A DNA stretch of 64,000 nucleotides from a virus, in IMG/VR virus record IMGVR_UViG_3300042261_000588, positions 1 through 64,000 of that record. One strand, 5' to 3'. The notes under the pieces are model-generated. The model was not told where the DNA came from. It saw only the letters and a program-made list of their open reading frames with translations, and did no database searches. Positions 1-64,000 of the stretch are shown here, piece by piece (the stretch's first letter is position 1; every line of letters starts with the position of its first letter). Made by a program: the position numbers and the translations under genes.

Positions 1-6294: not shown

Positions 6295-6588
6295 ATGCAG
6301 TTTCCATTTCAATGCAAGAAATGCGGGAAACGGTTTGATGGGGAGTACCCGATTGGTAAAGCACCACGGGTTACTCCCTGTCCTTCATGTAAAGGCACGG
6401 CAAACCGTATCTATGAAGGGCTGAGTCTCTCCGTAAAGGTAGGCGGAGATTTTATTCGTTCGTCTAAATTTGGAGAAGAGATGAAGGCTAAAAACTCGAA
6501 AGCCGCTTATAGACAAAAGGGTCGAAAGGCTCCAGTCCGCCTGGCAGCCTACGATCACGGTAACGGCGATGTTCGAGAAGTAAAATGA
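6295..6588 (+). CDS. FmdB-type zinc-ribbon protein
   Basis: This 97-aa protein opens MQFPFQCKKCGKRF and has a second pair PCPSCKG, giving the CxxC-x(18-20)-CxxC zinc ribbon of the FmdB family. The tail is Lys/Arg-rich. FmdB-like ribbons are common in phages, usually as small putative regulators or structural accessory proteins. GGGGGAG precedes the start. It is followed 13 nt later by the next gene. Confidence 0.7.
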   Translation: MQFPFQCKKCGKRFDGEYPIGKAPRVTPCPSCKGTANRIYEGLSLSVKVGGDFIRSSKFGEEMKAKNSKAAYRQKGRKAPVRLAAYDHGNGDVREVK

Positions 6589-6601
6589 AGGAGAAGGCTG
6601 C

Positions 6602-6874
6602 ATGAATGAAGTAAATAGTTCTCCTGCGACTATCAGATTGTATCGTACATCCGATCTGTATTTCGCAGCATTCCTCTGCAGCCTCGATTTCCAGTTGAAG
6701 ACAACAGAAACTTCCAATACGCCGGATGGAGGCAAGAAGGTTGTCTTCGTGTTTGCTCTTCCTGACCAGGACCTTGCTAGGACAAAGGCAATGTATTTTG
6801 GAGGAACAGGAACAGTCAAGGCTCGTGTCTTCGTAGATCATTTGAGAAGCCTCAAGCAAATTTGCTACTGCTGA
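6602..6874 (+). CDS. DUF5659-like small protein
   Basis: The 90-aa product contains IRLYRTSDLYFAAFLCSLDF, resembling the YxTSDLYLAAYL signature I associate with DUF5659, then KKVVFVFALPDQDLARTKAMYF. The family is small, found in bacteria and phages, and of unknown function. AAGGAGAAG is 8 nt upstream. Resemblance from memory only. Confidence 0.6.
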   Translation: MNEVNSSPATIRLYRTSDLYFAAFLCSLDFQLKTTETSNTPDGGKKVVFVFALPDQDLARTKAMYFGGTGTVKARVFVDHLRSLKQICYC

Positions 6875-6885
6875 TGTAATAAATA

Positions 6886-6912
6886 TCTGATACTTGGCAC
6901 ATAAATAGAGGT
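6886..6912 (+). promoter_or_regulatory. Candidate phage-specific promoter motif (copy 2)
   Basis: TCTGATACTTGG then ATAAATAGAGGTG, matching the motif at 3797 and 15900. It lies in the 115-nt gap before the gene at 6990. Downstream, two mutually exclusive hairpins (6943-6949 with 6965-6971, or 6946-6950 with 6955-6959) lie in the leader. Confidence 0.3.
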
Positions 6913-6989
6913 GCCAGTGATAGACAGATTAGACAGCATGGCTGCGAAAGTAGCCTTTCAGTTTTTTCGCAAAAGGGCAGCAAGAAGAT

Positions 6990-7274
6990 TTGATCTTCGA
7001 TGCTGTCTTTTCTAATTTAAGGGAGAAGGATAGAGATTACAAGGATGGTCTTGAACAATCAGCCCGTGATTCTTTAAATAAAATGCTGATAAAAGACCTT
7101 ATTGGTAGAGGGCATGATGTCGTATCCGTCGAAATCAGCTTAGGGAAGTATCGTGGATCAAGGTTCGTTACTTCGGCAAAGGTAGCGGTTCGGTTGAAGG
7201 ACATGAAGGATGCAAAGATTTTGGTAAAGGAACTTCAACGGTATCATAGGCCGTTACTCATTGAAGTCATTTGA
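6990..7274 (+). CDS. Hypothetical protein, 94 aa, TTG start
   Basis: The frame opens after a TAG at 6951 and has no ATG until residue 33, so TTG 6990 (AAGAAG 2-7 nt upstream) is the likely start. The protein has an alpha/beta look: a charged helix (DGLEQSARDSLNKMLIKDLI), then strands VVSVEISLGKY and TSAKVAVRLK, and a final helix. No family recognised. Start assignment is uncertain. Confidence 0.6.
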   Translation: MIFDAVFSNLREKDRDYKDGLEQSARDSLNKMLIKDLIGRGHDVVSVEISLGKYRGSRFVTSAKVAVRLKDMKDAKILVKELQRYHRPLLIEVI

Positions 7275-7318
7275 GGATGGAGTGGCGGTTTACAACACCA
7301 AAGCGGAGGGTAGCCGAA

Positions 7319-7600
7319 ATGAAAGCTGACGATTGCAAGACAACCACGGGTGAGGCTTACCCTCCCGAGCCTTGTTCGGCCTCATGGCGTTTCCGTGTGG
7401 CCTGCGTAGGTTCGCACATTGCCAAGAAATACGGTCTGCTCTGCGTTGACGAAACGCACGGTGGTCACGACCAGCATTACGGTTGGCCTATGCGGTCGAT
7501 AGGGCTGGAGTGGTCATGGCGGCGGAATACGTGGTTTGCAGGGTGGGTATTAAGGCCGAACACGGTGCTGAGGGGCGACGGCCCCGGAAAGGACGCATGA
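7319..7600 (+). CDS. Hypothetical Trp-rich protein in GC-rich cassette
   Basis: ATG 7319 has GGAGG at 7305-7309. The 93-aa product is rich in Trp, Cys and His (HIAKKYGLLCVDETHGGHDQ; WSWRRNTWFAGW). Base composition is higher in GC than neighbouring genes. Stop overlaps the next start as ATGA (7597-7600). An in-frame TTG at 7271 would add 16 residues. Function unknown. Confidence 0.5.
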   Translation: MKADDCKTTTGEAYPPEPCSASWRFRVACVGSHIAKKYGLLCVDETHGGHDQHYGWPMRSIGLEWSWRRNTWFAGWVLRPNTVLRGDGPGKDA

Positions 7601-7830
7601 CTACACCAAACACGGGCGCCGGGGCCGTCGTACCCTCCGGCACATTGTTGGACGATCTTGAAATCGCGCTCGACAAGATATTCTCCCGTAAACGCGAGAG
7701 ACTCATCACTGGCGGTCAAGTCGTCGGCATGAAAATGTGGCGCACTGAGTTCTCCGGACAGGAATACGGCGACGTGCTCGACAAGGTGAACGCGCTGCGT
7801 GACTCCATAGCGGCCAACATCAGACGATAA
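7597..7830 (+). CDS. Hypothetical protein, 77 aa, GC-rich cassette
   Basis: It starts at the ATGA overlap at 7597 with GGAAAGGA upstream. Sequence: MTTPNTGAGAVVPSG, then a helical charged body (LLDDLEIALDKIFSRKRERL) and a C-terminal VNALRDSIAANIRR. An upstream open extension to 7483 lies inside the previous gene and is rejected. Family unknown. Confidence 0.55.
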   Translation: MTTPNTGAGAVVPSGTLLDDLEIALDKIFSRKRERLITGGQVVGMKMWRTEFSGQEYGDVLDKVNALRDSIAANIRR

Positions 7831-7840
7831 GAAGGTTCAG

Positions 7841-7957
7841 ATGGCGTATAGCAAGGCGTGGCAAATAACGCCTTTGGTTGGCGACGAGTTTCATACAGAT
7901 GGGCTAATAAATCACGATGGTTATGATTCTGGAATTTCACTTCGAGAAGTGAAGTGA
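7841..7957 (+). CDS. Micro-ORF, 38 aa
   Basis: ATG 7841 has AGAAGG 5 nt upstream and the frame runs to TGA 7955-7957, overlapping the possible GTG/ATG starts of the next gene. The product starts MAYSKAWQITPLVGDEF and ends ISLREVK. Plausible small gene, no family. Confidence 0.4.
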   Translation: MAYSKAWQITPLVGDEFHTDGLINHDGYDSGISLREVK

Positions 7958-7980
7958 TGGAGAGAGGAAGGATGGTCGCA

Positions 7981-8724
7981 ATGAATAGTCGAGAGGATAT
8001 GATTGCAGACAGAGTTGCTCTGGAAGTTTCAGGGAGTGGACTCCCATTGATGGAAGATGATGAGTGGAAAGCTCTGAAACATCAAAAAGACGACAATTTC
8101 CAAAAGACAGAGCGAGATAAAGTTGAGAAACGCCGTATGATTCAGAAGAGGTTGCGTAGAAGAGAGTCATCTGAAATCCTGAAAGTTGCCAAGAGTCTTC
8201 TAGCCAAGAGAGAAATCCAAGACATTTTGAGATTGGCGAAGTCGGTGTTGTCTGGAACGGACACTCGGACAATTCGTGGGACAGGCTGGACAGAGCAGGA
8301 AGCCCTGAAGAATGCCTTGGCAGAGGATGAGCGGGAGTATGGGCACGGGGAAGGCTATGGGGGTGGATCAGGATCATTGAGAGCGGTTATTCGGAAGAAA
8401 GTGATTCGGGAACCGAAGAAGGCAAAGCGGGTGACAATCGAGAAGTTTCCGATACGGAAGGGGCCTGTTGAGAAACGATTTGTCTTGGAACGTCGGTGGG
8501 GTTTTGATCGTGATATGCCGATTGACCGTGATCCGAAGTATCGAGAAAGGTATGAGACGCAGGGACAGGTTCTTGCGGCTGCAAAGGAATTGGCACTTCA
8601 GTACGGCACGGAGTTGGTGATTACGCTGGAAGCCTTCTGTGTTGGGGATACCAAGCTGGCTATTGTGAAGCCGGAAGAGGCACAGACTGGCGAGTGGATG
8701 TTCGAGTGCGATTTCAGGAGTTGA
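7981..8724 (+). CDS. Basic hypothetical protein, 247 aa
   Basis: Starts at 7954 (GTG), 7957 and 7972 are also in frame; ATG 7981 best fits the AGGAAGG at 7965-7971. The N-terminal half is highly charged and helical with an internal duplication-like pair (ILKVAKSLLAKREIQ / ILRLAKSVLSG). A Gly-rich stretch (YGHGEGYGGGSGS) divides it from a basic C-terminal part. It lies 1 nt upstream of a structural-looking gene, so a virion-assembly role is possible. Confidence 0.65.
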   Translation: MNSREDMIADRVALEVSGSGLPLMEDDEWKALKHQKDDNFQKTERDKVEKRRMIQKRLRRRESSEILKVAKSLLAKREIQDILRLAKSVLSGTDTRTIRGTGWTEQEALKNALAEDEREYGHGEGYGGGSGSLRAVIRKKVIREPKKAKRVTIEKFPIRKGPVEKRFVLERRWGFDRDMPIDRDPKYRERYETQGQVLAAAKELALQYGTELVITLEAFCVGDTKLAIVKPEEAQTGEWMFECDFRS

Positions 8725-8725
8725 T

Positions 8726-9529
8726 ATGTCGACATTCCCCGGAACATTCATTCCAACAGGGTTAGGGACGACGGCGAAGTTTAGTCATCTCGTTGATGAC
8801 TTGATGACGCCTCGTCTTATGGCTTTTCGTCAGATTCATATTGATGATGAGCCGTGCAATCTCAAGCCGGATCGGGTTACTTGGTACACCACTTTCGGGA
8901 ATTGGCTTCAAGGTGCTAATCTGACACTTCGTAAGAATGGCATGATGTTGGACATGACAACTGATGTCACAGATATAAACTATACTTATGGGACATTCAA
9001 GGCGGGAACGCCGGACTTGGATGGACAGAGGGCGTCTAGAGACACGGTGGAAGCGTCATATGTTTTTGATTACTTCACTCAGCCAGTTTTTGAAGGTTTT
9101 ATTACGGCGGCTGTAAGTGTCATCAATTCGACAGCAGTAGGACCAGCAACGAGTTATACAGTGGATTCAGCACCGACGAATTGGGAAGGTGTGATTGTTG
9201 ACTTGGCATATGCCATGTGCATGGAGAAGCTCTTGTTGGATTATGACTTATGGAGGTATCGTTTGGTATTTGCCATAGGTCCTAATGAGATGGAGGGTGG
9301 TGGAGGGGATATTGCCAGTCAGCTTACGACGCTCAAACAAAATGCAGAACAGAGGGCAGAAAAGGCGATGGACAACCCAAAATTCAAATGCGGGAATTAC
9401 CTGTCACCGCCTACATCTTTTTATTTCAATTCAATTCGTGGTCTTGGGGGTTCAAGAGGAGCACATGGAGTTCCTTTCTTGTCAGGCAGGCTAAGGGGAT
9501 GGAAAAGTAATCGAATTGGTGGAGTATGA
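8726..9529 (+). CDS. Putative virion structural protein, 267 aa
   Basis: CAGGAG lies 5 nt before the ATG. Composition is that of a folded structural protein, with an aromatic core (TWYTTFGNWLQGANL), a conserved-looking segment PSGDP-like absent, and a Gly-rich C-terminus (GLGGSRGAHGVPF). No enzymatic motif. Position ahead of other apparent structural genes suggests a head or neck role; I cannot name the family. Confidence 0.6.
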   Translation: MSTFPGTFIPTGLGTTAKFSHLVDDLMTPRLMAFRQIHIDDEPCNLKPDRVTWYTTFGNWLQGANLTLRKNGMMLDMTTDVTDINYTYGTFKAGTPDLDGQRASRDTVEASYVFDYFTQPVFEGFITAAVSVINSTAVGPATSYTVDSAPTNWEGVIVDLAYAMCMEKLLLDYDLWRYRLVFAIGPNEMEGGGGDIASQLTTLKQNAEQRAEKAMDNPKFKCGNYLSPPTSFYFNSIRGLGGSRGAHGVPFLSGRLRGWKSNRIGGV

Positions 9530-9573
9530 AGTGATTTATGGCGACTTGTATTGTGACAGATGTGAGGTGAGAT

Positions 9574-9966
9574 ATGGCAACTAATGCGATTCGATATAGT
9601 TTATCAACGTCTTTGTCGAATGGCTTTCTTTCTGATAACTATTCTGTTTCTTCTGGTTTGACGGCAGATCAGACGAATGCGAATATGGTTAGAAAAACAC
9701 AAACTCTTTTATCTGCTTCTGCACAAGGAGATTTACTAGATATTGGTGGTGTGACAGTTCCTGGAATGGCGATATTTTCAAATCTTGAGGCTGTCGTAGG
9801 CGGTAACTTCTGTGAGATTGGAATACAAGTTTCTGGAACATTTTATCCGTTCTTGAAGTTGCTTGGAGGACAGCAAAGTGGTCCTATGTTTCTTGGAGCT
9901 ACGACAATTTATGGGCGGGCTAATACTGGAAATGTGAAGTTGTTTTATATCATATACGACAGGTAA
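9574..9966 (+). CDS. Putative structural protein, 130 aa
   Basis: GAGGTGAG precedes the ATG. The protein is Ser/Thr/Gly-rich with alternating hydrophobic residues (GVTVPGMAIFSNLEAVVGGNF), predicting a beta-sandwich similar to head-decoration or fibre-tip domains. No specific family recognised. Confidence 0.6.
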   Translation: MATNAIRYSLSTSLSNGFLSDNYSVSSGLTADQTNANMVRKTQTLLSASAQGDLLDIGGVTVPGMAIFSNLEAVVGGNFCEIGIQVSGTFYPFLKLLGGQQSGPMFLGATTIYGRANTGNVKLFYIIYDR

Positions 9967-9975
9967 GGAAATCAA

Positions 9976-10266
9976 ATGGATTTTGGAAGAGAGGTAGAGG
10001 AGATCGGCAATCTGATGATGTCGGCTGCTTTGATTCAAGAGATTCGCCGTGAGGTTGCCACGGTGATGCGTGATGGTTTTATCGTATCTGATGGGATACA
10101 TCATCCTCTTGGAGGAGGCTATGATGTAGTCGTGCGTTGTGGATCAGAAGATCGTCTAGATGTATTTCGCAGGATAAGAGGGAAGATACAGGACGTGCAA
10201 GTGGAGAAGATTGCAGACGGTGTGCTTGGGATCAAGTCGGCTCGAAGGATGAGAGGAAGGCTATGA
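9976..10266 (+). CDS. Hypothetical protein, 96 aa
   Basis: AAGGAAA precedes ATG 9976. The product is helical at the N-terminus (VEEIGNLMMSAALIQEIRREVATVM) with strands after residue 35. Its stop overlaps the next start as ATGA (10263-10266), so the two are translationally coupled. Function unknown. Confidence 0.6.
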   Translation: MDFGREVEEIGNLMMSAALIQEIRREVATVMRDGFIVSDGIHHPLGGGYDVVVRCGSEDRLDVFRRIRGKIQDVQVEKIADGVLGIKSARRMRGRL

Positions 10267-12668
10267 GATTCTCATTTAAAGCATTGGTCATAACCTCAGT
10301 ATTGGCTTTTGTGTGGCCTGTATTGGCCGCTGATGTGACGAACAGTTTTGGAACCGTATTGGCTCGAAAAGTGTTGATTGGAACCGTCTCTAATCATTTT
10401 GAGGTAACTCAATCAATTACCAATGGTCTTGCCTCGACAAATTATGTGATTGAGGCTACCAATCCAATCCCTAGCTGGATAACCTCTGCGATTAACGCCG
10501 CGACGAACGGAATCCCGCACGGCTCGCTGTCTGGCATAGAAGGCGCGGGGACGCTGCACGTTTCGGCGGCAGAGACGAGCAAGGTTGCGACCGCATGGCA
10601 GAATCCATCAAGCGCAACCAACTGGACGTGGACCAAGACAGATACGGAAGTGACGCTGACAGGATATACCGGTCCGAATGAGGTGGTGATTCCTGATATG
10701 TTGGATGGGTTGCCGGTGACTGGGTTCGGGAATATATTTGAACTCAACGCTGTAATCACGCGTGTAACTGGTGGTGGGAATATCAGGTCAATCTCATTCA
10801 GAGCATTTACTTGGTGTTCTGAGTTATTGTGGATTGCGCTCCCCAATGTTACGACAATTGGAGACCAAGCATTTCAAAGCTGCATAAAGCTGGCGGATGC
10901 AAAATTCCCTAACGTCACGACCATTGGAGGCTATGCGTTTGGCTATTGCGGGGATGTAAGATTTGACCCTATGCCTAATGTCACTTCGGTTGGGACGTAT
11001 GCGTTCTATCAGTGCCAGGACATGGGATCAATGTACTTCTCAGGGAACGCACCAACAGAAGCACTTAATGTTTTCGATTTAGCTAATCCCAGCATTACCA
11101 ACTACGTCACCAACCCGACCGCCACTGGATGGGGTGCGACGTGGAACGGCAGACCGGTTGTGCGGTTGCCTGTCTACGCCAACCAATTTATCGGGGGAGG
11201 CGCAGGAGTGTCCAACGTGCCTATTGCTGGCGTGACCGGGCTGGCCGACGCGCTGGCGGGCAAGGTGTCCACCAACAACTTCCTCGGTTTGGTCAACGGG
11301 CTGTCTGTGCGCGATCCGGTCTTGTCGCTGGCGGTTGATGCAACAGGCCCGTATGCGACCGTTACGCCGTCGCCAGCCGGCCAGATTGAATACTGGTTCG
11401 GTCAATCAATTGTGCAGTACGGCACCAGCGTGGTGGTGCGGCTGACGGCGGGGACTACGAACACTCCTGCGCTCAACTATGTGTGCGCCTTGCCGAACGG
11501 GACGATTACGAATTACACGAGCTATCCGTACTTGACCAGCGGCACGGCGGCGGATGCGCGCGCAATGATGTTCGAGATTTTCCTGATGGACACCAACAGC
11601 ATCGTGGCTGGCAATGGCTACGCGATTAGGAGCTGGACGGAGAATGTGGAGAACCGGCGCGGGCTGGGGCGCGTGTCGTGGATCGGGGAGCGGGTGCGAC
11701 GGCTTCCGGCGATATGGGAGAGCGGCGTCCAGGCTTCTGTCTCGACGACCAACTCCAGCGTGACGGACGCTTACCTCACGACGACCGATGGCGTGGGTTG
11801 GCAAATGCACAGCCACACGATTCCAGCCAACACGAATCGGACAATGATGTGGGTGCTCAACTCGGCGTCGGGGTTCCGGGCAATCACGAATCTGAACGCT
11901 CTGACGGCACTGCCGAGCGGCGCGGCGATGTTCGGGTCGGTCGGGGATTGTCACGCGATCAATGTGTTTGCCTTTGTGGAGAGCGGAATCACGCCGAAAT
12001 CGACGCGCCTGATGCTCAATCTTTCGAGCGCGAGTTACACGGCTGGTCCTGCTTCGACTCGGCTGGCCAACTGTATCGCGGACGCCAGCAGTTACGATAA
12101 CACAGGCGTACCGGTTTACATGCAAGGGATGACAATCCGCATTGCCCGCATCGTGGTGCGGAGTGATGCGGCCGGCCGGACGTACTGGATTTATGACCGG
12201 CGCGGGCAGCCGTTGGGGACGGCGGGCGGCGGGGCGAGCGGTAGCGGGGAGAGCGATCCGATATTTGCGGCATGGCTTGCGAGCGCGGCGGAATCCATGC
12301 CGACGACCGAGCGCGTGTACACGCCGACGATCACGCAGGCGACGGCGGCGGGGATCACGAACACGATTGCGGTTGTGCCGACCAACAGAATCTATCGGCT
12401 GACCGTGACCAATTTGACCAGCGTGCTGGCCTTCGACCTGTCCGGGCTCAACATCGGCACGCAGGTAGCGGATTGGTCAACCATGATTACGGTCGCTCAT
12501 ACGAACGTGAGTTTCGCGTACCCGGCGACGAATGCGACGTTGCGTTACTTGTCCACGCCGACGGTCTCGACGACGCGCTCTAACCAACTGCTGCGGGCGA
12601 ATTGGCAGGCATACATCTGCAGCTTGGGCAAGACGAACATCATCTGCAATCAATGGGACTCGTTCTAA
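10263..12668 (+). CDS. Secreted BspA-type LRR / fibre-like protein, 801 aa
   Basis: From ATG 10263 the protein begins with a signal peptide (MRFSFKALVITSVLAFVWPVLAA, h-region about 7-19, cleavage near residue 22). Residues about 140-270 hold BspA-type leucine-rich repeats (for example NVTTIGDQAF, NVTTIGGYAF, NVTSVGTYAF). A segment like tail-fibre repeats follows (VTGLADALAGKVSTNNF), then a large Thr/Asn-rich region. GC content jumps after about 10490, dips over the LRRs (10700-11100) and rises again, so the gene is mosaic. It may be an adhesin displayed by the host or a receptor-binding protein. A Sec signal on a phage virion protein would be unusual. No catalytic motif. Confidence 0.65.
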   Translation: MRFSFKALVITSVLAFVWPVLAADVTNSFGTVLARKVLIGTVSNHFEVTQSITNGLASTNYVIEATNPIPSWITSAINAATNGIPHGSLSGIEGAGTLHVSAAETSKVATAWQNPSSATNWTWTKTDTEVTLTGYTGPNEVVIPDMLDGLPVTGFGNIFELNAVITRVTGGGNIRSISFRAFTWCSELLWIALPNVTTIGDQAFQSCIKLADAKFPNVTTIGGYAFGYCGDVRFDPMPNVTSVGTYAFYQCQDMGSMYFSGNAPTEALNVFDLANPSITNYVTNPTATGWGATWNGRPVVRLPVYANQFIGGGAGVSNVPIAGVTGLADALAGKVSTNNFLGLVNGLSVRDPVLSLAVDATGPYATVTPSPAGQIEYWFGQSIVQYGTSVVVRLTAGTTNTPALNYVCALPNGTITNYTSYPYLTSGTAADARAMMFEIFLMDTNSIVAGNGYAIRSWTENVENRRGLGRVSWIGERVRRLPAIWESGVQASVSTTNSSVTDAYLTTTDGVGWQMHSHTIPANTNRTMMWVLNSASGFRAITNLNALTALPSGAAMFGSVGDCHAINVFAFVESGITPKSTRLMLNLSSASYTAGPASTRLANCIADASSYDNTGVPVYMQGMTIRIARIVVRSDAAGRTYWIYDRRGQPLGTAGGGASGSGESDPIFAAWLASAAESMPTTERVYTPTITQATAAGITNTIAVVPTNRIYRLTVTNLTSVLAFDLSGLNIGTQVADWSTMITVAHTNVSFAYPATNATLRYLSTPTVSTTRSNQLLRANWQAYICSLGKTNIICNQWDSF

Positions 12669-12669
12669 C

Positions 12670-13716
12670 ATGAGAACACTCACACTGACACTTTGCGCGA
12701 TGTCGCTGGCGGCGGCGGCGGTCTGGGCGGGGATCCCGAGCAGGATTGACCCGCTTGGGAAGCTGGGTGGCGACACCCATTTCACAATCACCTTTGTTTC
12801 CGGTACTCCGCCAACGACGCTCTCGCTGGGCGTCGGCGAGGCATACGCGGGACCGGCCACACCGTCGCAGGCTCTATACGACGCGGGCAATGGCGTGTGG
12901 ACGGCGTACACGAGCAACACGATTACGATGCGCGGGCGTTACATCAAGTTCCGTGGCGACTGGAGAAATGCAAGCGGTGCATATCAAAACATGTTCCACA
13001 CCTCGCTCACGAGTCCGACCTACACATGCGAGTTTTCGGGGACTCTCGACTACGCGGCTACGGCGGTGAATGCGTACAGAGCGATTTTTTCCAGCAACCC
13101 GCGGGTTACTGCTATGCGGACAAATCCGTTTCGGAAAATTACCGGAACGCCGACGGCAGGTATGTTTTTAGCATCCTTCATCAACATGTCTGGCTTGGTC
13201 GGGCCACTGCCTGACGGATTCATGGATACTTCGGCACTAACCGGGCCACCAGGGTCAGGCATGTTAGCTTACACCTGCTACGGCATGGTAAACGTGACAG
13301 GCCCACTGCCCGCCGGATTTATGGACACGTCGAGGCTAACCGGGCCGACAGCGGCGAACATGTTTAACAACGCCTGCAACAATATGTCCAACGTGACCGG
13401 CCCACTGCCTGACGGATTTTTGAGCGCCATCAATATGACCGGACCGCTAGCGGTGGGTGCGTACTACTACGCCTGCAACGGAATGGCAAAAATAACGTCA
13501 GGAGATTTCCAGATTCCCACGAACATCTCAATGACTGGCGGAAACATCGTTGGATCGTTGGACAGTGCATGGAGAAACATGCCACTGTGGGGCGGTCAGG
13601 TTTTTTGGGGCACGAATGTGATCCATACTGTGCTGACGCCAACGAATGATATCAATACGTTTGCCTCATCAACGAACGTGCCGGGATACGCCACGATGAG
13701 TGCGAACTGGAAGTAA
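12670..13716 (+). CDS. Secreted repeat protein, 348 aa
   Basis: The N-terminus MRTLTLTLCAMSLAAAAVWA is a clear signal peptide. Residues about 165-295 contain three imperfect repeats of about 38-42 aa around VTGPLPDGFMDTS and LTGP motifs, each followed by a Cys/Asn-rich turn; they look like degenerate BspA-type repeats. It starts 1 nt after the previous stop. GC-rich, like the previous gene. Possibly a surface adhesin imported from a bacterium. Confidence 0.6.
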   Translation: MRTLTLTLCAMSLAAAAVWAGIPSRIDPLGKLGGDTHFTITFVSGTPPTTLSLGVGEAYAGPATPSQALYDAGNGVWTAYTSNTITMRGRYIKFRGDWRNASGAYQNMFHTSLTSPTYTCEFSGTLDYAATAVNAYRAIFSSNPRVTAMRTNPFRKITGTPTAGMFLASFINMSGLVGPLPDGFMDTSALTGPPGSGMLAYTCYGMVNVTGPLPAGFMDTSRLTGPTAANMFNNACNNMSNVTGPLPDGFLSAINMTGPLAVGAYYYACNGMAKITSGDFQIPTNISMTGGNIVGSLDSAWRNMPLWGGQVFWGTNVIHTVLTPTNDINTFASSTNVPGYATMSANWK

Positions 13717-13731
13717 ATGGAGGACTCAATA

Positions 13732-14184
13732 ATGTACAGACTGAACGCAGACGGGACAATCACGGACTCGGCCAGCATACCGGAGAATCAATGCGAGTAT
13801 GGTGGGTTGGTGCGCGGGAACTTCTCCGCATTCATGGCGAGGCAACCGGTGGCGGAGCGGCAGGCCGAGGGATGGTACGAGTACCTCATCGAGGGCGACG
13901 TTGACCAGCCGACCGTTGACCCGATCACGGACGCGCTCATCGTGCCGCGCCCGGTTCCTGCCGCGCCCATGGTGGAGGCCGATCCGCTTATTCCATATGC
14001 CGATATGATTTCCAAATTCTCTGCTTTATGGGCAAGTCTTAATATTGGACCAGTGCCTTCTGATTGGTCTACGGCGATGGGGTTAGTGTCAGAACAACCA
14101 ATTGAGATACAAGTAAAATTATTAACGTATCGTGTTGCACTATCTCCTGTCTGGGATGTATTGTTAGAAAGGACTAATCAATGA
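13732..14184 (+). CDS. Mosaic small protein at edge of GC-rich block, 150 aa
   Basis: ATG 13732 has GGAGG 8 nt upstream. The first 85 residues (MYRLNADGTITDSASIPENQ onward) are GC-rich at DNA level and resemble short phage proteins that precede fibre-associated genes. From about 13990 codon use becomes AT-rich like the main genome. The junction inside the gene marks the right edge of the imported block. The stop overlaps the next start (ATGA). Confidence 0.6.
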   Translation: MYRLNADGTITDSASIPENQCEYGGLVRGNFSAFMARQPVAERQAEGWYEYLIEGDVDQPTVDPITDALIVPRPVPAAPMVEADPLIPYADMISKFSALWASLNIGPVPSDWSTAMGLVSEQPIEIQVKLLTYRVALSPVWDVLLERTNQ

Positions 14185-14960
14185 GTGAATCAATATCTCT
14201 AACTACAAATGAGGAGTATTACTCTGGAACTTGGCAGGACATTCAGGATGTTCTCAGGGTTCTGAACATTGGCGAAGGTAAGATGGCTCAGGTCACTCAA
14301 TCGATGGTGAGTCGATATCAAGAGATGGTCGACAGGGACATAGATGCGTTACTCTCCGATGTTTACGCCGTACCAATAAGGGCGTATAATCAGGTGATTC
14401 AAGGAGGAAGTGGCTCTGGAACAACATCAGTTCCTGGATGGATGAATACTGGATCAGTAGCTATTCTGGCAGGAGAATCATCAGTTACTGTTTCTGGAAA
14501 GGCATGGATTAGTATTCCAACATCTATTGTCGTTTCAGTTGTGAAAGATACTGGAATTTTCAATCTCTATGCGACAGTCGACAATAGTTCGATTACGACA
14601 GATGGATTTACTGCGAATTTATCTGCTGAGGCTGATGCCGGATACTTTCTTTCGTATGTGGCTTCAAGGGAAGCAAGTACTCAGACCGTTGTTACTGGAG
14701 TGACAATCAAGGTGTTTCCAGGTGATGTTCGTAGGGCAGCTAGGTATTGGACTGCTGGACAGCTATTGATTAATGAGTTCCAACAACTTGAATCTAATAT
14801 TACGGAGCAGGCTACACAGATGGTATCAGATGCCAGAATGCAGGTATATGCAATGAGTCGTCCGAATCATCGTATTCCTGGGCAGCGTCGTAAGAGCAAT
14901 TTGAGTCGAACAATGCCTGCTAACTTACAACCGTCTGCATTCCCTGAGAGACCTTCGTGA
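14181..14960 (+). CDS. Probable neck/connector-type protein, 259 aa
   Basis: Residues about 10-70 (YYSGTWQDIQDVLRVLNIG; RYQEMVDRDIDALLSDVY) are helical and resemble head-tail connector subunits. A middle beta-rich insertion (GGSGSGTTSVPGW to ASREASTQ) is followed by more helix and a basic tail. Context at the start of the tail module supports a neck role. Family assignment is tentative. Confidence 0.55.
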   Translation: MSESISLTTNEEYYSGTWQDIQDVLRVLNIGEGKMAQVTQSMVSRYQEMVDRDIDALLSDVYAVPIRAYNQVIQGGSGSGTTSVPGWMNTGSVAILAGESSVTVSGKAWISIPTSIVVSVVKDTGIFNLYATVDNSSITTDGFTANLSAEADAGYFLSYVASREASTQTVVTGVTIKVFPGDVRRAARYWTAGQLLINEFQQLESNITEQATQMVSDARMQVYAMSRPNHRIPGQRRKSNLSRTMPANLQPSAFPERPS

Positions 14961-14967
14961 GGGTTAT

Positions 14968-15291
14968 ATGAATAGGATAGCCTCTGAATTGATATTTCTT
15001 GCTTCGGAACTTCTTCCTCGAATTACGGCTACATTCACTAGGACGCCGAAGATCGAGGATCGGGATTTGTCCAGCATTCAGATGGATATTCAGAGATTCG
15101 TCGGAACACTGAGAAAGAACGAGGATTTGGAGTGCTTTGTCACTCGTAGGGATGATGGCAAGGTGATGGAGATAACCGTTGGTTTTACGGATCACGAGTC
15201 CATGAAGGGTATCATTGATGGTATGGCAACGATGCTTAAAAAACTCGGTAAAAGGTCTGGTGTCGATGTCAAGGTGACTGTAAAAAACTGA
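14968..15291 (+). CDS. Hypothetical protein, 107 aa
   Basis: Follows the connector-like gene by 7 nt with a GTGAGG site. The alpha/beta sequence (LECFVTRRDDGKVMEITVGF; MKGIIDGMATMLKKLG) is unremarkable, and no motif is recognised. Probably a tail-completion or neck gene by position. Confidence 0.6.
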   Translation: MNRIASELIFLASELLPRITATFTRTPKIEDRDLSSIQMDIQRFVGTLRKNEDLECFVTRRDDGKVMEITVGFTDHESMKGIIDGMATMLKKLGKRSGVDVKVTVKN

Positions 15292-15344
15292 AGAAAAATC
15301 TTTAGAGATTTAAGAGGTGTATTATCTATACGAACCCTTCAAAT

Positions 15345-15896
15345 TTGATTACCACGCTGATCAATCTGTTAGATCGAAATTCTTTACAGATCAATCGGGT
15401 AGTTCAGTATTATCAGGGCAGTAGTAGGAAGCTCATGGTGCTGCCGGGGATGCGCAGGGTCATACCTGCCGATGCCTACCCGGTATTGGAGATAGAACCG
15501 GGGGATGTGCCTAACCAATGGGCTACTACGAGGTCGCAGAGGCCAAGGTATCAGTTTAGATGCACTCTGAGTGCGAAGATTGATAAGGAACAATTTGGAG
15601 TTGAGTATATCTGCACCTTGGGATCAGCAATTGTCGAAATTATGACAAGTCCTGAAAATCTTCAATTGCCTGTTGTGAATGAAACAAAATGGGATTTGAC
15701 AGGTGGGTTGTGCCAGACTTTCATCTTGGATAGTTTGGTAGACAGTGCGAATTATTCGGCTGACAAACAGGGTTCTATCAGAAAAGCGGAGTTCGACTGG
15801 TTTGCGGTGATTCATGAGCCTTATCCAGAAGCAAAATGGAGAGTCAATAGTTCTAGCACGCCAACTGTGATAAGACCGATAGTGCTTTCTTCATAA
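15345..15896 (+). CDS. Probable neck/tail-terminator protein, non-ATG start
   Basis: No ATG or GTG start is available near the N-terminus. TTG 15345 gives 183 aa, but the frame extends to ATT/ATC codons at 15321-15324, just after an AAGAGGTG at 15312-15319, and that upstream part (YTNPSNLITTLINLLDR) looks natural. The actual start is therefore uncertain. The protein has mixed alpha/beta sequence and no named motif. Position between connector and tube genes suggests a tail terminator. Confidence 0.55.
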   Translation: MITTLINLLDRNSLQINRVVQYYQGSSRKLMVLPGMRRVIPADAYPVLEIEPGDVPNQWATTRSQRPRYQFRCTLSAKIDKEQFGVEYICTLGSAIVEIMTSPENLQLPVVNETKWDLTGGLCQTFILDSLVDSANYSADKQGSIRKAEFDWFAVIHEPYPEAKWRVNSSSTPTVIRPIVLSS

Positions 15897-15899
15897 TTA

Positions 15900-15924
15900 T
15901 TTGATATTTGACCTATAGATAGGA
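15900..15924 (+). promoter_or_regulatory. Candidate phage-specific promoter motif (copy 3)
   Basis: TTTGATATTTGACC followed by TATAGATAGGAG. It matches the motif at 3797 and 6886 and lies in the 50-nt gap before the gene at 15947. Confidence 0.35.
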
Positions 15925-15946
15925 GTTTGGAAGAGAGACTATCCCT

Positions 15947-16186
15947 ATGAAGACGAACGGAGAAATACTAACTGGGTTGATGGATAAAGCCGTGGCTGAT
16001 GGTGAGATTCCGTATCAGTCTAATCGTGCTGCTGTTGTGGCTTTCGACATCAGAGAAGACCCTAAAGATGGACAGATTGAGTTGATGTCGATGTTTGAAG
16101 GTATCGATGTTTTCCTATCGGATTTAGAGCAAATCAGAGATGGCTTGGCAGTTGTTGCAAGGAAGGCTAGGTCCTATGTTCGATAG
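15947..16186 (+). CDS. Hypothetical protein, 79 aa
   Basis: A short acidic protein (MKTNGEILTGLMDKAVADGE) with a C-terminal helix. It overlaps the next gene by 11 nt. The upstream motif at 15900 could drive the following tail operon. Family unknown. Confidence 0.6.
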   Translation: MKTNGEILTGLMDKAVADGEIPYQSNRAAVVAFDIREDPKDGQIELMSMFEGIDVFLSDLEQIRDGLAVVARKARSYVR

Positions 16187-16460
16187 AACTGGAAAAGTAG
16201 GTCCTGCGTTCGTTAAGGTTGGAACGATAAGGGATATGAAAGCTGTTGCTGATAAACTCGGTATGGTTCGGGTAGCCATTCAGCAGATCAAGGAATCTGA
16301 AGAGGCGATGATGGATAAAGACATTAGCGACCGGGACTGGAGGGAGGCCGTTTTTCTGACCGTGAAGGCGGCTGAAAAGGGCAAAGATTGGTGTGAGGAT
16401 ACGATTGAGCTTTTGAATAAGATCAAGCGGAATTCAGAAGCCTATCTAAGGAGTTTGTAG
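16176..16460 (+). CDS. Hypothetical helical protein, 94 aa
   Basis: ATG 16176 overlaps the previous gene and has GGAAGG upstream. The protein is mostly helical and charged (IQQIKESEEAMMDKDISDRDW; DTIELLNKIKRNSEAYL). Its stop is immediately followed by the next ATG. No family recognised. Confidence 0.6.
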   Translation: MFDRTGKVGPAFVKVGTIRDMKAVADKLGMVRVAIQQIKESEEAMMDKDISDRDWREAVFLTVKAAEKGKDWCEDTIELLNKIKRNSEAYLRSL

Positions 16461-17258
16461 ATGGCATTGGTGGATACAGCGACATTGATTGCAGTAGCAG
16501 ATCGAGCTGCCTATCAATATGGTCAGCTTCAGGATGCTTGTGCTGTTGTTCAGGCTGTAGGGAATGGGTATTACTTCGACCTAGTTTCCGTAACAGAAGA
16601 TGCAGATGTTGAAATTCCCTGTAACTCTGTTTATTATGATGTTGACCATGATCTTCAGGTTGATTTCATGGTCAAGAATGGGACGAGGCTCGCAGGCGTT
16701 ATAGGCGGAATGGAAGCCCACTTTAGTCGTGATAATGGATCAGGAGTGCCATTGCAGGTGGGTGGATGGGATGGGTATCTCACATCCAAGGACCAGCGGG
16801 TAAGCTATTACTTCGCCAAGTTATTTTTTGCAACACATGGGTTCTATATGTTGGCTAATAATGTCTTTTCGGAAAGCGAGGATCAATTTGCAAGATTGCA
16901 GGTTACAACTGGACCCGGCTTGACATACACAGACGGTGTGAATTATGGGACTGGTTCTGCGGCTAATCCGGCAAATGGGACATTCTATGCAGCAACTCAA
17001 TTAAAGGTGGTTGTGACGACAATGGGTGAGGCACAATTGGACGTGAGGCTGTCTGTGAAGGACCAAAACAATAATTTGACGACTATTGATGTGACGATAC
17101 CCGGTGGTTCACTGCCAGGGGCAGAAATATCAATTGGAACAACGACTGATCGGTTTCTTGACGTTACTGCAGCTATTTTCAATCCAGAAGGCTCTGCCGG
17201 GACTGTAGGAGATGATATAAAAGTGGTGAATCTTAAAGAGCGGCAGATTGCTCTTTAA
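16461..17258 (+). CDS. Putative tail structural protein, 265 aa
   Basis: The protein is rich in beta-type sequence and Gly/Asp/Thr (VDFMVKNGTRLAGVIGG; LTTIDVTIPGGSLPG). No catalytic motif. Placement immediately before the tube-like paralogs supports a tail structural role, but it does not share their GNN-NPIP motif. Confidence 0.55.
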   Translation: MALVDTATLIAVADRAAYQYGQLQDACAVVQAVGNGYYFDLVSVTEDADVEIPCNSVYYDVDHDLQVDFMVKNGTRLAGVIGGMEAHFSRDNGSGVPLQVGGWDGYLTSKDQRVSYYFAKLFFATHGFYMLANNVFSESEDQFARLQVTTGPGLTYTDGVNYGTGSAANPANGTFYAATQLKVVVTTMGEAQLDVRLSVKDQNNNLTTIDVTIPGGSLPGAEISIGTTTDRFLDVTAAIFNPEGSAGTVGDDIKVVNLKERQIAL

Positions 17259-17272
17259 ACTGTCATTTATTT

Positions 17273-17300
17273 TTTATATTTTCATCTATGTATAGAGTGG
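17273..17300 (+). promoter_or_regulatory. Candidate promoter motif (variant copy 4)
   Basis: TTTATATTTT, then TATGTATAGAGTGG, resembles the TYTGATAYTT/TATA-rich motif but with a changed first half. It sits in the 102-nt gap before the first tail-tube-like gene. Confidence 0.25.
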
Positions 17301-17360
17301 TAGGAGTTAGGCTGGAAAGAAAAGAGTTTTTACTAAAGAGGGAAGAAGGAGGATAGCTAT

Positions 17361-18467
17361 ATGGGTATGGGATATCAAGGATTTGTAAAATTTTACAGGA
17401 CTGGTCCGTCGTCAGACCCAATCGTTGTGTTGGCAACCAGTGCAACTGTCAATCTTGTTCTGGAGCCGATCACCTCACAGGCTGTGTGGGGTGCTGGCTG
17501 GTATAATGCAGCCGAAGCTCACTATGCAGATAATGCCGTTCGTTATGAAGGCAATATCGATCTAGAGCTTCAGATGGGTGCATCCGGTGGGTTCTGGAAC
17601 TTCTTGCATCAATTCATTGTGACGGCAAGAGCATATCCTCGATCACTGGAAATCAGTCCTGACGGGTCACATGTATACAAGTACCTGACAACTGGCACTT
17701 ATAATACGAACTATGATACGCAGGGTGCGTGGTGCCGTTCTGCGAACTTCTCCACATCAGAAGGTTCGTTTGTGACATGTTCTCTCGGTGTCGTGTCCAT
17801 TTTCAGGACGGAGAAAGACCCTATAGGTGGAACGAACTATTCAGCATTCAGTTACATTAAGCAGGTCAAGGGCGTGATTGCTTCGGACTGTTCGGTGTTG
17901 GCGTTGACGAATCCGTTGAATCCGTCGGGTAATAACGTTAATCCGATCCCATACTGGCGGACGAATGCCCAGTTGGGTGTTGGAACGTATCCTGGTCCGT
18001 TTGGAACGGTGACGTTGCCTCAAGCTGGAACGGAGACTGTGGATTGGAGTATTGATATTACCAACAACGAGAAGATTCTGTATACCTGCTCTGGCAGTCG
18101 TCTACCTCGTGCAGTGTTGATGGGTCCGATGGCTGTTAGCGGAAATGTGACGCTCTATCATCCGAATGGCGTGTTCGATCCGATTCTTGGTCCCGCAGGA
18201 ACTGGAACTTTGACTTCGCCATATGCCAGGGCAGAGAATACGTGGTTCCAAGTTGCGATCAATTATGGAACTGAAAATGTCAATACCTATATCGAGCTTC
18301 CGGCGGTGGTTATCGAGTCGGATGATTACAGCATACAGGGTGCGGAGAACATCACGAATCGTGCATTCGCGCTCAAGGGAATGGGTGGTCGTTGCAGTAG
18401 TATTACGACAACTTTGCCTCCTTGCATCATCTCTGACTATGCTGGTACGTTGCCGCCACCTCCCTGA
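17361..18467 (+). CDS. Tail-tube-like protein A, 368 aa
   Basis: This is the first of three related proteins. Shared features are an N-terminal GYQGFVKFY-type segment, a central LNPSGNNVNPIPYW motif (near residue 190), and a block VDWSIDITNNEKILYTC followed by VLMGPMAVSGNVTLY. The same pattern appears at 18531 and in shorter form at 20753. Tube or tube-like status is inferred from duplicated beta-rich architecture and location directly upstream of chaperone-like and tape-measure genes. GGAGGATAGC precedes ATG 17361. Confidence 0.6.
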   Translation: MGMGYQGFVKFYRTGPSSDPIVVLATSATVNLVLEPITSQAVWGAGWYNAAEAHYADNAVRYEGNIDLELQMGASGGFWNFLHQFIVTARAYPRSLEISPDGSHVYKYLTTGTYNTNYDTQGAWCRSANFSTSEGSFVTCSLGVVSIFRTEKDPIGGTNYSAFSYIKQVKGVIASDCSVLALTNPLNPSGNNVNPIPYWRTNAQLGVGTYPGPFGTVTLPQAGTETVDWSIDITNNEKILYTCSGSRLPRAVLMGPMAVSGNVTLYHPNGVFDPILGPAGTGTLTSPYARAENTWFQVAINYGTENVNTYIELPAVVIESDDYSIQGAENITNRAFALKGMGGRCSSITTTLPPCIISDYAGTLPPPP

Positions 18468-18483
18468 TCAGTGATTAGATCAG
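18464..18483 (+). other. Intergenic hairpin
   Basis: CTGATC (18464-18469) pairs with GATCAG (18478-18483) around an 8-nt loop, overlapping the stop of tube-like gene A. Without a T-tract it is more likely an mRNA processing or stability element than a terminator. Confidence 0.3.
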
Positions 18484-18530
18484 TGGGTTAAGATGGTTGG
18501 TGTTCCCTTACGAAAAGTTGGGATGAATCG

Positions 18531-19415
18531 ATGCTAGGCTACGAGGGATATGTAAAGATTGGTAGTGTTTACGCTCTCGGGACAGGAACATCTGTTCCGA
18601 GGGCACGCACTCGGATAGACTCTCAGGGAGCTTATGGTGGTCAGCAAAAAACACCTGTAGCTAGTATTGGAATAGGAGCGCCGAGAGTTTATGGATGGCC
18701 GACATTCGATGGGTCAATCAATTTCGAGATAACCAAGGACATCTTTGCCGTTCTAAAGGCTTGGATTTATGACCGTGATGGTCAAAAAGATATACTGTTC
18801 TCTACGAGGAAGGATAATGAGCAGAAGTATGTTGATACGTTTTGGAATTCGATTTCGATTTCGGCACCTGAAGGTGGATTGTTAGATGGTTCATTAGGTT
18901 TTGTGGCGATTGATCAGGATACTTATGCCTATGGGACTCAGGGGATGCAGGGGTATACTGAAAACGAAGCAGGAGAAGGGTTGTTGTGTCCATTAGCGAC
19001 GGGAATGCCACCTCCGTTGAATGCGAGTGGAAATAATTGCAATCCAATTCCTTTCTGGAATTCAAAGGTTTTGTTTGGTACAGATGCACTTGACTTGCTT
19101 TCATGGAGTTTGGATTTCTCACAGGATGTGGTGAAGTTTCAGGCGTGTAATTATACAATTGGACCACAGGCACCAGCATATGTCGGTGTTGGTCCGATGA
19201 CAGTTTCATTAAGCGTGGCGTGGATGTGGATTACGAGCAACGCACCAGCTACTTATCCGGGAGATAGTGTGGCTGCTGCGACGGTGCAAATTGCTGATAC
19301 AAGTATTGGGTTGAAGAAGTTGGAGTTGCAAACCAGTTCGGATGACGTTCAATCTTCGGACTCGACAACTCCGGTTCAATTGGAGTATGCTGTTTATGAG
19401 CTAGATTCTCCATAA
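18531..19415 (+). CDS. Tail-tube-like protein B, 294 aa
   Basis: Paralog of the 17361 gene: MLGYEGYVKIGS start, LNASGNNCNPIPFW motif, and LLSWSLDFSQDVVKFQACN followed by VGVGPMTVSLSVAW. It lacks some of the C-terminal extension. Virion tubes sometimes have two subunit types or a specialised tail-end subunit; which applies here is not visible. A 134-nt gap with a hairpin follows. Confidence 0.6.
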   Translation: MLGYEGYVKIGSVYALGTGTSVPRARTRIDSQGAYGGQQKTPVASIGIGAPRVYGWPTFDGSINFEITKDIFAVLKAWIYDRDGQKDILFSTRKDNEQKYVDTFWNSISISAPEGGLLDGSLGFVAIDQDTYAYGTQGMQGYTENEAGEGLLCPLATGMPPPLNASGNNCNPIPFWNSKVLFGTDALDLLSWSLDFSQDVVKFQACNYTIGPQAPAYVGVGPMTVSLSVAWMWITSNAPATYPGDSVAAATVQIADTSIGLKKLELQTSSDDVQSSDSTTPVQLEYAVYELDSP

Positions 19416-19490
19416 AGCGGAACTTAGGTTTTAACGAGTGGAAGCTCGGTATTATGATGAAATTACGATGTCAGATGAGGGCAGATGCAC

Positions 19491-19509
19491 AGGCATCAAA
19501 TTGATGCCT
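19491..19509 (+). other. Perfect 8-bp hairpin between tube B and first chaperone-like gene
   Basis: AGGCATCA pairs with TGATGCCT around a 3-nt loop, and flanking CACA/TGTG extends it with a bulge. A T-rich run follows. It may reduce read-through so that the chaperone-like gene is less expressed than the tube gene, a ratio common in tails. That role is inference. Confidence 0.4.
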
Positions 19510-19549
19510 TATTGTGTACTGCTCTTCTTTGTTTTCTAGGAGATAGATC

Positions 19550-20014
19550 ATGGCAATCGTGCAAGCAAAATCGCAAGAGCCTCGTGTTGATGAGAGGCTG
19601 ATGAAGCCGGGAAAGTTTGAGATCACTAATGATACGACTTTCACCGTGTGGATTCATGTCAAGGAGAGAGATGGCCGGTGGATTATTATGAGTGGTCCGG
19701 CCAAGGGCGTTGAATCCAACAATGTTGTTTTCCGCATGTGGACTTATGAAGAGATGATTGAGATGCGGAAGATGGCGACGACATACGATTCTCAGAAGCG
19801 GATTCATATGATTGACAACGATGCGTTGAACAGATTGAAGATACAGAGGCTCATGGTGTCATGGACGTTTGACAAGGACAATCCAAGGTTGAAGATTCAG
19901 CATGTAAACGGGGTGATGACGGATGAGGGATGGAATGCTTTTATCAGACTTCAACCGAATATCGGTTCTTACGTCATTGATGAGATGAACAAAGTTTATG
20001 AATTCAACGGCTGA
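19550..20014 (+). CDS. Tail-assembly-chaperone-like protein 1, 154 aa
   Basis: C-terminal half has IQRLMVSWTFDKDNPRL, then an acidic/Gly turn, and a helix IGSYVIDEMNKVYEF. This LM-SW-D-N-P to long-helix pattern recurs in the genes at 19998 and 21566 and matches what I know of phage tail assembly chaperones, which sit before the tape-measure gene. Overlaps the next gene by 17 nt. Confidence 0.5.
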   Translation: MAIVQAKSQEPRVDERLMKPGKFEITNDTTFTVWIHVKERDGRWIIMSGPAKGVESNNVVFRMWTYEEMIEMRKMATTYDSQKRIHMIDNDALNRLKIQRLMVSWTFDKDNPRLKIQHVNGVMTDEGWNAFIRLQPNIGSYVIDEMNKVYEFNG

Positions 20015-20753
20015 AAATGCTGCTCGCCAGAAATGTGCGGAGTTGTTTGATCCTGAACGTGTTACGGTTCGGGTTAAGACTTCACGCCGTTTTGGATTCT
20101 GTTTGCCGGACAAGGACGGAGACGAAGAGCATACTGCTATTTTTGCAACAATGACGTTTGGCGACAATTATGCCATCGATCAGGCGACTTTATACGAGGT
20201 AGAAGTAGGAGAGCAATTAGGAAGTGGGAAGAAGATCACAACTCAAGTGTCTGATATTAATGAGTTCAAGAGGTTGATTGTCAAAAAGAATCTCTTGTCG
20301 TGGAGCTTGGACATTCCGATAGAGCGGGATCAATCAGGGTGGATGACATCGGATAGTTACTCTCGTGTATCCAGTGTTCCAGCACCGCTTCTTGAGGCTT
20401 TTGTAAGTGGTTTTGAGGAATCCATGGAAGTGTCTAACGAAGAAGAAGAGAAGATTTCAAGACAGTGTGCGATATTATTTTCTAAGTCAGGACATGGAGT
20501 AACGGACGCTTGTGAGGCAATAAGTCGTTTCTGCACTCTGGGTAACTTCTCTGAGAAGTTTGGAATCAATAGGGATTCGCTGCCAAAGATGCCTTACAAG
20601 GAGTTCCTGTTGTTGAAGATTGTGATCGCAAAGGAAAGCGATGCCTTGAGAGCTCAACAGCCAAAGAGTCATAGCGGAGCAGTGGGACAAAATGGAAGAT
20701 CGAGACCGAGTCGTAGTGTGAGGATACCGCTTCCAGGATCGGGTGGTGCATAA
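19998..20753 (+). CDS. Chaperone-like protein 2 with extension, 251 aa
   Basis: Overlaps the previous gene by 17 nt in the +1 frame. Residues about 85-140 (KRLIVKKNLLSWSLDIPIE and VPAPLLEAFVSGFEESM) repeat the pattern of chaperone-like protein 1, followed by an extra helical domain with a Cys pair and a basic, Ser-rich tail. Reinitiation at ATG 19998 is the simplest reading. I found no canonical slippery heptamer. Relation to the classical G/GT arrangement is possible but unproven. Confidence 0.5.
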   Translation: MNSTAENAARQKCAELFDPERVTVRVKTSRRFGFCLPDKDGDEEHTAIFATMTFGDNYAIDQATLYEVEVGEQLGSGKKITTQVSDINEFKRLIVKKNLLSWSLDIPIERDQSGWMTSDSYSRVSSVPAPLLEAFVSGFEESMEVSNEEEEKISRQCAILFSKSGHGVTDACEAISRFCTLGNFSEKFGINRDSLPKMPYKEFLLLKIVIAKESDALRAQQPKSHSGAVGQNGRSRPSRSVRIPLPGSGGA

Positions 20754-21541
20754 TGGTTCCAACAAAGAAAAGATTGGGTTATGGTGGATCGGCAACTGTT
20801 GATGGTCATCAGGTGTTGATTACATCTGGATCATTTTCAGAAGCCACATCAATCTCATACTTGAATATGATTTCAACCCCACCTAGTTCTGCAATGGCAG
20901 GGAGGGTAAAACATGCTGATGGAACGAGGGAATACACAGGATCATTGGCATTTGACATATACGATGATACCATGAGTTTGTTCGTTACTCCGGCGGGGCT
21001 ATTAGAACGATATTATTCATTTGATGTGGGTATTCACGATGGAGAGCAGAACTGGAAGATGAAGGGTTGTAAATTGACTTCATTGATCATATCAGGTGCG
21101 GCAGACGGATTATTGAATGCCCAATTGTCATTTATTGCGAAGGCAGGAGAAGCTATTGAGTCAGTCACAAATGCGTTTATAAGGGATACTGCGATTCCTT
21201 TTGGGTATTGGTATTCCGGAACAGGAACATCAGACGATATTGTGAATTGGAGTCTCACTATGAATCAGGAGGCTCAACTGATTTATAAGAACGAGAATTT
21301 AGTTGATCCAGCTTACATCAAGGTTGGATTGGTGAATTATGTTTTATCGGTAACATCATACAAGGCTTTGACTGCGCCAGCGACGATTAATATCGCAACA
21401 AAAAGTTTCACGTTGACAGGAGAGACAACGGGAAGGGGGTTCGCCTATGGCGGACTCACAAACCTCGGAACGTATAATTATACGTTCGAGACAAGTTCAA
21501 ACACAAACTCAAACTCTCTCGTGATTGCGGTTTCACCGTAA
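20753..21541 (+). CDS. Tail-tube-like protein C, 262 aa
   Basis: Third member of the tube-like set: RLGYGGSATVDG start and a block DDIVNWSLTMNQEAQLIYKN followed by IKVGLVNYVLSVTSY, aligned with A and B. Its start overlaps the previous stop (TAATGG). It lies between chaperone-like genes 2 and 3. Confidence 0.55.
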   Translation: MVPTKKRLGYGGSATVDGHQVLITSGSFSEATSISYLNMISTPPSSAMAGRVKHADGTREYTGSLAFDIYDDTMSLFVTPAGLLERYYSFDVGIHDGEQNWKMKGCKLTSLIISGAADGLLNAQLSFIAKAGEAIESVTNAFIRDTAIPFGYWYSGTGTSDDIVNWSLTMNQEAQLIYKNENLVDPAYIKVGLVNYVLSVTSYKALTAPATINIATKSFTLTGETTGRGFAYGGLTNLGTYNYTFETSSNTNSNSLVIAVSP

Positions 21542-21565
21542 ATTACGATTGGGAGAAAGGGAAAT

Positions 21566-22204
21566 ATGAATACAGAAGCAGCAGCAGTTGAGAATGAAGC
21601 AGTTGAGACTCAGCCAGTTGAGGGACAAACTCAGAATATTGCCGTCAGAGCAGACCCGGATGAGGAGAAGCGTAGTGGGGTAATGGAATTGGCTCAGAAT
21701 CCAGAGGCGATTGCTGCCGAGACGGTAAAAGTCGTGAAGGAGAAGCCGGCTGCTAAGCCGTCGTTCTTCATCAAGAAGGCCGCTCGACATATTATCAAGC
21801 TGGATGTTTTGACGAGCAAGGAGGATGGTCGGGTTCTCAGCGTGTCAAAAACTGGATTGGGAATTGACTTCATAAAAGACTTCCCGTTCATGGTCCATAC
21901 CGAACTTACATTCGAGTTCTCGGTGCCTAATTATGAGGACATGAGCACATACAGGCAGCGTAGTTCTGTTTATCGCCGTGAAGCTCAACAGGTGATCGTT
22001 GACAAACTTCAGCTTCGGAACTTCATGTTGGTATGGCATCTGAAAGATTGGAATCTGACGGATGAGAATGGCAGTAAGGTTGATCTGATACTTGATCCAA
22101 ATGGATCGTTGTCAGAAGAATCTCTGGCTATGGTTTATGCAATATCGCCAACGCTTTTGGATGTCGTAATGACAATTTTTGAGAAGGAAGTGCTTCTCAG
22201 CTAA
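21566..22204 (+). CDS. Chaperone-like protein 3, 212 aa
   Basis: A disordered Glu/Ala/Val-rich N-terminus of about 70 residues precedes a folded part with LRNFMLVWHLKDWNLTDEN and a final helix LLDVVMTIFEKEVLL. This matches the pattern of the genes at 19550 and 19998. AGAAAGGG precedes the start. It is immediately upstream of the tape-measure gene, the classical chaperone position. Confidence 0.5.
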   Translation: MNTEAAAVENEAVETQPVEGQTQNIAVRADPDEEKRSGVMELAQNPEAIAAETVKVVKEKPAAKPSFFIKKAARHIIKLDVLTSKEDGRVLSVSKTGLGIDFIKDFPFMVHTELTFEFSVPNYEDMSTYRQRSSVYRREAQQVIVDKLQLRNFMLVWHLKDWNLTDENGSKVDLILDPNGSLSEESLAMVYAISPTLLDVVMTIFEKEVLLS

Positions 22205-22221
22205 GTTGGTAGGAGGCAACA

Positions 22222-25200
22222 ATGCCCTTTAACACAGAAGACCTTGCCGATAAATTCGGATCAAGTGCTGAGGATATTCGGAAGAATCTCGATGGACTGA
22301 TCGAGAAAGCCGAAGACGCCGATAAGGCATTTGAGAGCCTGACTAAGCGGCAGGAATATGCCGTCAAGATTCAGGACAAGTTCGCAACGGCTATGACAGC
22401 ATCGTCGAAGTCGATGCTGTCATTTGGGCGTTCAGGAAATACGGCGGTAAGGGGCTTGAAGGCTGTGGGTGCGATCTCAAAGACAGTGGCATCGTCCTTG
22501 GGGTCCATCGGTGTAGGGGCTGGTGCTGCCGCTGGCGGATTCAAGGCATTATCATCTGAGGCGTCTTCCTTCACTTCTGACTTATCAAGAACAGAGAAAA
22601 GCGTTGCCGGATTTATTTCAAGCATCGGAGGGTTGGAGAAAAAGTTAAAGGGTATCAAGTCTGCCTCTATTCCAGTTGAAATGGTAGTTGGAAGTCTTTC
22701 GGCATTGGATGATATTGAGAAGAGGCTCAAGGCATTGTCAAAGAATGTGAAGGTTAAGATATCAACTGTTTCAGCAGGTGCGGCAAGTCAGCCTTCACCA
22801 AGTGTGGCACCGGCATCTGCTGGAGTAACTCAAAAGGCGGCTAAGGCGGCTAAGGCGGCTGCGGATAAACAGCAGGCATTACAACAACAGAGGTATGCCC
22901 TAGAAAGAGAATTAGAAAAAAAGTCTTCGTATAGCAATCCAGGATCGGATGAAATTCAGACTGCTAAAAAGAAAAACCAGGAGATTGGAAAGGCGGCAGA
23001 GTCTGCCAAGTATCGACAAGTTTCTGAATTCGTAAAAGGAATGGATGATGCTGCTGAGGCTGCATTCCTGTTAGATAAAAAGATAATGGGACTGGATAAG
23101 GCTGTTGAAAAACTCATTTCTAACAATCAAGAATTAGGACAAGAAGTCGTTCTCGCAATGGATAAAGCTGGGGAAGCTGTTGAGGAATTGTATTCCCCGT
23201 TGAATCAACTTCGGGAAAAGGGCGAGATGACTGTCAAGTCATTCAAGGATTTATTCAAAAAGGATATAGCCGGTGGTGCAGTCAAAGAATTGGAAGATTT
23301 TGCCGGTGGTGCCGGTAAGAGTGCAACAGGGATGACTGCTGCTGGTTTGGCTGTAGCTTATCTAACAACTAAGGTAGGTGATTTAGCTAGAAAGTTTGCA
23401 GATGCGGCTGTTGGATTGGCTAAGTATAAGACAGAGACGGCAGCTCTTGAACGTACGATCATTGGGATAAGCAAAGGTGGGTTGGATCAGATGCGTAAGC
23501 AACTTGATCTGACAAGAGCGGAAGCAGCGGGATTTTTTGAAGTTGTCAAGAAGGGTGCCAATGAGCTTGGTATGACTCAAGACAAGATCATGGAAGTTGC
23601 CAAGGCTTTGTCAGACACTTTTGGTGGAACACAGACGGAAAGACTTAAGCAGTATATTGATCTATTGGAGTCTATACCAACGATTGAGTCTGATCTCAAA
23701 GTGACGGCAAACATGGACGATCAAGCAGCGGCCATTTTTGCATTGGCTGAAGCAGGCAAGATGGAAGTGGTCATGGACCTTCAGGGGGCTGGACTTCTGG
23801 GTGGTCAGAAGGAGAAGAAGCCTGGTGCTGATATGGCGAATGCAGCGGCCAAGACGGCACGTGTGACAGAAGAAATTAACGATTTCCTACTGAACAAGTT
23901 GTTTCCGACTTTCGGACAGTATTTATCGGAGATTGTGTCTGGGCTCACACAAGTTGTTGCAGTAGCAGCAGCTACATTTTCGGCGTTTACTGCACTTGCT
24001 TTCCTCACTCGGGCTGCGACGGTATCCAATGTTACGACTCGGTGGGAAGCAACGAAGGTACTAGTTACAGCCATTGCGGCATCCGGAGGACTTGGAGGAG
24101 GTGGTAAGCTACCACGATTGCCGGGCGGAGGTGGATTTTGGAAAAACATGTTTGGTCCACTTGTCAAAATGTCCAAACCATTGTTGAAACTCGCGAAGGG
24201 ACTCAGTGTCGTCTCTATCGCGACACTTGCGGCGGAATATGGTTTCGGGAAACTTGAAGATCAACTGAATAAGACTGGAAATTCTTTCGGAGCAGCCGGA
24301 GCCAGTATTGGCAAGAGTGCCGCATCAATCGCAGGGTTTGCAGCAACAGGATTTATGATTGGTGCGGCATTTGGGGGTGTATTAGCTCCGATTGGTGCCG
24401 TAGCTGGGGCTCTGATTGGATTAGCTCTCGAATTTGATAATCTTAGCGAATCTGTTCCTACGCTTATAGAACGTTTTACTAAGGGTCCAAGGACGCCATG
24501 GGGCGAGGCGATAGCCAGAGATACAAATGAAAATATTTCAGCACATCAACAATCAAATAAGAAGTTGATGAAGTCTGGATTGGAATTGCAACGGACATTC
24601 AAGAAAATTGAAGCTGCGGCAAACAGTGATAAAAACAAGTTCTATGAAATGCAGAAGGAATTGGCTGGTTTGAAGATTGGAAATCTTAAGGACATCGGCG
24701 GAACTGCAGAAGGATTCAATTCCGCTGTTCAGGGGATGAGGGATGCGACTCGTAAACAATATGAGATGCAACTTGTAGATTTTAAAAAGCAGCGTGATGA
24801 GATCATGTCGAATGGAAAGCTCGACGCAGATGCAAGAGCCGCAGCCTTACAGAGATTGAATAAATATGAGTTGACGGCTACCAAGAATCTCGTTGATGGG
24901 CTGAATCAGGCTGTTGAGGCTTTGTTTAATACGCCGGGGATCATTCAGGCTGGATTGAAAAAGGAGATGGCCGGGAAGATGTTGGATTTTGCCGATATGG
25001 GAGGTATGTCTGGAGAGGAAATGAAAAAACTTCAGAAAGAACAGGAAAAAGAGAGACGAAATCAATCTAAGGGTGTCATCGAAGCTGCAACCAGCTCTGT
25101 TGTAGATATTGCCGCTATGTTTGAGGTGTTAAAAGAGAAAAAGAAGCAGGCTGAAGACGATATTTCCAGAACAGTAGAGGCTGCAAAAGGTTTGAGAAAC

Positions 25201-28200
25201 AATCCTTCTGAAGAGGAAAAGACGGCTGAAGACAATCTAAGGTCAGCAAGAAACGAAAGGGAATATGTACAAAAACAATATGAGGCATCTGGTGGATTTG
25301 TGAGTGGGGCTCAAAAAAAAGAAGCTGAGCTTGCCGAGATAAAGGCTAAGAATGAGTATGATCGTCTTCGTGAAAGGCGGATGCTGAAGGTTAAAATTGG
25401 AGGAAGGCTTTTTCGAAGCCAGAGGGATACGAAAGAAAGCAAGTCTGCTCTTGATGAAAATAAGACAGATCTGGAGACAACATCGAGTGCTATAGAAGCA
25501 GCTCAAAAAACCGTTACTGATAATATGGGAGTGAATACAGCATTAATGGCAAAGGAACTTGATGAAGCTCGAAAGAATGCGTTGAATAGGTTGAAGGTTG
25601 CTAAAGATAATGAGCGTGATGCGGTTAAAGATGGAAAAGGTCTAAAGATTGATCCTGCAAAAAAAGAATTGGAAGCCGCTCAAGGTGAAGTGGATGAAAT
25701 TAATGAACAGATGGATGAATTGAGGAAAAGCTTGTCTGCTAAAATTAGTAGTATGGATAAAACTCTAACTCAGAAGGAAATTGCCAGGATGGTCAATATT
25801 ATGACGGACTCAGAAGTCTCATTGGAAGATATGAATGAGGAACTTCTCCGGCATGCTGATTTTTGGAGTAAATATGAAGATGGAGTAAAAAAGAATACTG
25901 AGGCTATGGGGCAATTAGATGTGTTAAAAGAGCAGAAGGATTTACTTCAGAAGGAAAGAGCTCAATTAGAAGCCGTTGTTTCTTCTGAGAATGGAATCAA
26001 TGCGGCGCAGGAGACGATAAATAATTCCGTTAAACGTATCAATGATTTGACCCGAGAAGAAATAGAGTTTCAGAATTCAAAACTAACCGTTCTTGATGAG
26101 GAGATGAGGAACGCTCAAAGAAATGCAGATCAGTATGGTCGGATTGCCAAGGAGGAAGGTTTAGTTGGGGATGGAATCAAGGCTCAAAGTGATGCTGTTA
26201 AAGCACAGGTGGCTCTGGTCAGGGAGGGGGTCTCACATTATGAGGAGTTGGCGAAATCATTCGAAGATGGAAGTAAGGCATTAGAGGCATCTCTGCCAGA
26301 TTTAGTGAGAACCCGTAAAAAAGCACAGGAAGAATTAAATGCGCTTCCTGCTAATGCGAGTCAAGAAGATAGGCTTTCAAAACAGGGTGCTCTGGATGTC
26401 GCCAGAGCACGAGAAAATGACGCTCGGTCTCAAATTTCGAATCAGAAAAGGTTGGCTATTGAGGCTAGACAGTCAGCACTAGAATTGGAGGAGTCGCTCG
26501 GTAAGGCAGGAGATGGGATTAAAAATGCTCTTGATTCGTTTAATGCATCTTTGACTGGAATTCGTTTGAAAAATTTTGAAGACTATGCTGCTGTATTGGC
26601 AAATACGGCGGAGTATTATGGAGATGTGTCAGAAGCGGCAACAAAGAGTTTTGAAATAGTCAAGGCCACAGCAGAGGAAAGATATGCATTAGAAAGGCAA
26701 GCAATATCTGAAGGTCTAGAAGCAGATAGAGAGAAAAATATCGAGAAATTGTCTAGATACATGGGGAGTGAAGACGTTGCTGGTAAATCAGAAGAAGAAA
26801 AACAGGCATTGAAGGAGAAAAAGAAGGCTGATTTAGAAGCAGCGACACTATCTAAGTATCAATTGGATTTAGCCACAGTAGAACTCAATCGAATGAAGGA
26901 AGTTGTTGAGGGTGCAAAGAGGTCTGCTGATCTTAGATCATCCGAGGTTGATATTCAACAGGGATTGGTTGATGATGCCGCTTCATTCGCTTCTGAATTC
27001 GGTGGATCGTTTGCATCAATCCATGCTCTGCAACAGATGAATGTAGGATTGGCTCAGCAACAACTTGATATTGCTAAGCAATTCAGAGATCGGGTTCAGG
27101 AGACATATGAAGCTGCTGCCGGTGATGCTGAAAGGCAGGCTGCGGCTGGAATGGCATTGATGAAGGCAAATGCCGACGTGGCAACCAAGACCCTATCGTT
27201 GCGTCGTAAAGAACTGGGTGTCCAGAAGGACATCATGGATCGGTTATTGGGAAGAGTCTTTGGTGAGTTGAATGCCAACTTCGGAGCAAGAAGAGGCATG
27301 GGCTCCGATGTGGGCATCATGGGTGTCAAGGCAACTCGCATGAAGTCGGCTGCTGGTATCTATGTCAATGACGTTCCGGGTGGTAAGCCTGGAACCATAG
27401 CTGAACGTCAGGCAAAGAGGATGACTGGTGGTTTCACAGGTGGTGTATGGGGAGAAGGAGTTGGCACAGGTGGACCTCTGGATGAGTTGGCTAAACAGGG
27501 TGGTCCGATGGCTGAGGTAGCCAAGGCTCTTAGCAAGGGTCCTACGAGAGAGCAACAGGATGTCTTGGCTAACGCCATGTCTGGCACAGAGGCTAATACG
27601 GCGGGCATCCTTGCCGCTGTTACTGGTAGACCCTTAGGAGGAACAGGGGGCGGTCGTGCTGCCACAGCAACAGGCGCCGGTGGAGCTGTCACAGCAACAG
27701 GGGGTCGTGCCGCCACAGCAGCAACAGGGGGTAGTGCTGTCAAAACAGGGGGTAGTGCTGCCACAGCAGCAACAGGGGGTAGTGCTGTCAAAACAGGGGG
27801 TAGTGCTGCCACAGCTAAGACGGTGAATAATCAGACTAGTGTGGCAAAAGGTTTGAATCAGGCTACTGGTAGTGCGGCATCTAAATTCAAAGGACTGTCA
27901 GGAAATTACAATATCAGTAAGATGGCAGGATTGAAGACGGGAATCAGGGAGATGGGAGGATTGAAGACGGGAATCAGGGAGATGGGAGGATTGAAGACGG
28001 GAATCAGGGAGATGAGAGGATGGAAGACGGGAGGCTTGGATACTGGTGGATTCCGTCTGCGTGGAACAAAGGCGTCTAGCTTGGTTCCCCTTCGAACACG
28101 CAAGGCTACTGGTGGTATCCAGACACAAGGCGGTGGGTCGAAGGGAAGAAGTGTGTCGAGTGTCGGTTTGTCAACTTCGTCGAGGAATTCGGAACTGGCA

Positions 28201-28437
28201 AATAATGCAGCTAGAGCAGCCGTGGTCCCACAGTCCGTCGAACGAGCTATGAGTGTGGCTGGCGCAGGGACTGCGCCAAAAGAAGGGTCTGGATCAGGCG
28301 GGATGGAGATCAAGGGAGAGATGCTGGTCAAGTTCGACAATAAGGCATTTCGTGAAGTCATGGCACCTGTCGTTGTGAGGATTATGGGAGAGCCCGATGG
28401 CTCTAGAGTAATTCGTAGCACTGTATATGGGAATTGA
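22222..28437 (+). CDS. Tape-measure protein, 2071 aa
   Basis: The longest protein in the window, with long coiled-coil helices rich in Ala/Glu/Lys, hydrophobic segments at about residues 565-595 and 665-740 (Gly/Ala-rich, for example AASIGKSAASIAGFAATGFMIGAAFGG), and low-complexity repeats near the C-terminus. At about 0.15 nm per residue it predicts a tail near 310 nm. Repeats encode GGSAVKT/GGSAATAAT (27727-27822) and three copies of LKTGIREMGG (27931-28020). AGGAGG precedes the start. Location after chaperone-like genes and before hub genes confirms the call. No lysozyme or peptidase motif was noticed. Confidence 0.9.
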   Translation: MPFNTEDLADKFGSSAEDIRKNLDGLIEKAEDADKAFESLTKRQEYAVKIQDKFATAMTASSKSMLSFGRSGNTAVRGLKAVGAISKTVASSLGSIGVGAGAAAGGFKALSSEASSFTSDLSRTEKSVAGFISSIGGLEKKLKGIKSASIPVEMVVGSLSALDDIEKRLKALSKNVKVKISTVSAGAASQPSPSVAPASAGVTQKAAKAAKAAADKQQALQQQRYALERELEKKSSYSNPGSDEIQTAKKKNQEIGKAAESAKYRQVSEFVKGMDDAAEAAFLLDKKIMGLDKAVEKLISNNQELGQEVVLAMDKAGEAVEELYSPLNQLREKGEMTVKSFKDLFKKDIAGGAVKELEDFAGGAGKSATGMTAAGLAVAYLTTKVGDLARKFADAAVGLAKYKTETAALERTIIGISKGGLDQMRKQLDLTRAEAAGFFEVVKKGANELGMTQDKIMEVAKALSDTFGGTQTERLKQYIDLLESIPTIESDLKVTANMDDQAAAIFALAEAGKMEVVMDLQGAGLLGGQKEKKPGADMANAAAKTARVTEEINDFLLNKLFPTFGQYLSEIVSGLTQVVAVAAATFSAFTALAFLTRAATVSNVTTRWEATKVLVTAIAASGGLGGGGKLPRLPGGGGFWKNMFGPLVKMSKPLLKLAKGLSVVSIATLAAEYGFGKLEDQLNKTGNSFGAAGASIGKSAASIAGFAATGFMIGAAFGGVLAPIGAVAGALIGLALEFDNLSESVPTLIERFTKGPRTPWGEAIARDTNENISAHQQSNKKLMKSGLELQRTFKKIEAAANSDKNKFYEMQKELAGLKIGNLKDIGGTAEGFNSAVQGMRDATRKQYEMQLVDFKKQRDEIMSNGKLDADARAAALQRLNKYELTATKNLVDGLNQAVEALFNTPGIIQAGLKKEMAGKMLDFADMGGMSGEEMKKLQKEQEKERRNQSKGVIEAATSSVVDIAAMFEVLKEKKKQAEDDISRTVEAAKGLRNNPSEEEKTAEDNLRSARNEREYVQKQYEASGGFVSGAQKKEAELAEIKAKNEYDRLRERRMLKVKIGGRLFRSQRDTKESKSALDENKTDLETTSSAIEAAQKTVTDNMGVNTALMAKELDEARKNALNRLKVAKDNERDAVKDGKGLKIDPAKKELEAAQGEVDEINEQMDELRKSLSAKISSMDKTLTQKEIARMVNIMTDSEVSLEDMNEELLRHADFWSKYEDGVKKNTEAMGQLDVLKEQKDLLQKERAQLEAVVSSENGINAAQETINNSVKRINDLTREEIEFQNSKLTVLDEEMRNAQRNADQYGRIAKEEGLVGDGIKAQSDAVKAQVALVREGVSHYEELAKSFEDGSKALEASLPDLVRTRKKAQEELNALPANASQEDRLSKQGALDVARARENDARSQISNQKRLAIEARQSALELEESLGKAGDGIKNALDSFNASLTGIRLKNFEDYAAVLANTAEYYGDVSEAATKSFEIVKATAEERYALERQAISEGLEADREKNIEKLSRYMGSEDVAGKSEEEKQALKEKKKADLEAATLSKYQLDLATVELNRMKEVVEGAKRSADLRSSEVDIQQGLVDDAASFASEFGGSFASIHALQQMNVGLAQQQLDIAKQFRDRVQETYEAAAGDAERQAAAGMALMKANADVATKTLSLRRKELGVQKDIMDRLLGRVFGELNANFGARRGMGSDVGIMGVKATRMKSAAGIYVNDVPGGKPGTIAERQAKRMTGGFTGGVWGEGVGTGGPLDELAKQGGPMAEVAKALSKGPTREQQDVLANAMSGTEANTAGILAAVTGRPLGGTGGGRAATATGAGGAVTATGGRAATAATGGSAVKTGGSAATAATGGSAVKTGGSAATAKTVNNQTSVAKGLNQATGSAASKFKGLSGNYNISKMAGLKTGIREMGGLKTGIREMGGLKTGIREMRGWKTGGLDTGGFRLRGTKASSLVPLRTRKATGGIQTQGGGSKGRSVSSVGLSTSSRNSELANNAARAAVVPQSVERAMSVAGAGTAPKEGSGSGGMEIKGEMLVKFDNKAFREVMAPVVVRIMGEPDGSRVIRSTVYGN
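27727..27822 (+). repeat. 48-bp tandem coding repeat in the tape-measure gene
   Basis: Two near-identical 48-bp units encode GSAVKTGGSAATAATG. Related shorter units extend upstream to about 27650. Consistent with a Gly/Ala/Thr linker expanding by slippage. Confidence 0.7.
27931..28020 (+). repeat. Three 30-bp tandem repeats in the tape-measure gene
   Basis: Units 27931-27960 and 27961-27990 are identical; 27991-28020 differs by one base (GATGAGAGGA instead of GATGGGAGGA). Each encodes LKTGIREMGG (last unit MRG). Recent tandem duplication. Confidence 0.9.
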
Positions 28438-28440
28438 TAA

Positions 28441-30936
28441 ATGAGTAATCCAGTAGTTACATTTACAAATTCAATTAATGAGCCTTCTGACCCATCTACC
28501 GTCCGAAAGACGTATACGATGAAGTCGTTCGATAGTATCGATTTCTTCTTGTATAACGAAAATCAAAGTTCGGATAATTTTGATCCATCTGATATGGGGC
28601 AAGAATTTTATATATGGAGTCGTGTGGAAGATGAAATCGCTAAGCCAGCTTTCGTTACAACAGACAGTTGGAAAAGTATGAAGGCAGCACCTTCTGGGCT
28701 TATTACTCCAAATAATTCTGCTATGCCCAAACTCATAGGACCATCAACACTTTTAGTGGATAACGGGGTGAAATCCCCAAAGGGTGTGTTTGAGGCAATG
28801 ACGTGGAATGATGTTACGTCTGCATGGTATGATGGATTGAATTGGGTTCTGGACAAACTTAATTCGACTGTAATTGGAGCCGCATCTACGGAATGGTATA
28901 AGTATGGTCAAGTCGGATCACACTTTGGCTCTCAATATGTATTTATCAAGGCCAAGGATGATAGTCGTGGCGATAATACGATGGAGTTGTCATTAAAGTC
29001 TCCTGATAATCCAGTTACGGGAGATTGGGATAGCTCTCAGTTGGTGGTTGGTGGGGCATTTTCACTGATGTTGAATATTCTTGGAACTACTCCTGGAAAG
29101 GCACAGTCAAATGGAACAGATGGTATCAACCAGAATCAATGGAGTTTGGTTATCACATTTGGTCAAGTAACAATGACGATCACCAATGCAAGCACTATGA
29201 ATGTTCATATTGCAGGAGATGGGGATGGGAATGATACCTTAGTCAATCTGGCCGAAGGAGCGGCAAAGGAAGGTCCTCCTCAAATGGCTCACATTACGGA
29301 CAAGCCTCCTCTTCTCATCAATGTGTATCCGTGCTGGAACGGGATCATTGTCTCAAGTGGACAGCAGGATAGCCCTAATACGGTAAGATCGGCTGGAACA
29401 TTTTGTCGTAAGATCAAGTCTGCATCGATTCAAGTATCTCCTTATTCGACATGGTTCGACCCAACAAGTCCGAAGGATGTGGAAGTCAAGACGGATGGTG
29501 GAGCTACCGTTGTTGATTTTGGAACAACAATGAACGTTGTTGCCAAGAATTGTAGGTTCGAGATCGCATACTTACCGAGATTCTTTATCAAGTCTATGGC
29601 GTTAGATGGTTGGTTGTTACTTGGAACGGATACAACAGAGATTACATACGACTATCATGTTTATACGATTTATACGAAGAACGATGATAGTGATTGGGCT
29701 ATTGCACTTCCATCCCCTGTCAACTCTGGACATGCTGGAACGTTGGACGATATGTCGTATTTCTATATTCCATGGACGATGTCAACAGATTCTCAAACTC
29801 ATAAGCGTTATTCTGGAGAGTTGTTTGCATATATTCTTGAATCAAAAGAAACTAGGTCATATAGCATCAAGAATGGCAATGGCCATTTCGATATAACTTG
29901 GACTGGAGGTAGTCCTGGTGAGTCAGGAGCAACTGATTGGAAGAAGTTCATCAAGAGTGTTACGGTAACTATAGACAAGGATGGATCAAACGGGTCTATG
30001 GTTGTTGACAAGTATGGAGTTGCCGGACAGGAAGCTATTGCCAATCAGAGTATTGGGGCAGTCGTCCTGGAGGTTAATGGAGGAGTTGGTACGGTTGGTG
30101 GTAAGATTTTCTATGGATTGGGAATGGGAATCGCCAACTCCGAGTTATCCGGAGATTCGACATGGACAGTTCCTTTGATTGGACTAGAGAAGAAGCTTGA
30201 CGATATTGCGCTCATCAACGCTCCATTTATGGATGGCGAAACTCTTTCAACGGCAGTGGATTATCTTTGTCGTTATGCAGGCATCACATATAATATGGGA
30301 TCAGCAGATTCGGGAGTTGCTCTTTCAGCAACAGAAGAGGTCAATTCTGCACGGTTTGATTGGAAGTCTGGAACAACCGTTAAGACGGCTCTTGATGATG
30401 TTGTTGATGATGTGAAACATACCTATGTTGTCAGGGACGGCAAAATTTTCTTTTATGAGTTGGGGTTAGATGGTCTTCCGGTCTCATTGGGTCCAGATAG
30501 GTCTATTGGATACGATATGACGAATATGATGATGACCGACAAGACCCCAGACTTCGACAATCTAAGAAACTTTGTCGTGGCGATGGCTCTCCAGAATGTG
30601 CCTGAAGGTCAGGGAACGCAGACTAAAGCATCGACTTTTCCGATAATTGAGTCGAGGACTAAGCGTACAACCCCTGATATTCCTTGGGCGAAGTGTCTCG
30701 TAAAAGGATATCCTGGGGTATTGACTACTGATCAGTTATCTGCTATTGCTGACAACTTGGATAAGATCAGTTCCTCTTATGACTTAACAGGAAGGTTGTC
30801 AATTCCTGGCAATGCAGACATTAAGCCATTCGATAAATGGGGAACAGACTACATCATCAAGTCTGTGACTCATAATGTTGATTTAGAAGCAAAAACATGG
30901 ACGACGGATTTAGAATTCATGAGAAGGGGTGTATAA
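28441..30936 (+). CDS. Tail-tip / hub-like protein, 831 aa
   Basis: Follows the tape measure by 3 nt. The C-terminal part (about 590-820) looks like a tail-hub domain: segments VDYLCRYAGITYNMG, LDDVVDDVKHTYVVRDGKIFFYELG and WGTDYIIKSVTHNVDLEAKTW resemble GpD/gp27-like hub proteins. The N-terminal part is beta-rich. Probably nucleates tail assembly and forms the baseplate centre. Family-level inference only. Confidence 0.6.
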   Translation: MSNPVVTFTNSINEPSDPSTVRKTYTMKSFDSIDFFLYNENQSSDNFDPSDMGQEFYIWSRVEDEIAKPAFVTTDSWKSMKAAPSGLITPNNSAMPKLIGPSTLLVDNGVKSPKGVFEAMTWNDVTSAWYDGLNWVLDKLNSTVIGAASTEWYKYGQVGSHFGSQYVFIKAKDDSRGDNTMELSLKSPDNPVTGDWDSSQLVVGGAFSLMLNILGTTPGKAQSNGTDGINQNQWSLVITFGQVTMTITNASTMNVHIAGDGDGNDTLVNLAEGAAKEGPPQMAHITDKPPLLINVYPCWNGIIVSSGQQDSPNTVRSAGTFCRKIKSASIQVSPYSTWFDPTSPKDVEVKTDGGATVVDFGTTMNVVAKNCRFEIAYLPRFFIKSMALDGWLLLGTDTTEITYDYHVYTIYTKNDDSDWAIALPSPVNSGHAGTLDDMSYFYIPWTMSTDSQTHKRYSGELFAYILESKETRSYSIKNGNGHFDITWTGGSPGESGATDWKKFIKSVTVTIDKDGSNGSMVVDKYGVAGQEAIANQSIGAVVLEVNGGVGTVGGKIFYGLGMGIANSELSGDSTWTVPLIGLEKKLDDIALINAPFMDGETLSTAVDYLCRYAGITYNMGSADSGVALSATEEVNSARFDWKSGTTVKTALDDVVDDVKHTYVVRDGKIFFYELGLDGLPVSLGPDRSIGYDMTNMMMTDKTPDFDNLRNFVVAMALQNVPEGQGTQTKASTFPIIESRTKRTTPDIPWAKCLVKGYPGVLTTDQLSAIADNLDKISSSYDLTGRLSIPGNADIKPFDKWGTDYIIKSVTHNVDLEAKTWTTDLEFMRRGV

Positions 30937-31139
30937 TGAAGAAGTCACTTCAGTGGTTCACTCGAAATTCTCAACAAGTAGTTATGGCAAAGGTTTCTTC
31001 TATTCCTACTATAGCAAGGACTGGACCGTCGAATAGAAATTCTTCTGTCGATGTCGTGACGAAGAAGCCGGGAGAAAATATATTCATTGTTGGTGAGTCT
31101 GAGGTTGGTGGAGAAGATCGTGTTGGAGGGAATCAATGA
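30936..31139 (+). CDS. Small basic protein, 67 aa
   Basis: Start overlaps the previous stop (TAATG) with GAGAAGGGG upstream. N-terminus MKKSLQWFTRNSQQVVMAKV is basic and aromatic; the rest is Ser/Pro/Gly-rich. Its stop overlaps the next start (ATGA). Likely a minor tail component by position; otherwise unknown. Confidence 0.6.
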   Translation: MKKSLQWFTRNSQQVVMAKVSSIPTIARTGPSNRNSSVDVVTKKPGENIFIVGESEVGGEDRVGGNQ

Positions 31140-32035
31140 ATAAGAATCAGTATAAGCAACGAACGAAGCAATTTGGTATTCCAGTGCCGGGATGGAAAGA
31201 TGGCATCTGGCCAGAATTGGAGCTTCTGAAGTGGCAGATGGTCGAAAATATGCTCATGGCAGCGATGCGTGGTAATGTCAATGCCGTATTTAGGGAAGGC
31301 AATATCCAGATCAAGAAGGATAGTGATGGAACGTATTCCGTGTTGCTTACATCGACTGGCAATGAGCCGTCTGTTCAGGGAACGGTTGGAGGAGCTTACT
31401 TCGATCCGAGTCGGTCTATAATCTGGTCTGGATTAGAGGCTGGGAGTTCATACTATTTGTATGTCAAGGGTTCAGAGAATACATTTCAAGATGAAACGGC
31501 TGTCGTTCCTGTTTCATCCACAACTCGAATAACTATGAAATATGTGACATTGATAGCAAAAGCAGATTTGACTGGTGATAAGTATGAGATTGATAGGAAC
31601 CCTCCAGGAAAGCTGAATGCTCGTGATCTGGCACAACATGTCTTGGATTTCGATAATCCACATGGCGATAAATTGACTCAAGATGAGATTCTCGTCCGGA
31701 ATCATCTGGCAATCGGTGACGAGAATGATGCAGATATAGATATTGATGTGAATGGTAAGGAGTATCATTTCTCGGCATCCAGATTGGTTTCAGTTCTATC
31801 TACTAGATCAGAAGTGGTAGATTTCGCTTCTGGCGGACTGGCTGGAACGGTGATTTCTATTACTGGAAAAGTTTTGTTTGCAAATACTGTCAGAACTGGC
31901 AATGGAGGGACTGTAGGTGAGGTGTCTATTGGGTTTTACGGGATAGACCAGACAGTAGAATCTCCAAACCAAATCGTCGTCAGGAATGAAGGCGATATTG
32001 GAATTTCGATGAGAGCAATAATAATTTGTGAGTGA
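31136..32035 (+). CDS. Baseplate / fibre-attachment protein, 299 aa
   Basis: The middle contains LAQHVLDFDNPHGDKLTQDEI, a DFDNPHxxT/L motif commonly seen in phage baseplate and fibre-associated proteins, and the C-terminal third is beta-rich. Coupled to neighbours by ATGA overlap upstream. Tentative functional label from context. Confidence 0.55.
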   Translation: MNKNQYKQRTKQFGIPVPGWKDGIWPELELLKWQMVENMLMAAMRGNVNAVFREGNIQIKKDSDGTYSVLLTSTGNEPSVQGTVGGAYFDPSRSIIWSGLEAGSSYYLYVKGSENTFQDETAVVPVSSTTRITMKYVTLIAKADLTGDKYEIDRNPPGKLNARDLAQHVLDFDNPHGDKLTQDEILVRNHLAIGDENDADIDIDVNGKEYHFSASRLVSVLSTRSEVVDFASGGLAGTVISITGKVLFANTVRTGNGGTVGEVSIGFYGIDQTVESPNQIVVRNEGDIGISMRAIIICE

Positions 32036-32037
32036 TT

Positions 32038-32913
32038 ATGTCTACATGGACAAAAGAAAAGAAAGAGTTGTTCTATCATATCGCTCGACAGGCGGAGATA
32101 GTAGTCGTCAAGGATAAAGATGTTGTTGCATTTGTATCCGAAGCTATTGGATTGACAGGCACTCAGGGTACGCAAGGACTCGAAATTTATAGAGGGAATC
32201 CGGATGAGACTGGGTCGCAGGGATATCTGATGTGGTCTGAAGACGATCCAGCGCCTATTTTACCTTCTGAGAGAGTGCTTTTGTGGGCTCGAATATCGGG
32301 TTCTGATTTGGTCTCCGGATTTAGATGGGTACCGTATACTATTTCATCTGACCCTGATGAAACAGCAGTTAAACCTCTTCGAGAGTGTTATTCCCCTCGG
32401 GTTACTTATGATAGAACTAGTAACATGCTGCACTTATGGTTCTGGACGAATGTGAGTTGGAATTATACCGGAACGGAATATAATGAGGCAAATATTGTTC
32501 CAATTGGATATAAGGATTATAATGGTCTAATCAATACGGCTGAAGATAAGATGACGTGTAAGAGAGTCTTGTGTTATGCAGTAGGCCAATTTGGACATTA
32601 CTGGATCAATGGAGGATTGTTGGAAGGCTATCAAGGAGCCTTGGGACTTCAGGGCGTTCAGCAAGCGCAATATGACATGATTCCCGTTTTCACTAGGCCG
32701 GTGATTATTACTAATTATCCTGTCACTGGATTGTCGGATGCTCCAGGATTAATAACGGATGGTTGGTATGATGCATTACAAGGGTTTCAAGGTGTGCAAG
32801 CGGATAATATCTCGATCAACAAGAATACTACCGACAAGCTACAGATATATGGCTGGGAAACTGGCTTACCGTTAGCAGCCAAATCAATCGCTCAAATCCT
32901 AATGGGGTTATAG
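32038..32913 (+). CDS. Tail protein with GxQG segments, 291 aa
   Basis: ATG 32038 is chosen; GTG 32032 is also in frame and overlaps the upstream stop. The protein has scattered collagen-like GxQG units (GTQGTQGLEIYRG, ETGSQG, YQGALGLQGVQQ, LQGFQGVQ) within otherwise globular sequence. Such segments are common in long fibres and may stack as trimers. It ends 1 nt before the His-rich fibre start. Confidence 0.55.
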   Translation: MSTWTKEKKELFYHIARQAEIVVVKDKDVVAFVSEAIGLTGTQGTQGLEIYRGNPDETGSQGYLMWSEDDPAPILPSERVLLWARISGSDLVSGFRWVPYTISSDPDETAVKPLRECYSPRVTYDRTSNMLHLWFWTNVSWNYTGTEYNEANIVPIGYKDYNGLINTAEDKMTCKRVLCYAVGQFGHYWINGGLLEGYQGALGLQGVQQAQYDMIPVFTRPVIITNYPVTGLSDAPGLITDGWYDALQGFQGVQADNISINKNTTDKLQIYGWETGLPLAAKSIAQILMGL

Positions 32914-32914
32914 A

Positions 32915-35821
32915 ATGGCATTTAAGCTAATAACCCGTGTAGTCAAAAGTGGGGTAGTCTCGCTTGAGTATCTGCCATTAGCCCCTCTTACTGCTGGTTC
33001 CGCACACCCGCATTTGATGCCTGCGGTTGGTCCGTTATTTAAACATGGACATACATCTGCCATTGACCCTGCCATTCTTGTTCCAGAGCAATATGTGGAA
33101 GACCACGTTCACGATCTCGCAGGGTTCAAAAAACATACTCATCAGGTTGTTTTTGGTGATCATGTTGCCCATTCGCACGATAGCTCAGCCACAACGCATA
33201 AACACGAAGTTAGGTATGAGAGTAAGATTTACAAGTATTCTGTAACCCATATCACTGGTACAGATGAGCCAGTAGTTACCGAAGATGTTGGTGCGTCCGC
33301 TGCGTTTTACGTGCCTAAAGCAGACGGTGCATTATCAGCCGACACAACTTCTGAAACCATTGATGTTGCGTTGCGTGAGTGTCGAGACTTTGCCAACCCT
33401 ACAGTTGCTGAAAGTGAGCTAGACGGCGAGCAAACTGTAGATGGGACTACAGGCCCCTCTACAGCCCCTATTTACGCTAGGTATGAGATAGGTGATGCAG
33501 AGGTTAGTGCTGTTGGCACAGGGGGGCAATCTACCTCTTCTGATATGCACAAAGGGGTTATTGGAGCCTCACCGACAGTCAAGGTAACTACTGATGGGGA
33601 AAATAATAAGCTAGTTCAAGTGGATAGTGAGGGTAAGGTTGCCAGGTATTATGTCACTGGAGCCTATGATCCTGGGATAAATGCTTTATATACCAGATAT
33701 CTCGATACTAATATGTATGATGACCCAACGCATTCAAAAAGTATTGTAGTCTACCCTCATGTTATTAACATTTCGACCATTGTTAATGAGGGAGCTGATA
33801 CAAGCTACCTAAATGTATACTACAAAACCAGTTTAGATGATGTAGCTGGTGGTTATTCAAATTATCAGCATAACGATATTTTGACCGTAACAAACTCCAC
33901 GATTAATCCTCCGTCTGTGAACCTTGCTGGCAATTATGTAGTTACTGATGGCCATCTTGTTGAGTATGATACTTGGGCAGAAGGCGAGCTAGAAACTAAA
34001 ATACAGTTCGAGGATGGTACTGGTTTCGTGCTATCTCAGTATGATTATGGCACTGAAACTTATATTCCAAAATTCAAAAAAGTAACTACTGAATTTTGGA
34101 ACGCTACTGGAGAATATGTCGGTGTGGCTCCTGTTACTGGTTCTGTTATTGTTACCAGCACACCTATCACTGGTAATGTAAAGGCCAAATATGAGACGCC
34201 ACCTACCATAAAATATTCACAAGTTCAAGCGTTTAATCCTCTTCCGCACGAACACGATTTAACTGCTACACCAACTTTCTCCGACTTAACGCACGATCAT
34301 ATAGGAACTGCTGACTACATACATTCACATGGTGCATCTGTGCCAACCCATACGCACGAGTTTACCACTACTGTAGTTACTGACCACACACATAATGTAG
34401 AGATAACAGACCATTCGCACGAGCCTGTCCTTGCGGGTATATGGGATCACATTGATGTTTTGAGCAATGTTACGTTTGTCCGGGAGGATGAATTATCGCC
34501 TTGGGTTCTGGATAGCGTGGATACGGTTTCAGTACCATATCCAAGACCTACTGTTGGAGCGGAGGTAGCCGATGTTGAGTGGCCAGTTGGCAAGGCCGAG
34601 GACGTTGTGCTAGTAGTTGAATCCAGCGCACCACTCATTACTGCGGTAAACTTGACTTCCGCATTAGCGGTAGGAACTGGGGCGAATAGGTTTGTTACAG
34701 GTATATATACCATACCTGATATTCCCTACGAGTCAGACGCTTATGTGGCTGGTAGCCCGGAAGTAGCTTGGCAGGCTGTGGATAAAACTGTAGCTGCGAC
34801 GCATATTGGGGTTATTGGCGCAGTAGCAGGAACCGACGAGCAAAAGTCATTGGTAAGTCCGTATGACGAATTACACCAATTTTTGGCTAGAGAAGATGAT
34901 GGGGTTCTAGTCAGGGTTAAGTGTGGTAAATTGCCGTCTGGAGTAGCACATAGCCATACATACACAAACATAATCTACAATCTGCCTGATCATGGCCACG
35001 CCCTACGAGTTCATGGGCATACTGTAGAAGATTGGTATCTGCCATATAACCATACGCACGAACTGATATATGGTTATCCGCATACACATCCTGACTTAAC
35101 GGGTTTTGATACCTCAACACATACACACGGCAAAATTAGCTGTGATGATGGGAAACATACCCATGATGTTAATTTTAAGTTCTTAACAGCATGGCCTTAT
35201 GCAAGCGGGATTAAAAATGTGGTTGGTGACACATTTAATCTAATATGGTCAACCCACAATGTTTTATGCCCAGACCTGGCAAGCACTGATTTAACTGTTG
35301 AAACTGGTGTTGCCATAGTAGAAGAGGCGGACAGGTTTATTGGGCACGTTATAGTGAGTGGAACTATCAACCCTGATATGACAGGTAGTTACCAGACACA
35401 AGGTGACTCGTTACAGTATTGGCACGATGGATATTTAACTCCCCCAACTGCGTATTATATGCTAGTTGGTGTACCTGACGTTAGGTGGGGGCTACTATCT
35501 CCGCCTGATAGGGTTTTTGAAAAAGCATGGGATGCCGGCAATCCAGTTGGCACATACACTCCAACTGAAGGGACGGGAACTCCAGTTGTTAGTCTATACG
35601 ACGGTATGTCCATTGTCAGCGTATCTAACTCTAACGTGGCGTCTATTAACCCGTATTTTGCTACAGCTACATTAAGCGGGTACACAACAGTATCCGACGA
35701 TCCATTGTACTCTGGTTCTGCTGACCCGCACCCAGTTGAAGCCATAATGTATGCAGAAGGCGGGGCTGTGTCAGTAACTATGTCCGGGGTAGTTGCTGAT
35801 AAAATGCATTCAGGGATTTAG
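32915..35821 (+). CDS. Large His-rich tail fibre, 968 aa
   Basis: The sequence is studded with HxH motifs (HTHEF, DHTHN, DHSHE, HSHTY, DHGHA, VHGHT, NHTHE, PHTHP, THTHG, KHTHD) clustered at about residues 30-110, 445-510 and 665-750. In known long tail fibres such as T4 gp37, HxH motifs from three chains coordinate metal ions along the fibre axis. A trimeric metal-stabilised fibre is therefore likely. Codon use is more AT-rich than neighbours, suggesting exchange. It is the last large tail gene. Confidence 0.75.
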   Translation: MAFKLITRVVKSGVVSLEYLPLAPLTAGSAHPHLMPAVGPLFKHGHTSAIDPAILVPEQYVEDHVHDLAGFKKHTHQVVFGDHVAHSHDSSATTHKHEVRYESKIYKYSVTHITGTDEPVVTEDVGASAAFYVPKADGALSADTTSETIDVALRECRDFANPTVAESELDGEQTVDGTTGPSTAPIYARYEIGDAEVSAVGTGGQSTSSDMHKGVIGASPTVKVTTDGENNKLVQVDSEGKVARYYVTGAYDPGINALYTRYLDTNMYDDPTHSKSIVVYPHVINISTIVNEGADTSYLNVYYKTSLDDVAGGYSNYQHNDILTVTNSTINPPSVNLAGNYVVTDGHLVEYDTWAEGELETKIQFEDGTGFVLSQYDYGTETYIPKFKKVTTEFWNATGEYVGVAPVTGSVIVTSTPITGNVKAKYETPPTIKYSQVQAFNPLPHEHDLTATPTFSDLTHDHIGTADYIHSHGASVPTHTHEFTTTVVTDHTHNVEITDHSHEPVLAGIWDHIDVLSNVTFVREDELSPWVLDSVDTVSVPYPRPTVGAEVADVEWPVGKAEDVVLVVESSAPLITAVNLTSALAVGTGANRFVTGIYTIPDIPYESDAYVAGSPEVAWQAVDKTVAATHIGVIGAVAGTDEQKSLVSPYDELHQFLAREDDGVLVRVKCGKLPSGVAHSHTYTNIIYNLPDHGHALRVHGHTVEDWYLPYNHTHELIYGYPHTHPDLTGFDTSTHTHGKISCDDGKHTHDVNFKFLTAWPYASGIKNVVGDTFNLIWSTHNVLCPDLASTDLTVETGVAIVEEADRFIGHVIVSGTINPDMTGSYQTQGDSLQYWHDGYLTPPTAYYMLVGVPDVRWGLLSPPDRVFEKAWDAGNPVGTYTPTEGTGTPVVSLYDGMSIVSVSNSNVASINPYFATATLSGYTTVSDDPLYSGSADPHPVEAIMYAEGGAVSVTMSGVVADKMHSGI

Positions 35822-35851
35822 TTTACTATGAAATGAGTTTTGGAGTTCGAC

Positions 35852-35989
35852 GTGTATAATTGTTTAAAGCATGGTGAGTGTTCATTGAAGTTGAAAGTTC
35901 GGGATATGAGTATTTGTTCTTGTAGTGATTACAAAGAAGTGGTGAAGTCTTTAAGCGTGAGGATTATTTATGCCAATTGTGCTTTATGA
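35852..35989 (+). CDS. Small Cys-rich protein, 45 aa, GTG start
   Basis: GTG 35852 has GGAG 6 nt upstream. The product MYNCLKHGECSLKLK followed by VRDMSICSCSDYKE has a C-x5-C then C-x-C arrangement that could bind zinc. It overlaps the next gene by 20 nt. Function unknown. Confidence 0.5.
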   Translation: MYNCLKHGECSLKLKVRDMSICSCSDYKEVVKSLSVRIIYANCAL

Positions 35990-36461
35990 TGCGAGTCAGT
36001 TACATCCGGACGACCTGAATGGGATACTGGAGTCCGAGACGCAGTTATGCGGTATTGTGAACAATTATCCCGTAAGGAGATCAGCCGTGCCTTTTGAACC
36101 GATGGACATTTATGCAAATGACGACAGGACACTCAGAGTCTATGTCAAGACACCCGATCTGAATATCGTGAATCTGACCGGGGCACAGGGGCTTCTAACC
36201 GTCAAAACGGACAAGGATGCCACATCTGCAGTCATCACTAAAACGACCGCTTCCGAAACACAAGGAGAGATTGGATCAGCAGATCAGGGAGAGATGTTTT
36301 TCTATCTCGTGCCTACTGATACGGCATCGTTACCCATTCGCCAATATGTCTATGATGTTAAGGTGACATTATCTACTGGTAAAAAATATACCGTATTGGA
36401 GGGTGTCATCAACTTGATCGCTCCAGTCGGATTACATGGTGTCATCAATGAAGCCGGATAA
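35970..36461 (+). CDS. Baseplate-upper-protein-like, 163 aa
   Basis: Residues about 45-150 (DRTLRVYVKTPDLNIVNLTG; DKDATSAVITKTTAS; FYLVPTDTASLPIRQYVYDV) resemble BppU-type phage baseplate domains that handle ligand and fibre attachment. It is the last apparent structural gene and precedes a strong promoter-like site. Confidence 0.55.
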   Translation: MPIVLYDASQLHPDDLNGILESETQLCGIVNNYPVRRSAVPFEPMDIYANDDRTLRVYVKTPDLNIVNLTGAQGLLTVKTDKDATSAVITKTTASETQGEIGSADQGEMFFYLVPTDTASLPIRQYVYDVKVTLSTGKKYTVLEGVINLIAPVGLHGVINEAG

Positions 36462-36463
36462 TC

Positions 36464-36493
36464 CTGCAAGCTCGGATCAATTCTGAGTATAAT
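36464..36493 (+). promoter_or_regulatory. Sigma-70-like promoter before the SNF2 helicase
   Basis: CTGCAA at 36464-36469 and TATAAT at 36488-36493 are 18 nt apart within GAGTATAATAGGG. The same GAGTATAATARGG box is found at 41066 and 54833, again before replication genes. Spacing and -35 type resemble the promoter at 1511. Confidence 0.5.
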
Positions 36494-36516
36494 AGGGGAG
36501 CAGCGCAGGAGGTCTT

Positions 36517-39360
36517 GTGGCTTTTTTGAGTGTTGATTCAACAAATTCTTTGGTCGTATATGACGCTTACAATCATAGAGCCGTCATTGGCGATCTTGGT
36601 GGATACTGGGATGCCGATAAAAAGGCATGGGTAATCGTATTCACAATTGCCAATCTAGAAGGACTCTTGGATGCCATTCCTGATATTTCTGTGTCTGAAG
36701 ACCTGTCGAATAAGGTCAAGGAGCAGATGGAGAAGGAGGCTAAGCTCGAAAAACTAAGGGCTATGTCGAAGCAGGATGTTCCAGTGAGTCTTCGCATTCC
36801 TGGTATGAAGTTGCCATTGTATAACTATCAGAGGCTTGGGGTTATGTATGCGGCAACGAATCGGGTTGGACTGCTTCTAGCGGACGAAATGGGACTTGGC
36901 AAAGCCGAAGTTGTTGATAATCAAGTATTTACAACTACAGGACGCCGCAGGATAGGGAGCTTGAAGATTGGAGATAATGTAATAGGGAAAGACGGAAAAC
37001 CCCATTGTGTTGTTGGCGTTTATCCACAGGGGATGCAAGATATTTATCGGGTTTGGTTCAATGATGGGTTTTACCTAGATGTTGGACCAGAACACCTGTG
37101 GGAAGTAAGGTCAAACAACCAACACAACAAAAAAAGAACATCGAAGGGTGTTGTGTTATCGATGAGTCAACTTCTTGACAAGAATGGAGTTTCAAATAGG
37201 GTTGGCGAGGGACACAACAGAGATAAGGTATATGAGTTCAAGACATATTACAAGAAGTCTAACGGCGACAACAGTTGGGTAATACCAATGGTTGATGTTA
37301 TTGATTTTGAAAAAAAAGAAGTTTTGATGGACTCGTATCTTCTGGGAGTGTGGCTTGGAGATGGGCATATCTGTAAGAACGGGCATGTAATATTGAGAAT
37401 GCTAAAGACGGACTTGGAAGATATGCCTATTGGCGGGAAGACCCTATCCGGTAAGCGACCACATGTGCAATCTGTTTCGTTTGACATGTATAAAAAAGAG
37501 TTGGTCAATCTTGGTTTAAACGGAAAGAGAGCTTGGGAAAAGTTCATACCTGTCGACTATAAATACAATTCTGAAGAAGTAAGACTTGGAATCATTCAGG
37601 GGTTGATGGATACAAATGGTCATGCGGCAGATGGTGAGACCGAGTTTTCGACCAGTTCCAAGCAGTTGTGTGACGATGTGGTTGAGATTGTTCAAACGCT
37701 TGGCGGTATTGCAAGAGTGAGGACGAAAATACCGACATATTGGCATAAGGGAGTAAAGAAGACGGGAAGGACATCGTATAGGGTCAACATCAAGTTGCCT
37801 TCTGGTGTTGTTCCGTTTCGTCTATCTAGAAAGATTGCGGACTATGACATGTGCCGTAAGTATGCCCCTGAGCGATATATTTGTAATATTGAAAAACTCG
37901 CAGAAAAGAAAGAAACGGTTTGCATCTCAGTCGATGCGCCTGATAATCTTTATGTCACGGAACATTGTATTGTCACTCATAATACCCTCCAGGCTATCGG
38001 AACATCTCTATTCCTGAAGGCTTATGCTGGAGCCACAAAGGCACTCATTGTCACTCCGGCTTCACTCAAATTCAACTGGCCGTTGGAGATAGAAAAGTTT
38101 ACGGATGAGAAGTATGTAGTAATTGATGGAACACCCGAGGAGCGTGTCGCTCAATGGCTTCGTGAGGATGTGTTCTTTTACGTGGTCAACTTCGAGTTGT
38201 TGTTGGAGGACTTGTTCGGAGGTAGAAAGTTTAGAGAAAAGAAGGGTGAGTCAGACGAGGATAAGGAGAAAAGGCTTGCTAGGCATGAGAAGATTTCTGT
38301 TAAGGCTAAACAGAGGAGAGGAATACTAGACAGAGTTCGTAATAGAGTATGGGATATTATTGCAGTTGATGAGGCGCAGGCGATCCGACATCATTCTTCG
38401 AGCAGGACTAGGAATTTGAAGGAGTTGAAGGCCAAGTGTAGGATGGCTCTTACGGGAACTCCGATGGATGGAAGGCTTGAGGAGTTGCACAGTCTGATGC
38501 AGTTCGTGGCTCCTGGATTGCTCATGTCAAAGACTAGGTTCTTTCAACGGTATGTCGAGACCGACTTCTGGGGCAGGGTTACGGGATACAAGTGCATCGG
38601 CGAAGTATCACAGAAGATTCAGCCGTTCTTTCTTAGAAGGCTCAAGAAAGATGTGTTGAAGGATTTGCCTGACAAGGTTTATCACAACCGTATTGTTTCG
38701 ATGGATGCCAGTGAGCATAAAATTTATAAGTCTATTGCAGAGCAGGGGCATGAGGCGACAGAAGACGCTCTTGCCGTTGTTGCATTGATCAGGTGTAAAC
38801 AGTTCTGCAATTTGCCTAAGATGGTTGATCCTTCATGTACGACGAGTTCCAAGCTGGATGAATTCAAAGATGTAGTCGACGAGGTTGTGCTTCAAAATGG
38901 ACACAAGGCATTGATATTCAGCCAGTATAAGGAGATGCTGGATGTCATTGTGTCGGAATTGGAAAAGATGGGTATCAAGTATCTCAGAATTGACGGGGAT
39001 ACGCCTACAATACAGCGTGCTTCTATGCAGAAGCAGTTTAATGAGGATAAAGCTATTGACGTGATGGTTGGAACTGAGGCAATGTCTACTGGATTGAACT
39101 TCCAGTCTGCGGATTATGTCATCAACTATGATGATAACTGGTCTCCATCTATTATGGCTCAGCGTGAAGACAGAGCGCATCGGAATGGGCAGAGGAATGT
39201 GGTGACTATCGTGAACTTTATATGCCAAGACACAATCGAAGAGAGAATTCGTGGAGTAATCTATGCAAAGAGTCGAATGTCATCACAAGTTCTTGGTGAC
39301 GAGACTGAAGAACATATCCTGAAAAGATTGGGTCCTAAAGATTTGGCCAAACTATTGTGA
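36517..39360 (+). CDS. SNF2-family DNA helicase/translocase with intein (precursor 947 aa)
   Basis: GTG 36517 follows AGGAGG. After removal of residues 130-489 (intein) the mature protein is 587 aa. Motifs are Walker A DEMGLGK-T (split by the intein), DEAQ at 618-621, LTGTPMDGRLEE, and the C-lobe GLNFQSADYVINYD followed by AQREDRAHRNGQ. These define an SNF2-type dsDNA translocase; phage members act in replication restart or recombination. N-terminal 100 residues are a short regulatory region. First gene of the replication block, with a promoter directly upstream. Confidence 0.92.
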   Translation: MAFLSVDSTNSLVVYDAYNHRAVIGDLGGYWDADKKAWVIVFTIANLEGLLDAIPDISVSEDLSNKVKEQMEKEAKLEKLRAMSKQDVPVSLRIPGMKLPLYNYQRLGVMYAATNRVGLLLADEMGLGKAEVVDNQVFTTTGRRRIGSLKIGDNVIGKDGKPHCVVGVYPQGMQDIYRVWFNDGFYLDVGPEHLWEVRSNNQHNKKRTSKGVVLSMSQLLDKNGVSNRVGEGHNRDKVYEFKTYYKKSNGDNSWVIPMVDVIDFEKKEVLMDSYLLGVWLGDGHICKNGHVILRMLKTDLEDMPIGGKTLSGKRPHVQSVSFDMYKKELVNLGLNGKRAWEKFIPVDYKYNSEEVRLGIIQGLMDTNGHAADGETEFSTSSKQLCDDVVEIVQTLGGIARVRTKIPTYWHKGVKKTGRTSYRVNIKLPSGVVPFRLSRKIADYDMCRKYAPERYICNIEKLAEKKETVCISVDAPDNLYVTEHCIVTHNTLQAIGTSLFLKAYAGATKALIVTPASLKFNWPLEIEKFTDEKYVVIDGTPEERVAQWLREDVFFYVVNFELLLEDLFGGRKFREKKGESDEDKEKRLARHEKISVKAKQRRGILDRVRNRVWDIIAVDEAQAIRHHSSSRTRNLKELKAKCRMALTGTPMDGRLEELHSLMQFVAPGLLMSKTRFFQRYVETDFWGRVTGYKCIGEVSQKIQPFFLRRLKKDVLKDLPDKVYHNRIVSMDASEHKIYKSIAEQGHEATEDALAVVALIRCKQFCNLPKMVDPSCTTSSKLDEFKDVVDEVVLQNGHKALIFSQYKEMLDVIVSELEKMGIKYLRIDGDTPTIQRASMQKQFNEDKAIDVMVGTEAMSTGLNFQSADYVINYDDNWSPSIMAQREDRAHRNGQRNVVTIVNFICQDTIEERIRGVIYAKSRMSSQVLGDETEEHILKRLGPKDLAKLL
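36904..37983 (+). mobile_element. Probable Class 3 intein with LAGLIDADG endonuclease (360 aa)
   Basis: Inserted between Lys and Thr of the Walker A motif (GLGK-TLQAIG). First residue Ala, not Cys or Ser, and +1 residue Thr. The W-C-T triad expected of Class 3 inteins is present: Trp66 (GPEHLWEV, block B), Cys340 (TVCISV, block F) and Thr358 (VTHN, block G), with terminal HN. Homing endonuclease motifs are YLLGVWLGDG (block C) and IIQGLMDTNG (block E); the usual acidic residue in block E is Asn, so the nuclease may be impaired. In Class 3 inteins, the block F Cys starts splicing. Confidence 0.9.
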
Positions 39361-39368
39361 GGTAATCA

Positions 39369-41072
39369 ATGTCGAGTTTTCATGATACGGTAGACCTGGA
39401 ACGGGCATTTCTTAAAGCTGTTACGAGCAGCATCATCATGGCTCGTTCTTATATTCATCAAGGTCGTGAGGAAATGTTTACCTCCGATCCCCGGAAGTTC
39501 ATCTTTGTTTTAGCAACGATGTCTTTAAATGATGCCAATTCTCTTTTGACTCGGCAGGTCTATGAATACGAGGTGAGATCAAGAGCAATTGACGAGGCAG
39601 ATTTCATTGGTGAGTGGAACATGATAGATGGTGTGTCGTCAGCCGATTCGCCAGAAGCTCTCTTGGCAAAGATTCGGGATGCTGATACGGGTCGTAAAGC
39701 ATTGAGGTTGTCAGAAGACGCCATTGATATGTTGTCGAAGGGCAGGATCAAAGAAGCTGTAGCATTTTTGAAGCGAGAAGCGATGATGATCGGTGGTAGT
39801 GATAAGGGGGATCGCCCTATGCTGCCACTATCAGACATGACACTTAGAATAAATCTGTATAAGGATCGTCTGGAGCATCCTGAAAAATATCAAGGACTGA
39901 AGATTGGATTTCCGACATTTGACAAATTTACTGGAGGATTGTTCCCCGGTGAGTTGACATTGATTGCGGGCGTTACGGGTCTTGGTAAGTCGACGCTTTG
40001 TCGTGCTATCGCCAGAAATATTGTTACTCTAAATGGTGCAAAAAATGTACTTCATGTTGCCAACGAGGAATATCTAGAGCAGGTTCAATATAAGTATGAT
40101 GCTTTGTTTATGGGTTTTTCATATTCCGACTTCAAGCAGGCGAGACTTAGTGAAGATGCGTTGGATCGTTGGCAGAAATTCATGCAGAAGGAAATGAAGG
40201 AATCTGGAGCCGGACAGATTTTTGTCAAGGAAGTTCCGGCATTTACGGATGTGTCTTTGGTCGAACAGCAATTCCGTATTCTGGAGAATCGTGGAATACC
40301 TATTCATGCTATCGTTATTGACCATCTCCCGCATGTGAAGCCGATAGAAGAGGCATGGGGTGAGAATGATGAGAGATTCAAGGCTGCCGTAGATTGTAAA
40401 GAGTTGGCTCGTGCGTTGAGAGTCCCTGTTGTAACTCCGACGCAGGCAGCCACAGAGGTTGAAAAGAAGCAGACGGCTGGTAAAAGAGCAGGCAAACTGG
40501 ATGTGTATGGCTCCAAGGGGCAGGTTCATGTCGCCAATACCTTTCTCATTATCACATATAGGGGCACGGACGATACTCAACAGGATTTGGAAGATTATCT
40601 TCGTGATGTCTATTGGTTGTGTGATGCTAAGAAAAATCGTGATGGACCACCGTTTTACTTTATGGCTAAACATAGGGTCAGGGATGGCTTTGTGGAGGAA
40701 ATCGTAGACCCTAGTAAGAAACCTCATAAAGAAGCCGCAGACGGGGTAAATTCAGCATTAGCGGAGGCAGAGGGCAATGATAAGGCTCCTACGGCTACTG
40801 CCTTGCCAGCGGCTTCTAATGCCCCTTCTAATCTCAATACGGGGCTACGAGACGCTCAGATGGCTTTTGTGGAGGCTATAGAGGGCAATCTTGAGGGAGA
40901 GGATGAGGTTCCAGCAGTTTCCGGTTTAGAGTCTCAGGGTATCGATTCGATCTTGTCAGAGGCGGCTGGAGAGGTGATGGGAGATATAAATCCTCCGATT
41001 CAAGAACCCGATGCTCCAAAATCAATGAGAGATAAAATTCGTGCCGCAAAGATTCCAATTCCGGGAGTATAA
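39369..41072 (+). CDS. DnaB-like replicative helicase, 567 aa
   Basis: Hexameric helicase that unwinds the fork. A short N-terminal domain (1-150) precedes the RecA-fold core: Walker A GVTGLGKS at 201-208, HAIVIDHLPHV as Walker B region (about 315-325) and arginine-rich KHRVRDG near 435. The linker segment GLKIGFPTFDKFTGGLFPGEL is typical. The C-terminal 130 residues are acidic and disordered. GAGGT precedes the start. Located next to SNF2 helicase and primase genes. Confidence 0.88.
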   Translation: MSSFHDTVDLERAFLKAVTSSIIMARSYIHQGREEMFTSDPRKFIFVLATMSLNDANSLLTRQVYEYEVRSRAIDEADFIGEWNMIDGVSSADSPEALLAKIRDADTGRKALRLSEDAIDMLSKGRIKEAVAFLKREAMMIGGSDKGDRPMLPLSDMTLRINLYKDRLEHPEKYQGLKIGFPTFDKFTGGLFPGELTLIAGVTGLGKSTLCRAIARNIVTLNGAKNVLHVANEEYLEQVQYKYDALFMGFSYSDFKQARLSEDALDRWQKFMQKEMKESGAGQIFVKEVPAFTDVSLVEQQFRILENRGIPIHAIVIDHLPHVKPIEEAWGENDERFKAAVDCKELARALRVPVVTPTQAATEVEKKQTAGKRAGKLDVYGSKGQVHVANTFLIITYRGTDDTQQDLEDYLRDVYWLCDAKKNRDGPPFYFMAKHRVRDGFVEEIVDPSKKPHKEAADGVNSALAEAEGNDKAPTATALPAASNAPSNLNTGLRDAQMAFVEAIEGNLEGEDEVPAVSGLESQGIDSILSEAAGEVMGDINPPIQEPDAPKSMRDKIRAAKIPIPGV

Positions 41073-41073
41073 T
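41045..41073 (+). promoter_or_regulatory. Sigma-70-like promoter before the OB-HD gene
   Basis: CGCAAA at 41045-41050 and TATAAT at 41068-41073 are 17 nt apart, within GGAGTATAATAGG. It overlaps the end of the helicase gene and shares its box with 36488 and 54835. Confidence 0.4.
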
Positions 41074-41126
41074 AGGCAAAGAAGGAATGCTATTGGGGCA
41101 ATCCGGTAACAATTAGGAGAATGGGC

Positions 41127-42128
41127 ATGACACAGGCAGTTGAACACGCATTGATTCGGCATCAGGAGATCGGAACGTCATTTGAAGGAGTTTATTATGT
41201 CGAGAGTGCGTTCGTTAAGCAGACGGTTCAGAAGAAGGATTTCACGGACCTCATGTTGCGGGACAGGTCTGGGGCACGGAATGTCAAATATTGGGGTCGG
41301 GTCGACGGAGTGGGAAAGGGTGATTACGTCTTCATCGCCGCCAACGTCGAAGAATACCAGAGCCATCCCAGTATCATCGCAAAGAATATCGAGAAAGCGG
41401 ATGTGCCGGAAGACTTGTCTCCGTTTATTCCCGTTTATGATGAGAATGGAGCGAGTGATAACGCTTCCCGCTTTGACTCGATCCGGGCAGAACTCGCTGA
41501 TATCGAGACAGTTACTGGCAATCAAACAGCAGGATTGATTGTTGATGAGGTTTACAAAAACTCAACATTTTTCTCCAAATTTATCGTATCACCGGGGAGT
41601 GGGCGTTCGCATTACGGTCGTCAAGGCGGATTGCTGGCGAATACCGTTCGTGTGGCTGCGGCAAGTCTTTTAGGAGCAGATTCCTATGGACTGGATGAGC
41701 AGGAGAAGGCAGTACTTCTGGCTTCGGCATTGCTCTCCCGGATCGGTGCAATTGAGGCGTTTGAGTTTCAGGATTGTATGCCCGTTGTGACGAAGAAGGG
41801 AATGCTTCTCGGGATCAACAATCTGACCATGAGCCGTATTTCGTCAGCTCTCAAGCGTGTCGTGTCTACTCTGAGCAAGGAAGGTAAGGCGGTAGACAAT
41901 GAAATTGTGATTCGGATTCTTCATGCGGTCACATCCCATGACGGGGTTTGCGTGAAGCCGATGACGAAAGAGGCGATGGTCCTGAATGCGGCTTTCAAGA
42001 CTGATGCCGAGATCGTGGATGCGATGGACTTCATTGCCGCCGACTTGAACAAGACGGAAGAGTTCACTGCATGGGACCCGTCAATGGGTCGCAAGTATTA
42101 CACTGGCAGCGTAAAGAGTGTTGAGTGA
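41127..42128 (+). CDS. YhaM-like OB-HD protein, possible 3'-5' exonuclease, 333 aa
   Basis: AGGAGA fits ATG 41127 better than 41121. The N-terminal OB fold (FEGVYYVESAFVKQT; DFTDLMLRDRSGARNVKYWG) and a C-terminal HD-type domain match YhaM architecture. HD hallmarks are partly kept: GRSHYGRQGGLLANTVRVA (family HHAY-GGLLEHT) and LHAVTSHDGV (family SHHG). Loss of the second His in the first motif and LANT for LEHT may weaken metal binding. In bacteria YhaM degrades RNA and ssDNA 3'-5'. It could act with the Ro60-like protein, a link that is speculative. Confidence 0.65.
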   Translation: MTQAVEHALIRHQEIGTSFEGVYYVESAFVKQTVQKKDFTDLMLRDRSGARNVKYWGRVDGVGKGDYVFIAANVEEYQSHPSIIAKNIEKADVPEDLSPFIPVYDENGASDNASRFDSIRAELADIETVTGNQTAGLIVDEVYKNSTFFSKFIVSPGSGRSHYGRQGGLLANTVRVAAASLLGADSYGLDEQEKAVLLASALLSRIGAIEAFEFQDCMPVVTKKGMLLGINNLTMSRISSALKRVVSTLSKEGKAVDNEIVIRILHAVTSHDGVCVKPMTKEAMVLNAAFKTDAEIVDAMDFIAADLNKTEEFTAWDPSMGRKYYTGSVKSVE

Positions 42129-42330
42129 TTTGGAGACCGAGAGCAGCGAGGGCTGAGCGGCATTAAGACGTAGCTAGAGGTCAACGCCTCTACTGACGGG
42201 TTTCAAGCCCGAAGGTATGCGTAATTTGAGCCGAGTATTCCGGCTTCGCAGGCGGGAGAATAATCGGCGTCGGCGTCATCTGGCATCAGAGCGACATGGC
42301 ATCTCTCGGTTCTTCATTGATTCGGATAAT
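42129..42330 (+). other. Non-coding gap with several hairpins, possible structured RNA
   Basis: TAGAGG/CCTCTA (42175-42180 with 42187-42192), CGGG-TTTCAAG-CCCG (42197-42211), GGGCT/AGCCC (42150-42154 with 42206-42210) and AGCCG/CGGCT (42229-42233 with 42241-42245) occur close together. The layout recalls a tRNA anticodon arm plus T-arm, but loop sizes and acceptor stem do not fit a functional tRNA. An Arg-rich in-frame extension of the next gene runs through it from 42217 and is judged non-coding. Confidence 0.35.
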
Positions 42331-43419
42331 ATGGAAGCAGGGATCAGAGAGCGAGACCGTTACAAGGATATTTCTTGGTTGATGCCCAGCATCGACTTGG
42401 AAAAGGTCTTTGAACAGCTTGGCATCTTGGTTGATCATAAGAGTGGCTGCCAGATAAGGGCGTTTTGTCCTGACCATCATCTATTCACTGGCAGGAAACC
42501 GTCAGATCCTAATTGGACGATCAATACAGAAACAGGAGAGACGTTCTGTTTCACAGAGGCGAGAGGAAGCAATCTCGTCTTTACTGTTTGTCGTCTTCTC
42601 AAGAAAGAGCCGGATGAGGTTGCTAGGTTTCTGACGGGCAAGGACACGACCGAGTTCGCTGAAATGAGGATGGCTGCTGCCAAGTTGAAGGTTGCGAAGA
42701 TATTCAAGACGAAAGAGGATGAGAGCAAGGAATTGATGCCAATCAAGGGTTTGGATGCGATAGTCAAAGATATTGCAAGTCCAAAGATGTCTGAAATGGC
42801 ATATCAGTTTTTTATCCATCCACCCGGCAAAAAGTATCCTACAAATATCAATCGTGAGACGGTAGATCGGTATCGCGTATTCGAGAGGACATGGGGGTTC
42901 TACGCCAATCGTATTGTCATTCCATATTTTATGCGGAAAGAGATTGTTGGGTTCTGTGCGATAGACCTACTTGGCAAGGAGGCATGGAAAAAGGCTCATC
43001 CCGTGTTAGACGAAAAACAATATAGAAAGGTGAGATACCCGGAGAATTTTCAGTCCACGGAGTGTCTGTTTGGGTTCGATGATTGCCAGAAGGGTGCTGA
43101 ATTCGTTATCGTGACAGAGGGGGCCAGAGAGGTGATGAAGCTCACTCAGGAGGGCTTTCCTGCTGTAGCTATTTTAGGATCATACATCAGCAAGACACAT
43201 CGATTGTTGTTGGCTGAGTTGTGTCCTAAACGGATCATCCTGATGTTCGATGGAGATGATGCTGGCGTGGCGATTACGACTCGTGCCGCAGATGCCTTGA
43301 CAGGTGGAGGGGTTTATTCAAAGTCGACGGTTCAGAAGTGTTTTTTACCTAAAGGAAGGGACCCCAAGACCTTGGATAGGAACGACTTGAATCATCTTAT
43401 TGAAAAGGGAAAGATTTGA
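42331..43419 (+). CDS. DnaG-type primase, 362 aa
   Basis: N-terminal zinc-binding site includes Cys46, His49/50 and Cys73 (AFCPDHHLF; ETFCF). The TOPRIM domain has VIVTEGAREV (about 259-268) and MFDGDDAG (about 306-312), the acidic metal-binding residues of primases. ATG 42331 lacks a clear Shine-Dalgarno site; an upstream ATG at 42217 would add a basic 38-residue extension that runs through the hairpin region. Works with the DnaB-like helicase two genes upstream. Confidence 0.82.
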   Translation: MEAGIRERDRYKDISWLMPSIDLEKVFEQLGILVDHKSGCQIRAFCPDHHLFTGRKPSDPNWTINTETGETFCFTEARGSNLVFTVCRLLKKEPDEVARFLTGKDTTEFAEMRMAAAKLKVAKIFKTKEDESKELMPIKGLDAIVKDIASPKMSEMAYQFFIHPPGKKYPTNINRETVDRYRVFERTWGFYANRIVIPYFMRKEIVGFCAIDLLGKEAWKKAHPVLDEKQYRKVRYPENFQSTECLFGFDDCQKGAEFVIVTEGAREVMKLTQEGFPAVAILGSYISKTHRLLLAELCPKRIILMFDGDDAGVAITTRAADALTGGGVYSKSTVQKCFLPKGRDPKTLDRNDLNHLIEKGKI

Positions 43420-43438
43420 GTTGTTGATTTGACGAACA

Positions 43439-43462
43439 TCTGATATTTTGTATCTTGTTTTA
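43439..43462 (+). promoter_or_regulatory. Candidate phage-specific promoter motif (copy 5)
   Basis: TCTGATATTTTGTATCTTG; the TGATATTTTGTAT part is identical to that at 3799. An alternative host-type reading is TTGACG at 43429 with TATCTT 16 nt later. It lies just upstream of the sigma factor gene, allowing autoregulation. Confidence 0.35.
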
Positions 43463-43512
43463 AGGCCGTATTGGCTAATGTGTCGATATTCGACGAAAAA
43501 ACTAGGAGGCAT

Positions 43513-44433
43513 ATGAACGGGCAAATTGGGCTGTCTTCGTCTATTTCTAATTCTTCCGAGCGGGTTTCCGTTCGTGATCAAATCAAGCGGATAAAGTCTG
43601 AAATTTTCCAATCTGCGAAAGCTGTTTCAGTCTTTGTTCCTCCTCCTCCTCCTTCTGAATCGGAAAAGAAAATATCGATTCAAGAACTTTTGGCGCAGAT
43701 TAAAAAGTCGTATCTAGACGATTTGGCGGCAGGAGTTGGATTACTTCCTATCGTTGATGATTCAAATCATGGTGTCGAACTGACAAGAGACCAGATTGCC
43801 GTTGCTGTCGCATTGGATATGTCTGGCAAAAAGCCGTTGTCTATGAAAGATCGTCTTCGGTATAACACGATGCTATATGATTCGATTCGTAATCTTGTTT
43901 ATCTTCGGGCATCTCGTTATTCTGTCACATGTCCAGAGGAATCCGTTGATGATCTGGCTCAAGAGTGTATGTTTCAGATTCTTAAGAAGCTCCATGGTTT
44001 CAATCCGAAACGTGGAGCTTTTTCAACATGGTCGTGGTACGTTTGTACGGGAACGATGAATCGGAAATATCGGAATGGTCAGAAGAGTAGAAAAGCCATC
44101 GTGTCTGCTGGTCATTTCGTAGACGAAGATGGGAACAGCATGTTGGAGAATCTCCCTGAGAGCCCACTTGAAGGAGTGCAAAGTCATGAGTGTCAAGGAA
44201 TCATGGCGAATGAGATCATGGATTCAGTAAGGGAATTGGCAGGGAACTATCCTGAACAAAAACAGCTAATTTTTGAGATATTTGGCAATCCTGATTCTGA
44301 ACAGTTTGTCATGCCGAGTAATATTAACGTGTCGGAATCTGCCAAGGCCATAGGAATGAAGTATAGTCGGGCACACTCTTTTTTCAAAACGGTTATCCGT
44401 CCGTTCTTTCAGAAGCAGTTGGCGGGGTGTTGA
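43513..44433 (+). CDS. Sigma-70-family RNA polymerase sigma factor, 306 aa
   Basis: Sigma region 2 is visible at about residues 110-190: RYNTMLYDSIRNLVYLRAS, VDDLAQECMFQILKKLHGFNPKRGAF and STWSWYVCTGTMNRKYR. The C-terminal segment (NINVSESAKAIGMKYSRAHSFF) looks like a region 4 helix-turn-helix. The Pro-rich N-terminus (PPPPPSE) is a linker. AGGAGG is upstream of 43513; TTG 43471 could add 14 residues. It may direct host polymerase to the phage-specific promoter motif; not proven. Confidence 0.85.
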   Translation: MNGQIGLSSSISNSSERVSVRDQIKRIKSEIFQSAKAVSVFVPPPPPSESEKKISIQELLAQIKKSYLDDLAAGVGLLPIVDDSNHGVELTRDQIAVAVALDMSGKKPLSMKDRLRYNTMLYDSIRNLVYLRASRYSVTCPEESVDDLAQECMFQILKKLHGFNPKRGAFSTWSWYVCTGTMNRKYRNGQKSRKAIVSAGHFVDEDGNSMLENLPESPLEGVQSHECQGIMANEIMDSVRELAGNYPEQKQLIFEIFGNPDSEQFVMPSNINVSESAKAIGMKYSRAHSFFKTVIRPFFQKQLAGC

Positions 44434-44874
44434 ATGTCAAATACATTATGGGCAAAACATCATTATGCCAAATGTTTCGGGTTTTGGGTTGTATCTGAAT
44501 TGGAGTGTGTCAAGTGTGCTCTATCCGAAAGTTGTGAAAAAAGGACTAAAGCTAAAGTAGAAGAAGTTGATCGCTCTAAGGATTCGGATGTAGATACAGA
44601 GGCAGATGGGAATGTAGAATCAGAAGAGGTTCCAGTACTTTCTCCTTTAAACTATCTAATTCAAAGTCTTGCTGGTAAGTTTGATCAGGAAACAGATGAG
44701 AAGGAGAATGCTATTCTTCATAAGTTTCGTAATAATGGAAGAACAGTGATTGCTGTTGCCATAGGAGCTTATGGGAAAATCAAGATCGTTTCTGTAGTCA
44801 AGAATACGTCTAAAGTATTCGACAAATTAGAAAGCATTGATGAGGTTGAGTCAGTGCTAAAGGAGATGTTGTGA
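44434..44874 (+). CDS. Hypothetical protein with Cys cluster, 146 aa
   Basis: Starts immediately after the sigma gene stop. N-terminal ECVKCALSESCEK plus an earlier Cys could bind zinc; the middle is acidic and the C-terminus alpha/beta (TVIAVAIGAYGKIKIVSVV). Stop overlaps the next start (GTGA). A small sigma-associated or helicase-associated factor is possible by position only. Confidence 0.55.
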   Translation: MSNTLWAKHHYAKCFGFWVVSELECVKCALSESCEKRTKAKVEEVDRSKDSDVDTEADGNVESEEVPVLSPLNYLIQSLAGKFDQETDEKENAILHKFRNNGRTVIAVAIGAYGKIKIVSVVKNTSKVFDKLESIDEVESVLKEML

Positions 44875-45773
44875 GGACGATTGAATATCCTTGGTATCAC
44901 CCACCATTTTCTGAATATAATGCAGCACAGGCAACAGCGATACCATTTCTTGATAAGGATGTGAATCTTGTCATTTCTTTTGCTACGGCAGCAGGAAAGA
45001 CTGTGCTTGCGGAATGTGCGATGGCTTTTCATTTAGCGAATCGTGAAGATTGCAGGGTTGCATATGTTTGTCCGTTCAAGAGTTTGGCTTCTGAGAAACT
45101 CAAGGCGTGGACGGAAGAGCAGCAACTTGGAAAGTATGGATTGGCACTCTGGTCCAGTGATAGCAAGGATGATGGTAGGGATGGAAGACTGACCGTTTCG
45201 ACATTGGAGTCGTTTGACATGAAGACTCGGTCGAAGGCATGGAAGGACTGGATGGAAAGTTTTGATTGTGTCGTTTTTGATGAGTCGCATATTGTTGGGG
45301 ATGATGTAAGAGGTGGTGCAATGGAGGCAGCAGTGATGCGGCTAACCGATTTAAATCCCAGAGCAAGGATCGTGTTTTTGTCGGCGACGATGGGTAATTC
45401 CGGGGATTTGGCAAAATGGGTAAAGTCTCTCAATGGTAAACCTACAAAGTGTATTACGAGTTCATGGAGACCGACCAAGGTAAAAATGGAGTATCATCTG
45501 GTAGATGGTCACGATGAAAAGACAAGCAAGGCGGTAGAACTGGCAACTCAATCAGCTTCTCGTAAGACATTGGTGTTTGTTCATTCAAAGGTGACAGGAA
45601 GCAAGATTGTAAAGAGTTTACGGTCAACGGGAGTACGTGCTGTATTTCATAATGCTTCTTTGTCTTCTGCGAAGAGGAGAAAGATTGAGGAAGCATTCAA
45701 TAGTCCAACATCTGGACTCAATGTTTGTGTGAGTACATCGACATTGGGTGCTGGGGTCAATATGGGAGGGTGA
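44871..45773 (+). CDS. Ski2/Hel308-like helicase, N-terminal half (split gene), 300 aa
   Basis: Contains Walker A ATAAGKT (38-44), DESH box II (137-140), SAT motif III (VFLSATMG), and motif V CVSTSTLGAGVN (286-297). The frame then ends GG-stop at 45771-45773. Motif VI and the winged-helix/HhH part are encoded at 46989-48002, 1.2 kb downstream in the same frame. Superfamily 2 helicases need motif VI, so this half alone should not unwind DNA. Activity would require assembly with the second half. Start GTG 44871 overlaps the previous stop. Confidence 0.85.
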   Translation: MRTIEYPWYHPPFSEYNAAQATAIPFLDKDVNLVISFATAAGKTVLAECAMAFHLANREDCRVAYVCPFKSLASEKLKAWTEEQQLGKYGLALWSSDSKDDGRDGRLTVSTLESFDMKTRSKAWKDWMESFDCVVFDESHIVGDDVRGGAMEAAVMRLTDLNPRARIVFLSATMGNSGDLAKWVKSLNGKPTKCITSSWRPTKVKMEYHLVDGHDEKTSKAVELATQSASRKTLVFVHSKVTGSKIVKSLRSTGVRAVFHNASLSSAKRRKIEEAFNSPTSGLNVCVSTSTLGAGVNMGG

Positions 45774-45774
45774 T

Positions 45775-46368
45775 GTGGAAAAGACAATTCAACTTGAAGC
45801 ATTGAAGGTAGAGTGTTTGGCGTGTCGTCGTTGCAAAATCGGCGGGCAGATGATTTCTGGAAAGTTTCTTGGAAATGTCTTTTCCAACATGAATTGTACT
45901 GCGGAGTACATGGTTGTTGGTCAGAATCCCGGATCGGAAGAGACTGAGAAGTGTGAGCCATTTGTCGGAATTTCCGGGAAGATGTTTGACCAGTTAGTTG
46001 AAGAGGTCATGGAGATGAAACGATCCATGTTCTACATCTCCAATACGGTTCGTTGCTATACTCCCGGAAATCGAAAACCAACAATGGAAGAGGTGTCAAA
46101 CTGTCGGTATTTCATGGACTTGGAGATTCAAGCACTTCGACCAAAGGTGATTATCACGCTTGGTGGTCCGGCATTTGAGCAGGTTACGGGCATTCATGGC
46201 ATTATGAAGCATCATGGAAAGCCTGAATTCTCTCCTCGGTACAAGGTTCCTGTATTTCCATTACTGCACCCGAGTCCGATAAATTTGAATGACCCGGCGA
46301 AGATGGAGTTATTTGTGGCTGACCTTGTATTGCTGGAGGAGTTTATCAAGAATGGATGTGTTCTGTGA
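45775..46368 (+). CDS. Family 4-type uracil-DNA glycosylase, 197 aa
   Basis: Removes uracil from DNA. GTG 45775 follows GGGAGGG at the end of the helicase half. Motifs: CLACRRC N-terminal cysteines, VGQNPGSEE (family GExPG-E), PFVGISGKMFD, NTVRCYTPGNRKPTMEE and a second Cys, VIITLGGPA, and HPSPI. The four-Cys Fe-S pattern supports the thermophile/family-4 class. In phages it protects uracil-prone DNA or aids base excision. It lies inside the helicase insertion. Confidence 0.85.
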   Translation: MEKTIQLEALKVECLACRRCKIGGQMISGKFLGNVFSNMNCTAEYMVVGQNPGSEETEKCEPFVGISGKMFDQLVEEVMEMKRSMFYISNTVRCYTPGNRKPTMEEVSNCRYFMDLEIQALRPKVIITLGGPAFEQVTGIHGIMKHHGKPEFSPRYKVPVFPLLHPSPINLNDPAKMELFVADLVLLEEFIKNGCVL

Positions 46369-46634
46369 GACGCGTGGACCCATGGTCAATCTACAGAGAT
46401 GTTGATGAGTTCCTGACGGACATGAGAGAAGGAACATTGAAGGAGGGGTTCACATTATCACAGTTAGCGTGGGATGGATTGATGGAAAAGGTGAATGCTG
46501 ACTCTGTGTTCGCTGACGAGATTGTTGCCAATGGGGTCTTATTACTCATGGCTACGCATTCAAAGTCCGAGATTGACGGGTTGATGTCATTAGCAGAGGT
46601 GTGTTACGGGCAGGAAGGACAGGTGGATGCTTGA
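46356..46634 (+). CDS. Hypothetical protein, 92 aa (in the insertion)
   Basis: Overlaps the UDG gene by 13 nt; GTG 46365 is an alternative start. Helical and acidic (WSIYRDVDEFLTDMREG; LLLMATHSKSEIDGLM). Ends YGQEGQVDA overlapping the next micro-ORF. Family unknown. Confidence 0.55.
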   Translation: MCSVRRVDPWSIYRDVDEFLTDMREGTLKEGFTLSQLAWDGLMEKVNADSVFADEIVANGVLLLMATHSKSEIDGLMSLAEVCYGQEGQVDA

Positions 46635-46743
46635 AAATGACTTTGCCGAACATTGTTCATTGGTGGAGATTTACCCGAATCAGATTATGGATGAAATCGT
46701 TGGGATATTGGAAACAGTATTGGGGGATTGTGTGGAAGTCTAG
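46627..46743 (+). CDS. Micro-ORF, 38 aa (in the insertion)
   Basis: ATG 46627 overlaps the previous stop by 8 nt and runs to TAG 46741-46743. Product MLENDFAEHCSLVEIYPNQ followed by an acidic helix. Tight overlap suggests translation. Function unknown. Confidence 0.5.
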   Translation: MLENDFAEHCSLVEIYPNQIMDEIVGILETVLGDCVEV

Positions 46744-46765
46744 GTTACACCAGAAAGCGTGTATA

Positions 46766-46996
46766 ATGGGTGCAAAAGATGTTGTGCCGGTGAAGGTTGG
46801 TCTTGGGCTTATTTCTCCTTATGCTGGACTCGTTGAGGTTCGAGAGTTTGAGGATTTGCAACAAAGATGGAAAGAATGGGAAAGGGAGAGATTGTTTATC
46901 GGTGCGGCACAAGACCACCCGGATGGAATCTTAGCCGAGAGTGGTGAGGACATGGTTTGCATGACGAGTGAGGAGTTTGAACACTGGTATGGCTGA
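46766..46996 (+). CDS. Hypothetical protein, 76 aa (in the insertion)
   Basis: ATG 46766 is in GTGTATAATGGG with no strong Shine-Dalgarno. An upstream in-frame extension from 46601 has Trp/Arg-rich sequence and overlaps two small ORFs, so it is rejected. Product has a segment LQQRWKEWERERLFIGAAQ and ends EEFEHWYG. It overlaps the second helicase half by 8 nt. Confidence 0.5.
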   Translation: MGAKDVVPVKVGLGLISPYAGLVEVREFEDLQQRWKEWERERLFIGAAQDHPDGILAESGEDMVCMTSEEFEHWYG

Positions 46997-48002
46997 CGTT
47001 GTTATAGTGGTAGGCACGAAGCGGGGGAAGGAGAATGTATCCCCGATAGAGATCAAGCAGATGGTGGGTCGGGCTGGTCGCAAGCATGGTTGTGAGACAG
47101 CCTTAGCTCATGTTCTGGTCGAGGATGATCGTATAGACGAGGTTCAGGAGGGGTTGGATCATGGCACTAATATGGATGTTCATTCCTCGTTCAGTGATAC
47201 TGACAGATTGATCTTTCATTTGATGCCGGAAATAGCGGCGGAACGTGTTGTAAACGTAGATACGGCTACAAAGTGGTATTCTAGGAGTCTAGCGTCTTTT
47301 CAGGGGCGGAATGTTGACTTCCACAAGGTCTTTGACAAGATGTTTGAGATGGGGGCGATAAAGCTTGAACCATCGGATAATGTTCGTCCAACGAGGGCTG
47401 GAAAGATTGCGGCTGATCTCTATTTTCATCCCGGAGACGTACAGGCGTGGTTGAATAACTTTACTCGGATTTTCGAGATGGGTTTGGAAAATGACAATGC
47501 GGCGATGGCATGGGCATTGGGAACTAGGATTCATACGAAGTGTCATGGAGACTTTGCAGATCATCGATTTGTAATCAATGAGTGCAAGAGTGCTCTTCCG
47601 TTAGGGTTGGAAATGGAGCCGGGAACAGTGACTCAAGTAGTATTGTGGTGGTGTTCGATGGGTGGTCCTCCTGTTGGTAAAATGAAAAATCAGATGCTCG
47701 AATTGAGGGAAGACATTGGAAGGATCAAGAGGGCATTGGCAAGACTGGATAAAGAAGTCGCTGGTTGGAATAGAATCGGATTTTTTGATGATGTCGAGTT
47801 GATGGTTCGTAAGGGGATCAATACAACACTGCTAGATTTATGTAAACTTCCAGGAATTACGAAAGGAAGAGCGGATTTCTTGTATAATGTAGGTGTGAGG
47901 GACATTCATGGGATTGCAGAGGCTCTTCCTAATATCGAGGATGATATTGACGAGCCATTCAAGGCGGCATTGAAGGAGATTGTTAGTGGTATTCGGAAGT
48001 AG
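46989..48002 (+). CDS. Ski2/Hel308-like helicase, C-terminal half (split gene), 337 aa
   Basis: Begins MADVVIVVGTKRGKE and carries motif VI QMVGRAGR (24-31), then winged-helix/ratchet helices and a helix-hairpin-helix near the end (LLDLCKLPGITKGRADFLYN). This continues the helicase interrupted at 45773. ATG 46989 overlaps the previous stop; GAGGAG is upstream at a long distance. An in-frame GTG at 46968 is an alternative start. Without the N-half it lacks Walker A. Confidence 0.82.
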   Translation: MADVVIVVGTKRGKENVSPIEIKQMVGRAGRKHGCETALAHVLVEDDRIDEVQEGLDHGTNMDVHSSFSDTDRLIFHLMPEIAAERVVNVDTATKWYSRSLASFQGRNVDFHKVFDKMFEMGAIKLEPSDNVRPTRAGKIAADLYFHPGDVQAWLNNFTRIFEMGLENDNAAMAWALGTRIHTKCHGDFADHRFVINECKSALPLGLEMEPGTVTQVVLWWCSMGGPPVGKMKNQMLELREDIGRIKRALARLDKEVAGWNRIGFFDDVELMVRKGINTTLLDLCKLPGITKGRADFLYNVGVRDIHGIAEALPNIEDDIDEPFKAALKEIVSGIRK

Positions 48003-48435
48003 AGCCGTTGAAGCGTGTATCCGGGATTGGTCTTCAGGGACGGTTGATGAAGGCAATATCCGCAACTTGCTCAAATGCAGGGACGTGAACGTTACTGGGA
48101 TGGAAGAGTACTTGAGTAAATCTCATCCGTCGGAAGTACGTTGGGCTGCTGCACGGGTATTGATGGAAAAGGGACAGGCGAAGGAAGTCGTTGCTGCGGC
48201 GATGCTTTCACAGGATCGGGAATCTATACTGTCCTTGTTGAGTCTACTGGGAAAGAACAAAGTCGGTATCGATGCTTTGGAAAGTCTTATTTCTTCCGAG
48301 GATACAATGGTTAGGGATGCGGCGATAGAAATGTTTAGAAGGGCTGGCAAGGTGGATGTCATCTTCCCATTGATTTTTGATAGTGATGATGGAGTCGTGA
48401 AAAGGATTAAACGGTACATCAATGAAGCGGGATAA
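47986..48435 (+). CDS. HEAT-repeat-like protein, 149 aa
   Basis: GTG 47986 has AAGGAG 7 nt upstream and overlaps the helicase end. Sequence pattern SEVRWAAARVLMEKG, DTMVRDAAIEMFRRAG and VVKRIKRYINEAG resembles HEAT/PBS repeats, a protein-protein scaffold. Possibly helps assemble the split helicase or another replication complex. Function unknown. Confidence 0.6.
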   Translation: MVFGSRAVEACIRDWSSGTVDEGNIRNLLKCRDVNVTGMEEYLSKSHPSEVRWAAARVLMEKGQAKEVVAAAMLSQDRESILSLLSLLGKNKVGIDALESLISSEDTMVRDAAIEMFRRAGKVDVIFPLIFDSDDGVVKRIKRYINEAG

Positions 48436-49141
48436 TGTAGATAGACATGCGGTTCCAGAAAATCGGCTTGAACGGTTCATGGGGATTGTATACTCTTTAG
48501 TGGAGCCATTCGGGGTGGAAGAAGTTCCCGAAGTCTTTCATTATGTAGAGTTACTAGGACAAGCCATTGAAAGGCACATTGTGGAATCCAGACTTGTTGG
48601 TTCTCCACAAGGTCGTCTTGCTTCAGACCGTAGAAAGTTTATTTCAATTTTTAAGAACCGTTATTTATCTGTGACTGATATAGAATATTCTCGTGTCATA
48701 ACAGGAGTTGATGGCAGGCTCATCAATCAATTGAATAAGGTGTTGACAGACAATGGGTTTGAAGTGGACGAGTATCTGACATGGTTATTTGATACTTTTC
48801 TGGCAGAGAATCAGAAGTTCAATCCTCCAACAATTAAGCTTTCTTGCGGTAATTTTGTTGTAGAGAAGTTCCTCTATGAGCATAAGGATAAGATAAAGCA
48901 GCGTCGGGAGGACAAGATTAGGAAGAAGGAGTCTCTTGATCTGATTTCAAGAGCAAGAGTCTTAATTCGTTCTGGAGACGAGGCAATAAAAATAAAAGTT
49001 GTAGAAGTGCTTAAAGGTTATCGAGATGGGGGTATAATGTTGGAGAAGATGAGATCGGAAATTGAAGGAATGGAAAAGGCACTGCGAAATTCGCAACTGG
49101 CAAAAGGGCAAAAACAAGGAGGAAACGATGGGATTGTTTGA
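48422..49141 (+). CDS. Hypothetical protein, 239 aa
   Basis: Overlaps the HEAT-like gene by 14 nt. N-terminal helices are followed by a polar middle and a long charged C-terminal coiled coil (about 150-230: HKDKIKQRREDKIRKKESLD; LEKMRSEIEGMEKALRN). No motif recognised. It overlaps the next gene by 14 nt. Confidence 0.65.
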   Translation: MKRDNVDRHAVPENRLERFMGIVYSLVEPFGVEEVPEVFHYVELLGQAIERHIVESRLVGSPQGRLASDRRKFISIFKNRYLSVTDIEYSRVITGVDGRLINQLNKVLTDNGFEVDEYLTWLFDTFLAENQKFNPPTIKLSCGNFVVEKFLYEHKDKIKQRREDKIRKKESLDLISRARVLIRSGDEAIKIKVVEVLKGYRDGGIMLEKMRSEIEGMEKALRNSQLAKGQKQGGNDGIV

Positions 49142-49730
49142 AAATATGAAGTCTTCTATTGACGGTCTAGGACAGATCGAATTGTCCGGTATCAAGTTGG
49201 AGTCTGCGGATTCCAGACTTTTGGACGTTGGAACGCTTGACTTGGATAAGCATGTTGCGATGCAGCCTTCGGCAATCGCTTATTTCGGAGCTATGAAGAA
49301 AGAGGCGGCTCGTCGGTTAGACATGTTAAAGAGGAATAAGGATCGTTGGGAGAAGAAGTGTTGGGCACTTGCAAAGGCAGCAGTTCTTTCAGGAACAACC
49401 GTTTCGTGGAAACCAACACTCGCTGACATCGAAGCTCGTTTCATTACAGATAACGAGAGAGATATTGAAGCATGGGATACGCAGATGGAAAGGGCACAGG
49501 AAGAGTTGGACACATTGGACGCTTGGTATGAAGGATGGCGTCAAAAGTCTTTCGCCCTGCAACAACACGTTGCAATCGAAGAAGATGAGAGGTTCAATGG
49601 TTCAAGTTCAATGAAAGGAGGTGACGGGGGAATAGAACAGCGGCATTCGGGCGGAATCGCAGAAAAACCACTTTCGAGTGACAAACTTCGTGAAGTCCGG
49701 GATATAATGAAAAGGAAGAGATTGGGATGA
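49128..49730 (+). CDS. Hypothetical coiled-coil protein, 200 aa
   Basis: ATG 49128 has GGAGG 5 nt upstream; the longer frame from 49062 lies inside the previous gene. Residues about 45-140 form charged helices (MKKEAARRLDMLKRNKDRWEKK; MERAQEELDTLDAWYEG). Architecture recalls recombination mediator or Gp46/RecF-associated small proteins, but no family is named. It precedes the SSB gene. Confidence 0.6.
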   Translation: MGLFENMKSSIDGLGQIELSGIKLESADSRLLDVGTLDLDKHVAMQPSAIAYFGAMKKEAARRLDMLKRNKDRWEKKCWALAKAAVLSGTTVSWKPTLADIEARFITDNERDIEAWDTQMERAQEELDTLDAWYEGWRQKSFALQQHVAIEEDERFNGSSSMKGGDGGIEQRHSGGIAEKPLSSDKLREVRDIMKRKRLG

Positions 49731-49784
49731 CTTCATTCAGGCCGTGTGGTTTGGAAAGTCAGACGTATAACAGAGTAGGCCTGG

Positions 49785-49824
49785 GGCAACAAGGCAACTA
49801 GGCAAACAAGGCAACAAAGGCAAG
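49785..49824 (+). repeat. Short tandem repeat upstream of SSB
   Basis: Five imperfect copies of GGCAACAA-like 8-mers (GGCAACAA, GGCAACTA, GGCAAACAA, GGCAACAAA, GGCAAG) end just before the AGAGGAG site of the SSB gene. A 24-codon micro-ORF (ATG 49727, overlapping the previous stop as ATGA) ends inside it. Could be an operator or translational control site where SSB binds its own mRNA, as T4 gp32 does; inference. Confidence 0.45.
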
Positions 49825-49835
49825 AGGAGATCAGT

Positions 49836-51160
49836 ATGAGCGTGTTAGACAGGTTGACGAAAGCACAAGCGTCTCGTCCGCAGGGCGGGACCTTTCAAAA
49901 GGTCAAGGGTATCTTCCATAACTGGAAGGTAGGAGTAAATCGGATTCGTCTGGTTGGTGACTATACGGAGGTGAGAACACATTTCATCGCTCCGTCGCAA
50001 AAGTCGCAAAAGAGGAAGGATCGTGGTTTGTGCATGGCAACGGCATTCCAAGGTAACGATAAGATTCCACAAGTCATCAACTGCCCCGATTGGGATATCG
50101 CCCTAGAGCGTCCCAAGAAGGAAAAGAGTTGCCCTATCTGCAAGTTGAATGCGGTTGCTAAAGCGGTTCTCGCAGAAAAGCCGAGTGCCGAAGAGAAGGA
50201 GTTCTTCGAGAATCTGCGGGCTGCTTCTCGGGCGACGAATACACTCAAGTGGAATATCATTGATCGTGACGACCCGTTTGTCGAAGTGGATAACGACGGT
50301 AAGACTGAGAGGGTTCTGGGATTCAAGATTGCTTCTGTTGGAGCGGAAGCCTTCAAAGATATCACCGGAATCTACATGCAGCTCGGGTATGACATCAATG
50401 AACCTGACAAGGGAATCGACATCGAGGTCACTCGGGATGATAAGGGTGCTCGCACGACTTACTCTGCTCGTCCGGTTATTGAGGGCACATCTCTCAAGGT
50501 GACGCCGCTCACAAAGGAAGAGAGAGCATTGGCACTCCATGATCTCAAGGTTCGTTGTGGACGGCAGACTGAAATCGACAAGATCGTGAATGCTCTTCAC
50601 GACGATCTTCGTCAGATCATTTCCGTTGACGTGACGGAAGAAGAACCTGATGTTGATGCTGCGGTTGAGGAAGCTGTGGCTGAAGTTTCAACGCCTGATC
50701 CTGCACCTCGTCCGACGACTCAGGCTCCTAAGACTGCGGCTCCGACGGCTCGTCCTGCGGCTCCTGCGGCTCCTGCGGCTCCGACGGCTCGTCCTGCGGC
50801 TCCGACAGCGAGTAAGGTGCCTGCGTCAGTGTTGGATAGACTCCAGAAGAAGCCTACCGTGGCTAATGCCGTGGTCGAAACTCCTGAGGATGAAGCACTT
50901 CTGGAAGCCATTGAGGGGGACGGCGACGGACTTCTCGGTGGCGATTCGATAAAAAAAAATTAACCTCGGTTGAGGATGGTGCGGCTCCGGTTAAAACGGT
51001 GTCCGCACCAGTTTCTGATAAGGCTGCGGTTAAGACTCAAGTCGAATCTCCAATCAGTGTCAGTCCATCCGATTATGTCTGTTTCGGGACTATCGACAAG
51101 AGTCACCCGGAGTGTCAGAAGTGTCAGAACAACACACTGTGTGAAGAAGCGACGAAGTAA
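49836..51160 (+). CDS. gp32-like ssDNA-binding protein with probable -1 frameshift extension
   Basis: The zero-frame product (49836-50963, 375 aa) resembles T4 gp32 core: GVNRIRLVGDY, HFIAP, then zinc ligands RGLCMA, INCPDW and SCPICK, followed by an Ala/Pro-rich linker and an acidic tail. It binds ssDNA at forks. At 50951-50959 nine A occur just before the stop. A -1 slip on AAAAAAA gives 67 more residues to TAA 51158-51160, ending in a zinc-knuckle-like CFGTIDKSHPECQKCQNNTLC. The extension has no stop and no RBS of its own, and its codon use matches the gene. Two isoforms, one with a zinc tail, are predicted. A sequencing error in the A run is the alternative. Confidence 0.8.
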
Positions 51161-51165
51161 AATTG

Positions 51166-51197
51166 CGGGAGGCGGTTGGGCAACCGACCGTCTCCCG
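51166..51197 (+). other. Hairpin between SSB and RecA genes
   Basis: CGGGAG (51166-51171) pairs with CTCCCG (51192-51197), and inside it CGGTTG (51173-51178) pairs with CAACCG (51181-51186). It sits between the frameshifted SSB stop and the RecA RBS; TTCTT follows. Could be an attenuator or mRNA processing site. Confidence 0.45.
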
Positions 51198-51213
51198 TTC
51201 TTGGGAGGATTTT

Positions 51214-52353
51214 ATGGCTAAAAGAGAAGTGAAAGAATTTGTAGATGAGCGGTCTGAAAGGATTGGCAAAATCTGCAAGATAATCAATGCTGGTACGTTC
51301 GGCGGAGAGAACAAAGATGCCGTAACATGGCTTGGTTCTCGCGAAGCAGTGTCAATTGAACGTTTCCCATCTGGTGATCCCAGTTTGGATGAGGCTCTTG
51401 GTGGTGGTTGGCCTAAAGGCCGATTCATAGAAATATACGGCTCCGAGTCCGGTGGTAAAACGACATTGGCTCTACACGCTATAGTCGAGCATCAGAAGAA
51501 GTATCCCGATGAGGATTGTGCTCTGATCGATACTGAGTATACATTTGACGAGCTATATGCTTCGGCAGTTGGCGTCAATACGAAGTATCTGATTGTGCAT
51601 CAACCCGATTCTGGCGAACAGGCATTGAACATCCTCAAGTTGTTGATGCAGAATGGAGTGAAGTGTATTGTCGTTGACTCTGTGGCTGCTCTGACAACGA
51701 AGGCGGAACTTGAAGGTGACATTGGCGATATGCATGTTGGTCAGCAAGCTCGTTTGATGAGTGGTGCCCTGCGTCAGTTGGGTGCTGTGGCTGGAAATAC
51801 GAATTCCACGGTGTTCTGGACAAACCAGATGCGAGACAAGATCGGCGTGACGTGGGGTGAGAAGACCACAACGCCTGCTGGTCGAGCTCTTCGCTTCTAT
51901 GCCTCGATTCGTGCCCATATCTGTGCCATTGGAAAGATCAAGGAGAAGATTAACGGCGAGGATGTGGTCGTTTCATCGAGAAATAAAGTGGATGTGAAGA
52001 AAAACAAGACAGCGCCGCCTTTCAGGGTCGCTGAGTTCTGTATCTCGTTCGGACATGGTATCGATAAGGTCGCCGGGATACTGGATATGGCAATGGCTAT
52101 GAAGGTCGTTACCAAGAAGGGTTCGTGGTTCAGTTGTGGAACAGAACAGCTTGCTCAGGGTCGTATTCAAGTGCTAGACTTGATGCGCAAGAATGATGTT
52201 CTCACTCAGGGAATCCTCGAAAAGATTGAAGCGGCTAAGGCGGCTGGCGTCGTTCCAGAAGAAGAGCCTGATGTCGAGAAGGCAGTGAATAAGGGAGAAG
52301 ACCCTGACGCTATCGACGGAGCTGAGGAAGGGGCGGAAGTTCAAGATGTCTAG
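51214..52353 (+). CDS. recA: RecA-family recombinase, 379 aa
   Basis: Forms filaments on ssDNA for strand exchange. Walker A GSESGGKT at 76-83, Walker B-type CIVVDSVAAL (about 152-161), the TNQMRDKIGVTWGEKTTTPAGRALRFYASIR region matching the RecA L2 and core motifs, and an acidic C-terminus. Start 51214 follows GGGAGG. Length is typical. It follows SSB and precedes the 5' nuclease, a normal replication-recombination cluster. Confidence 0.9.
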   Translation: MAKREVKEFVDERSERIGKICKIINAGTFGGENKDAVTWLGSREAVSIERFPSGDPSLDEALGGGWPKGRFIEIYGSESGGKTTLALHAIVEHQKKYPDEDCALIDTEYTFDELYASAVGVNTKYLIVHQPDSGEQALNILKLLMQNGVKCIVVDSVAALTTKAELEGDIGDMHVGQQARLMSGALRQLGAVAGNTNSTVFWTNQMRDKIGVTWGEKTTTPAGRALRFYASIRAHICAIGKIKEKINGEDVVVSSRNKVDVKKNKTAPPFRVAEFCISFGHGIDKVAGILDMAMAMKVVTKKGSWFSCGTEQLAQGRIQVLDLMRKNDVLTQGILEKIEAAKAAGVVPEEEPDVEKAVNKGEDPDAIDGAEEGAEVQDV

Positions 52354-52404
52354 CTCTAGGATTCAATTGTTTAGCGTATAAAACATTGGAATGTAAGGAG
52401 AGAG

Positions 52405-53322
52405 ATGAGCAATCCCAAGCTGCTACTGATTGATGGCAATAACATGAGTCATCGTGTCTTCTGGACGCATCAGGAGCTTCAATATAAGGGTAGGTATACG
52501 GGAGTCTTGTTCGGGTTCTTCAAGCAATTGATTTACCTTCGCAAGAAGTTCCCGGATCACTACATGATTATTGCTTGGGATCGTGGATATGCTCGTCGTA
52601 AAGCCGAGTCACAAGCCGGTGTTGCGGCGGGCATTATCCCTTCTGCTTACAAGGAACAACGGGAGACGGCTAGAGCAGAGGCTGATCCTAAGAAGTTAGA
52701 AGAACTAGAGTCTTTGAAGACTCAGATGGATCAACTTCGACATGAAGTACTTCCGTTGGTTCGATGCACTCAAGCGATTATAGATGGCACCGAGGCTGAT
52801 GACATTATCTATTCGTATTGTCAATATGCTCATAAGTGGGGTGGGCAAGCTATTGTTGTTTCTTCGGACAAGGACTTCTATCAGGTGCTGGGGATAGGAC
52901 CAGAAATCTCTATTTATGACGCCATGAAGGATGAGTCATGGACAGCGGAAAGAGTTCGGATGGAGTTTGCATTTGACCCTGGGCTATGGGTTGATTTTGG
53001 GGCATTGCAGGGCGACAAGGGAGACAATATTTGGGGAGTCGACGGATGGGGTCCAAAAACTGCCGGAGACTATGTTCGTCAATATGGGAACATTGAGTCT
53101 ATATTAGCCGGAGTTCGTGAGAAGCCCAAAAAGTCAAAGAAGGAGCAGCAACTTCTGGATAGTATTCCAAGGATCAATCTAGCATTTTCTCTAAAAAAGA
53201 TGGATGGGGTTCCTCACGTTCCTATGCCTCGTTGTGGCAATAAAGACTCGAAGACACTTCTTGATAAATTCTTGGAACTTGGATTTATAAGTTTGGTAAA
53301 GGAAGTCAAGCTGCTGACATGA
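52405..53322 (+). CDS. 5'-3' exonuclease / flap endonuclease (FEN/PIN-like), 305 aa
   Basis: Removes RNA primers and processes flaps. N-terminal LLLIDGNNM, IIAWDRGYARRKAE, acidic cluster DGTEADDIIYS and SSDKDFYQVLG, and H3TH region ALQGDKGDNIWGVDGWGPKTA are FEN/Pol I 5'-nuclease motifs. It follows RecA by about 50 nt with AAGGAGAG upstream. Confidence 0.88.
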   Translation: MSNPKLLLIDGNNMSHRVFWTHQELQYKGRYTGVLFGFFKQLIYLRKKFPDHYMIIAWDRGYARRKAESQAGVAAGIIPSAYKEQRETARAEADPKKLEELESLKTQMDQLRHEVLPLVRCTQAIIDGTEADDIIYSYCQYAHKWGGQAIVVSSDKDFYQVLGIGPEISIYDAMKDESWTAERVRMEFAFDPGLWVDFGALQGDKGDNIWGVDGWGPKTAGDYVRQYGNIESILAGVREKPKKSKKEQQLLDSIPRINLAFSLKKMDGVPHVPMPRCGNKDSKTLLDKFLELGFISLVKEVKLLT

Positions 53323-53930
53323 GTACGGGGAAATACATAGCCCTTCGTACAAAGGCAATGGTCTTGAAGGACGTTGGTGGATATGAAATTGCCAAGGCAG
53401 AGTTAAACCCGGTATTTTTTGAGGAGTTTGTAGGTAATGTTCTTGAAAATGACTATCTTCCTACTGTAATATGGGAACCGTTTGCAGGACATACTGGTAA
53501 AAGTCGAACACAGGATTTTGCACAGGGGATATCTTTAAAGTTGGTATCTTTCGATATTGAACCTTCAGACGATAGAGTTGTGATGGCGGACTCTACTGTG
53601 ACAGGACCTGGGGAAATGGTTGGAGGGGTGTTCTTTCATCCTCCGTATTTTGGGACTATGCCATTATCTCATGATGGTCGGGACATATCTCTGATCGGTA
53701 AATGGGATGAGTATGTTGTAGCATTGTCGAAGACGGTTAGGATAGCGAGTTTGGTGACGGCGGAAGGCGGGCTTGTGTGTGCGGTTGGGCGCGATTATCG
53801 GCATGGAGGCAAGCGCATACGACTCGACTATGAATATTTGAAGATGTTCGAGAAAGAGTATTTCGAGGTAGAATCAGTTATGGAGAGTGAGCCGGATGTG
53901 GCTATTGTGTTTAGGAAAGTAGGTTGTTAA
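53319..53930 (+). CDS. DNA methyltransferase-like protein, 203 aa
   Basis: AdoMet-type motif I is seen as VIWEPFAGHTG (about 49-59), and catalytic motif IV as FHPPYFGT (about 105-112), typical of N4/N6 base methyltransferases (PPY). Overlaps the nuclease gene as ATGA. It probably modifies phage DNA against restriction; target unknown. Confidence 0.72.
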   Translation: MSTGKYIALRTKAMVLKDVGGYEIAKAELNPVFFEEFVGNVLENDYLPTVIWEPFAGHTGKSRTQDFAQGISLKLVSFDIEPSDDRVVMADSTVTGPGEMVGGVFFHPPYFGTMPLSHDGRDISLIGKWDEYVVALSKTVRIASLVTAEGGLVCAVGRDYRHGGKRIRLDYEYLKMFEKEYFEVESVMESEPDVAIVFRKVGC

Positions 53931-54502
53931 TGAGTATGCGATTGGGAATTTGTGGCAGTGCAGGAACAATGAAAAGCACCTTGGCAGAAGGAGTGGCTAC
54001 CGCCTTGGGTATTCCAAACCTAAAGTCTCGGGAGATTACCGAGGACATTCTTCGTAGGGATGGATATAATTATGGTTCAGGGATTCAGATTGAGAGGTTC
54101 TTGGCTAACACCGGGCGACAGAATGAGATTCTGAGGCGAACAATAGAACAGCAATCCGTTCCAGATTTCGTGACGGATCGGACGGTGATTGATCTGACTG
54201 CCTATGCTGTGTGTGAGATGCATCATTCGGATGCTTCGGCACTAAGAAGGATCGTTGATACATGTCGGAAGAATGTTTCGGTATACACCCATCTTTTCTT
54301 CTGTCCGTGGGTGGATGCTTCGGTTTCTGCCACAGGGAAAAGAACACTGAATCCTTGGTATCAATACCTTATCCATCTGACTGAGCGTGGGATTTTGGAT
54401 GAATGGGGATGTAAGTATCATATTCTCGTTGCCGAAGGTCGGGAGAAGAGGCTAGAGGAGATCATATCATTCTTTAAGACTGATGTGCCTAAAGAACCAT
54501 AA
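53930..54502 (+). CDS. P-loop kinase-like ATPase (AAA_28/NadR-like), 190 aa
   Basis: Starts with MSMRLGICGSAGTMKSTLAEGVATALG; the P-loop is GSAGTMKST at 9-17 (Lys15). A later FVTDRTVIDLTAY and basic patch resemble kinase NRK/NadR-like ATPases (PF13521-type). Could be a nucleotide or nicotinamide-riboside-type kinase. Substrate unknown. Starts immediately at the previous stop (TAATG). Confidence 0.65.
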   Translation: MSMRLGICGSAGTMKSTLAEGVATALGIPNLKSREITEDILRRDGYNYGSGIQIERFLANTGRQNEILRRTIEQQSVPDFVTDRTVIDLTAYAVCEMHHSDASALRRIVDTCRKNVSVYTHLFFCPWVDASVSATGKRTLNPWYQYLIHLTERGILDEWGCKYHILVAEGREKRLEEIISFFKTDVPKEP

Positions 54503-54540
54503 TTCTTTAATAAGTGATCCTATTGTAGGAGGAGAAACTT

Positions 54541-54804
54541 ATGAGCTATAGGAAGAATGTGACTGACAAGCAACAGGGTGATGTCGAGGCAGCTACCGCC
54601 GATTCGGCAAATCGTTTTGCTTGGTTTGATGGAAAGGCGATTCAGACTGGGGCGACAAAATCCATTCCAGCACTAGACCTTCAGGGACAAGGAAATACGG
54701 GCGGGATTTCGACAAGCTCGAAGAGAGCAATTCCCGGAAGTGGTGCTGTAATCGGTTCTCATAATGATAATCCATCTCGGTTTGATAGCCCCGGGAAAGT
54801 GTAA
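54541..54804 (+). CDS. Small protein, paralog of the gene at 3866
   Basis: Starts MSYRKNVTDKQQ and ends NDNPSRFDSPGKV, matching the 3866 gene at both ends, with an unrelated Gly/Ser/Thr-rich centre. AGGAGGAGA precedes the start. Function unknown. The two genes lie 50 kb apart. Confidence 0.7.
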   Translation: MSYRKNVTDKQQGDVEAATADSANRFAWFDGKAIQTGATKSIPALDLQGQGNTGGISTSSKRAIPGSGAVIGSHNDNPSRFDSPGKV

Positions 54805-54811
54805 AAATTTT

Positions 54812-54840
54812 TTCACAATTTGTCATGCCGTGAGTATAAT
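54812..54840 (+). promoter_or_regulatory. Sigma-70-like promoter before the Mre11-like gene
   Basis: TTCACA at 54812-54817 and TATAAT at 54835-54840 are 17 nt apart, within GTGAGTATAATAAGG. The ATG of the next gene is only 5 nt beyond TATAAT, so the transcript would be leaderless or nearly so. Confidence 0.5.
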
Positions 54841-54845
54841 AAGGC

Positions 54846-55769
54846 ATGACAAAGTTTTTATTTTTTACCGATTTGCATACGGCTGGTGAAAACCCACGCC
54901 ATCGAATAGATAACTTCCCGAAAACCATCGTAGAAAAGTTACGGGAAGTATATTCCATCGCCAAGAAGGAAAACTGCGATTTCGTAGCCTTCGGGGGTGA
55001 TTGGAACAACTACTATCGCCTCTTCAATTACGATGTTCTATCGGATCAGATGGACATCGTCTGTGGTGCAGGTTTGCAGACATATTTAGTCGTAGGAGAA
55101 CATGACATCTATGGACACAATATGGACACATACAAGTCGTCCACATTGGCATTTTTTATTCGTAGATGCGGAAGGATGACGGTGTTATGGGAGCCGACAG
55201 AGGTTGCTGGTGTGGTGCTGCATGGAAAGCATGAGCCAGATAAGATGCCTGAAATGTTGGCTAGACCTAAAGACATTTCAAAGACAAACATCATGGTTTG
55301 TCACGAGCTGATAACATGCAATGATGCTCCATTTGAAATGATAAAGACGGATACTCTTAGGAATACTGGATTCGATCTGATAGTGTCAGGGGACTTGCAT
55401 GATGGGTATCCGACTCATCAGGTTGACGGGACGTGGTTTTGCAATCCTGGAAGCCTGGTTCGTCGTGCCACATCAGATGCTTGGAGACATCCGCAAGTTG
55501 CCATCGTGACAATCGAGAAGGGTAAAGACCCCAATATCGAGCTTCGGAGATTGTCGTGTGCGAAGGATGGTTCCGAAGTATTTGGAGAGAGTATCGCCGA
55601 AGTAGCCAAGTCTGGAGATATTGACGCTTCCGTGTTTGCCAAAGAACTTCTTCAGTTTGAGGCAGAGTCAACGGACGTATATGAACTTGTGCAAAAGGTT
55701 GGACGCAAGGCAGGACTTCGAGAGGAAGTCTTGAAGTATCTAGCATCAAAACAGATTCCTTTCGACTAA
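54846..55769 (+). CDS. Mre11/SbcD-like metallophosphoesterase, 307 aa
   Basis: Metal-ligand motifs are FTDLH (8-12), GGDWNN, GEHD, a later CHE and SGDLHDG, the calcineurin-type nuclease arrangement of Mre11/SbcD/gp47. These proteins work with an SbcC/gp46 ATPase in end processing; no partner is present in the window. Start 54846 has essentially no RBS and lies right after the promoter, suggesting leaderless translation. Confidence 0.85.
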   Translation: MTKFLFFTDLHTAGENPRHRIDNFPKTIVEKLREVYSIAKKENCDFVAFGGDWNNYYRLFNYDVLSDQMDIVCGAGLQTYLVVGEHDIYGHNMDTYKSSTLAFFIRRCGRMTVLWEPTEVAGVVLHGKHEPDKMPEMLARPKDISKTNIMVCHELITCNDAPFEMIKTDTLRNTGFDLIVSGDLHDGYPTHQVDGTWFCNPGSLVRRATSDAWRHPQVAIVTIEKGKDPNIELRRLSCAKDGSEVFGESIAEVAKSGDIDASVFAKELLQFEAESTDVYELVQKVGRKAGLREEVLKYLASKQIPFD

Positions 55770-55784
55770 TGGAGGCCGGGGACT

Positions 55785-56936
55785 ATGAATGACAAAAGAG
55801 AGAGAAGTGTTATTAGCCCAAGGTCGACGCATGAAGATGAATTCCGTGGTTTTGGCGATGACCTGCTTCATAAAGAAGAGTCGGAACAGGATGATGCAAT
55901 CAAAGTCACCGAGAAGGGTCAACGAGTTAAAAAGACATTGAGACAGAAAGCTCTCAGGGTCATGCTTAAGCGTGCAGGGATTAAGAATATTCCGACTATT
56001 GAGCAGATTTTTGAAGGTAAGACTGGACCTAAAATCTCAATCACTGAGATCGGATTCATTTCCCATGATAAACAGTCCGATCCTCTTCTTGCCGAACTGA
56101 GTCAGGAGTTCAATGAAAGGAATAGGCTAAATCGGGACGAGATTCTCAAGAGTCGGATATTGGCTGTTGGATCGGAGATATTCAAGGCTGGAAGGATGTT
56201 GACTCCTATTCATGTTTTCCATGATGCCAGCACTGGTGGTATCGAATGTATCAGTGGGCGTCATCGTTTGGCATTTATTGCCATAGTTTATGGTTCTGGC
56301 GTCAAGGTTCCGGTATATATTGAGAATTTGACTCTGATGGCTGCTAGGGAGGCCGTGGCGGTAGCCAATGACTCTAGACCGATCAAAGCCTTGGAGAGGG
56401 CGTCCTATGCCATCCTTAGGGCTGCTGGCGGGGATACTGAGTCTAATAGAGATAGGATATACGAAAAGATGTCCTCTCATAAACCCGACATAGGCAAGTA
56501 TTGTGTTCATGCCGTCATTGACAAGGGACATCCGGCAAAACTGACTTTCAAGCTATCTGAGCTGTCTTCTCGTCGAGACGGAGGGATAACGACAGTCAGT
56601 AACATCGAGGAATTCTGGTGCGAGGCTCTACTGAGAAAGAAGGGTATGACACGCAAAGAGTTCGAGGTTGGACTATTGCAATCGGTGAAGTTTCTAAATG
56701 CCTTCGTGGAGGCAATTCAGAAATTGCCAGGATTCGATTCAGATCAGCATTTGACTGCGAACATGATGTCCGCCATTGGGCGTTACTATAATGATCGTGC
56801 CGGTATGATGGCAGATGTCGAGCCATTAGCTTCCAGAGTTGTGAAAATTGGACAGACGACAAGAAAATCTTTCCCAGAGTTATATGAGGCAGTAGTTGGG
56901 AAAGAAAATATTTTCCAGAGTGATACGAGACGGTAG
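55785..56936 (+). CDS. ParB-like domain protein, 383 aa
   Basis: Residues about 80-165 form a ParB/Srx-like fold with the signature SGRHRLAFIAIVYG (family GxRR). Some phage members are nucleases or adaptors rather than partition proteins. The C-terminal 220 residues are helical and unassigned. It lies between the Mre11-like and DNA polymerase genes, so a DNA-processing role is likely. Confidence 0.65.
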   Translation: MNDKRERSVISPRSTHEDEFRGFGDDLLHKEESEQDDAIKVTEKGQRVKKTLRQKALRVMLKRAGIKNIPTIEQIFEGKTGPKISITEIGFISHDKQSDPLLAELSQEFNERNRLNRDEILKSRILAVGSEIFKAGRMLTPIHVFHDASTGGIECISGRHRLAFIAIVYGSGVKVPVYIENLTLMAAREAVAVANDSRPIKALERASYAILRAAGGDTESNRDRIYEKMSSHKPDIGKYCVHAVIDKGHPAKLTFKLSELSSRRDGGITTVSNIEEFWCEALLRKKGMTRKEFEVGLLQSVKFLNAFVEAIQKLPGFDSDQHLTANMMSAIGRYYNDRAGMMADVEPLASRVVKIGQTTRKSFPELYEAVVGKENIFQSDTRR

Positions 56937-56948
56937 GATGGATCACTC

Positions 56949-57953
56949 ATGAAGAGATTTGGATACGATAAGGATACGGGATCGCTATTCTCTTGGGATC
57001 AAGATTTTCTGTTCGAGGGGAGTGGGAAGGTCGTACCAGAGGGAGCCTTTGTATCTGAAGATCGAATAAGGGATGAGATGACTGGATGCGCATTCATGTC
57101 CGGATGGACTGGCAAATGTATTGTCATCTCTTCGGATGGAGAGACTGATCATGCCAGTCTACTTGGATTTGTTTTTAAGGAAGGGTATCTTTTCAAAGGA
57201 TTGGATGTAGATCAGGAAGAATTGAAGAAGATGTCCGTTGGAATTCCTATTTGTGTTTGTGGCAGTGTAGTTCTTTCTGCCGAAAAGATAGCTAGTTTGT
57301 GTGCCTTGTATCCCAATTCGAGGATGTATGTTTGTCCTTTGGTGTATGGGTTGTCAGCATTAGGCGTCTTGGTTCGTAACGCCGATAAGACATTTTCGCC
57401 ACGGAGGATGCAAATTACTTGCGAAAACAAGGAGCCAATTGATGCCGAATTCAAGGAGTTCGACACAAAGTTGGATGGTGATGGTTTGGGCAGGATGGCT
57501 GACTTGGTGACTCATGGATTGTTGGTCGTGAATGAGATGAAGACTGTGCAGGGAGTTTCACCTTTCTTTGGGAAGACGTTGCACAGGGATTGGATGCCAG
57601 GAAGTCAGGTCATCGTTCGTCGGGCGGAGATAGACTCTCTCTTTCCGCAGGTTCCGATTTCTGCAAAAGACTATGCGGCAACATCTGTTTTTGTGAAAAT
57701 GAAGACAACGGATCAATTTAGGGATGCGGCAGGGTATAATGAACCGTTCGTGGATGTAGTGGTTTCGACAGACTATCTTCCTGAATTAAGTACATTCATG
57801 CGGTTTTACAAGACATTCTCAGGGAGAGGGTTTGTTTTCGTTTCAGAGCAGAATCTGGTTCGACACAAAGAGATCGTTCCGGTGTTTAGAGCCAACAAGG
57901 CTTACCGGGTTCTAAGGGGAAAGTATGAAAACTGTAAGGCTTTCGGGAAATGA
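56949..57953 (+). CDS. Hypothetical protein, 334 aa
   Basis: Alpha/beta protein with Cys-rich segments (MSVGIPICVCGSVVL; KIASLCALYPNSRMYVCPLV). No catalytic motif is recognised. It lies directly upstream of the polymerase gene and may encode a replisome accessory factor, by position only. Confidence 0.6.
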   Translation: MKRFGYDKDTGSLFSWDQDFLFEGSGKVVPEGAFVSEDRIRDEMTGCAFMSGWTGKCIVISSDGETDHASLLGFVFKEGYLFKGLDVDQEELKKMSVGIPICVCGSVVLSAEKIASLCALYPNSRMYVCPLVYGLSALGVLVRNADKTFSPRRMQITCENKEPIDAEFKEFDTKLDGDGLGRMADLVTHGLLVVNEMKTVQGVSPFFGKTLHRDWMPGSQVIVRRAEIDSLFPQVPISAKDYAATSVFVKMKTTDQFRDAAGYNEPFVDVVVSTDYLPELSTFMRFYKTFSGRGFVFVSEQNLVRHKEIVPVFRANKAYRVLRGKYENCKAFGK

Positions 57954-57995
57954 GGAGATTGTTATGCACAATAAGGCGATATGGAAAGAGGAGCA

Positions 57996-64000: not shown

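Follow-up and report, generated by a model that had tools for sequence, protein, structure and literature searches.

A phage helicase gene divided around a uracil-DNA glycosylase gene probably encodes a two-subunit Hel308/Ski2-type enzyme

In the window, i.e. the whole 64,000-nucleotide stretch of viral DNA that was analysed (positions 1 to 64,000 of IMGVR_UViG_3300042261_000588), the Hel308/Ski2-like helicase of the phage is encoded by two open reading frames, with the break between motifs V and VI and a uracil-DNA glycosylase (UDG) gene inside the break. An earlier reading made from the letters alone (the sequence-only reading) had described this arrangement, which is confirmed here; it had counted three small genes beside the UDG between the halves, whereas two are found, both after the UDG. 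The features of the locus are as follows:

44434..44874, + strand: upstream small gene, 146 aa, N-terminus with Cys; homologues lie 5′ of helN in lineages L004, L090 and L098
44871..45773, + strand: helN, N-half of the Hel308-like helicase, 300 aa, ending STSTLGAGVNM-GG-stop; RecA1 and the part of RecA2 that ends with motif V
45762..45764, + strand: last homologous codon of helN (Met of GVNM); the conserved break is directly 3′, ahead of the invariant-proline position
45775..46368, + strand: UDG, family-4-like, 197 aa, GTG start; Pfam UDG 2e-27, TIGR00758 8e-32
46365..46634, + strand: small gene S3, 89 aa, GTG start; 4 nt overlap with the UDG stop; also present in L004
46637..46996, + strand: small gene S4, 119 aa counted from ATG 46637; L004 lacks it, and L098 has a 31% homologue at the corresponding position
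46989..48002, + strand: helC, C-half of the helicase, 337 aa, MADVVIVVG...QMVGRAGR; ATG overlaps the S4 stop by 8 nt
47980..48435, + strand: HEAT-repeat-like protein gene, 151 aa; overlaps the helC end and, in each of the eight complete split lineages, adjoins helC

HelN carries motifs I (ATAAGKT), II (DESH), III (SATM) and V (STSTLGAGVNM) as well as FVHSK, and matches the DEAD (8e-18) and Helicase_C (7.5e-8) profiles in addition to Hel308-type models. HelC contains the remainder of RecA2, including motif VI, followed by winged helix, ratchet and HhH domains, and the C-half profile matches 2zj2 including the HhH (E 1.6e-20). The genes are tightly packed: the stop of the upstream small gene and the helN GTG start share 4 nt, an SD-like GGGAGG for the UDG sits within the helN 3′ end, and in L004 the S3 stop overlaps the helC ATG. 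Across the split loci, joints are either 4-11 nt overlaps or closely spaced. A search for internal terminators and promoters between the halves gave fewer matches than in shuffled sequence, with one weak terminator-like site at 45702.

The UDG scores 110.3 bits against TIGR00758, just under the curated cut-off of 125.3 bits, and is thus called family-4-like. Its Fe-S cysteines (C14, C17, C94 and C110) and HPSP motif are invariant in five lineages. Motif A reads GQNPG or GQSPG, unlike the GEGPG of family-4 UDGs. No second UDG was found in the phage genome.

Uninterrupted homologues, which the sequence-only reading had proposed for defining the breakpoint, exist as approximately 75 distant intact viral relatives, and they place the break at GxNL|P. 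The proline at this point is invariant in all 16 aligned intact relatives, and the C-half start codon takes its place in all UDG splits, so that GVNM|MADVV in the phage is in register with GLNL|PARRVV. From the C-half start Met to motif VI there are 23 residues in each of the eight split lineages, the same distance that separates P331 from Q354 in the intact protein; thus, no residue has been lost at the break. On the other side, helN ends 0-2 residues past the GVN[M/L/I/V] consensus in seven of the eight lineages and 13 past it in L102, while HelC starts read M/V-A/S-D. In the predicted structure, the break falls in the loop (model residues 328-331) joining the motif V helix to the next RecA2 strand. 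Modelled alone, HelC is poorly folded over residues 1-67 (pLDDT 44-63) and mostly above 73 over residues 68-337, these being monomer predictions from shallow alignments.

Several details of the sequence-only reading change with this register. The two TATGG copies 1227 bp apart are exact (45761 and 46988), but they are not an insertion footprint: a scar or target-site duplication left by an insertion was rejected, as five TATGG copies occur in 3.1 kb (~3 expected) and it is missing at the L004 C-half start, and its presence at both places is explained because each reflects an ATG followed by G. Deleting the 1227 bp does not restore a smooth sequence, since the product, GVN-M-ADVV, is one residue shorter than the intact GLNL-P-ARRVV. 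The shared frame of the two halves is due to chance; the offset of helC relative to helN is 0, 1 or 2 depending on the lineage.

The order N-half, UDG, C-half, for which related cases elsewhere had been proposed as a check, is found in eight diverged virus lineages, with identity down to ~46% (N) and ~33% (C). These lineages form one clade (SH-aLRT 99-100) and share a co-linear block of primase-like, sigma-like, helN, UDG, helC and HEAT genes, in which the UDG is the only constant gap gene and the small genes vary. SF2 motifs I, II, III, IV-like, V and VI are all present, shared out over both halves, and intact in every split lineage. Between the window and L004 (~80% identical), dN/dS is 0.06 for the N-half, 0.10 for the C-half and 0.08 for the UDG, values that are rough because synonymous sites are close to saturation; divergence is faster in the C-halves than in the N-halves. 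A DNA-level search of phage records returned no match, the cellular genomes scanned gave distant matches only (23-32%) and no close split-clade relative, in a scan that leans on short conserved stretches, and the literature searched contained no split phage helicase with a UDG.

Since eight diverged lineages are cut at one and the same residue, the two-part enzyme looks stable rather than like a broken gene; the split is not recent, nor is it confined to this phage. The preference of the sequence-only reading for a working split enzyme is thereby strongly favoured. The stably fissioned gene probably encodes a two-subunit Hel308/Ski2-type SF2 DNA helicase. Since neither half holds a complete ATPase, HelN and HelC would have to associate, and we infer that they assemble in trans into an active helicase. 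HelN would bring RecA1 and RecA2 through motif V; HelC would bring the end of RecA2 with its hairpin region, the motif VI arginines, the winged helix, ratchet and HhH. HelC would thereby complete the RecA2 sheet of HelN with the segment that it lacks and supply motif VI in trans. HelN, the UDG, the optional small genes and HelC would be translated in a coupled manner from a single series of overlapping or close genes.

It is improbable that the halves have instead been re-used singly, without forming a joint helicase, for example with HelN turned into a partner protein and HelC into a DNA-binding factor. The predicted independent folding of HelC residues 68-337 and the lower conservation of the C-halves would fit such a history. 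Retention of Walker A, DEAH, SAT and motif V in HelN together with the Q..GR..R of motif VI in HelC speaks against it, as does the frozen distance from the break to motif VI, a motif with no evident purpose if the other half is missing. Similarly, we consider it doubtful that the UDG takes part in, bridges or gates HelN-HelC assembly, its position in the gap being functional rather than historical; were this so, HelN, UDG and HelC would be made in that order to give a three-part uracil-repair machine, with the helicase motor completed only when the UDG is present.

Rejoining of the halves by a self-splicing intron, a split intein or ribosome hopping across the gap is very improbable. Motif V is indeed an intein site in relatives L027, L072 and L076, and the DNA at the break belongs to a conserved motif, the kind of site favoured by introns and inteins. 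A group I or II intron was rejected, with no Rfam match in the window or in nine relatives; in L009, L130 and L091 UDG coding sequence fills almost the entire gap (558-567 nt) and overlaps or nearly abuts both halves, and thus leaves no room for a ribozyme core. A split or cis-splicing intein was likewise rejected, with no Hint remnants and no intein halves at the ends of the proteins: HelN of the phage ends two residues past GVNM, within the short tails seen in the split clade, and HelC has its own Met. Finally, a same-frame join or translational bypass is contradicted by the varying frame relation, a matched take-off and landing site not being conserved. The least credible reading is a recently broken, decaying helicase whose pieces are remnants of an insertion-inactivated gene: the gene is interrupted relative to its distant intact relatives, but strongly diverged lineages retain an identical break, with intact motifs and low dN/dS (~0.06-0.1) in both halves.

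With regard to the origin of the stable two-part gene, the sequence-only reading had taken a UDG-bearing insertion as the agent. It is more likely that a homing endonuclease opened the gene, and we infer such an origin because L044 and L102 carry nuclease genes in the gap, the evidence being one single-sequence relative and one split-clade member; only the UDG is constant there, and the small genes come and go. In L044, a nuclease gene occupies the same slot alone, with -4/-8 nt overlaps that match those of the L130 UDG. In L102, an endonuclease and a UDG are both in the gap. When compared with Vsr-like nuclease models, the L102 endonuclease matches TIGR00632 below the cut-off (3e-7), and it matches DUF559 above the cut-off (9e-11); the matches of the L044 nuclease are weaker (MTES_1575 4e-4, DUF559 0.015). 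In addition, the inteins of L027, L072 and L076 lie three residues upstream of the break. An AU test of whether the L044 split is the same event or an independent one does not discriminate (p 0.476). In the window, a homing endonuclease gene is absent from the gap and the UDG is there instead. A homing endonuclease would have inserted at the conserved motif V DNA and caused the break, after which the UDG would have come to occupy the gap in the split clade and the endonuclease would mostly have been lost.

If the two-subunit helicase is real, it would represent a naturally occurring SF2 motor in two chains, cut within a RecA-like domain, with motif VI coming from a separate protein, and a ready-made system for testing RecA2 folding and motif VI action. 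A break that stays fixed throughout a deep viral clade would mark the passage of a parasitic insertion into a permanent feature of a replication/repair enzyme: in relatives, inteins and a nuclease gene target the same motif V, and a useful UDG is kept where the parasite may have sat.

Compared with archaeal Hel308/Hjm (PDB 2p6r, 2zj5, 2va8), the motifs and the RecA1-RecA2-WH-ratchet-HhH order are the same. The predicted model of an intact phage relative aligns to these with TM 0.70-0.72 at 22-26% identity, and that of HelC to 2zj5 with Z 15.0 and rmsd 6.1 over 279 residues. Against the curated Hel308 model NF040935 (cut-off 1200 bits), the N-half scores 98.5 bits, the C-half 34.9 and an intact relative 208; by that standard this is a distant phage family and not a Hel308 orthologue. 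Moreover, Hel308 is one polypeptide, while the phage enzyme is two in all eight lineages, cut just after motif V.

The 'fractured genes' of Dassa et al. 2009 reportedly have split inteins and Vsr-like endonucleases between gene halves; candidate Vsr-like genes stand in the break of L102 and, with weaker matches, of L044, whereas the helicase break has no flanking intein parts. The closest precedent is nrdA/mobE of Aeromonas phage Aeh1, one of the 'genes-in-pieces', whose split halves are reported to give a functional ribonucleotide reductase (PMC2988022); T4 topoisomerase/mobA and phage 25 gene 43A/B are further split phage genes, the latter, like Aeh1, being a published precedent for a functional split enzyme (PMC2988022). 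As in genes-in-pieces, uninterrupted homologues of the helicase define a single break. In both Aeh1 and the present case, an enzyme gene is cut in a functionally critical region, the halves are separate genes and start codons overlap preceding stop codons. The Aeh1 gap holds a homing endonuclease, in particular phages, and the helicase gap holds a UDG in eight of eight lineages; in addition, the cut here runs through a single RecA domain of an SF2 helicase, and an entire clade is defined by the split. A 'large helicase-related protein' of Nanoarchaeota (NEQ 003-409; Nst 172-239; PMC3655853) is also encoded in two parts, but it is cellular and of another helicase family, its parts are unlinked as judged by locus numbers, and its split sites differ between the two nanoarchaea (PMC3655853).

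The helicase gene in the window, a stretch of a virus record 143.9 kb long, is divided into two separate open reading frames, with a uracil-DNA glycosylase (UDG) gene and two small genes in the gap:

44871-45773, helN, SF2 helicase RecA1 plus most of RecA2 (300 aa; C-terminus STSTLGAGVNM-GG-stop)
45775-46368, UDG, between helN and helC
46365-46634, S3, small gene of unknown function, between UDG and helC
46637-46996, S4, small gene of unknown function, between UDG and helC
46989-48002, helC (337 aa; N-terminus MADVVIVVG; motif VI QMVGRAGR inside)

The N-half matches the DEAD, Helicase_C and Hel308-type NCBIfam models, while the C-half matches the C-terminal portions of the same Hel308-type models and, used as a profile, finds Hel308/Hjm structures, including the HhH domain. 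Just upstream of the operon lies an ORF with stretches that, to the eye, resemble a sigma factor (43471-44433), which is kept in most split lineages.

The sequence-only reading had looked to uninterrupted homologs to define the breakpoint, and these were found: a 675-aa ORF in the 595-kb uncultured phage LR756511, and relatives on ~75 viral contigs. Aligned to them, the halves have neither lost nor gained a residue (GVNM/MADVVIVVG vs. GLNL/PARRVVILG, the slash marking the break), and the C-half start codon occupies the position of a proline invariant in 16/16 aligned intact relatives (P331 in the intact relative A9). The 1227 bp deletion between TATGG copies that had been proposed to restore the gene gives a joint one residue too short, and the repeat is missing from the nearest relative, L004.

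The predicted structure of an intact relative (pLDDT 87, pTM 0.82) is Hel308-like (9b15 and 2p6r, TM 0.70-0.72, 26% identity; 22-26% across archaeal Hel308/Hjm structures). In this model a loop (residues 328-331) joins the post-motif-V helix to the next RecA2 strand, and the break lies within it; the C-half therefore includes this strand together with a short hairpin and the helix of motif VI. Modelled alone, the C-half (top structural match 2zj5, Z 15.0, rmsd 6.1, 279 residues) is confident for most of residues 68-337 and not for 1-67. Coming from a shallow alignment, this is suggestive of a RecA2 remnant (residues 1-67) that may need the N-half to fold. As SF2 helicases use their motif VI arginines at the ATP site between RecA1 and RecA2, HelN should not be a working motor by itself.

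The sequence-only reading had proposed looking for a related insertion elsewhere, and searches that took each half and the UDG as queries recovered the order N-half, UDG, C-half in a total of eight lineages: the window (also L001), L004, L090, L098, L091 (= L094), L009 (= L010), L102 and L130. An additional contig, L115, ends after the N-half and UDG. The most diverged have about 46% identity to the window in the N-half and 33% in the C-half. In all eight, the N-half stops 0-2 residues (13 in L102) after GVN followed by M, I, V or L. The C-half begins M/V-A/S-D, with motif VI 23 residues further, a spacing equal to that of intact proteins. The UDG is alone in the gap in L009, L090, L091 and L130, accompanied by small genes in L004, L098 and the window, and preceded by an endonuclease in L102; in L115 the small genes precede it. 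As the UDG is the only constant gap content, the small genes seem to have arrived later. A co-linear block of genes is also common to the eight: primase-like, sigma-like ORF, helN, UDG, helC, HEAT-repeat protein and 239-aa protein, although in some contigs one or another of these was not detected or lies beyond the contig end. No such block surrounds the helicase in any of the 16 tested intact relatives or in L044, a locus split at the same place.

The eight lineages form one clade (SH-aLRT 99-100), and their UDGs cluster apart from other viral UDGs, albeit weakly (SH-aLRT 81). In the window and its split-clade relatives, this putative glycosylase has GQNPG/GQSPG as motif A, unlike the GEGPG of family-4 UDGs. 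Rough Nei-Gojobori dN/dS values between the window and L004, where synonymous change is near saturation, are ~0.06 (N), ~0.08 (UDG), ~0.10 (C) and ~0.35 (S3); both helicase halves are clearly under constraint. ATPase motifs are all retained across split lineages. The recent break offered as an alternative by the sequence-only reading is very unlikely; the one-clade recurrence, the low dN/dS of both halves and the retained motifs speak against it. A self-splicing intron is rejected, as searches of ten loci turned up no catalytic RNA and certain gaps are too small to hold one; frame-dependent rejoining fails because the N-half/C-half frame relation is not conserved between lineages, and a split intein because intein halves are absent.

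The N-half stop and the UDG start overlap by 4 nt (L009, L130) or 11 nt (L098). At the C-half start, the overlap with the stop before it is 8 nt in the window (where that stop belongs to S4), L091, L102 and L130, and 11 nt in L009; L004 has a single base common to the stop of S3 and the start of helC. Such tight joints suggest that the halves and UDG may be translationally coupled. No convincing terminator or promoter was found within this run of genes.

As to origin, the gap of L044 holds a nuclease-like gene alone, whose overlaps with the N-half stop (4 nt) and the C-half start (8 nt) are the same as those of the UDG in L130; at the joint, the L044 C-half lacks one residue. L044 may share the split by descent or have been split independently: constraining it to group with the UDG-split clade lowers the likelihood by 1.3 log units (p-AU 0.476). 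The L102 endonuclease, of putative Vsr/DUF559 type, sits between N-half and UDG, and its core weakly matches the L044 nuclease. We somewhat favor a split that began when an endonuclease inserted in the helicase gene, with the UDG then settling in the gap. At 1247-3834 of L044, the helicase N-half has a long zinc-ribbon-like N-terminal extension and the nuclease-like gene takes up the UDG slot.

Other relatives carry inteins: in motif V, inserted at AWG/C-N-LPAR and so three residues upstream of the break (L027, L072, L076), at motif I (L056) or at motif II (L066, L087); with three different conserved motifs occupied, the phage Hel308-like family is a repeated target of mobile elements. In the window, an SNF2-type helicase (36517-39360) is interrupted at its Walker A motif by a LAGLIDADG intein that keeps the frame (GLGK/AEVVDNQ...VTHN/TLQA). 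Elsewhere (1079-1822 and 1885-3720), a phage-borne tmRNA (tag AHLQNARVSTTSG) and tRNA-Met adjoin a 611-aa ORF that, judged by sequence only, looks like a TROVE/Ro60-type RNA-binding protein.

Homing endonucleases split Aeh1 nrdA (mobE, function retained), T4 topoisomerase (mobA) and phage 25 gene 43 (PMC2988022), and Nanoarchaeota have a helicase gene in two parts (PMC3655853). In a literature collection with few subscription papers, we found neither a phage helicase cut within RecA2 nor a gap of this kind holding a UDG. The split helicase probably works as these genes-in-pieces enzymes do, but the window stands outside the strict class because its gap has no endonuclease.
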